A stretch of DNA of 33,540 bases from the NCBI GenBank assembly GCA_021203465.1, contig JAJQBC010000077.1, positions 1 through 33,540 on the forward strand. Direction: 5' to 3'. The stretch comes from Lachnospiraceae bacterium. Lineage in GTDB: Bacteria > Bacillota > Clostridia > Lachnospirales > Lachnospiraceae. Numbering within the stretch: position 1 is the stretch's first letter; each line of letters starts with the position of its first letter. Both the position numbers and the translations under genes were made by a program. Below are positions 1 to 33,540 of this stretch, piece by piece. Below the pieces are notes generated by a model that was not told the origin of the DNA, did not search any database, and worked only from the letters and a program-made list of their open reading frames with translations.

Positions 1-25
1 CCCGCTCCCGCGCGACAGCTTCATT

Positions 26-54
26 ATATTACCAAATCTTTTTTGTCCTGTCAA
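26..54 (-). promoter_or_regulatory. Sigma-A-type promoter reading off the left edge
   Basis: On the minus strand a perfect -35 TTGACA (49-54) is followed after 17 bases by TAATAT (26-31); a TATAAT overlaps it at 23-28 but with a 20-base spacer. It lies downstream of the tRNA pair and points out of the window, so it probably drives a gene to the left that cannot be seen. This rests on sequence match only. Confidence 0.6.
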
Positions 55-113
55 CCTCTTTTTTTACAAATTTTTTTAAAATTTTTAAGACAGTTTTCAG
101 CGATAAAAAAGAG

Positions 114-202
114 CGGAGAAAGAGGGATTTGAACCCTCGCGCCGCTATTAACGACCTACTCCCTTTCCAGGGGAGCCCCTTCAGCCGCTTGGGTATTTCT
201 CC
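114..202 (-). tRNA. tRNA-Ser (anticodon GGA)
   Basis: Read on the minus strand this folds as a class II tRNA. The acceptor stem GGAGAAA (202-196) pairs with TTTCTCC (121-115), with a G discriminator at 114. The anticodon stem CTCCC/GGGAG encloses loop CTGGAAA, giving anticodon GGA for UCC/UCU codons. A long variable arm and the T-loop GGTTCAAATCC are present. CCA is not encoded. A run of six T follows directly after the 3' end (109-104) and may help termination, although I see no separate hairpin. Confidence 0.95.
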
Positions 203-262
203 ACAGTGCCTGCATCCATCAGACCATATATATTTTGTTCGAACACACTCTTCCGTGTGTAA

Positions 263-348
263 CGGAGAGAGTGGGATTCGAACCCACGCGCCCTTACGGA
301 CAAACGGTTTTCAAGACCGCCTCGTTATGACCACTTCGATATCTCTCC
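263..348 (-). tRNA. tRNA-Ser (anticodon UGA)
   Basis: Minus-strand class II tRNA. Acceptor stem GGAGAGA (348-342) pairs with TCTCTCC (270-264), discriminator G at 263. The anticodon loop reads CTTGAAA, giving UGA for UCA/UCG/UCU codons. The T-loop GGTTCGAATCC is intact and CCA is not encoded. It lies 60 bases upstream of tRNA-Ser(GGA), so the two probably share one transcript. The 60-base spacer holds only a small ACACAC/GTGTGT hairpin and an A+T-rich stretch. Confidence 0.95.
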
Positions 349-364
349 ATAAGCGACAAAGTTG

Positions 365-393
365 ATTTTACCAGCGTGTTTCCCTTTTGTCAA
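365..393 (-). promoter_or_regulatory. Promoter of the tRNA-Ser pair
   Basis: Minus strand: TTGACA (388-393), a 17-base spacer, TAAAAT (365-370). Transcription would begin near 358, about ten bases before the mature 5' end of tRNA-Ser(UGA) at 348. The TGA inside TTGACA is also the stop codon of ispD (392-390), so the promoter is embedded in the end of the upstream gene. Confidence 0.75.
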
Positions 394-1109
394 CCATTTT
401 TTGCGAATATTTCCGCAATCTTCAAATCCTCAGGTGTCGTGATTTTGATGTTTTCATAGGAACCCATTACCATGCTTGCCGAGCGGCCGCACATCTGCTC
501 CACAACCATCACGTCATCTGTGATCTGCACTCCCCGCGCCAGAAGTTCCTGCTCCTGCGCGATCAATTTTCGGTAAGCCGGAACGATCAGCTCGGAGGTG
601 AAGACCTGCGGCGTCTGAATCTGCCAGACCCGGCTGCGCTTCGGCGTCATGCGCACCCTTCCCTCTTCATCCAGAATCCGAATCGTATCCTTCACCGGCA
701 TTCCCACCTCGCAGGCCTCGTTCACGCAGGCCTCGTCGTACGCGCGCCGGAGCATTTCCCCGTCAATAAACGGCCGGACGCCATCATGGATAAAGACAAT
801 GCAATCCCGTTCACTCTTCATCGCCTGCAGTCCGTTCCAGACCGAATGATAGCGTTCCTTTCCCCCGGTCACAACCGCGCACAGTTTGTCGATATGATTG
901 TTCCTGGCAAGTTCTCTGCAAAATTCGACCTGCTCCACCCCTGTGACCAGAATGATCTCCTGAATCAGCTCTGAACGCTGAAATACATCCAGCGAATACC
1001 ACAGAACCGGTCTTCCCTGAATCTCCAAAAACTGCTTTGGCACTTTCGTACCCATCCGCTTCCCCTGCCCGGAAGCAAGCACAATCGCCGTTCCTTTCTT
1101 TCTTTCCAT
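390..1109 (-). CDS. ispD: 2-C-methyl-D-erythritol 4-phosphate cytidylyltransferase
   Basis: IspD joins CTP to methylerythritol 4-phosphate in the third step of the cytosolic MEP isoprenoid pathway. The N-terminus carries the nucleotide-binding signature ASGQGKRMGTKVPKQF, then GRPVLWYSL; the mid-region has VFIHDGVRPF and the substrate-binding TPQVF. At 239 residues it matches the family. I start at ATG 1109-1107, preceded by GGGAG; a TTG one codon earlier is less likely. The ATG shares its A with the tsaD stop (TGATG), implying translational coupling. IspF, often encoded beside IspD, is not in this window. dxs and ispA, which act before and after it in the same route, lie about 27 kb away in this window. 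Confidence 0.97.
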   Translation of the reverse strand: MERKKGTAIVLASGQGKRMGTKVPKQFLEIQGRPVLWYSLDVFQRSELIQEIILVTGVEQVEFCRELARNNHIDKLCAVVTGGKERYHSVWNGLQAMKSERDCIVFIHDGVRPFIDGEMLRRAYDEACVNEACEVGMPVKDTIRILDEEGRVRMTPKRSRVWQIQTPQVFTSELIVPAYRKLIAQEQELLARGVQITDDVMVVEQMCGRSASMVMGSYENIKITTPEDLKIAEIFAKNG

Positions 1110-2137
1110 CAACGTTCTCCCAGTGGCAGATTCGGAACCGCGTTCAGGTCGAGTCCCGCGCGATTTCCCGCCATAAACTCATAGTAAGCCGCCGCGCCGA
1201 TCATCGCCGCGTTGTCCGTACAGAGAATTGGAGATGGACAATAGAGCGGAAGCTTTCTCCGGTCACAGGCGGCCTGCATAGCCGCACGCAGCGCGGAATT
1301 CGACGCGACGCCGCCCGCCATCGCAACCTTACCAATTTTATATTCTTCTGCGGCATGAAGCGTATGCTCGACCAGCACGTCGCAGACCGCTTTCTGGAAG
1401 GAGGCCGCAATATCCGCCTCCAGAATCGGCTCGTCCTTCATACGGCAGGCATTCAGATGGTTCAGCACCGCTGATTTCACGCCGCTGAAGCTGAAATCGT
1501 AGCCGGAATCCCCGACCTTCGCCCGCGGGAAATGGATCGCGTTCGGATTGCCCTCCTTCGCGAGGCGGTCGATCTTCGGCCCGCCCGGATAGCCCAGACC
1601 GATCGCGCGCGCCACCTTGTCGAAGGCTTCGCCCGCCGCATCGTCCCGCGTGCGCCCGAGGATCTCGTATTTTCCATAATCCTTGACAATCACGAGATGC
1701 GTATGCCCGCCGGACACCACCAGGCAGAGAAAGGGCGGCTCCAGATCCTTGTGTTCTATGTAATTTGCGGAAATGTGCCCTTCAATATGGTGTACGCCGA
1801 CCAGCGGCAACCCTGCGGCATAACTGATCGCCTTCGCCTCCGCGACGCCGACCAGCAGTGCGCCGACCAGTCCCGGCCCGTAGGTCACGCCAATGGCATC
1901 GAGGTCATCCAGACCGACTTCCGCCTGACTTAAGGCCTCCCGGATCACATAATTGATTTTCTCAATGTGTTTGCGCGAGGCAATCTCCGGCACCACGCCC
2001 CCGTACAGCGTGTGCAACGCAATCTGTGAGGAAATCACATTGGACAGCACCTCGCGGCCGTTTTTCACAACCGCGGCAGCCGTCTCGTCACAGGAGCTCT
2101 CGATCGCCAGAATCAAAACGTCTTTCCTTTCACTCAT
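1109..2137 (-). CDS. tsaD: tRNA N6-threonylcarbamoyladenosine transferase TsaD
   Basis: TsaD transfers the threonylcarbamoyl group to A37 of ANN-decoding tRNAs, working with TsaB and TsaE. Signs are the ASKHA opening [14 protein letters not shown], the metal-binding [14 protein letters not shown], the GGHTHLV segment, and the C-terminal CTDNAAMIG loop. The product is 342 residues, normal for the family. I start at ATG 2137, eight bases after GAGGAGGGG; an upstream in-frame extension of 18 residues lacks family similarity. The start overlaps the rnz stop (ATGAGTGA) and the stop overlaps the ispD start. Its partner tsaB lies about 1.8 kb upstream in a separate unit. tsaE is not in the window. 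Confidence 0.97.
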
Positions 2138-3053
2138 TTCCCGGCCCCTCCTCAAACGAAAGTTCCACGGACTTGCGATCCTTGCCGGCATGTGCCTCTG
2201 GAAAAATTTTGCGAACCTCGTCCATGTAGGCCTCCGGCCAGTTAAGGGACGGGCTATAATGGGTCAGCCAGAGCTCCTTCACCTGCGCATCGCGCGCAAG
2301 CTTGGCAGCTTCATAGAAGGTCATGTGCTTGTGCTCTCTGGCTTTCGTTTCCTTACCCTTCTCCCCGTACATGCCCTCACAAATGAAAAGGTCGGAGTGC
2401 ATCGCATGATCAACGATCGACTGCATCGGACGCGTGTCAGTGCAATAGGTCAGCTTCAGTCCTTTTCGCGGCACACCCATAACCATCTCCGGTACATAAG
2501 TCTGCCCATTCGCCTCGATCGTCTCGCCTTTTTGCAACCTGCCCCAGTATGGCTTCGGAATATCAAGAGCAAGCGCCCTGTCAAGCTGAAATTTCCCGGC
2601 CCGGTCAAGTTCGAACGTGTAGCCATAGCACAGCACATTGTGATTCACCCGGAAAGCCCTCAGCCGGTAGCCGTTCAGGGAAAATTCCTCCTGCTGCCCT
2701 TCTATTTCTTTATAAATAATCGGGAAGGGCAGCTCCGGCGCGATAACGCGCAGCGCGCTCACGACCCGCTCCAGCCCTTTCGGCCCGATCAGCGTCAGCG
2801 GCTCCGTACGCTCCGCATTTCCCATCGACAGCAAAAGACCGGGCAGACCGCTGATATGATCGCCGTGATAATGCGTAAAGCAGATCACATCGATCGGTTT
2901 GAAGCTCCAGCCTTTCTCGCGGATCGTGACCTGCGTGCCCTCCCCGCAGTCAATCAGCAGGCTGCTCCCGTTGTAGCGCAACATCAGCGACGTCAGAAAA
3001 CGATAGGGAAGCGGCATCATGCCGCCGCTCCCCAGCAAACATACATCCAGCAT
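2130..3053 (-). CDS. rnz: Ribonuclease Z (tRNA 3'-end endonuclease)
   Basis: RNase Z cuts the 3' trailer from tRNA precursors that lack an encoded CCA. The protein is a 307-residue metallo-beta-lactamase-fold enzyme. Zinc ligands are in [17 protein letters not shown] (near residue 60), further ligands are in YCTDTRP, and the C-terminal motif is [10 protein letters not shown] followed by LTHYSP. The ATG at 3053 has an AGGAG site eight bases upstream. It overlaps tsaD by eight bases and follows the zinc-ribbon gene by eight. Neither serine tRNA in this window encodes CCA, so both would be typical RNase Z substrates. Confidence 0.97.
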
Positions 3054-3061
3054 AATTTCTC

Positions 3062-3310
3062 CTATAAAAGTTCTGTCTCCTCCTCCGCCTGAACCGGAAC
3101 TGCGAAGCCCGCGGTGATCTGCTCATAACAGTCCTCGCACAGATCAAAGGAATGATGCTCGCCGTCCTTTTCGGAGAAATAGCCCCAGAGGACCTCCCCG
3201 CGGAACACGCCCTCGCGCGGAACTCCATTCTCCAGCTTCAGTTCCCGTCCGCAACGGTTGCAGACAATTTTATTTAATAGTTTTTTATTTTCATTTGTAT
3301 ATTGACGCAT
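3062..3310 (-). CDS. Small protein with two CxxC zinc-ribbon knuckles
   Basis: An 82-residue soluble protein that I cannot assign to a named function. It has CNRCGRE near residue 17 and CEDCYEQI near residue 59, spaced like the two knuckles of a zinc ribbon. There are no membrane segments, and the tail is acidic. I start at ATG 3310, directly behind a strong AGGAGG; the frame is open for another 20 codons upstream but without a ribosome site. It is the first gene of the run ending in rnz-tsaD-ispD, with a candidate promoter at 3416-3443. Its position suggests a role near RNA metabolism, but that is only inference. Confidence 0.8.
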   Translation of the reverse strand: MRQYTNENKKLLNKIVCNRCGRELKLENGVPREGVFRGEVLWGYFSEKDGEHHSFDLCEDCYEQITAGFAVPVQAEEETELL

Positions 3311-3415
3311 TGATTCTCCTCCTGTTCGCAGATCCAAAGTCCTGATACAACAATAAGCAGTTAAAAACATATTTGCAAAAAACTCAATTTGTTCATGCGT
3401 TGTACCGGCATCATC

Positions 3416-3443
3416 AGTATAATATATCAGAATTCTGTTGCAA
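3416..3443 (-). promoter_or_regulatory. Candidate promoter for the zinc-ribbon/rnz/tsaD/ispD unit
   Basis: Minus strand: TTGCAA (3438-3443), a 16-base spacer, TATACT (3416-3421). It lies in the 152-base gap between rimI and the zinc-ribbon gene, about 100 bases before the ATG. The rest of this gap is A+T-rich, with a second, weaker TTGAGT-17-TAACTG match nearer the gene and no evident reading frame. Confidence 0.5.
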
Positions 3444-3462
3444 ACAGGGAATCAATGGTCGG

Positions 3463-3897
3463 TCAGTCAGTCCGCAGCCAGAGAATGGCCGCATCCTCCC
3501 GCGGCTTCTCATAAAACTCCTTCCGCAGGCCCTCGCGCGTGAAGCCAAGCTTCTCGTAGACGTGCAGCGCCTCACAGTTGCTCACACGCACCTCCAGCGT
3601 GAAGGCCCGTATTCCCAGCGCCCTGCCCCTCCTGAGGAGTTCCGCCACGATCGCCGTGCCGATTCCGCGTCCGCGGTCGCCCTCCGCCACCGCAATGTCG
3701 AGGAGATCCGCCTCGTCGCCGACTCTCAGCAGACCGCCGTAGCCGACGATCGTGCCCTGCTCCTCGCAGACCAGGAAGAGATAGTCCACTTTTCCAAGGC
3801 TTTCCCGCAGACTCTGTTCCGACCAGGGCGTAGTGAAGGTGTTTTGCTCAAGCTCCGCCACTTCGGAGACGTCCGCCTCCGTCATCGGGCGGATCAT
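3463..3897 (-). CDS. rimI: Ribosomal protein S18-alanine N-acetyltransferase
   Basis: A GNAT-fold acetyltransferase of 144 residues. The acetyl-CoA loop GDRGRGIGTAIVAELL lies near residue 95, followed by FTLEVRVSNCEALHVYEKLGF, characteristic of RimI, which acetylates the N-terminal alanine of ribosomal protein S18. Its start overlaps the tsaB stop by four bases (ATGA). The tsaB-rimI pairing is common in Firmicutes. Substrate specificity is inferred from family and context. No clear terminator is visible after its stop. Confidence 0.92.
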   Translation of the reverse strand: MIRPMTEADVSEVAELEQNTFTTPWSEQSLRESLGKVDYLFLVCEEQGTIVGYGGLLRVGDEADLLDIAVAEGDRGRGIGTAIVAELLRRGRALGIRAFTLEVRVSNCEALHVYEKLGFTREGLRKEFYEKPREDAAILWLRTD

Positions 3898-4640
3898 GTC
3901 GCCTGCTCCCCGGCCTTCATTTTCTCTGCCCGCACGCGCTCCGCCTGCGCCATGCGCAGGTATTCCGGCCGGTGCTCGTCGGCGCTTTGCAGCTTTCCTT
4001 CCTTTATATATTCCAGTGCAAGCGCGCCGACCGCCCCTGCCCTCTGCCGGTTCAGATGTGCGGGCGCGAAGCGGACGACCCGACCCACGAGCATCTCTTC
4101 AAGCGTCTTCCGATGCAGCGGTACCGCGTCGCCGAGAAAAATCACGTCCCGCTCCCGCGCGCGGAGCTTTTCCGCAATCTCCGCGACATCCACCGCCATC
4201 TGCGGCTCGAGCACCGCAAGGCGGCTGCCCTGAAATTCGTAGATCCCTGTGTAAACTTGATTTCTCCTAGCGTCCATCAGTGGACAGATCAGATCGCCCG
4301 CGCCAAAGAGATTGTAGGCCAGCGCGTCTACCGTCGGCACCGCGACCAGCGGTTTCTCGAGAGCCAATCCCAGCCCCTTCGCTGTCGCCGAGCCGATCCG
4401 CAGCCCCGTGAAGGAGCCGGGCCCCGCGGCCACCGCGATCGCGTCGATCTCATGCAGATCAAGCTCGATCATGCGCGCGATCTCGTCCAGCATCGGCAGC
4501 AGCGTCTGCGAATGCGTCTTTTTGTAATTCACCGTGTATTCCGCGAGCAGCGTGCTGCCGGACTCGTCACCCTCCGCAACCGCCACGCTCGCCACAAGGC
4601 CGGAACTGTCCAGCGCCAGCACTTTGCAATATTCACTCAT
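3894..4640 (-). CDS. tsaB: tRNA threonylcarbamoyladenosine biosynthesis protein TsaB
   Basis: TsaB is the inactive ASKHA paralogue that scaffolds TsaD during t6A37 synthesis on tRNA. Diagnostic segments are LALDSSGLVASVAV, the KKTHSQTLLPMLDEI motif, VAAGPGSFTGLRIG and LMDARRNQVYTGIY. It is 248 residues, slightly longer than the usual ~230. The ATG at 4640 follows GGAGGATGCAGGAGC. The promoter in the repeat at 4681-4730 lies immediately upstream. In many Firmicutes tsaE precedes tsaB; here that place is taken by the repeat-flanked AAA/nuclease gene. Confidence 0.96.
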   Translation of the reverse strand: MSEYCKVLALDSSGLVASVAVAEGDESGSTLLAEYTVNYKKTHSQTLLPMLDEIARMIELDLHEIDAIAVAAGPGSFTGLRIGSATAKGLGLALEKPLVAVPTVDALAYNLFGAGDLICPLMDARRNQVYTGIYEFQGSRLAVLEPQMAVDVAEIAEKLRARERDVIFLGDAVPLHRKTLEEMLVGRVVRFAPAHLNRQRAGAVGALALEYIKEGKLQSADEHRPEYLRMAQAERVRAEKMKAGEQAT

Positions 4641-4680
4641 GCTCCTGCATCCTCCTGTCGAAAACTTCTCTTCAGCCTAT

Positions 4681-4730
4681 TAGAGTATAGATGAAATTGA
4701 TGCTTTAATCAAGAATTATCCGCATGATTC
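4681..4730. repeat. Direct repeat R1 beside the AAA/nuclease cassette
   Basis: This 50-bp stretch aligns with 6389-6440 in the same orientation. Roughly four fifths of positions are identical by my hand alignment, with one 2-base gap. Shared blocks are TAGAGTATAGA, ATCAAGAA, TATCCG and CATGATTC. The two copies bracket the broken AAA/nuclease gene and its terminator. The repeated part extends beyond the promoter core, which suggests common descent rather than chance promoter likeness. Confidence 0.75.
4684..4712 (-). promoter_or_regulatory. tsaB-rimI promoter, inside repeat R1
   Basis: Minus strand: TTGATT (4707-4712), a 17-base spacer, TATACT (4684-4689). Transcription would start near 4677, leaving a leader of about 37 bases before tsaB. 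The same promoter layout occurs at the equivalent place in repeat R2. Confidence 0.75.
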
Positions 4731-4744
4731 GGTGTGTGACCACA

Positions 4745-4777
4745 GAAAAAGAAATGACAGCCCGACGTCAGGCTGTC
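4745..4777 (-). terminator. Rho-independent terminator of the AAA/nuclease gene
   Basis: Minus-strand stem GACAGCC/GGCTGTC (4771-4777 with 4756-4762), an eight-base loop, then the T-rich tail ATTTCTTTTTC. The stop codon (4770-4768) lies in the loop, so the hairpin begins inside the last codons. It separates the cassette from the tsaB promoter. Confidence 0.75.
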
Positions 4778-6342
4778 TCGATCCTGCAAGTATGTTTCTT
4801 CGTCCCAGAGTCATAATTGATGCCGACCAGAATCAAATTTCCCAAATAGTCCTTCAGCGCACCTGTATACTGCTTCTCTTTGATCTGCCGAATCGCGGCG
4901 TCAGCTGTTTTATCGTATTTCAGTTCAACCAGCAGCGCGGGCTTATCGGAATCTCTGTGCGGGACAAACGCAAGATCTGCAAAGCCCTTCCCTGATGGCA
5001 GTTCACGAATGATCGTATAATCATTACGTGCGGTAAAGTAAGCCAGCGTTATCACGCAACTCAGCGCGTTCTCGTTATTGTATTGCAATACAGAAGTGTT
5101 CTCAATATGAATCCGGTCGACAGCCTGCTCCATGGCCTCCGCTTTCCCCTCCAGCGTAGCATTCAGAAGATATTCGGATTCTCTGAGCGCGTCGCTCACT
5201 TCCCGCCAGCCGGTATCCTGAACAGCGAGCCGAAAAGCATCCGCGACCTCCAGATTGGGAATATAAACCTCCCTCTGCTTCTGGTCATAAGCCAGATAGC
5301 CCAGATGAATGAGAAGCGTCAGAACGTTATCCCTGTTTTGCAGGCTGGTAATGTCGTTCTGAAAACTCAGCGTATCTATCTTTATCCGCTGCCCTCCAAG
5401 CATCGCTATGACGGCGTCCTTCAGGCCATCCAGATTCATGCTGATATAGCCCTTCAGCGACTCGTAGGTCTCGGACTTCGTCCAGTAATTTCCAAACTCC
5501 TCATTTTTCACCGCGTTCATGACGGAATTGGGGCTGTAAACATGCTGCACCTTATGGAAAGAATATCCGTCATACCAGGTCTGCATACTCTCGAAATCAA
5601 GCTGATGCTCTTCACAAAGGGCAATCACCTCCGCCTCCGTAAAGCCAACATACTGTGCAAGCTTCAAAGGCTGCACCATCGTATATTCCCTGAAATCAGT
5701 CAGGGCAGATTCCGTACCGTACTTCTTGATCGGCAGAATACCTGTCATATACGCGCCCGCAATCGTAATATCCGTAGCCGGTCCGCCTTTAAACAGTCCC
5801 CGAAGCAACTGGATGTATTCCTTCTGCAAAGCCTCGTCGTTCTTCGCCTCGCGGAAGAGCGCGTCCCACTCATCTATGATAACAAAAAAACGATGTCCCG
5901 TTTTCTGGCAGACCTAAAACATGGCATTCGCCAGAATACTTTCGTCAGCCCTGACATTTTCCGAATATGCCTCCCGCAGTTCCTGAATGACCTCTGTCTG
6001 AATATCAGGAACAATCCGCCTGGCATCCGTTGCAATAGAAAGAAACCTGGTAATATCCAGATAGATAACGTCAAACTGATTCAGAAACTTTCCGAAAGAC
6101 GCCGTTTTTCCGATATTTAATCCCGCAAACAATTCTCTGGAATCACAGCTCCGGTCATAATAGGCGCACAGCATTCTCGCCGCAAAGGATTTTCCAAAAC
6201 GCCGCGGACGACTGACACAGAGTAAACGATCCATAGTATCAAGAGAGCTGTTGACAAAGTCAATCATCCCCGTTTTGTCTACATATGCCCCATTCACAAT
6301 CTGCCGAAAACCCATATTGCCGGGATTTAAGTACATGCCCAT
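4768..6342 (-). pseudogene. AAA-ATPase-like / PD-(D/E)XK nuclease gene with one in-frame amber stop
   Basis: The family pairs an N-terminal AAA-ATPase-like domain with a C-terminal PD-(D/E)XK nuclease domain; members are often multicopy and their role is poorly known. The reading frame spans 524 codons. The first part holds YVDKTGMIDFVN and the Walker A segment SRPRRFGKS. Codon 143 is TAG (5916-5914). Translation resumes in exactly the same frame with the Walker B segment FFVIIDEWDALFRE and ends in the nuclease signature GFADLAF then LLVELKYDK. Both domains are otherwise intact, so this is a single-base nonsense change, a sequencing error, or a readthrough site. No good restart is seen: the next possible start is a TTG at 5829 without a ribosome site. 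ATG 6342 follows AGGGGGC. By eye it is more A+T-rich than its neighbours. Confidence 0.85.
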
Positions 6343-6388
6343 AATCCGAATGCCCCCTGAACAAAAAATGCTGATTTCTCCTGTTACG

Positions 6389-6440
6389 TAGAGTATAGAG
6401 GAAATCCGCGTTTTTATCAAGAAATATCCGCGCATGATTC
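6389..6440. repeat. Direct repeat R2 beside the AAA/nuclease cassette
   Basis: Partner of the repeat at 4681-4730, same orientation, 52 bp. It lies between the AAA/nuclease start and the divergent deacetylase gene. The distance between equivalent points of the two copies is about 1.71 kb, which would be the length of one inserted or duplicated unit. Confidence 0.75.
6392..6420 (-). promoter_or_regulatory. Promoter of the AAA/nuclease gene, inside repeat R2
   Basis: Minus strand: TTGATA (6415-6420), a 17-base spacer, TATACT (6392-6397). The expected start point near 6385 gives a leader of about 43 bases before ATG 6342. It is the counterpart of the tsaB promoter in R1. Confidence 0.75.
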
Positions 6441-6451
6441 TCTCGGAAAAC

Positions 6452-6468
6452 TCATAAGTTTTTTATGA
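6452..6468. promoter_or_regulatory. Small inverted repeat before the deacetylase gene
   Basis: TCATAA and TTATGA flank five bases, 22 bases upstream of the deacetylase ATG at 6490, in the divergent intergenic region 6343-6489. It could be an operator or just A+T-rich chance. I see no convincing plus-strand -35/-10 pair here. Confidence 0.25.
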
Positions 6469-6489
6469 AGAAATATTCCCGGAGTCTCT

Positions 6490-7281
6490 ATGAAAATTTC
6501 TGCAAAGCTTCCCCAGAGAAAATTCCCCGGCGCAAGACTCATCGTCCCGGCTCTCTGCGTCCTGATCGCCGCAGCAGGCGCATTTGTCATCTACGGTCAG
6601 GTCAGCCCAGTCTTCAGCGAGGTACAGAGCCGCAAGCTCCCGATCTACTGCGTCAGCACGGAGAAAGCGCAGGTCGCACTGAGCTTTGACGCGGCGTGGG
6701 GCAACGAGGACACCTCCACCCTTCTCTCCATCCTCGATGAATACGACGTGAAGGCTACCTTTTTCATGACCGGCGGCTGGGTCGAATCCTACCCGGACGA
6801 TGTGAAGGCCATCGCCGCCGCGGGACACGATCTCGGCAACCACAGCGAGAACCATAAGCAGATGTCAACCTTAAGCGTCAGCGAATGCAAGGAAGAAATT
6901 CAGAGTGTCCACGATAAGGTAAAAGAGCTGACCGGAATTGACATGACGCTGTTCCGCCCGCCCTACGGAGATTATAACGATACGCTGATTGAAGCCGCGA
7001 ACGGACTCGGATATCACGCGATTCAGTGGGACATTGACAGCCTGGACTGGAAAGATTACGGCGCCGACGCAATTGTATCGCGTGTTCTGGACAACGAGCA
7101 TCTCGGGAACGGCTCGATTGTCCTCATGCATAACGGAGCGACCTATATGAAGGATGCCCTGCCGCGGGTCATCGAGGGACTACGGGAAAAGGGCTATGAG
7201 CTCGTTCTCATCTCAGAACTGATCTATACGGAAGATTACGAGATGGACCACGAGGGGCGGCAGTATGTGACCGGCAGCTGA
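6490..7281 (+). CDS. Membrane-anchored polysaccharide deacetylase, PdaB-like
   Basis: A carbohydrate esterase family 4 (NodB-fold) protein of 263 residues that probably removes acetyl groups from peptidoglycan outside the membrane. Residues ~16-40 form one membrane anchor. Motifs follow in order: VALSFDAAWGNED (motif 1), HDLGNHSENH (motif 2), FRPPYGDYN (motif 3), DIDSLDWKD (motif 4) and IVLMHNGA (motif 5). In motif 1 the usual second Asp of TFDDG is Ala, as I recall for clostridial sporulation-type PdaB relatives. ATG 6490 follows GGAG by five bases. It is the only convincing plus-strand gene, divergent from the AAA/nuclease cassette. A spore-cortex or forespore role is inferred from family likeness; a vegetative wall role is possible. 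Confidence 0.9.
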   Translation: MKISAKLPQRKFPGARLIVPALCVLIAAAGAFVIYGQVSPVFSEVQSRKLPIYCVSTEKAQVALSFDAAWGNEDTSTLLSILDEYDVKATFFMTGGWVESYPDDVKAIAAAGHDLGNHSENHKQMSTLSVSECKEEIQSVHDKVKELTGIDMTLFRPPYGDYNDTLIEAANGLGYHAIQWDIDSLDWKDYGADAIVSRVLDNEHLGNGSIVLMHNGATYMKDALPRVIEGLREKGYELVLISELIYTEDYEMDHEGRQYVTGS

Positions 7282-7292
7282 GCTGCCGTCAC
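7267..7292 (+). terminator. Hairpin over the deacetylase stop codon, possible terminator
   Basis: Plus-strand stem GTGA-CGGCAGC / GCTGCCG-TCAC with one bulged C and the stop codon TGA as the loop. T-rich bases (CATTTCATTTTTG) begin about ten bases later, so this is not a classical terminator. It separates two convergent genes and could protect the 3' end or act weakly as a terminator. Confidence 0.4.
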
Positions 7293-7304
7293 TGTCCAGC
7301 CATT

Positions 7305-7940
7305 TCATTTTTGTCCGCCTGATGCTGCGCGATAGAGAATCAGTCCGTCTTTCCTGTCCCTGCCCGTATCCCAGAGCTTAGCGAAATCGAGCCATTCTGC
7401 CTCACTGTAGGTGACCGCTTTCACTTGAAGACGTTCTTTTTTCACCCGATAACCAGTCAGCAGGAACCAGTGCCACTCATATTCCTTAAAGGCCGAATCC
7501 TGATGCTTCAGCAACAGGCAGGGTACCGGGAAGGCGCTGTCGATCTGAATGCACAGCTTTTCCCTCGCCACTCGAAGTTCCGTCTCTCCGGGAAGTCCCT
7601 CCATCGCGAGCGTGCGAATGCCGTGCTCGTACAAATAGGCACTCATCCCATCCAGATAAAGCTCCAGACGATCGACGCCGCCCATACGTGGCCGCAGATA
7701 TGGCTTCATGACCATGGCAAAAGCAACATAACTCTGTCTACTCAAACCCTCCTTCCGACAGGTTGAAAACGGAATTCCTTCCACTGCAAGATCCGGCCGA
7801 TGCAAATCAAAATAGATACAGCTGTCGCAAGCCGTTGCTGCCGCGCAGCCGCCGAGCCTCATCATCGGATCGGTAAACCAGTCCTGACAGCCGCCATATG
7901 AAGTTCCAATCTGAAAATAAGGCAGCTCCTTTACAAACAT
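7305..7940 (-). CDS. Unassigned protein, possible papain-fold (C39-like) cysteine peptidase
   Basis: A 211-residue protein without signal peptide or membrane segment. I do not recognise a named family with certainty. The layout resembles C39-like papain-fold proteins: a conserved-looking N-terminal LGGCAAATACDSCIY with Cys32 as candidate nucleophile, and a C-terminal WHWFLLTGY, comparable to the His-containing HFVVVTGY strand of that fold, then VTYSEAEWLDFAKLW. It also has an early YGGCQDWF segment. I start at ATG 7940, behind GGAGGGGTGATG; an upstream in-frame extension runs into aroD. It begins seven bases after aroD ends, so the two are probably cotranscribed. The enzymatic role is a hypothesis only. 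Confidence 0.8.
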   Translation of the reverse strand: MFVKELPYFQIGTSYGGCQDWFTDPMMRLGGCAAATACDSCIYFDLHRPDLAVEGIPFSTCRKEGLSRQSYVAFAMVMKPYLRPRMGGVDRLELYLDGMSAYLYEHGIRTLAMEGLPGETELRVAREKLCIQIDSAFPVPCLLLKHQDSAFKEYEWHWFLLTGYRVKKERLQVKAVTYSEAEWLDFAKLWDTGRDRKDGLILYRAASGGQK

Positions 7941-7947
7941 GTTTGCA

Positions 7948-8715
7948 TCACCCCTCCGACAGCTCTTCCAGATATTCTGCAAGGTGCCACGCCTCAATCT
8001 GCCCCGGGGCTGATGCCTGCCCAACGCAACCGAAAGTCACCGCTGAGCCAAAAAGCTCTCCTGACAGACGGCTTAAAAGTCCCAGCTTTCCCATCGACAT
8101 CGTGATCAGAGGCCGATCCGCGTAGCGGCTTTTCATCTCCCATGTGGCGTTCAGAAGCGCGACCACATCCGCTTCCGACTGCGGCGTCACGGCAAGCTTG
8201 CTGATACTGACGCCCGACTGCTGCATAACGCACATCCTCTCCACCATAGCGGAAACGGACGGCGTCTTCTGAAAATCATGGCTCGAACCTACAACCGCCA
8301 CGCCACAAGCCTTCAGTTCCTCCACCAGTTTTTCCGTGAGAGGAATCGTCTGCGCAAACATCTCCACATCGATCAAATCCGCAAAACCGCTTCTTGCTGC
8401 GGCAAGATTCAGCTCGCGATATTCCTGCCAGGGAATATCAGCCTCGCCCCCCTCTGCTTTTGTCCGAATCGTGAAGAGCAGCTGCAAACCGCCCAGACGC
8501 TTCCAGAGTTTCTCCAGCATCTCCGTCACCGCATCCGGCTCGCGTAGCTTCTCAAACCAATCCACACGCCACTCCACGAGGTCTGCAGGCGATGCTTTCA
8601 ATGCTCTCGCCTGCGCAAAAATTTCAGGCTCCGTACGTCCGACAATCGGCACGCAAATTTTCGGTCTTCCCTCGCCAATAACCAGATTTCGAATCCGCAA
8701 ACTCCCTTTTTTCAT
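7948..8715 (-). CDS. aroD: 3-dehydroquinate dehydratase, type I
   Basis: Converts 3-dehydroquinate to 3-dehydroshikimate in the shikimate pathway through a lysine Schiff base. Type I signs are LVEWRVDWFE, the general-base His in VVGSSHDFQKTPS, the Schiff-base region SISKLAVTPQS, and the C-terminal FGCVGQASAPGQI. It is 255 residues, as expected. It sits between addA and the possible peptidase gene, 16 bases after the addA stop, with no other shikimate gene in the window. Cotranscription with addAB is plausible since no terminator is visible between them. Confidence 0.97.
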   Translation of the reverse strand: MKKGSLRIRNLVIGEGRPKICVPIVGRTEPEIFAQARALKASPADLVEWRVDWFEKLREPDAVTEMLEKLWKRLGGLQLLFTIRTKAEGGEADIPWQEYRELNLAAARSGFADLIDVEMFAQTIPLTEKLVEELKACGVAVVGSSHDFQKTPSVSAMVERMCVMQQSGVSISKLAVTPQSEADVVALLNATWEMKSRYADRPLITMSMGKLGLLSRLSGELFGSAVTFGCVGQASAPGQIEAWHLAEYLEELSEG

Positions 8716-8731
8716 AAGTCTCTCCTTCCCA

Positions 8732-11700
8732 TCATACCGATATCACCTCGCCTAGTGTAAACGAATAGATCAGCCGCTCCTTCACTTTTTTTCCGGTGAG
8801 CATATGAAGCGCCTGCGCGTAATATTCCAGCTGCGCGTGATATTTTTCAGAAAGCTCACGCCTCTCACGCACGTGATCCGTCTTGTAATCTACAAGAACA
8901 ATTTCATTCTTCTCATAGAAAAATGCGTCGATAATACCCTGGATCAGCACAGTCTCCTCCGGATCCGAGCCATCCACCTGATCTCCGGGAAGCCCGATGA
9001 CAAAGGGCTGCTCGCGGAACAATTCCCCCCGTTTCTGCGCGCGCTGCATCCGCGTGGCGAGCCCGCTGCTTTCTAACCCCCGAAACTCGCTCCAACGCAC
9101 GACCCGTGCGTCCTCTTCCGGGAGCTTTCCGGCCTCCACAAGCCGACGAAGCTCCGCCTTTATATCGGAAACCCGGCCAAAATCCAACCACTCCATGACC
9201 GTATGATAAACGGTTCCTCTGGCCGCTCCGGTTTTTTCCTCTGTCCTCTCCACAAACTGTGGGATGAGCGGAATCACATCGGCCTCCGGGTAGAGTTCTT
9301 CCCCTGCATCCGACTCCTCCCGCATTCGGAGTTTTTTTAGCTCCGTGACGCTGTATTTTTGCTTCGCGGCGGTTCGGTTCTTCCACGGATATTCCCATGA
9401 TAGCCGCTCGTCCACCCTCCGAAAGAGCTCAGAATCAGCGTTGCTCCGTCGCAGCTGCGCCTCCAGCTCCTCTCTCGACAATGCTTCGGCCACCTGTCCC
9501 GTCACTGCGCCGCGGATAAGCGCTTCCATAGAGATACAGCGAACGCCCAACGCACTGTCAGATGGATCCAGCGCCGGGAGTACCCAGTCGAGACAACAAC
9601 CCGCACCCGCGATCCGGGAGAACGAAAGACGCTCCCCGCGCCGCTCTGCCTCCAACAATTTTTTCTCTGCCATGCCGGTCAAGATCAGCTTCTCCTTCGC
9701 TCGCGTCATCGCTACGTAGAGAATTCGGAGCTCTTCTCCCAGACTGTCCTGTCGGTTCTGCCGCCGGATCAGCTGCTTCAGCAGCGTCGGCCTTCGCAGC
9801 CTGCGCTCCGCATCCACATAATCGAGCCCTGCACCCCAGTTGCTGTGTAGCACCAGCTTATCACGGCTCTCCTGCCGGTTGAAAGATTTTCCCATTCCCG
9901 CCACGAACACAACTGGAAATTCCAGCCCTTTGCTGTGGTGGATACTCATGATCTGCACCGCGTCGCCTCCCTCACCTGACAGCGCGGCCTCCCCGAAATC
10001 CATCTGGTATTTCTGCATATGCTCAATATAACGTACAAAATGAAACAGGCCGTGATAACTGATTTTCTCATAATCCTGCGCCTTCGCAAGCAACATCTGC
10101 ACATTGGCAAACCTCTGCTCCCCACCGGGCAGCGCCCGGACACGGTTCAGATAATCGTTCTCCGTCAGGATGCTCCACAGAAGTTCATGCACCGGCATAT
10201 AAGCCGCCCGCTCCCGATTTTTCTCCATCCTTGCCAGGAAATCGCGCAGGCGGGCGCGGAGCTGCTCGTCTCCCGCATACGCGACGCAGGCCTGATAAAA
10301 GCCTCCCTCCTGGCTCGCCGTCCGTATCTTCGCCAGCTCCTCCGAGGAGAATCCACCGAGCATCCCGTGCAACGCCGCCGCAAGCGGAATCTCCTGTGTG
10401 GGATTGTCGAGCACCTTCAGATAGGAAAGCAGTGTCTCGACCTCCATCGTTCCCAAATAACCCTCCCGCGATTGCGCACGGGCCGGAATCCCCTCGTCCT
10501 GCAGCACACGCACAAAAGTCTCGCTCCAACCGGACATGGTACGAAGCAGGATAACAATATCGCCGGGATGCACTGCCCGGACTTCGCCGTTTTCCGTCAC
10601 TTGCGCATCCGTGAGCAGCTCCCGGATACGCGCGGCTGCCATATGGGCTTCCGCCTCCGGCTTTGTCCAGCGGCACTCCTTCTCCCATGCTTCCCAGTCC
10701 TCCCGCGCGAGGACGCAGAGCTCCGCCTGCGCCGCCGCAGATTCCGGATAGCGCGCGCCTGCCCGGAGTTCCGCTGACTCATCATAATCAATACCGCCGA
10801 GTTCCGGACGCATGATCTGCCGAAACACCTCATTGACAGGATCAAGCACCTCGCTACGGCTGCGGAAATTCTGACGCAGATCAATGCGCACACCGATGTC
10901 TCTCATTTTCATGCCAGTCTGAACATCCTCTCTGTCAGACACAGATGAAGCCTTTTCTACATCTTCGGCATTCGGGCTGTAACTCTCATATTTCTCAAGA
11001 AAAAGCCTCGGCTCCGCCTGCCGGAAGCGATAGATACTCTGCTTTACATCGCCGACCATAAAGCGATTGTCCCGCCCGCGGCGGCTACGGCAGATACTCT
11101 CCAGAATCGCCTCCTGCACGAGATTGGAATCCTGATATTCGTCCACCATAATTTCCTCAAAATAATCCGCAAACACGTCCGCCGTCTGTGATGGAACCAG
11201 CTTTCCGTCGACCTCTCGCGTCAGGATGCGCAGCGCAAAATGCTCCTGATCCGAAAAATCCAGAATATTTTTCTTTCGCTTCTGCTCATCGAGCCGCACC
11301 ATAAATTTCTTTGTCAGCTCCGCGAGCGTCCGCACCTGCACCTCTGTCCGGCGAAGCTGCTCAAACTGGATCTCATCCGGCACAGAAAAATATTGTTTTT
11401 TCAGGGCTTTCAAACTCTCCTTCATATCACTTCGCAGCGCCATTACACGCTCGCAGAGCTCCTCGTCCACGCCCGCCATCGCCTTCGAGCGGCGGCTCGG
11501 GAGCTTCGCGTAGGATGCCCCGACGAGCAGATCCCGGAATTCCTCCACAGTACCGCTGCCCTGCAGATCACGAAGCAGACGCTCATCGTCAGCCAATGCT
11601 TCCTGATAAGCCACAGGACCACCCGGCAAAAATGTGAGTTCTCTGGCTTCGCGGATGCTGCTCTCAGCGTCGGACGCCGCCGTATGCAGCTCTCGCAACA

Positions 11701-12346
11701 CATTCTCAGCACCCGCGAAATTTTCCCATCCGCCGTCCTCCGGCATCGCATAGGCGTCCGCACAGTGATCAAGCCAGCGCTGCGGCTGCGGGTTCGCGAC
11801 CGCATATTCATAGAGCTGCAGGATCATATCTTCCAGACCGCCGCCCCGGTTTCCGCTCCCATAGCAGTCGGCAAAATGCAGGAAAGCTTCATCTCCGGCC
11901 CGGTGCGCCGCGTTTACAAGCTCCTGCGCGATATCCTGCTTCATCAACCTCATTTCGCCCTCGTCCGCGATACGAAAATTGGGGTTCAGGTCGATCGTGT
12001 GAAAATAATTTCGAATCACATACAGGCAAAAGCCATGGATCGTCGTGATCTGCGCACGGTGCACAAGCGTTTCCTGCCGCTGCAGCCATGCATTCGAGGG
12101 ATCGTCCTTCAGCAGTTCTCCGATACGCTTTCCGATACGTTCCCGCATCTCCCCCGCCGCTGCGTTCGTGAAAGTGGTAATCAACAGACGATCCACATCT
12201 ACCGGGTGAGCCGGATCCGTAATCAGCGCGAGAATCCGCTCGACAAGCACCGCCGTTTTACCTGAACCCGCGGCGGCAGAAACCAGTATATTCGAGTTTC
12301 TTGTGTCGATGACCCTTCGCTGATCCTCGGTCCATACCACGCTCAT
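8732..12346 (-). CDS. addA: ATP-dependent helicase/nuclease subunit A
   Basis: AddA is the UvrD-type helicase and nuclease half of AddAB, the Firmicutes counterpart of RecBCD, which processes double-strand ends for RecA loading. It has 1204 residues, near the usual length. Helicase motifs run in order: Walker A AAAGSGKTAVL (near residue 25), Walker B IMVDEYQDSN (near 395), the FRSRSEVLDPVNEVF segment, IMSIHHSKGLEFPVVFVAG, and LRILYVAMTRAKEKL. The C-terminal RecB-type nuclease motif VLVDYKTDHV is intact. Its ATG overlaps the addB stop by four bases (ATGA), so the subunits are translationally coupled. Confidence 0.98.
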   Translation of the reverse strand: MSVVWTEDQRRVIDTRNSNILVSAAAGSGKTAVLVERILALITDPAHPVDVDRLLITTFTNAAAGEMRERIGKRIGELLKDDPSNAWLQRQETLVHRAQITTIHGFCLYVIRNYFHTIDLNPNFRIADEGEMRLMKQDIAQELVNAAHRAGDEAFLHFADCYGSGNRGGGLEDMILQLYEYAVANPQPQRWLDHCADAYAMPEDGGWENFAGAENVLRELHTAASDAESSIREARELTFLPGGPVAYQEALADDERLLRDLQGSGTVEEFRDLLVGASYAKLPSRRSKAMAGVDEELCERVMALRSDMKESLKALKKQYFSVPDEIQFEQLRRTEVQVRTLAELTKKFMVRLDEQKRKKNILDFSDQEHFALRILTREVDGKLVPSQTADVFADYFEEIMVDEYQDSNLVQEAILESICRSRRGRDNRFMVGDVKQSIYRFRQAEPRLFLEKYESYSPNAEDVEKASSVSDREDVQTGMKMRDIGVRIDLRQNFRSRSEVLDPVNEVFRQIMRPELGGIDYDESAELRAGARYPESAAAQAELCVLAREDWEAWEKECRWTKPEAEAHMAAARIRELLTDAQVTENGEVRAVHPGDIVILLRTMSGWSETFVRVLQDEGIPARAQSREGYLGTMEVETLLSYLKVLDNPTQEIPLAAALHGMLGGFSSEELAKIRTASQEGGFYQACVAYAGDEQLRARLRDFLARMEKNRERAAYMPVHELLWSILTENDYLNRVRALPGGEQRFANVQMLLAKAQDYEKISYHGLFHFVRYIEHMQKYQMDFGEAALSGEGGDAVQIMSIHHSKGLEFPVVFVAGMGKSFNRQESRDKLVLHSNWGAGLDYVDAERRLRRPTLLKQLIRRQNRQDSLGEELRILYVAMTRAKEKLILTGMAEKKLLEAERRGERLSFSRIAGAGCCLDWVLPALDPSDSALGVRCISMEALIRGAVTGQVAEALSREELEAQLRRSNADSELFRRVDERLSWEYPWKNRTAAKQKYSVTELKKLRMREESDAGEELYPEADVIPLIPQFVERTEEKTGAARGTVYHTVMEWLDFGRVSDIKAELRRLVEAGKLPEEDARVVRWSEFRGLESSGLATRMQRAQKRGELFREQPFVIGLPGDQVDGSDPEETVLIQGIIDAFFYEKNEIVLVDYKTDHVRERRELSEKYHAQLEYYAQALHMLTGKKVKERLIYSFTLGEVISV

Positions 12347-15300
12347 GCCCTCTCCTCCTCACGGATTTTCTCCCAGATTTCATCAGCGTCGAGCGGTTCG
12401 AGCCTGCGTTTCCTGCATCCGGGCAGCCGCCGGTCAAAGCCACACACGCTATGATAAGCGCAAAACTGACAGGCATCCTCCTGCCGCAGCTCGTAAGGGG
12501 CAAGGCTCACCTCGCCGCGCAGGATCCGCTCCCCGTAATCTTTCAGCTTTCCGCTGACATGGCGTGACAGGGCAAGCAACTGTTCCTCGTCTGCAACACT
12601 CGACGCGGCAGTATAGCTGCCGTCTTTCTTAAATTTCACCGGCAGCACGTCCGAACCTGCCTGTGCCCCGCGGTCCTGCAAAAGGAGCAAATCCCGGTCG
12701 CCATTCACGATCCCGTTCCACGCGAGCTCCTTCAAAAGCCTTCTGGCAGGATCCTCTTCGTCCAGATAGTCGAGCAACGGATCCTCAATATGGTAATAAA
12801 ACATACCGGCAGGACGCGCCTTCCCGCCTCTATTCCTGCCTTCCAGTTCCAATGCGGCATTCATATAAACTGCCAACTGCAGCTGCAGTCCATAGTAGAC
12901 ACTTGTCAGGTCGAAGCGCATGCTGCCGCTCTTGTAGTCGATCACCCGCACGAACACCTCGCCGTCCCTATGGCAAACGTCTAACCGATCGATCCTCCCC
13001 CGCAGACGCATCCGCGCATTCTCGGAAAGCAGCACTGATACGCTCGGCAACTGCTCCAGATTCCGAAACGAGACCTCGGTCTCCTCCGGCAGAAACTCCC
13101 CTCGCTTCAGCTGCTCCAGCACCGCCCAAGCCGTGCGCTGCGCGATGCGCTCCATCCTTTTCAGCGTGTAGGCGTCACGCTCGTCCGCGAGAAGACCTTC
13201 TTCCGTATACTCCTGCACAGCCTTCTCAAGCGCCTGCGCCATCCATTCCTCCCGTTTTTCGTCCGGCACCTGAAACCAGCCGTATCCGCCCGCTTCCACC
13301 GCTTCAGAGAAATATTTCAGCGCGTCATGGAACACATTGCCCATGTCCACCGCCTTCAGGCCGCAAATCTCGCGCTCCGTGAGGCGCAGGCCATACTGCA
13401 GGAAATGCGCATAGGCGCAGGCCGCAAAACGTTCAAGCCGCGTCACACTGCCACTCAAAAGCATCCCGTAAAGCGCACGGGCCGTGGCGCGCGCGATTGG
13501 CTCCTCCCGGCGCGTGTAAAAGACAGCCGCGAGAAGCGCGTCAAAGCGCTCTCTCCATACATCCTGCCGGGCAAACCAGTCAAGCAGTGCGCACTGCTCC
13601 TCCGTGGCCTCTCCCGCCTTCCGGGCGTGCAGCGCTTCCGCAAGCAAACTGAAAGATCCCTCCGGAACAGCCAGTCGGTCGAGAAAACACTGATCCTCCT
13701 CAGTATGCACCTGAATTTTCGGAAACAATTCCTGTACCGCCGCGATCAGATATGAGGGACGCAGCGCGTTTCCGTCCGCGTCCGCAAGACTCCAGGAGAG
13801 ATGAAGCTGCCGGGACGGCTTTGTGAGCGCGAGATACATATAGAATTTCTGGATGCAAGTCTCCTGCCGCGCCGTCGGCGCAAGTTCTATCCCCTGCTCC
13901 GCCAGCCGCTCCCGATCCATCTCCGAGAGCAGGCCGCCGCCGTTTTTCCTTCGCGGCACGCTGCCCTCGTTCACACCCGCAAAAAAGAGAATTTTCACAT
14001 TTCTCAGACGACTGCGCTCCATATCGCCGACAACAATCTGGTCAGTACCCGCCGGGATGAGGCCAAGCTTCATCTCCGCAAGCCCCGCATCCAGAAGCTC
14101 CGCATACTCATCCAGAGTCACCTCGCAGTCCCCGAGCAGCATCACCATCTTGTCAAACAGCTCCATGACCATACCATAAACCTGCGCGTATTCTCGGGCA
14201 AGATCGTGCTCCCCCACCGTTTCAAAGCGATCTTCATAATTTTTCAGCCGCTGTTGAACCCCGAGCCGGAGCAGATAGTCATACAGCGCCCGCGTCATTT
14301 CCTCCGCGTCAGTTTCCTTCTCTTTTAGGCTCTTCGCCAACGCCTCCAATCCATCTGCCGCCTTTTCCCGCAGCGCATTCAATGAGGCAAGTTCCTCCTC
14401 CGTCATATTTTTCAACGGGTAGCGCCAGTTCTTCGTCCAGCCGGACAGACCCTTGATTCCGCGCGCCAGAACATAGTTTTCCAGCAGATCGACCTCCGAG
14501 GCCTCGACCGGCGCCATGCCGCTGCGCAGAAAACGAAACATAGCCTCGTAGGAGAAATTCTCCCGCACTGCACCGAGCAGCGCACGCAGGGCTTCCACAA
14601 AGGGATTCTTCAGGACATCACGTTTCCGATCAATAAATCCCGGAATACCCAGCGTGACAAAAGTCCGCGTAAAAAGCGTCCCATAGGTTTCAAGATCTCC
14701 CGTAACGACCGCGATCTCTCGGTAACGATATCCCCCATCCCGCACAAGTCTTAAAATCTCCCGCCCAATATATTCCGTCTCCTCCTGCGGCGAACGCGCC
14801 GCAAAGAATGCAATCTCGTCGCTTTGTTCCGCGAAGAAACGGTTCTCATGCCGAAAAATGTGGGACTCCAGAAAGGCAAGTGCAGGTGCCTCCCGATAAC
14901 GCCATAACTTTTCCTTCCCGAGCAGGACAGGTTCTTCTACCCGAACATGCGCTTTTTTCGCCGTCCCGCAGAGATCGCGAACGGTTCTTTTTACTTTGTA
15001 AAAGAGCTCGTGTTCCGCTTCCTGCGCAAAGACATCCTCGCGGCTGTCGATCGTAAAAGTTACATATACATCCTCTGACAGCTCCAACAGTCGCCCGATC
15101 AGGTTCATCTGAATCGGCGTGAATCCGCTGTATCCGTCGAGCGCGATCACACTCCCCCGCACCGACGCGGACTGGTCGATCATCTGCGCAAGCGCCTCGA
15201 GAAGCTGCTCCGCGGTCAGATAAGCGTCCCTCAGGTACTCCCGAAAGCCTTCACAGATCACCTTCATATCTGCGAGTTTAAAACAGAGCTGCGGATTATC

Positions 15301-15741
15301 CTGATTCTTTTCAATGATATCCGTGAGTTCCTCCGGCCCGATCCGATACTGCACGAACTCGGACAGCAGCGATTTCACCTCGGTGATAAAACCCAGCTTT
15401 TTCAGATTTCCGCCAAGAAGATGCAACTCCCCGCGCTTTTCCTCCGCCAGTCGGCGCAGAATCAGATTCTTTCCGCTGTCCTCGAGGATCCGTCTGTGCT
15501 CGCCACCCACTTCCTCGAAAACACGGTGCGCCAGCCGCTCGAAGCTGAGCACGTCAATATTCATGATCCCATGATTGGGATGCATCATGACGAGATCCTT
15601 CTGCGTCTGCATTGTAAACTGCTCCGGCACGAGAATCAGATACTGCCTGTCGGGCCGGGCGATGGATTCTTTTATGATTTTTTCAAACAGATAATGGGAT
15701 TTTCCCGCCCCGGCGTTGCCGAGAATCAGATGCAGCGACAT
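12343..15741 (-). CDS. addB: ATP-dependent helicase/deoxyribonuclease subunit B
   Basis: AddB is the partner of AddA, with a second nuclease domain and Chi-recognition role. I start at ATG 15741, giving 1132 residues and the opening LHLILGNAGAGKSHYLFEK with an intact P-loop, preceded by AAAGGGGA. An earlier in-frame ATG at 15780 lies in the loop of a hairpin and has no ribosome site. The C-terminal nuclease motif VIDYKSGS is present. So are the four cysteines expected for the iron-sulfur staple: one in FAACAYAHFL and three in CQFCAYHSVC with its nearby partner. The terminator-like hairpin at 15765-15790 leaves no space for a separate promoter. Confidence 0.97.
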   Translation of the reverse strand: MSLHLILGNAGAGKSHYLFEKIIKESIARPDRQYLILVPEQFTMQTQKDLVMMHPNHGIMNIDVLSFERLAHRVFEEVGGEHRRILEDSGKNLILRRLAEEKRGELHLLGGNLKKLGFITEVKSLLSEFVQYRIGPEELTDIIEKNQDNPQLCFKLADMKVICEGFREYLRDAYLTAEQLLEALAQMIDQSASVRGSVIALDGYSGFTPIQMNLIGRLLELSEDVYVTFTIDSREDVFAQEAEHELFYKVKRTVRDLCGTAKKAHVRVEEPVLLGKEKLWRYREAPALAFLESHIFRHENRFFAEQSDEIAFFAARSPQEETEYIGREILRLVRDGGYRYREIAVVTGDLETYGTLFTRTFVTLGIPGFIDRKRDVLKNPFVEALRALLGAVRENFSYEAMFRFLRSGMAPVEASEVDLLENYVLARGIKGLSGWTKNWRYPLKNMTEEELASLNALREKAADGLEALAKSLKEKETDAEEMTRALYDYLLRLGVQQRLKNYEDRFETVGEHDLAREYAQVYGMVMELFDKMVMLLGDCEVTLDEYAELLDAGLAEMKLGLIPAGTDQIVVGDMERSRLRNVKILFFAGVNEGSVPRRKNGGGLLSEMDRERLAEQGIELAPTARQETCIQKFYMYLALTKPSRQLHLSWSLADADGNALRPSYLIAAVQELFPKIQVHTEEDQCFLDRLAVPEGSFSLLAEALHARKAGEATEEQCALLDWFARQDVWRERFDALLAAVFYTRREEPIARATARALYGMLLSGSVTRLERFAACAYAHFLQYGLRLTEREICGLKAVDMGNVFHDALKYFSEAVEAGGYGWFQVPDEKREEWMAQALEKAVQEYTEEGLLADERDAYTLKRMERIAQRTAWAVLEQLKRGEFLPEETEVSFRNLEQLPSVSVLLSENARMRLRGRIDRLDVCHRDGEVFVRVIDYKSGSMRFDLTSVYYGLQLQLAVYMNAALELEGRNRGGKARPAGMFYYHIEDPLLDYLDEEDPARRLLKELAWNGIVNGDRDLLLLQDRGAQAGSDVLPVKFKKDGSYTAASSVADEEQLLALSRHVSGKLKDYGERILRGEVSLAPYELRQEDACQFCAYHSVCGFDRRLPGCRKRRLEPLDADEIWEKIREEERA

Positions 15742-15759
15742 AGTTTTCCCCTTTGACAG

Positions 15760-15790
15760 AAAATAAGGCGCTGCGGACATGCAGCGCCTT
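15760..15790 (-). terminator. Terminator or attenuator between thrH and addB
   Basis: Minus-strand stem AAGGCGCTGC/GCAGCGCCTT (ten pairs, six-base loop 15775-15780) followed by ATTTTCT. It starts six bases after the thrH stop and ends about 20 bases before the addB ATG. Either it ends the prfB-hom-thrH transcript and addB relies on readthrough, or it is a processing or attenuation hairpin. Confidence 0.75.
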
Positions 15791-15795
15791 TCCCC

Positions 15796-16401
15796 TTATT
15801 CCCTCAGCGCGCCCTTGATGGCCGCCAGAAAGTCTTCAAATGTCTCAAAGGCCGGGATATCCGGGTTGTCCTTCCGGATCTGCTCCGTGCTGCGGAACAG
15901 GAAACCCGCGCGACTCGCCTTGATCATTCCGAGATCGTTATAGCTGTCCCCTGCCGCAATCGTCTCGAAACCGACAGACTGCAGCGCTTTTACCGTGGAG
16001 AGCTTGGACTGCTCGGTGCGCATCCGGAAGCCCGTGATCTCGCCATCCGCCGCGACTTCCAGAGTATTGCAGAAAAGCGTCGGCCAGCCGAGCTTCTCCA
16101 TCAGCGGCTTCGCGAACTGCGTGAAGGTGTCGCTGATGATGATCACCTGTGTCAGCGTGCGCAACTCGTCCAGAAATTCCTTCGCACCCGGGAGCGGATC
16201 GATCTTTGCGATCGTCTCCTGAATCTCCTTCAGCCCCAGCCCGTGTTCCTTCAGGATGCCGAGCCGCCACTTCATCAGCTTGTCATAGTCCGGCTCGTCG
16301 CGGGTCGTCCGCTTCAGCTCCGGTATTCCGCTGGCCTCAGAGAAGGCAATCCAGATCTCCGGCACCAGCACGCCTTCCATATCCAGGCATACAATATCCA
16401 T
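15796..16401 (-). CDS. thrH: ThrH: HAD phosphoserine phosphatase / homoserine phosphotransferase
   Basis: A 201-residue HAD-family enzyme closely resembling Pseudomonas ThrH, which dephosphorylates phosphoserine and can pass the phosphate to homoserine. The opening is unusual but ThrH-typical: CLDMEGVLVPEIWIAF, where the HAD nucleophile motif reads DMEGV. Later motifs are IIISDTFTQF and AAGDSYNDLGMI. It starts 12 bases after hom, so it sits beside homoserine dehydrogenase and is probably cotranscribed. That context supports a role in making O-phosphohomoserine for threonine synthesis, in place of or beside ThrB. A role in serine synthesis is the alternative. Confidence 0.93.
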   Translation of the reverse strand: MDIVCLDMEGVLVPEIWIAFSEASGIPELKRTTRDEPDYDKLMKWRLGILKEHGLGLKEIQETIAKIDPLPGAKEFLDELRTLTQVIIISDTFTQFAKPLMEKLGWPTLFCNTLEVAADGEITGFRMRTEQSKLSTVKALQSVGFETIAAGDSYNDLGMIKASRAGFLFRSTEQIRKDNPDIPAFETFEDFLAAIKGALRE

Positions 16402-16413
16402 GTGTCTCCTCCT

Positions 16414-17598
16414 TTATTCCTCGACCCGGATCATACTGATGACATTCAGGCCCTTCGCCAGCTCCTGATACTCTGCCTCCGTCATAGACGGCGTCAGAAT
16501 ACCGACCTCGCCCTCGATCCCGGCATCAATCTTCTCCATTCCCAGAACCGACACGGCGCCCTTCACGCGCAGGAAGAAACGATGCTTCATCTCACTGACC
16601 GGTGCAAGAGCAAGCTTTTCCTGCGACCAGAAAACCGGCGTCACAGCGCCGAGATTTCTCGCCGCGTCCACAATATCGCCCGCCACCGCGCTCGCGGTCG
16701 GGAGCTTGCCCGCTCCGCTGCCGTAGAACATCGAGTCGCCGAGCATATTTCCCTTCACGAAAATCGCGTTGAATACATCATTCACCATATAGAGCGGGTT
16801 TGAACTGCCGATCATGACCGGGCTCACCATCGCACAGTAAGTGTCGCCGACCTTTTTGCTGACACCGAGCAGCTTGATCGCGCGGCCCATCTTCTTCGCA
16901 TAGGTGAAATCCTCCACCGTCACCTTCGTGATGCCTTCGGTATAAATATCCTTATAATCTACCTGCTGTCCGCTGGCCAGCGAGGTCAGGATCGCGATCT
17001 TACGGCAGGCGTCAAATCCTTCTACGTCAGCCTCGGGATGAAGCTCGGCATACCCCTTCGCCTGCGCCTCCTTCAGCACATCGTCATAATCAAGACCTTC
17101 CTGCGACATCTTTGTCAGCATGTAGTTCGTCGTCCCGTTCAGAATGCCGGAAATCTCAAGGATCACATCGGCCGTCAGGGAAGTGTTCAGAGGACGGATG
17201 ATCGGGATACCGCCGCCGACGCTGGCCTCAAAGAGGTAATTTGCCCCATGTGCACGCGCGACCTCGATCAGCTCCGCGCCATGTTCCGCAACCAGCTCCT
17301 TATTCGAGGTGCAGACGCTCTTGCCCGCCATGAGCAGCCTCTTCGTGAAATCGTAGGCAGGACGCAGACCTCCCATGACCTCGGCCACAACCTTCACCTC
17401 GTCATCGTTTAGAATCTCCTCAAAATCGTGCGTCAGCACGTCCATGACCGGATCTCCCGGAAACTCTCTGAGATCCAGCACATACTTGATGCGCAGCTCT
17501 TCCCCGACGTTTTTGTCGACTACCGCCTGGTTCGTCGTGATAACCTCATAGACACCCGAGCCAACCGTTCCATATCCCATGATTGCAATTTTTATCAT
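16414..17598 (-). CDS. hom: Homoserine dehydrogenase with a short C-terminal regulatory region
   Basis: Reduces aspartate semialdehyde to homoserine for threonine and methionine. The dinucleotide-binding motif IMGYGTVGSGVYEV begins near residue 6, followed by SVGGGIPIIRPL, the catalytic-domain EADVEGFDACRKIAIL, and FYGSGAGKLPTASAV. I start at ATG 17598, eight bases behind AGGAGG, giving 394 residues; the frame extends 15 codons upstream without support. Common Firmicutes Hom proteins are near 430 residues with a complete ACT domain. Here the tail after residue ~335 is only about 58 residues (HRFFLRVKG to VISMIRVEE), a reduced ACT-like region, so threonine feedback may differ. It lies 11 bases after prfB and 12 before thrH. 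Confidence 0.96.
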   Translation of the reverse strand: MIKIAIMGYGTVGSGVYEVITTNQAVVDKNVGEELRIKYVLDLREFPGDPVMDVLTHDFEEILNDDEVKVVAEVMGGLRPAYDFTKRLLMAGKSVCTSNKELVAEHGAELIEVARAHGANYLFEASVGGGIPIIRPLNTSLTADVILEISGILNGTTNYMLTKMSQEGLDYDDVLKEAQAKGYAELHPEADVEGFDACRKIAILTSLASGQQVDYKDIYTEGITKVTVEDFTYAKKMGRAIKLLGVSKKVGDTYCAMVSPVMIGSSNPLYMVNDVFNAIFVKGNMLGDSMFYGSGAGKLPTASAVAGDIVDAARNLGAVTPVFWSQEKLALAPVSEMKHRFFLRVKGAVSVLGMEKIDAGIEGEVGILTPSMTEAEYQELAKGLNVISMIRVEE

Positions 17599-17609
17599 CG
17601 GTCTTCCTC

Positions 17610-18732
17610 CTATTTTTGTTCTTCCGGACTCAAACTGATCCATTTCAGATACGCGTTGATAAATGTGTCAATCTTGCCGTCCATAACCGCATTCACATTA
17701 CTGAATTCCTCGCCGGTCCGGTGATCTTTGACCAGCGTATAGGGCTGCATGACGTAAGAGCGGATCTGATTACCCCAGGCGATATCGCTGAGTTCCCCCT
17801 GAATGCCTGAGAGCTTCTCCGCCTGCTTCTGCTGCTCCAGAATATAGAGCTTTGCCTTCAGCATCTGCATCGCCTTGTCCTTGTTCTGGAACTGCGAACG
17901 CTCATTCTGACACTGCACCACGATGCCTGTCGGCAGATGCGTGATCCGGATCGCTGACGAAGTCTTATTGATGTGCTGTCCGCCTGCGCCGCTCGACCGA
18001 TAGGTATCGATCTTCAGATCATCCGGATTGATCTCAACATCAATCTCTCCCTCAATATCCGGCATCACATCCAGTGACACGAAGGACGTCTGCCGCTTGC
18101 CCTGTGCATTGAATGGGGAAATACGCACCAGCCGGTGCACCCCTTTCTCGGACTTCAGATAGCCGTAGGCATTCTCGCCATTCACCTGAAAGGTCACGGA
18201 CTTGATTCCTGCCTCATCGCCGTCGAGATAGTCCAGCACTTCTACGGAAAACCCCTTTCGCTCGGCCCAGCGCGTGTACATCCGGTACAGCATCCCGGCC
18301 CAGTCACAGCTCTCCGTGCCGCCCGCGCCCGCGTTCAGCTTCAGGATCGCATTGCAGGCATCATACTCGCCGGACAGCAGGGTCTTGATCCGCATGGACT
18401 CGAACTGCTCCGTGAATTGCTCCAGATTCTCCTGTATCTCCGGGATCAGGGTCTCGTCGTCCTCCTCATATCCCATCTCAATCAGGGTCTCGATATCCTC
18501 GTACTGCCCCTGAAGACTCTCAAATTTTTCTTTTTCTGACTTGAGGCGGTTCAGCTCTTTCATGCCCTCCTGTGACTGTTCCGCTCGGTCCCAGTAGCCG
18601 GGAGCTTCCATCTCTCTTTCCAGTTCCTCGATTCTGAGCTCCTTTGACGCGAGGTCAAAGTGAATCCCTCAGTTCTGTCATCGGTTTTGCGTAGCTGTTC
18701 AGTGTATATTTAAACTGATCCAGTTCTACCAT
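17610..18732 (-). CDS. prfB: Peptide chain release factor 2, with programmed +1 frameshift
   Basis: RF2 ends translation at UGA and UAA. The gene is in two frames. ATG 18732 opens 25 codons ending in CTT TGA (TGA at 18657-18655). The ribosome then slips +1, skipping one base, and continues from GAC at 18656 to the stop at 17610. The joined product is about 373 residues. It contains the stop-recognition tripeptide in RISPFNAQGKRQTSF and the hydrolysis motif SSGAGGQHINKTSSAIRI. A GAGG site precedes ATG 18732. The slip is the known autoregulation: low RF2 delays reading of UGA and favours the shift. It is the first gene before hom and thrH. Confidence 0.96.
18654..18671 (-). promoter_or_regulatory. 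RF2 programmed frameshift site
   Basis: Minus strand reads GAGGGATTCACTTTGAC: an internal Shine-Dalgarno-like GAGGGA a few bases before the slippery CTT, the in-frame TGA and the following C, matching the CTT-TGA-C core of bacterial prfB genes. Reading GAC in the +1 frame restores the long frame. Confidence 0.93.
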
Positions 18733-18777
18733 AACCTCACCTTCTTTCTGAAGAAATGTATTGAACCAGAACCGCAG

Positions 18778-18897
18778 GCCTCAGACATATGCCGCCTGCG
18801 GCGTAATATGTCTGAGGCTAGATGGGCGTCCCGCCCATCTCAAAATGAAAATACAGCCTTTTGCAGATAAATCTGCAAAGTCTGTTTTTTCATTTTG
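18778..18897. repeat. Three adjacent hairpins in the prfB leader
   Basis: Three strong inverted repeats follow each other with almost no spacing. First, 13-bp arms GCCTCAGACATAT/ATATGTCTGAGGC (18778-18790, 18806-18818) enclose GCCGC-CT-GCGGC. Second, AGATGGGCG/CGCCCATCT (18820-18828, 18832-18840) with a three-base loop. Third, outer arms CAAAATGAAAA/TTTTCATTTTG (18841-18851, 18887-18897) enclose ACAG/CTGT and TTTGCAGAT/ATCTGCAAA. CCGCAGG at 18772-18778 can also pair with CCTGCGG at 18795-18801, giving an alternative to the first hairpin. With the promoter at 18923-18951 all of this is transcribed ahead of prfB. It could be a structured leader RNA or a palindromic repeat element. Confidence 0.8.
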
Positions 18898-18922
18898 CTG
18901 CTGTTCTGTTCTGCTACGCTAT

Positions 18923-18951
18923 ATTATGCCATGGGAAAATCAGAAACGCAA
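18923..18951 (-). promoter_or_regulatory. Candidate promoter of prfB-hom-thrH
   Basis: Minus strand: TTGCGT (18946-18951), a 17-base spacer, CATAAT (18923-18928). It lies just after the pnp terminator and before the triple-hairpin element, giving a predicted leader of about 185 bases before prfB. The match is moderate. Confidence 0.5.
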
Positions 18952-18955
18952 GGAC

Positions 18956-18992
18956 AAAAAAGCACAGCCGATCTATTTTCCATCGGCTGTGC
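18956..18992 (-). terminator. Rho-independent terminator of pnp
   Basis: Minus-strand stem GCACAGCCGAT/ATCGGCTGTGC (11 pairs, nine-base loop) followed by six T (18961-18956). It lies 18 bases after the pnp stop. Confidence 0.92.
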
Positions 18993-19010
18993 CCGTAAAC
19001 GTAAGAAACT

Positions 19011-21101
19011 TTATTTTTCCTTGCAGTCCTTGATGGAGAAGCTCACGCGGCCCATCTTGTCCTTGCCGAGGCAGACGACCTTGACCACGTCGCCCAGCGT
19101 CAGCACATCCTCGACGCGATTGATACGCTCCTTCGCGATCTTCGAGATGTGGACCATGCCCTCCTTGCCCGGAGCGAACTCAAGGAACGCGCCGAACTCC
19201 TTGATGCTGACGACCTTGCCGGTGAAGACCTGACCTTCTTCGAAGTCGGTCACAATGATCGTGATCAGCTCTTTGGCCTTGTCCATCATCGCCTGATCCG
19301 TACCGCAGATCGAGACGGAGCCATCATCCTCGATGTCGATCTTCACGCCGGTCTGCTCAATGATCGTATTGATCGTCTTACCCCTCTGGCCGACCACATC
19401 GCCGATCTTCTGCGGATCGATCGACATCTGAATGATCTTCGGCACATACTGGCTGACCGTCTTGCGCGGCTCAGCGATCGCCGGCTTCATGCAGGTGTCC
19501 ATGATGAAGAGTCTCGCCTGACGGCATCTCTCGATCGCACCCTCGACCATCGGCCTTGTCAGTCCGTGGATCTTGATATCCATCTGGATCGCCGTGATGC
19601 CCTCAGTCGTACCGGTCACCTTGAAGTCCATATCTCCGAAGAAGTCCTCGAGGCCCTGAATATCTGTCAGCAGCGCGAAATCGTCATCCGTATCACCGGT
19701 CACAAGGCCGCAGGAGATACCTGCCACCATCCGCTTGATCGGAACGCCCGCCGCCATCAGCGACATGCAGGACGCGCAGGTCGAAGCCATCGACGTGGAG
19801 CCATTGGACTCAAAGGTCTCAGACACGCAGCGAATCGCGTAGGGGAATTCCTCCTCGCTCGGCAGCACCGGAACCAGAGCCTTTTCTGCCAGCGCGCCGT
19901 GACCGATCTCGCGGCGTCCCGGGCCTCTGGACGGCTTCGTCTCGCCCACCGAATAGCTCGGGAAATTGTAATGATGCATATATCTCTTTCCGGTCTCATT
20001 CTCATCAAGGCCGTCAAGTCTCTGCGCCTCAGACAACGGAGCCAGCGTACACACGTCGCAGATCTGCGTCTGTCCGCGCGTGAACATGGATGAACCGTGG
20101 ACTCTCGGGATGATATCCACTTCCGCGGAAAGCGGGCGGATCTGCGTGATCTCGCGGCCATCCGGACGCTTGTGATCCTTCAGGATCATCTTGCGAACCG
20201 TCTTCTTCTCATACTGATAGACAGCCTCGCCCAGCACGGCAAGCCACTCTTCCTTGTCAGCGAAGGCCTCCTCGAGCTTCTCCGTCAGAGCGCGCACATT
20301 CGCCTCGCGGGTCTGCTTATCATCGGTAAAGACTGCTTCCTCCATCTCCTGCGGCGGAACGATCTCTTTGATAGCGGCGAACAACTCTTCCGACACCGCA
20401 TAGCTCGTATAAGCATGCTTCTCCTTGCCCACCTCGGCCACGATCTGGTCGATAAAGCGGATAATCTCCAGATTGATCTCGTGCGCCTTGTAGATGGCCT
20501 CGATCATCTTCGCCTCCGGCACCTCGTTCGCACCGGCCTCGATCATGATGACCTTCTCCCTCGTGGAAGCCACCGTCAGGCTCAGGTCACCCTTCTTCCA
20601 CTGCTCCTGGGACGGGTTCACGATCAGCTCTCCATCGATCATGCCGATCTGCGTCATCGCGCAGGGACCTGCGAACGGAATATCAGAAATGCTGGTCGCG
20701 ATCGCGGAGCCAAGCATCGCCACAAGCTCCGGACGGCAGGCCGGATCCACGCTCATGACCAGGTTGTTCAGCGTCACATCATTGCGGTAATCCTTCGGGA
20801 ACAGCGGGCGCATCGGGCGGTCGATGACGCGATCCGTCAGCACCGCGTTCTCGGACGCCTTGCCCTCTCTCTTGTTGAAGCCTCCCGGAATCTTGCCGAC
20901 CGCGTACATCTTCTCCTCATACTCCACGCTCAGCGGGAAGAAATCGATCCCGTCGCGGGGCTTTTCGGAAGCGGTCGCGGTGGACAGCACCACCGTCTCG
21001 CCGTAATGCATGAATGCCGCGCCGTTCGCCTGCGCGGCTACGCGCCCGACGTCCACTCTGAGCGTTCTTCCGCCCAGTTCCATTGTGTAACTTTTGTACA
21101 T
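19011..21101 (-). CDS. pnp: Polyribonucleotide nucleotidyltransferase (PNPase)
   Basis: PNPase degrades RNA 3' to 5' by phosphorolysis and is a main mRNA-decay enzyme. The 696-residue product shows the full domain order. The first RNase PH domain has GKIPGGFNKREGKASENA and DRPMRPLFPKDYRND. The catalytic second RNase PH domain has FPSYSVGETKPSRGPGRREIGHGAL. A KH domain includes IGDVVGQRGKTINTIIEQTG, and a C-terminal S1 domain includes FTGKVVSIKEFGAFLEF. The ATG follows AAAGGAG. It is downstream of rpsO, a widespread order. No promoter is evident between them, so it probably depends on readthrough past the rpsO terminator, with the leader hairpin at 21141-21222 as a control point. Confidence 0.98.
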   Translation of the reverse strand: MYKSYTMELGGRTLRVDVGRVAAQANGAAFMHYGETVVLSTATASEKPRDGIDFFPLSVEYEEKMYAVGKIPGGFNKREGKASENAVLTDRVIDRPMRPLFPKDYRNDVTLNNLVMSVDPACRPELVAMLGSAIATSISDIPFAGPCAMTQIGMIDGELIVNPSQEQWKKGDLSLTVASTREKVIMIEAGANEVPEAKMIEAIYKAHEINLEIIRFIDQIVAEVGKEKHAYTSYAVSEELFAAIKEIVPPQEMEEAVFTDDKQTREANVRALTEKLEEAFADKEEWLAVLGEAVYQYEKKTVRKMILKDHKRPDGREITQIRPLSAEVDIIPRVHGSSMFTRGQTQICDVCTLAPLSEAQRLDGLDENETGKRYMHHYNFPSYSVGETKPSRGPGRREIGHGALAEKALVPVLPSEEEFPYAIRCVSETFESNGSTSMASTCASCMSLMAAGVPIKRMVAGISCGLVTGDTDDDFALLTDIQGLEDFFGDMDFKVTGTTEGITAIQMDIKIHGLTRPMVEGAIERCRQARLFIMDTCMKPAIAEPRKTVSQYVPKIIQMSIDPQKIGDVVGQRGKTINTIIEQTGVKIDIEDDGSVSICGTDQAMMDKAKELITIIVTDFEEGQVFTGKVVSIKEFGAFLEFAPGKEGMVHISKIAKERINRVEDVLTLGDVVKVVCLGKDKMGRVSFSIKDCKEK

Positions 21102-21140
21102 GTTTCGTATCTCCTTTCTGCTAAATAAATATATCCTTTA

Positions 21141-21222
21141 GCGGAAGACACCGAAACTACTGAAAAACGCGGAGCGACGCCGCGTTCTACGCTTTTCAGT
21201 GGTCTCGGAAAATATCTTCCGC
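21141..21222 (-). promoter_or_regulatory. Long leader hairpin upstream of pnp
   Basis: The minus-strand RNA can form an interrupted long stem. Outer GCGGAAGA/TCTTCCGC pairs 21215-21222 with 21141-21148. Then come a CCGA/TCGG step and ACTGAAAA/TTTTCAGT (21193-21200 with 21159-21166). The inner ACGCGG/CCGCGT (21180-21185 with 21167-21172) closes a seven-base loop. The inner stem followed by TTTTT also resembles a terminator. In E. coli a pnp leader stem is cut by RNase III and degraded by PNPase as autocontrol; an equivalent role here is inference. Confidence 0.65.
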
Positions 21223-21234
21223 CGACAGACGCTA

Positions 21235-21264
21235 CGAAAAACAGGGCGGAGAAGCTCTCCGCCC
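21235..21264 (-). terminator. Terminator between rpsO and pnp
   Basis: Minus-strand stem GGGCGGAGA/TCTCCGCCC (nine pairs, three-base loop; 21256-21264 with 21244-21252) followed by TGTTTTTC. It starts nine bases after the rpsO stop and may be leaky, since pnp lies downstream without an obvious promoter. Confidence 0.8.
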
Positions 21265-21273
21265 TATGGCCTT

Positions 21274-21540
21274 TTACTTTCTCAAACCTAATTTCGCAAT
21301 CAGTGCACGATATCTCTCGATATCCTTCTCCTTTAAGTACGCCAGCATTGCACGTCTCTGTCCGACCATCTTCAGAAGTCCTCTTCTGGAATGGTGATCC
21401 TTGTGATTCACCTTCAGATGCTCGGTGAGCTCCTGAATCCTCGCCGTCAGAAGCGCTACCTGCACCTCCGGCGAACCGGTGTCTCCCTCACTGCGACCAT
21501 ACTCGGCGATAATCGCCTGCTTCTTTTCCTTTGAAATCAT
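21274..21540 (-). CDS. rpsO: 30S ribosomal protein S15
   Basis: S15 binds the three-way junction of the central domain of 16S rRNA early in 30S assembly. The 88-residue product is full length, with the family core [37 protein letters not shown] and [16 protein letters not shown]. The ATG at 21540 follows a strong AGGAGG. It has its own promoter (21633-21661) and a foldable leader (21568-21615). Confidence 0.98.
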
Positions 21541-21567
21541 CGTGTTTCTCCTCCTGTTTTTCTAAAC

Positions 21568-21615
21568 GCCGGTCATTAAGGGACGGTCGGAGTATTCCAG
21601 ACCCTGAATGACGGC
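21568..21615 (-). promoter_or_regulatory. Structured rpsO leader, probable S15 autoregulatory element
   Basis: In the minus-strand RNA, GCCGTCATT (21615-21607) pairs with AATGACCGGC (21577-21568) apart from one bulged C. Inside, AGGG pairs with CCCT and GGA with TCC around ATAC. The element sits between promoter and start codon. S15 is known to repress its own mRNA through folded leaders in several bacteria; assignment here is from position and foldability only. Confidence 0.5.
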
Positions 21616-21632
21616 TAAAATCATGCTCCACT

Positions 21633-21661
21633 ACTCTAGCACAAACGCCCGCCTTTGTCAA
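21633..21661 (-). promoter_or_regulatory. Promoter of rpsO-pnp
   Basis: Minus strand: TTGACA (21656-21661), a 17-base spacer ending in TGC, TAGAGT (21633-21638), i.e. an extended -10. Start near 21626 gives a leader of about 86 bases. The TGA in TTGACA is also the stop codon of the NlpC/P60 gene. Confidence 0.75.
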
Positions 21662-22716
21662 TCATTTATAATCCGCACAGCCTTCACCGGAGTACGGTAA
21701 TACAGACTCGAAATCGTGATGCCGACGCGCTCGTTGCTGGCGTGGACGACCTGCCCGCCGCCGACGTAGATCGCCACGTGGTTGATGCTGGAGCGGCTCC
21801 CGTAGAATACCAGGTCGCCCGGCTTCAGATCAGAAAGGCTGATCGTCGTGCCGCAGTTCGCCTGCGCCTTCGAGGAATGCGGCAGGCTGATGCCATAATT
21901 CTTAAACACCGCCAGCACAAAGCCGGAGCAGTCCGCTCCCTTCGTCAGGCTTGTGCCGCCCCACACATAGGGGTTTCCAATATACTGCTTCGCGAAGTCG
22001 GCGATCGCCACGCGGACGTCCGACACGCCCTCGCCGTAAAGTACCTCGGAGATCGTCAACGCCTCATCCAGCTTCGCGCCAACCTCCACATATTCCTTAT
22101 AAATGTAACCATCTTCGCCGTCAAGGTCGATCTTCACCCACTCGTCGAGTTCCTCGATCACGTCAAAGCTCTGACCGCTGCCGACGATATCGAGAATCTC
22201 ACTGTCCATACTCGGCTCGGTCCGAACCCGCAGTCCGTCGGTCGTCACCTCCGCGACCGTCTTCAGAAGGGAGGATGCCTTGTCCAGCGCCTCGCTGCCG
22301 GTCAGCACATACTCCGCCTTGATGTAGCCTTCTACCTCTCCCGATTTGATCTGCAACCACTCGCCGTCCTCGCTCTCAGCGATAACATCGCAGCCGGCCT
22401 CATTTCCGATCTTACCGACGATCTTGCCGTCCGTCGATGCGCTGTCGCGGATATTCACTTTTCCTTCCGAGACAACAACAATCCCGAGATTGCTGTAACC
22501 ATCCAGTCCAAACGAAGTCAGGACCGCTTCGCTTATCGCATTCTCGACCGCCTCCGCGCTCTCCGCCTGAGCGAGCTGTCCGGTGATGCCGATCGTCGTG
22601 CTGCTGCCCAAAGCACCGGAGGCCTGTGCATCCAGTGCCGGCACTGCGATCAATATCGTTCCCGTGAGAACCGCAGCCATTCCTTTCACAATAATTCTAT
22701 TCCAATGATGATCCAT
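21658..22716 (-). CDS. Secreted cell-wall hydrolase: two SH3b domains plus NlpC/P60
   Basis: A probable exported peptidoglycan endopeptidase of 352 residues. A signal peptide lies in residues ~1-33 (KGMAAVLTGTILIAV, cut near DAQAS). Two bacterial SH3 domains follow: one from GKVNIRDSASTDG to GYIKAEYVL, one from DGLRVRTEPSMDSE to GYIYKEYVEV. The C-terminal NlpC/P60 domain has the catalytic Cys in KGADCSGFVLAVF, the His in INHVAIYVGGG, and a third polar residue in VVHASNER. I choose the second of two adjacent ATGs (22716) for better spacing from GAGG; 22719 is equally in frame. Its promoter carries a WalR-type box, fitting a wall-hydrolase role. Confidence 0.95.
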   Translation of the reverse strand: MDHHWNRIIVKGMAAVLTGTILIAVPALDAQASGALGSSTTIGITGQLAQAESAEAVENAISEAVLTSFGLDGYSNLGIVVVSEGKVNIRDSASTDGKIVGKIGNEAGCDVIAESEDGEWLQIKSGEVEGYIKAEYVLTGSEALDKASSLLKTVAEVTTDGLRVRTEPSMDSEILDIVGSGQSFDVIEELDEWVKIDLDGEDGYIYKEYVEVGAKLDEALTISEVLYGEGVSDVRVAIADFAKQYIGNPYVWGGTSLTKGADCSGFVLAVFKNYGISLPHSSKAQANCGTTISLSDLKPGDLVFYGSRSSINHVAIYVGGGQVVHASNERVGITISSLYYRTPVKAVRIIND

Positions 22717-22735
22717 CATTCACCTCTGTATATTT

Positions 22736-22752
22736 GTTACAAACTTGTTACA
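22736..22752 (-). promoter_or_regulatory. WalR-type box (TGTAAC-N5-TGTAAC)
   Basis: The minus strand carries two copies of TGTAAC (22752-22747 and 22741-22736) separated by five bases. This fits the published WalR consensus TGTWAH-N5-TGTWAH exactly. The box is part of an 11-bp tandem repeat TTTGTAACAA and lies just downstream of the predicted start point. In the known WalR regulon such sites control cell-wall hydrolases. Whether it represses or activates here is unknown. Confidence 0.65.
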
Positions 22753-22765
22753 AAACCCCAACAAT

Positions 22766-22794
22766 TTTATAACATATACAGGGATGTTTGTCAA
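22766..22794 (-). promoter_or_regulatory. Promoter of the NlpC/P60 gene
   Basis: Minus strand: TTGACA (22789-22794), a 17-base spacer ending in TGT, TATAAA (22766-22771), an extended -10. Start near 22759, about 43 bases before the chosen ATG. Confidence 0.8.
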
Positions 22795-22868
22795 TGAACA
22801 ATTCCTGAAAGATCAGCTCTCCCAATCCCAATTCACAACTGCTTTGTTCCAATACTCGCAAAACGCGG

Positions 22869-23984
22869 TCACTCGCCCGCACTCACCATCGTCTCCGCGA
22901 AAATCGCGTAGCCCTTCGCGGGGTCATTGACGAAGACATGGGTGACTGTACCGATGAGACGTCCATTCTGCAGAATCGGACTTCCGCTCATTCCCTGAAT
23001 AACCCCGCCGGTCAGACCGAGGAGTTCCTCGTCTGTCACACGGAAAACCATGCCCTTATTGACATCGCTCTCATTCAGCCGGATCTCGGTGATCTCGATC
23101 TCATAATCCTTCAGTTCACCGGAGACCGCACTGCGAAGGACGGCGGTTCCGATTTCAACTTCCTGCTTAAAAGCGACCTCAACTGTCTCGTCACAAAGTT
23201 CCGCGGCCAGAATCCCGTCCGCCTCACCGAAAATACCGGCCTCCGTATTCTGAAGAATCGTCCCGCGCACATGACGCTCAGAATAGGTGATTGAACCGCT
23301 CAGCTCCCCGGGCGTACCGCGGACGCCTTTCACAATATCGAGGATCGTCGTGTCATAGAGCGAACCGCCCGCGGCATCGAGCAACTCACCGGTATCCGAA
23401 TCCGTAATACCGTGGCCAAGCGCGCCAAAGGAACCGTCCTGCGCCATATAAGTCAGCGTCCCAATACCCTGAATATCATCCTTCACCCAGACGCCAAGTT
23501 TATAATCGCCCTCTTCCGTCTGCACCGCGTTTACATGCACTTGCAGTTCCTCCCCTTCACGATTCAGCCTCAGCACCATCGTCTCCGTTTTATTCGCCTG
23601 AATGCAGGCGATGAGCTCATCCTTGTCCTCCACAGATTTCCCATTGACCACGAGAATGTAATCCCCAGCCTGCAAAATCTGCAGCGCAGGCTCACGCAGA
23701 AGACCATCCGCCGTGGCCACCTCCGAAGTCCCGACCACATAAACGCCGTGCGTCTCGAGGTAGACACCGATCGGCACGCCGCCCGGTATCACACTCACGT
23801 GCTCCACGGCTTGCACAGACACCTCCTTAAGACCCAGATTCAGGGTCTGCTCGTCCCCGTAGGCGATACGGACCGCATCGGGCACCTGTGTTTTCAGGTA
23901 CCAAGCACTGTACACAAATAATGTCAATATGGAAAGAATCAAAGCCAGAATCAGGCTGATCCGATAGATTCTGCGACGTCCCAT
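22869..23984 (-). CDS. spoIVB: Stage IV sporulation protein B (S55 signalling peptidase)
   Basis: SpoIVB is secreted from the forespore and cuts SpoIVFA to trigger pro-sigma-K processing in the mother cell. The 371-residue product starts at ATG 23984 after AAAGGTG; a 24-codon extension upstream is less likely. Residues ~6-30 are a membrane anchor. A PDZ domain occupies about 85-155 (LQAGDYILVVNGKSVEDKDE). The S55 peptidase domain has SFGALGHGITD with His191 and GMSGSPILQNGRLIG with Ser335 as the likely catalytic pair, plus THVFVNDPAKGYAIF. It follows recN, as in Bacillus, but spo0A is not the next gene here. Confidence 0.96.
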   Translation of the reverse strand: MGRRRIYRISLILALILSILTLFVYSAWYLKTQVPDAVRIAYGDEQTLNLGLKEVSVQAVEHVSVIPGGVPIGVYLETHGVYVVGTSEVATADGLLREPALQILQAGDYILVVNGKSVEDKDELIACIQANKTETMVLRLNREGEELQVHVNAVQTEEGDYKLGVWVKDDIQGIGTLTYMAQDGSFGALGHGITDSDTGELLDAAGGSLYDTTILDIVKGVRGTPGELSGSITYSERHVRGTILQNTEAGIFGEADGILAAELCDETVEVAFKQEVEIGTAVLRSAVSGELKDYEIEITEIRLNESDVNKGMVFRVTDEELLGLTGGVIQGMSGSPILQNGRLIGTVTHVFVNDPAKGYAIFAETMVSAGE

Positions 23985-24011
23985 GCAGCCACACCTTTCA
24001 CACTTGCTGAC

Positions 24012-24033
24012 GCCCGCGCCGGAAAGCGCGGGC
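24012..24033. repeat. GC hairpin between recN and spoIVB
   Basis: GCCCGCGC and GCGCGGGC flank six bases in the 86-base gap between recN and spoIVB. There is no T-run after it on the minus strand, so it is not a standard terminator. I could not identify a sporulation-sigma promoter here by eye. Confidence 0.5.
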
Positions 24034-24070
24034 ATGTCTATCGCTAGTGTCTGCATGTTCGACGGAAATG

Positions 24071-25759
24071 TTACTGGAAAGTCTTTCCTTTAAACTGTTC
24101 CGCCAGAGATTTCATTTCACGGGCATTATCGCGAACCGCGTCGGTAATCTCAGCGCCTCCGAGAATGCGCGCGAGCTCCTCCGTCACCTCATCTCCGGCA
24201 AGAAGCCGGATATGGGTCGCGGTGCTGCCGTCCTCTGCGCTCTTCTCGATCAGATAATGGCTATCTGCCATCGCGGCGAGCTGAGCCAGATGTGTGATAC
24301 AGATGACCTGACGGCTACGGCCGATCACAGCAAGCTTTTCAGATACCTTCTGTGCGGTCCGGCCACTGATCCCGGCATCAATTTCGTCAAAAACAACAGT
24401 GTCAATCTCATCCTGCCCGGCCAGCACGGTCTTGATCGCGAGCATCACGCGTGAGAGTTCGCCGCCGGATGCAATCTGTGCAAGCGGCATCAGCGCCTCT
24501 CCCGGGTTTGTGGAAATCAAAAATTCCACATCGTCCCAGCCCAAAGCCGAGGGCACGCCGGTCTCTCTCACCGCGATCTCAAAATGTACATCAAGAAAAT
24601 TGAGTTCACGCAGTTCCTCCAGCATCCGCCCCTCAAGATCCCGCGCGGCCTGCACGCGCGCCTCATGCGCGCTCTCACAGTCAGCATCCAGCTCCCTCTT
24701 CGCGCGCGTATAATCCTCTTTAAGCTCGCTCCGGCGCTGTTCAAGATTCTGCAGGAAATCCATCCGTTCCCGCTTTTCCTCTAAGGACATAAGAACTTCC
24801 CCCACTGTGCGGCCATACTTCGCTTTGAGATGATTGATGAAATTCAGCCGTTCCTCCGTATCGTGAAAATCCTGCTCGGAAAATTCCATTGTCTCCATGT
24901 ACTGCGCGAGCTCCCGCCCGAAGTCAGCCAGCAGCGTATCTATTTCGCCAAGCTGTTCCTCAAGCCGGAACAGTTCATCATCATACTGTAAGGCGGTATT
25001 CAGTTCCCGGCAGGCCCGCCCGATCAGCTCGGCTGCACTGCCCGGATCCTCCTCACAGAGCTGCCGTACAATTCCCAGCGATTCCAAAATCCGACGGCTG
25101 TTCACCATGCGCCGATAGGTCTGTTCAAGTGCCTCGTCTTCTCCGTCGGCAAGCTGTGCCGCCTCAATCTCATGGATCTCGTACTCGAGCAAAGACTGCT
25201 CGCGCAGACGCACAGCCTCGTCGAGCCCGGCCTCATCGAGCGATTTTTCCAGCGCATGACATCTGCCCCAGCTCTCCTTCAATGCTTTCAGGCAGGGTGT
25301 AAGGCGCTCTCCGGCATAGAGATCAAGGATTTCGAGATGTTTTTTCTTGTTTAACAGGGATTGATGCTCGTGCTGGCCATGAATATCGATCAAAAGTGAA
25401 GAGACTTTGCGCAGAGTTGATGCGCTGACGGTCTCCCCGTTTACGCGACAGACGCTGCGGTTTTCGGACATCCTGCGCGACAGGATAACCTGTCCGTCTT
25501 CCACCGGGATGTCGAATTTCTCCAACTTTTTCAAAAGTTCTGGCTCATCCACGGAAAAGACAAGCTCGGAGATCGCATAATCCGCGCCGTCACGCAACAT
25601 CTGGCGCGGCACCTTCCCACCGAGCGCCATCGTCATCCCGCCGAGCAGCAACGACTTTCCCGCTCCCGTCTCGCCGGTCAGGATGTTAAGCCCCTCCGAG
25701 AAGTCGATCTCGGCCTCCCGAATCAGGGCAAGGTTTTTCACATGAAGCTGAAGCAGCAT
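24071..25759 (-). CDS. recN: DNA repair protein RecN
   Basis: RecN is an SMC-like ATPase recruited early to double-strand breaks. It has 562 residues. N-terminal Walker A is ILTGETGAGKSLLLGGM, followed by SILLIDIHGQHEHQ-type residues (read here as LLIDIHGQHEHQSLLNKK) and a central coiled-coil region. The C-terminal ABC signature is in IASGGELSRVMLAIK and Walker B is TVVFDEIDAGISG. ATG 25759 lies nine bases after GGAGG, which itself overlaps the argR stop. The argR-recN pairing is conserved in Firmicutes. Confidence 0.97.
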   Translation of the reverse strand: MLLQLHVKNLALIREAEIDFSEGLNILTGETGAGKSLLLGGMTMALGGKVPRQMLRDGADYAISELVFSVDEPELLKKLEKFDIPVEDGQVILSRRMSENRSVCRVNGETVSASTLRKVSSLLIDIHGQHEHQSLLNKKKHLEILDLYAGERLTPCLKALKESWGRCHALEKSLDEAGLDEAVRLREQSLLEYEIHEIEAAQLADGEDEALEQTYRRMVNSRRILESLGIVRQLCEEDPGSAAELIGRACRELNTALQYDDELFRLEEQLGEIDTLLADFGRELAQYMETMEFSEQDFHDTEERLNFINHLKAKYGRTVGEVLMSLEEKRERMDFLQNLEQRRSELKEDYTRAKRELDADCESAHEARVQAARDLEGRMLEELRELNFLDVHFEIAVRETGVPSALGWDDVEFLISTNPGEALMPLAQIASGGELSRVMLAIKTVLAGQDEIDTVVFDEIDAGISGRTAQKVSEKLAVIGRSRQVICITHLAQLAAMADSHYLIEKSAEDGSTATHIRLLAGDEVTEELARILGGAEITDAVRDNAREMKSLAEQFKGKTFQ

Positions 25760-25762
25760 AAA

Positions 25763-26215
25763 TCATTCCTCCACGATTTTCCTCAGTTCCTCCAGTAACA
25801 GCGGCGCAGCCTCAGCCGTACGCACAGCGCAGAAGATCGTATCGTCCCCGGCAATGCAGCCGACGACCTCCGCGAGGCCGAGATTGTCAAGCGCGGTCGC
25901 TGCGGCCATCGCCATGCCGGACACCGTCTTAATCACCAGAATATTGCCTGCATAATCTGCAGAGACATAGGCCTCCCGCAAGACGCCTACATACTTCTCC
26001 GCAAGATGCCGTTCCTGACCGCCCACCGCCACATACTTCTGCCGACCGTTTCGATCCGGAACCTTTGAAAGCTTGAGGCTGCGGATATCGCGCGACACCG
26101 TCGCCTGCGTCGCCGGAAAGCCGGCGTCCCGCAGCCGATCTGCCAGCTCTTCCTGTGTCTCGATATCATATTTCCCGATCAGCTCTATGATTTTCTCATG
26201 ACGTTTCTGTCTCAT
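25763..26215 (-). CDS. argR: Arginine repressor
   Basis: A 150-residue ArgR/AhrC regulator. The N-terminal winged helix contains TQEELADRLRDAG and ATQATVSRDIRSLKL. The C-terminal oligomerisation and arginine-binding domain contains VGCIAGDDTIFCAVR, where the paired aspartates bind arginine. Together with arginine it represses biosynthetic and activates catabolic arginine genes. Its stop codon overlaps the recN ribosome site, so the two are coupled. None of its usual target genes are in this window. Confidence 0.97.
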   Translation of the reverse strand: MRQKRHEKIIELIGKYDIETQEELADRLRDAGFPATQATVSRDIRSLKLSKVPDRNGRQKYVAVGGQERHLAEKYVGVLREAYVSADYAGNILVIKTVSGMAMAAATALDNLGLAEVVGCIAGDDTIFCAVRTAEAAPLLLEELRKIVEE

Positions 26216-26249
26216 ACGTCCTCCTCTGTCCGTGGCTGTTACCCTCTCC

Positions 26250-27098
26250 TTAGCGGCTCAGCTTGTCACGCAGCACCTCCAAAAAACTGGCCTGACTGAT
26301 CTTCAGGATTTTTGTAATGCGCGCGGACTTCCCAATCTCCACTGAATCACCCGTCCGAAGCCGGACGTAGTGATCTCCGTCAAAAGTCACGAAAGCTTCG
26401 TCATCGCCGCCGCGCCGCCCCTTCCCTATCTGAATCCGAATCCTGTCATCACCGGAGAACACGATGCTCCTCGAGTTCAGCGTATGCGGACAAATTGGCG
26501 TCAGGATCAACGTCGACGCGGTCGGCGACACAATCGGCCCGCCGGCCGAAAGGCTGTATCCCGTAGATCCGGTCGGTGTCGAGACGATCAGGCCGTCCGC
26601 CGTGAAGGAGTTCAGATACTCGCCGTTTACAAAAACCTCGTAGTCGATCACGCGCAGCGTCCCCATACGGTTCAGCACAATATCATTGAGCGCAATATCC
26701 TGCTCCGTGATTTTGCCGTCCACCCAGACATTTCCGCTGAGCATCATACGGTTTTCCACCGTGTACTCACCCGCTATCAGCCTGTCAAGCGCGCTGTAAA
26801 GGCCGTGCAGCTCAATCTCCGCCAGATAGCCGAGATGTCCAAGATTGACGCCAAGAAGCGGGATGTTCCGATCGGACAAATTCCGCGCGGCGCGCAGCAG
26901 CGTGCCGTCGCCGCCGAGCACAAGAATGCCATCCACATCAGAACCGATTGGCGGCTCATAATCCTCAGCCAAACCGGGCTCCCCGCTCTTACGAATCAAG
27001 CAGCGCTGGCCGTGTCCGGCCAGATAATCTGCAATCTCGCCTGAGAGCGTCCGGCTGTCCTCCTTATCACTGTTCGCGATAATATAAAATGTCTTCAT
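26250..27098 (-). CDS. nadK: NAD kinase
   Basis: Phosphorylates NAD to NADP. It has 282 residues from ATG 27098. Family motifs are LVLGGDGTLLRAAR, GVNLGHLGYLAEI, LNDIVLNRMG, and SFTADGLIVSTPTGSTGYSL then SAGGPIVSP. The start follows the tlyA stop by only four bases and has no recognisable ribosome site, so translation probably depends on ribosomes finishing tlyA. The frame is open for 25 codons upstream within tlyA, but those residues do not resemble the family. Its position between tlyA and argR is an insertion relative to the Bacillus order. Confidence 0.96.
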   Translation of the reverse strand: MKTFYIIANSDKEDSRTLSGEIADYLAGHGQRCLIRKSGEPGLAEDYEPPIGSDVDGILVLGGDGTLLRAARNLSDRNIPLLGVNLGHLGYLAEIELHGLYSALDRLIAGEYTVENRMMLSGNVWVDGKITEQDIALNDIVLNRMGTLRVIDYEVFVNGEYLNSFTADGLIVSTPTGSTGYSLSAGGPIVSPTASTLILTPICPHTLNSRSIVFSGDDRIRIQIGKGRRGGDDEAFVTFDGDHYVRLRTGDSVEIGKSARITKILKISQASFLEVLRDKLSR

Positions 27099-27102
27099 AT
27101 AT

Positions 27103-27912
27103 TCAGTCAAGCGTTCGATGCGCCAGCTCCACGACCTTTGCCGGGTCGATATCCGCAGGCACGCAGACGCCATCCCCCTCCTGATTTTCCAAATGTAACA
27201 GATACTCTATGTTCCCTTCCGGCCCCTTGATCGGAGAAAAATCCAGCGCCAGAATCTGAAATCCGATCCCCGCGGCAAAGTCCATAATCCCACGGACAAC
27301 CTGCAGGTGCACGGCCGGGTCACGCACGACTCCTTTTTTCCCGACCTGCTCCCGTCCTGCCTCAAACTGCGGCTTGATCAGAGCGACAACCTGTCCTTCA
27401 GGCGCCAGTAGCGCCTTCACTGGGCCAAGCACTTTTCGCAACGAAATAAAAGCCACATCAATTGAGGCAAAGGCGATCGGATCCGGAATATCCTCACGCG
27501 TGACATAACGGATATTTGTCCGCTCCATGCAGACTACGCGCGCGTCCTGCCTAAGCTTCCAGGCGAGCTGTCCGGTTCCGACGTCCACCGCCCAGACCTT
27601 CGCCGCGCCATTCTGCAGCATACAATCGGTAAATCCGCCTGTCGACGAACCAACGTCCATGCAGATTTTCCCCTCCACAGACAGATCAAAATTCAAAAGA
27701 GCCTTCTCCAGCTTCAGTCCGCCGCGACTCACATATTTCAGGGGAGAGCCCTTGACTTCTATCTTTACCTGCTCCGAGAAGGAGGCTCCCGCCTTATCTT
27801 CCCGCTGCCCGTCCACAAACACATTCCCGGACATGATGACAGCCTTTGCCTTCTCCCGGGACTCAGCAAGTCCACGTTCTACCAGTAGTACATCCAGTCT
27901 CGTCTTCGCCAT
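27103..27912 (-). CDS. tlyA: TlyA-family rRNA methyltransferase (YqxC)
   Basis: A 269-residue protein with an N-terminal S4 RNA-binding domain (TRLDVLLVERGLAESREKA to MSGNVFVDGQ) and a C-terminal FtsJ-like methyltransferase domain with the SAM-binding motif MDVGSSTGGFTDCML and VWAVDVGTGQLAWKL. Mycobacterial TlyA methylates 2'-OH positions in 16S and 23S rRNA; the clostridial target is inferred. The older label haemolysin rests on weak grounds. The start shares one base with the dxs stop (TAATG). Confidence 0.93.
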   Translation of the reverse strand: MAKTRLDVLLVERGLAESREKAKAVIMSGNVFVDGQREDKAGASFSEQVKIEVKGSPLKYVSRGGLKLEKALLNFDLSVEGKICMDVGSSTGGFTDCMLQNGAAKVWAVDVGTGQLAWKLRQDARVVCMERTNIRYVTREDIPDPIAFASIDVAFISLRKVLGPVKALLAPEGQVVALIKPQFEAGREQVGKKGVVRDPAVHLQVVRGIMDFAAGIGFQILALDFSPIKGPEGNIEYLLHLENQEGDGVCVPADIDPAKVVELAHRTLD

Positions 27913-29807
27913 TACGCACCTCCCCCTGATGCATCCGCCCGCACCAGACAGGTAATGTAACGCTCTACCACGCGCTTATAAACCGACTCCGCGTCAATCC
28001 CGGCATCCGCATGCAGCAGATCCACACTGCCATGCTCAACGTAAGCGTCCGGGAGGGCAATATTCAGCACCTCCACCCCCGAAATCCGCTCCTGCACATA
28101 ATCGCACACCTTCTCGCCGTAACCGCCGCTTAAGACATTCTCCTCCAACGTCACAAAAAGTTTGTGATCTGCCGCTAGCATTTTCAGCGCCTCCGTGTCG
28201 ATCGGCTTCACAAAGCGCGCGTTCACAAGCGTGCAGCTGTAGCCGGTCTCTTTGAGGAGACGCCGTACCTCCACCGCCGTCTTCACCATGCTGCCAACCG
28301 CGAGTAACGCGATGTCCTCCTCCTCGTAGAGAACTTCGCTCTTTCCGTACTTGATGGGTTTTCGGAAATCCTTCAGACCATCCCAGGCCTCCCCCCTCGG
28401 ATAGCGCAGGGCGATCGGGCCGTCAAACCCCACCGCAAATTTTAACATATCGGACAGCTCCCACTTATTTTTCGGCGCCATAACATGCATATTGGGGATG
28501 CTGGATAGATAGGACAGGTCGAAAATACCCTGATGCGTCTCCCCATCGCTACCGACGAGGCCCGCCCGGTCAATCGCAAAAACGACCGGCAGGTTCTGAA
28601 TACAGACATCGTGCAGGATCTGGTCATAGGCCCTCTGCAAGAAAGAAGAATAGACCGCAAAGACCGGCCGCATACCACCCGCCGCGAGTCCAGCCGCAAA
28701 GGTGACCGCGTGCTCCTCCGCAATCCCAACGTCGAAGAAACGCTCTGGGTAAAGATTTTTAAAACGTTTCAGGCCTGTGCCGTCCGGCATGGCTGCCGTG
28801 ATCGCCACGACCTTCTCATTGCGCTTTCCGAGCTTCACCATGCAGGTGGAGAAAACGTCCTGATAGTTCGCCTTTTTCTGCTTCTGCGCCGGAAGTCCGG
28901 TCTCGATCACGAAGGGCGCCGTCCCGTGAAACCTGGCCGGATGCCGCTCCGCCGGCGCATAACCCTTGCCCTTCTTTGTCAGAACATGAATCAGTACCGG
29001 CCCCTGAAAACGCTTCGCCTGCCGGAACACATCGCACATCCTGCCAATATCATGCCCGTCCACCGGACCGAGGTAGATGATCCCCATATTTTCAAAGAGC
29101 ATGCCGGGAATGATGAGCTGCTTGATACCGCTTTTGGTCTTTTTGAGACGCTCCGCCACATGTCTTCCACCCGGAATTCGGTTCAGCGACTGCTCGACAC
29201 CGCTCTTGAAGCTCGTATAACCCTGATTCGTGCGCAGACCGCTCAGGTATTCCGACATGCCGCCCACATTCTCCGCGATTGACATTTCATTGTCATTCAA
29301 CACGATAATAAAATTCTTCTTCAGGCGGGAGGCATTGTTCAACGCCTCATAGGCCATGCCGCCGGTCAGCGCGCCATCCCCAATAACAGAGACCACATAG
29401 CCGCCACCGCCTTGCAGGTCGCGCGCCGCCACAAGTCCAATCCCCGCAGAGATTGAGGTCGAACTGTGGCCGGTATCGAAGCAGTCACAGTCACTCTCCT
29501 TCCGCTTTGGGAAACCACTCATACCGCCATATTTTCGCAGCTCGTCAAAGCCCGCCTTGCGGCCGGTCAGCAGCTTATGCGTGTAGGACTGGTGTCCAAC
29601 ATCCCACACGATTTTATCCTTTGGGAGATCAAAACTCAGGTGAAGCGCCATCGTCAGCTCCACAACGCCGAGATTGGACGCGAGATGTCCGCCCGTCCGA
29701 CTGATCTTCTCGATCAGAAACGCGCGGATCTCTTCTGCCAGAACCGGATATTCCTCCGGGGAAATATTCTTTATATCACCTGTTCGATTGATTTTTTCAA
29801 GAACCAT
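27912..29807 (-). CDS. dxs: 1-deoxy-D-xylulose-5-phosphate synthase
   Basis: Condenses pyruvate and glyceraldehyde 3-phosphate, the entry step of the MEP pathway, using thiamine diphosphate. It has 631 residues. The thiamine site is GDGALTGGMAYEALNNA, preceded by FDTGHSSTSISAGIGL. The catalytic Glu is in VGIAEEHAVTFAAGLA, and RAGLVGSDGETHQG follows. The ribosome site at the ATG is weak (TAGGCGACC). It lies ten bases after ispA. With ispA here and ispD at 390-1109, three steps of isoprenoid synthesis are in one window. Confidence 0.98.
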   Translation of the reverse strand: MVLEKINRTGDIKNISPEEYPVLAEEIRAFLIEKISRTGGHLASNLGVVELTMALHLSFDLPKDKIVWDVGHQSYTHKLLTGRKAGFDELRKYGGMSGFPKRKESDCDCFDTGHSSTSISAGIGLVAARDLQGGGGYVVSVIGDGALTGGMAYEALNNASRLKKNFIIVLNDNEMSIAENVGGMSEYLSGLRTNQGYTSFKSGVEQSLNRIPGGRHVAERLKKTKSGIKQLIIPGMLFENMGIIYLGPVDGHDIGRMCDVFRQAKRFQGPVLIHVLTKKGKGYAPAERHPARFHGTAPFVIETGLPAQKQKKANYQDVFSTCMVKLGKRNEKVVAITAAMPDGTGLKRFKNLYPERFFDVGIAEEHAVTFAAGLAAGGMRPVFAVYSSFLQRAYDQILHDVCIQNLPVVFAIDRAGLVGSDGETHQGIFDLSYLSSIPNMHVMAPKNKWELSDMLKFAVGFDGPIALRYPRGEAWDGLKDFRKPIKYGKSEVLYEEEDIALLAVGSMVKTAVEVRRLLKETGYSCTLVNARFVKPIDTEALKMLAADHKLFVTLEENVLSGGYGEKVCDYVQERISGVEVLNIALPDAYVEHGSVDLLHADAGIDAESVYKRVVERYITCLVRADASGGGA

Positions 29808-29817
29808 GGCCGGTCGC

Positions 29818-30705
29818 CTACTTTTCTCTGTAGATTAAGGACTTTATCAGCTCCGTCAAAAATTCGTTTCTATAGGGGAGTGCCGCAAGACGCGCGAGCG
29901 AGCGCGCCGAGATCTCCTCCACATCACGACCCGCCTGCGTGAGGCCATGCAATGTCACATAGGTCGTCTTCTCATTGCGCTCATCGCTGTGAATCGGCTT
30001 GCCAAGCTGTTCGAGCGTGCTCGTCACATCCAAAATGTCATCGCGGATCTGGAACGCAAGGCCAACGTCAGAAGCAATCTTTTCCACCTCACCCACTTCC
30101 TCTTCGGAAGCCCCCGCAAGCACCGCACCGACCATCATCGAGGCCTCGAGCAGCGCGCCGGTCTTCAGCTCATAGATGAAATCCAACGTCTCCTGATCGA
30201 TCGCGTGCCCGGTAGAGAGCACATCGACCGTCTGACCGCCGATCATGCCATAGATTCCCGCTTTTCTCGCCAGAACCTGCAGCGCGCGCGCCGTACGTTT
30301 CGGATCTCCCTCCCGATCGAAAGCCGAAGCGGCAGTTTCAAACGCGTAGTTCAAAAGACCGTCGCCCGCCAGCACGCCCATTGCATGCCCGTACTTTGCG
30401 TGAGTCGTGAGCTTACCACGGCGGTACTGGTCATTGTCCATGGCCGGGAGATCATCATGGACGAGCGAATAAGTATGGATCATCTCGATTGCGGCCATGA
30501 AGCACTCGATCACATCGCCCTTCCCACCGAAGAGACGAAAGGTCTCATCCATCAGAATCGGCCGCAGGCGCTTGCCTCCGGCGAGTACGCTGTAGTTCAT
30601 GGCCTCCATGATCTCTTTCTGCGTGCCTGTCTCTTCCGGGAGAAATTTACGTAAAATCTCCTCCACACGAGCAATCTTCTCCTTTAACTCTGCGCTGCCA
30701 CCCAT
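29818..30705 (-). CDS. ispA: Farnesyl diphosphate synthase-type polyprenyl synthase
   Basis: Joins isopentenyl diphosphate to allylic primers to make farnesyl (or geranylgeranyl) diphosphate for undecaprenyl carriers and quinones. The 295-residue product has GGKRLRPIL, the first aspartate-rich motif LVHDDLPAMDNDQYRRGK and the second, FQIRDDILDVTS. The short spacing in the first motif (DDxxxxD) fits bacterial FPP synthases. It begins 22 bases inside xseB, behind GGGAGG. Confidence 0.96.
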   Translation of the reverse strand: MGGSAELKEKIARVEEILRKFLPEETGTQKEIMEAMNYSVLAGGKRLRPILMDETFRLFGGKGDVIECFMAAIEMIHTYSLVHDDLPAMDNDQYRRGKLTTHAKYGHAMGVLAGDGLLNYAFETAASAFDREGDPKRTARALQVLARKAGIYGMIGGQTVDVLSTGHAIDQETLDFIYELKTGALLEASMMVGAVLAGASEEEVGEVEKIASDVGLAFQIRDDILDVTSTLEQLGKPIHSDERNEKTTYVTLHGLTQAGRDVEEISARSLARLAALPYRNEFLTELIKSLIYREK

Positions 30706-30914
30706 ACGTCCTCCCCTTCCTGCGCGAGAATCTTCATCTGTTTTTCCACATGCTCAATATTTTCATTACACAATTTCAGGAGCTCCATTCCTTCCTTATA
30801 CAGAGCAAAGGAATCCTCAAGGGACACGTCCCTATCCTGAAGCTTTTTCAGGATCTCGTCGATCTGTGACAAAGCCTTTTCAAGATTGAATTTTTCCTCC
30901 TGTGTCTGTTCCAT
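30684..30914 (-). CDS. xseB: Exodeoxyribonuclease VII small subunit
   Basis: A 76-residue helical subunit (FNLEKALSQIDEILKKLQ, then LEDSFALYKEGMELLKLCN) that assembles with XseA to degrade single-stranded DNA. It lies 13 bases after xseA and overlaps ispA by 22 bases, so its tail past residue ~68 is dual coding. Confidence 0.96.
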   Translation of the reverse strand: MEQTQEEKFNLEKALSQIDEILKKLQDRDVSLEDSFALYKEGMELLKLCNENIEHVEKQMKILAQEGEDVWVAAQS

Positions 30915-30927
30915 CCTGCTCTCCTCC

Positions 30928-32133
30928 TCACTCCGGCAGCGCAGACTCCACGCGCGCCCGGACGACGCCGTCCGTCACGCGAATGCGAAGGCCATCGCCT
31001 TCCCGCACCTGAGAAATACTGCGCAGCGCCTTTCCTGACTCCGTCTGCGTGTACGAATATCCCTGCTGCAGCCGCAACAGCGGTGAACAGCCTTCCAGAA
31101 GCCCAGCAAGCCGTTCCATCCTGTGGCGGCGATCCGCTGTCTTCGTCTCCATCGCATAGCTGAAATCCTTCTGCAGCGCGGACATCCGGGTACGCCTTTC
31201 CCTGATCTGGTCTGCAGGACTCTCGCGATCAAGGCGCAGGGCGCGATCCTCCAATGCATTTCGCAGGTTCATAATCTTCTGCTCCATCCGATCGGTCAGC
31301 TGACAGCCGAAAAGCTCCAGCCCCTCCATCAACTGCCGGTAATCGGCCACAGCCAGCTCCGCCGCCGCTGAGGGCGTCGGCGCCCTCAGATCCGCGACAT
31401 AATCTGCAATCGTCGTGTCTGTCTCATGCCCTACCGCCGAAATCACAGGCGTCTGGCAGGCAAAGATAGCGCGCGCCACCATCTCTTCATTGAAAGCCCA
31501 GAGATCCTCTATCGAACCGCCACCGCGGCCCACGATCATCACATCCACGCCGCGCGTATCCAGAAGACGGATCGCCCGCGCGATACTCTCCGCCGCTCCC
31601 TCGCCCTGTACTTGCGCTGGGCTTAAAACCAACTGCACATAAGGGTTTCTCCGATGGGCAATATTCATGATATCGCGAATCGCCGCCCCGGTAGACGCGG
31701 TCACAATTCCGACCGTCCGGCTGTAGAAAGGAATCGGCTTTTTGAACTGTTCATCAAACATGCCCATCTCACGCAGTTCCTTCTTCAACTGCTCAAACCT
31801 GAGATAGAGCGCACCCTCGCCATCCGGCGTGATCTGTTTTGCGTAAAGCTGGTACTGTCCGGTTCTCTCGAAGACGCGCACCGCGCCAAGCGCGATGACC
31901 TTCTGTCCGTCCTGCATTCGGAATGTAAGACCGCTCCTGCGGTCGCCCGCAAACATAACGCAGGCGATGGCTCCGCTTTCATCCTTCAGGGAAAAATAGA
32001 TATGGCCGGACGTGTGATATTTGCAGTTGGACACCTCACCCTTCACATAGATCTGCCGCAGCATGAAATCCTGAGCGAACATGTTTTTGATGTACTGATT
32101 GACCTGTGCAACGGTGTACACATTTTTTGCCAT
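30928..32133 (-). CDS. xseA: Exodeoxyribonuclease VII large subunit
   Basis: Catalytic subunit of the metal-independent single-strand exonuclease. It has 401 residues. The N-terminal OB fold has VKGEVSNCKYHTSGHIYFSL. The catalytic region has GIVTASTGAAIRDI, DVMIVGRGGGSIEDLWAFN, and ISAVGHETDTTIADYVAD then RAPTPSAAAELA. Two bases separate it from nusB. In Bacillus folD lies between nusB and xseA; it is absent here. Confidence 0.97.
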   Translation of the reverse strand: MAKNVYTVAQVNQYIKNMFAQDFMLRQIYVKGEVSNCKYHTSGHIYFSLKDESGAIACVMFAGDRRSGLTFRMQDGQKVIALGAVRVFERTGQYQLYAKQITPDGEGALYLRFEQLKKELREMGMFDEQFKKPIPFYSRTVGIVTASTGAAIRDIMNIAHRRNPYVQLVLSPAQVQGEGAAESIARAIRLLDTRGVDVMIVGRGGGSIEDLWAFNEEMVARAIFACQTPVISAVGHETDTTIADYVADLRAPTPSAAAELAVADYRQLMEGLELFGCQLTDRMEQKIMNLRNALEDRALRLDRESPADQIRERRTRMSALQKDFSYAMETKTADRRHRMERLAGLLEGCSPLLRLQQGYSYTQTESGKALRSISQVREGDGLRIRVTDGVVRARVESALPE

Positions 32134-32135
32134 AG

Positions 32136-32549
32136 TTATCCCTTCTGCGCGAGTTTCGCGAGCACACCATTGACGAAAGCGGGCGACTCGTCCCCTCCAT
32201 AAGTTTTGGCAAGTTCGACCGCTTCATTGATCGCGACCTTCTCCGGAATATCCTCATCATACTTCATCTCAAACAGCGCTAACCGGAGGAGCGTCAAGTC
32301 AACGCGCCCCATGCGCGCGGTCTTCCATTTCTCAGACACCCCGTCGATGATCGCGTCGATCTCGGGGATCCGCTCCGCAATCCGCTCATATTTCCCGGAA
32401 ATATAGGCCTCATCCTCCGGGCTCATCTCAGTCTCTTCCTTCATATCTTCCACAAACAGGCCGACCTGCTCCGGCATTTCGTCCTGCTCATTAAATTCTA
32501 CCCGAAAGAGGAGCTGAAAAATGTGCTCCCTGAGCTCCCGTCTTTTCAT
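32136..32549 (-). CDS. nusB: Transcription antitermination factor NusB
   Basis: NusB with S10 (NusE) binds boxA RNA and promotes antitermination in rRNA operons. The all-helical 137-residue product has [19 protein letters not shown] and the C-terminal [21 protein letters not shown] and [20 protein letters not shown]. Its ribosome site GGAGG directly follows the T-run of the terminator at 32561-32590, so the gene must be reached by readthrough or be controlled by that hairpin. Confidence 0.97.
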
Positions 32550-32560
32550 CTTCGTCCTCC

Positions 32561-32590
32561 AAAAACAGGGGACTGCCGCGGCAGTCCCCT
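32561..32590 (-). terminator. Perfect-palindrome terminator between the Asp23 gene and nusB
   Basis: A perfect 24-bp palindrome, AGGGGACTGCCG and its complement (32567-32590), followed on the minus strand by GTTTTT (32566-32561). It lies 15 bases after the Asp23-family stop and 11 bases before nusB. No promoter fits between it and nusB. Confidence 0.88.
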
Positions 32591-32605
32591 TAGCTGTCCC
32601 GATCT

Positions 32606-32980
32606 CTACGCCAGCGCTACGCCAGCCACCCGGACATTCACCACCGACACTTTCATACCTGTCATGCTCTCGATCGCAGCTTTCACTTTCTCCTGCACGA
32701 TCCCAGACACTTCTAGGATATTTGTCCCAAATTCCATGTTCAACGCGAGGTCGACTTTCACATCTGTGTCCGTCACTTCCACACGGACGCCCTTCTGCAG
32801 GCTCTTCATACCCATCTTCGCCACCAGTTCGTTCCGAATGTTGCCGGCCATGGACGCAACGCCCTTCACTTCTGTGGCCGCCATGCCCGCAATGATCGCG
32901 ACAACCTCGTCTGCAATCTGCACCGCGCCTTTCCCCTCTTCCTCCTGAATAACATGGGTTGCTCTCTCCATCTTCTCCAT
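32606..32980 (-). CDS. Asp23/Gls24-family envelope stress protein
   Basis: A 124-residue Asp23/Gls24 protein with the family core [23 protein letters not shown] split over two segments, then [21 protein letters not shown] and VREK-like [17 protein letters not shown]. Related proteins are membrane-associated and linked to envelope or alkaline stress; the one next to nusB (YqhY in Bacillus) is linked to fatty-acid synthesis control. ATG 32980 follows AAGGAGG by eight bases; a GTG six codons earlier would place this ribosome site inside the gene. No promoter is visible upstream, where repeats begin within 45 bases. Confidence 0.95.
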
Positions 32981-33022
32981 AACGGATACCTCCTTCACAA
33001 TTGCCGTCTGGGGTGTTTCCTG

Positions 33023-33158
33023 TGTTACGCTATGGCTACAGGGCTACGTTCCATTTCCGATGTTACGCTGCGGCTGCAGGGTCACGTTCCATTTCCGATG
33101 TTACGCTACGGCTACAGGGTCACGTTCCATTTCCGATGTTACGCTACGGCTACAGGGA
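33023..33158. repeat. 38-bp tandem repeat, about 3.5 copies
   Basis: Three complete units begin at 33023, 33061 and 33099, each opening TGTTACGCT and ending CGTTCCATTTCCGA. A fourth, incomplete unit begins at 33137 and diverges after CTACAGGG. Units 2 and 3 differ at two positions. 38 is not a multiple of three and the unit shifts frame each time, so this is unlikely to be coding. It lies just upstream of the Asp23 gene. Confidence 0.93.
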
Positions 33159-33175
33159 CGCGCTCCCTCCCCGGG

Positions 33176-33295
33176 CATCTGTCTTAAGAACCCGCTCTCG
33201 CTCAGTGCGGAGCGTAGCGGTACTAAGCTCAACCTTCGCCTGACGGCTCGGTTTCGCTAAGTGCCGACGCTCCTCAATGGTTCTTAAGACAGATG
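33176..33295. repeat. 17-bp inverted repeat spanning the junction of the two repeat arrays
   Basis: CATCTGTCTTAAGAACC (33176-33192) is the exact reverse complement of GGTTCTTAAGACAGATG (33279-33295). The right arm is part of the 105-bp unit, so the left arm may be an inverted fragment of that unit. The 86 bases between hold no recognisable gene. Confidence 0.85.
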
Positions 33296-33540
33296 TCCGA
33301 TACGGGAACGCTACGCAGTGGCAGGCGGATAGTGCAGCGCATTACTTCGTATACTCAGCTTCACCAAGGCCGACGCTCCTCAATGGTTCTTAAGACCCAT
33401 GTCCATACAGGAGCGCTACGCAGTGGCAAGCGGACAGTGCAGCGCATTACTTCGCATACTCAACTTCACCAAGGCCGACGCTCCACAATGGTTCTTAAGA
33501 CAGATGTCCGATACGGAAGCGCTACGCTGTGACAGGCGGA
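33263..33540. repeat. ~105-bp tandem repeat, at least 2.6 copies, cut by the window end
   Basis: Units start at 33263, 33369 and 33474 (periods 106 and 105), each opening GCCGACGCTCC, then CAATGGTTCTTAAGAC, an ACGCTACG core, and GTGCAGCGCATTACTTCG. Small indels break the reading frame between copies. The region from 33000 to the end has no supportable gene. Confidence 0.93.

Follow-up and report, generated by a model that had tools for sequence, protein, structure and literature searches.

A probable end-cargo AAA-ATPase-like/PD-(D/E)XK gene of a serine-recombinase element that splits a PdaB-like deacetylase gene in Lachnospiraceae

Integration by large serine recombinases follows a small set of rules: the attP site is a dyad, the core measures 2 bp, and the attB site is fixed. 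In spore formers, several sporulation genes are interrupted by intervening elements, and those named in the parts of the literature on which we draw are skin (in sigK), SPbeta (spsM), vfbin (spoVFB), gin (gerE), and yin (yabG) (PMC5595907, PMC10747680). A second relevant system is the DUF1703 family, whose members combine PF09820 with PF08011 and which is presented, in sections of a study of Cardinium, as expanded and recombining, multicopy, and of undetermined role (PMC6387759).

Here, we analyzed a stretch of 33,540 nt from a Lachnospiraceae bacterium (the window) that holds an AAA-ATPase_like/PDDEXK_9 gene between tsaB and a gene for a PdaB-like polysaccharide deacetylase, and compared it with the genomes of its genus. 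There are 17 of these, all draft or metagenome assemblies; G000 is the window's own, and five others are close to it (tsaB 87-94% identical in protein). The AAA gene is probably the end cargo of a serine-recombinase element lodged in the PdaB-like gene, with the window as its partly erased remnant. As far as the intervening elements are described in the cited portions of PMC5595907 and PMC10747680, this element resembles them in its large serine recombinase, its position inside a gene of a spore former, and its attL and attR sites that are halves of a dyad; as in those elements, excision would restore the target gene. Unlike the skin/gin/yin-type elements of those accounts, it has a PdaB-like deacetylase as its target, it carries an AAA/PDDEXK gene with its own promoter between recombinase and attL, and only this cargo is left in the window. 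With the DUF1703 proteins of Cardinium, in the sections of PMC6387759 that bear on them, the AAA genes share both domains, multicopy occurrence, and signs of transfer and of exchange among paralogues. They differ in that the vehicle of one group is visible here, as the att end of a serine-recombinase element, and in that a single promoter is retained while the coding sequence changes type. The recombinase domains, dyad attP, 2-bp core, and fixed attB also agree with integrative elements of this enzyme class (catalogued, for example, in PMC10083194), but, unlike catalogued serine-recombinase elements, this recombinase is less than 60% identical in all 734 phage records that gave a match. Among the matches listed in a literature search of titles and abstract openings, no element inside a pdaB-like gene was found.

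The features of the locus are collected in Table 1. The original prediction, made from the window alone, held that two imperfect direct repeats flank one gene plus its terminator, that each carries a promoter at the identical offset, one serving tsaB and the other the AAA gene, and that their likeness goes beyond the promoter core. This description proved accurate. Copies A and B are 81% identical over 43 nt, ungapped, and a wider alignment (4681-4730 versus 6389-6440) gives 80.8% over 52 columns, so that the repeats span 43-52 bp; on the minus strand each has promoter-like boxes at the same offset (4712-4684 and 6420-6392), tsaB and the AAA gene each own one copy of this common promoter type, hereafter P, and the likeness reaches upstream of -35. 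The two repeats are not due to chance, because the extended pattern TTGATN18TATACTCTA, at up to one mismatch, occurs at these two sites alone in the 3.24-Mb assembly (control, 0). A search for the 50-bp repeat beside the other AAA genes of this genome, which the prediction had proposed, found none that carries it; the genome has eight PF09820 matches, the window gene being one of them. Terminator-like hairpins are not enriched in the stretch (four found versus 3.5 expected in shuffles).

Table 1. Features of the window that bear on the element and its remnant
Feature	Position	Strand	Evidence or remark
tsaB, presumed from gene context (TsaD/TsaB family)	3894..4640	-	PF00814, E 5e-36
Promoter repeat copy A, upstream of tsaB (TTGATT-17-TATACT)	4681..4723	-	repeat alignment, promoter boxes, assembly-wide uniqueness
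Deletion scar near 4730	4720..4747	.	comparison with G001 and G008
Scar, left part: CCGCATGATTC, pdaB-upstream sequence just upstream of promoter A	4720-4730
Scar, right part: GGTGTGTGACCACAG, degenerate right arm of the element att site, then the conserved terminator	4731-4745
Intrinsic-terminator-like hairpin of AAA gene	4756..4777	-	conserved beside attL in relatives
AAA-ATPase_like + PDDEXK_9 gene (type II), probable element end cargo	4768..6342	-	PF09820 + PF08011 matches
In-frame TAG breaking AAA gene	5914-5916	-	frame 6342-4768
Promoter repeat copy B, AAA gene promoter (TTGATA-17-TATACT)	6389..6431	-	alignment, cross-genome match
PdaB-like polysaccharide deacetylase gene, whole in window	6490..7281	+	PF01522
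Putative empty attachment site attB: GACGCGGCG-TG-GGGCAACGA, core TG 6697-6698, codon 70	6688..6707	+	versus relatives' attL/attR

The prediction further took the repeats for the edges of an insertion, or for a target duplication, and expected an empty site upstream of tsaB in relatives. The region looks different in G001, G008, and G014: codons 1-72 of pdaB follow the tsaB promoter, and then come the terminator and 3' end of the AAA gene. Because pdaB(1-72) abuts the AAA 3' end while the deacetylase residues from 70 onward are encoded elsewhere (7.0 kb off on the same contig in G014, on another contig in G001, G008, and G012), the insertion point is inside pdaB and not at the tsaB promoter, and the edges are att sites within the pdaB-like gene. 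Across the genus, pdaB is split at codon 70-72 in 6/17 genomes (G001, G004, G006, G008, G012, G014), whole or nearly so in eight (G000, G003, G005, G007, G011, G013, G015, G016, the window gene thus being whole), and lacks a close match in three (G002, G009, G010). In all six close genomes, G000 included, an AAA gene adjoins either the N-terminal part of the deacetylase or the whole gene. By eye, gltS-like, hydrolase-like, and RpiR-like genes stand between the deacetylase stub and tsaB in G011 (L041:2435-5732), and hydrolase-like and RpiR-like genes stand upstream of tsaB in G012.

The junctions have a regular form. Those on the left read GCGTGGGGGAATGYRTGATTGCGG or close to it, with slight differences in G012 and G006, and those on the right read CCGCAATGTGACATTCCCC-TGGGG in G001, G006, G012, and G014; G008 and G004 have variant forms. 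We interpret these junctions as putative attL and attR sites, with TG as the core, made by a large serine recombinase; the attP rebuilt from them, CCGCAATGTGACATTCCCC-TG-GGGGAATGYGTGATTGCGG, is a dyad around TG with 16/19 positions matching. At up to one mismatch the attR pattern occurs in 6/17 genomes, once in each and always at pdaB (control, 0), and at up to two mismatches the attL pattern occurs in seven, six times at pdaB N-fragments and once on the attR of G004. Neither pattern matches in G000, and of these sites the window holds only attB and the degenerate arm of attL. Among other genera, the attR pattern was met in 2/149 genomes, with one mismatch each, at loci that show no deacetylase match where fetched.

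The recombinase, with Resolvase, Recombinase, and zinc-ribbon domains, is encoded by the element and is 75-100% identical among G014, G001, G008, and G006. It is absent from the window; a relative of it in G000 is only 50% identical and sits on a different contig, and no close recombinase was found in G012 or G004 (best match 38-39%). The element ends form an inverted repeat, and one might therefore suppose a transposon with 19-bp terminal inverted repeats, moved by a DDE-type transposase and not by a serine recombinase. We hold this to be very unlikely, since the site is identical in all six genomes, a serine recombinase gene lies less than 2 kb from attL in G014, G001, and G006, and the ends and junctions match an attP x attB exchange at TG. 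A large serine recombinase would, on our preferred reading, insert the element at the fixed attB in codon 70 of the PdaB-like gene.

Within this element, the AAA gene has a constant place. In five of the six split genomes it sits immediately inward of the pdaB(1-72) junction, and the order recombinase, promoter, AAA gene, attL recurs in G014, G001, and G006; from this we conclude that the AAA gene is the end cargo and that copy B came along with it. The general layout would be attR, other genes, recombinase, P, AAA gene, terminator, attL. All of attR, recombinase, AAA gene, and attL are on a single contig in G014 and G006. In G014 the element measures 7.0 kb and runs from attR through genes for a radical-SAM protein, an HTH protein, and a YARHG protein to the recombinase, the AAA gene, and attL. 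The element of G006, a distant member (recombinase 75%), is about 23 kb long, with attR at 28.9 kb and attL at 52.1 kb on the contig, and ends with the recombinase, a promoter, an AAA gene of another type, attL, and deacetylase residues 21-72; some of its open reading frames (L168:1015-19901) resemble, by eye, ParA/ParB, a Y-family polymerase, YqaJ, and RecT. In G001, recombinase, AAA gene, and attL share one contig and attR is on another. G008 keeps an intact recombinase gene on its attR contig; its attL contig has a recombinase remnant ahead of the AAA promoter. G004 has an attR, with no AAA gene shown at an attL; the arm of this attR is CCGCAATCACACATTCCCC, which corresponds to the mirror arm in the other elements (L122:2553; G004:C34:34048-34071). 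An AAA-like gene lies at a distance of about 0.8 kb, and this element is possibly oriented differently or more symmetric. The claim of the original prediction that the AAA gene arrived on a mobile element is thus upheld by the relatives' att sites and by the gene order at attL. A phage or viral origin was rejected: the top-ranked phage record is 38.5% identical to the recombinase, viral contigs reach 27% at best (two loci, in a pattern-limited scan), and no exact attP was found in the viral contigs.

How, then, did two copies of P come to flank the gene? The original answer was that the tsaB promoter had been copied when a sequence was inserted or duplicated there, so that the incoming AAA gene could be expressed without silencing tsaB. 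Two direct promoter repeats do flank the gene, but the pdaB fragment described above separates the tsaB promoter from the AAA 3' end in three relatives, and the promoters are related in the wrong way. Window copy B agrees with copies B of four close species, G001, G008, G011, and G014, at 38-42 of 42 positions, as against 34-36 for copies A (34 for its own tsaB partner) and 26-30 for the copies of G006 and G007. In three relatives copy B is joined to the end of a recombinase gene: the AAA promoter directly follows this end, away from tsaB, in G001, G014, and G008 (a remnant in the last), and copy B overlaps the final recombinase codons in G001 and G014. Further, outgroup tsaB is preceded by a tsaE-like gene and not by P. 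The pdaB fragment and the promoter relationships led us to reject promoter copying at tsaB, to which we give almost no credence. The copy-B matches and the overlap with the recombinase gene indicate instead that the AAA gene brought copy B with it as its own promoter, and copy B with its leader (window 6362-6430) is kept in G001, G008, G011, and G014. The prediction had named as its own refutation a two-repeat layout with the gene fixed in all relatives, and this is largely what is seen: an AAA gene is at the deacetylase in all six close genomes, and four of the six keep both copies.

Copy A is the derived partner. A tsaE-like gene (called by eye from GDLGVGKT and a shared C-terminal end) stands directly ahead of tsaB in 11/12 outgroup loci, the twelfth (L057) starting too close to tsaB to tell, and copy A is on this ground a derived feature of the clade, in which tsaB would have gained a P-type promoter after leaving the tsaE-tsaB arrangement. 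Loss of an AAA gene that stood between promoter and tsaB is one possible route. The extended core of P, at up to three mismatches, has 12 matches in the 17 genomes (control, 0), eight at AAA genes (G000, G001, G008, G011, G014, two in G006, one in G007) and four at tsaB (G000 and, as counterparts of copy A, G001, G008, and G014); tsaB of G011 and G012 is without it. A general likeness of vegetative promoters was rejected, since all 12 matches fall at AAA genes or tsaB and none was found at up to two mismatches in 298 sampled genomes of other genera. Nor is P the promoter of every AAA gene. Only 7/33 distinct AAA starts carry it at up to three mismatches, and the other 26 score at least nine, as random windows do (2,364 windows, of which 36 had 0-1 mismatch, real sites by their score, and the others at least seven); this survey excluded starts without a Walker-like motif (e.g., L008) and duplicates (e.g., G014), and the G006 element copy was not included. 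An operator-like inverted repeat (TGCTGATTTC...GAAATCAGCA, by eye; L045:4618-4697) surrounds the -10 of the AAA promoter in G014 and G001 and is weaker in the window.

The genes with P belong to three AAA types only about 23-38% identical to each other (the window gene entering this comparison through its C-terminal part, with seven out-of-frame pairs left aside). This common promoter, together with the inverted repeat around -10 in the G014 copy, could mean that a common regulator constrains both promoters, P being the operator-promoter of the AAA group and tsaB having been recruited to it. Such a regulator is doubtful, if far from negligible, because 26/33 distinct AAA starts are without P and because the likeness extends upstream of -35, where the sequence codes for the recombinase end in G001 and G014. 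It and the end-cargo account can both hold.

The window looks like a remnant in its sequence: the recombinase is absent, pdaB is whole, and the 72-codon stub appears deleted near 4730, where G001 and G008 hold about 265 and 335 nt, pdaB codons 1-72 included. G011 is an informative intermediate toward this state. It has, in order, a perfect attL, the AAA gene, promoter B, and a whole deacetylase gene, and the 72-codon stub persists beyond attL, 97.6% identical in DNA to the N part of the whole gene; G012, the sister of G011, keeps a split pdaB, whereas pdaB is whole in G011 and G000, where its restoration may have been one event or more. The window lineage would once have held the element, and crossing over of the element's P with a related P upstream of an element-free pdaB would have removed the recombinase and kept the AAA gene. 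Such a crossover would leave pdaB whole and would be the simplest path from the state of G014; later, the stub would have been deleted, a paralogue would have replaced the AAA coding sequence, and the stop codon would have arisen. A P x P crossover predicts a copy B with mixed sides, as is seen in G000 and G011, where the pdaB side (GAATCATGCGC) is like the tsaB-side copy and the AAA side like the element copy. Against it, only about 35-42 bp of imperfect homology would have been available. This short homology, together with G007, in which an LCP gene, an AAA gene, a single P, and a whole pdaB follow each other with no att match, means that another route may exist, and G007 may represent the same outcome reached differently. 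The arrangement in G007 also raises the alternative that the AAA-P unit is an old chromosomal neighbor of pdaB and was captured by the element later. This is unlikely: the AAA genes of G007 and of the G006 element are 84% identical, a perfect attL lies beside the AAA gene of G011, and in G015 an LCP-like gene (by eye) is next to pdaB with no AAA gene between. Returning to the end-cargo account, we note that the two flanks of the element need not share one history. For the deacetylase C part of G014 versus G001 (L116:2767-3351, L118:121-702) dS is 0.488 as against 0.099 for tsaB, which indicates that the attR flank has a different history from the tsaB side.

In the window, the interior of the AAA gene shares only about 37% of its protein sequence with the type I gene of the relatives, as against 82-94% identity in DNA at both ends. 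Relatives have PF09820 and PF08011 in one protein; the window has both domains, split by the in-frame TAG, which presumably falls between the Walker A and Walker B regions (labels by eye) and was absent from the original prediction. Among the six close genomes, three have a disrupted gene, with this TAG in G000 and a large internal deletion in G008 and G014; the frame is open in G001 and G011, and in G012 the 5' end of the gene, close to a contig edge, is replaced or unresolved. The deletions in G008 (L043:1391-2338) and G014 (L045:4685-5632) seem identical, and tsaB does not place these two genomes as sisters. Pieces of AAA genes lie in opposite orientations on contig C39 of the window's genome (L195:31-855, 3177-4189), at about 68-70% DNA identity to the window gene. 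Recent conversion of the window gene from another copy was rejected, in a comparison of four loci (three of the window's genome, one of G006), because the sole match, on C39, is only about 70% identical in DNA. No known defense system was matched: a set of five sequences, made up of the recombinase, two AAA proteins, and both open stretches of the window gene, gave 0 PADLOC-DB families. The type I gene is less than 60% identical in all 55 plasmid records with a match.

The deacetylase is nearest to PdaB (best NCBIfam model TIGR02764, 218.7 bits) but under the model cut-off of 237.4; it is likely a sporulation gene, although a sporulation role is for this reason not proven. The spoIVA gene is present in 16/17 genomes, G011 being the one without it. 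Over pdaB codons 75-263, dN/dS is 0.028-0.075 in all 10 pairs among G000, G011, G014, G001, and G012 (G008 was left out), and 0.028-0.047 where both genes are split (G014-G001, G014-G012, G001-G012); ten pairs of tsaB give 0.054-0.096. Purifying selection on the C part is therefore strong. This is consistent with an excisable intervening element of a sporulation gene without proving one, and a pdaB that is cut and yet constrained suggests, by analogy, reassembly as in skin, gin, and yin. Over codons 1-69, dN/dS is 0.077-0.313 in 21 pairs, with 0.122 for the whole genes of G000 and G011 and 0.113-0.313 for fragments of different genomes; constraint on the N fragments may thus have been relaxed, an argument against reuse. 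The selection seen in the C part could also be older than the insertions. Excision in the six genomes with the element would, judging mainly from selection on the C part, rebuild pdaB.

A broader reading can be offered tentatively and as a whole, and we regard it as improbable in its entirety, though worth stating: the pdaB-splitting element would be excised to rebuild the gene, and the AAA/PDDEXK unit would be an exchangeable module under a fixed promoter that outlives its element. This module would recombine out at the promoter repeat, become domesticated beside a healed pdaB, and lend its promoter to the essential tsaB, and the AAA/nuclease itself may drive these promoter-anchored exchanges. 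Apart from this speculation, the comparison sets right an interpretation of the promoter repeats that, though plausible, was misleading, and provides a concrete vehicle, the att end of a serine-recombinase element, for one group of the widespread, multicopy AAA/PD-(D/E)XK family. It also makes the PdaB-like gene, possibly still in use, a candidate addition to the few sporulation genes that are interrupted by excisable elements.
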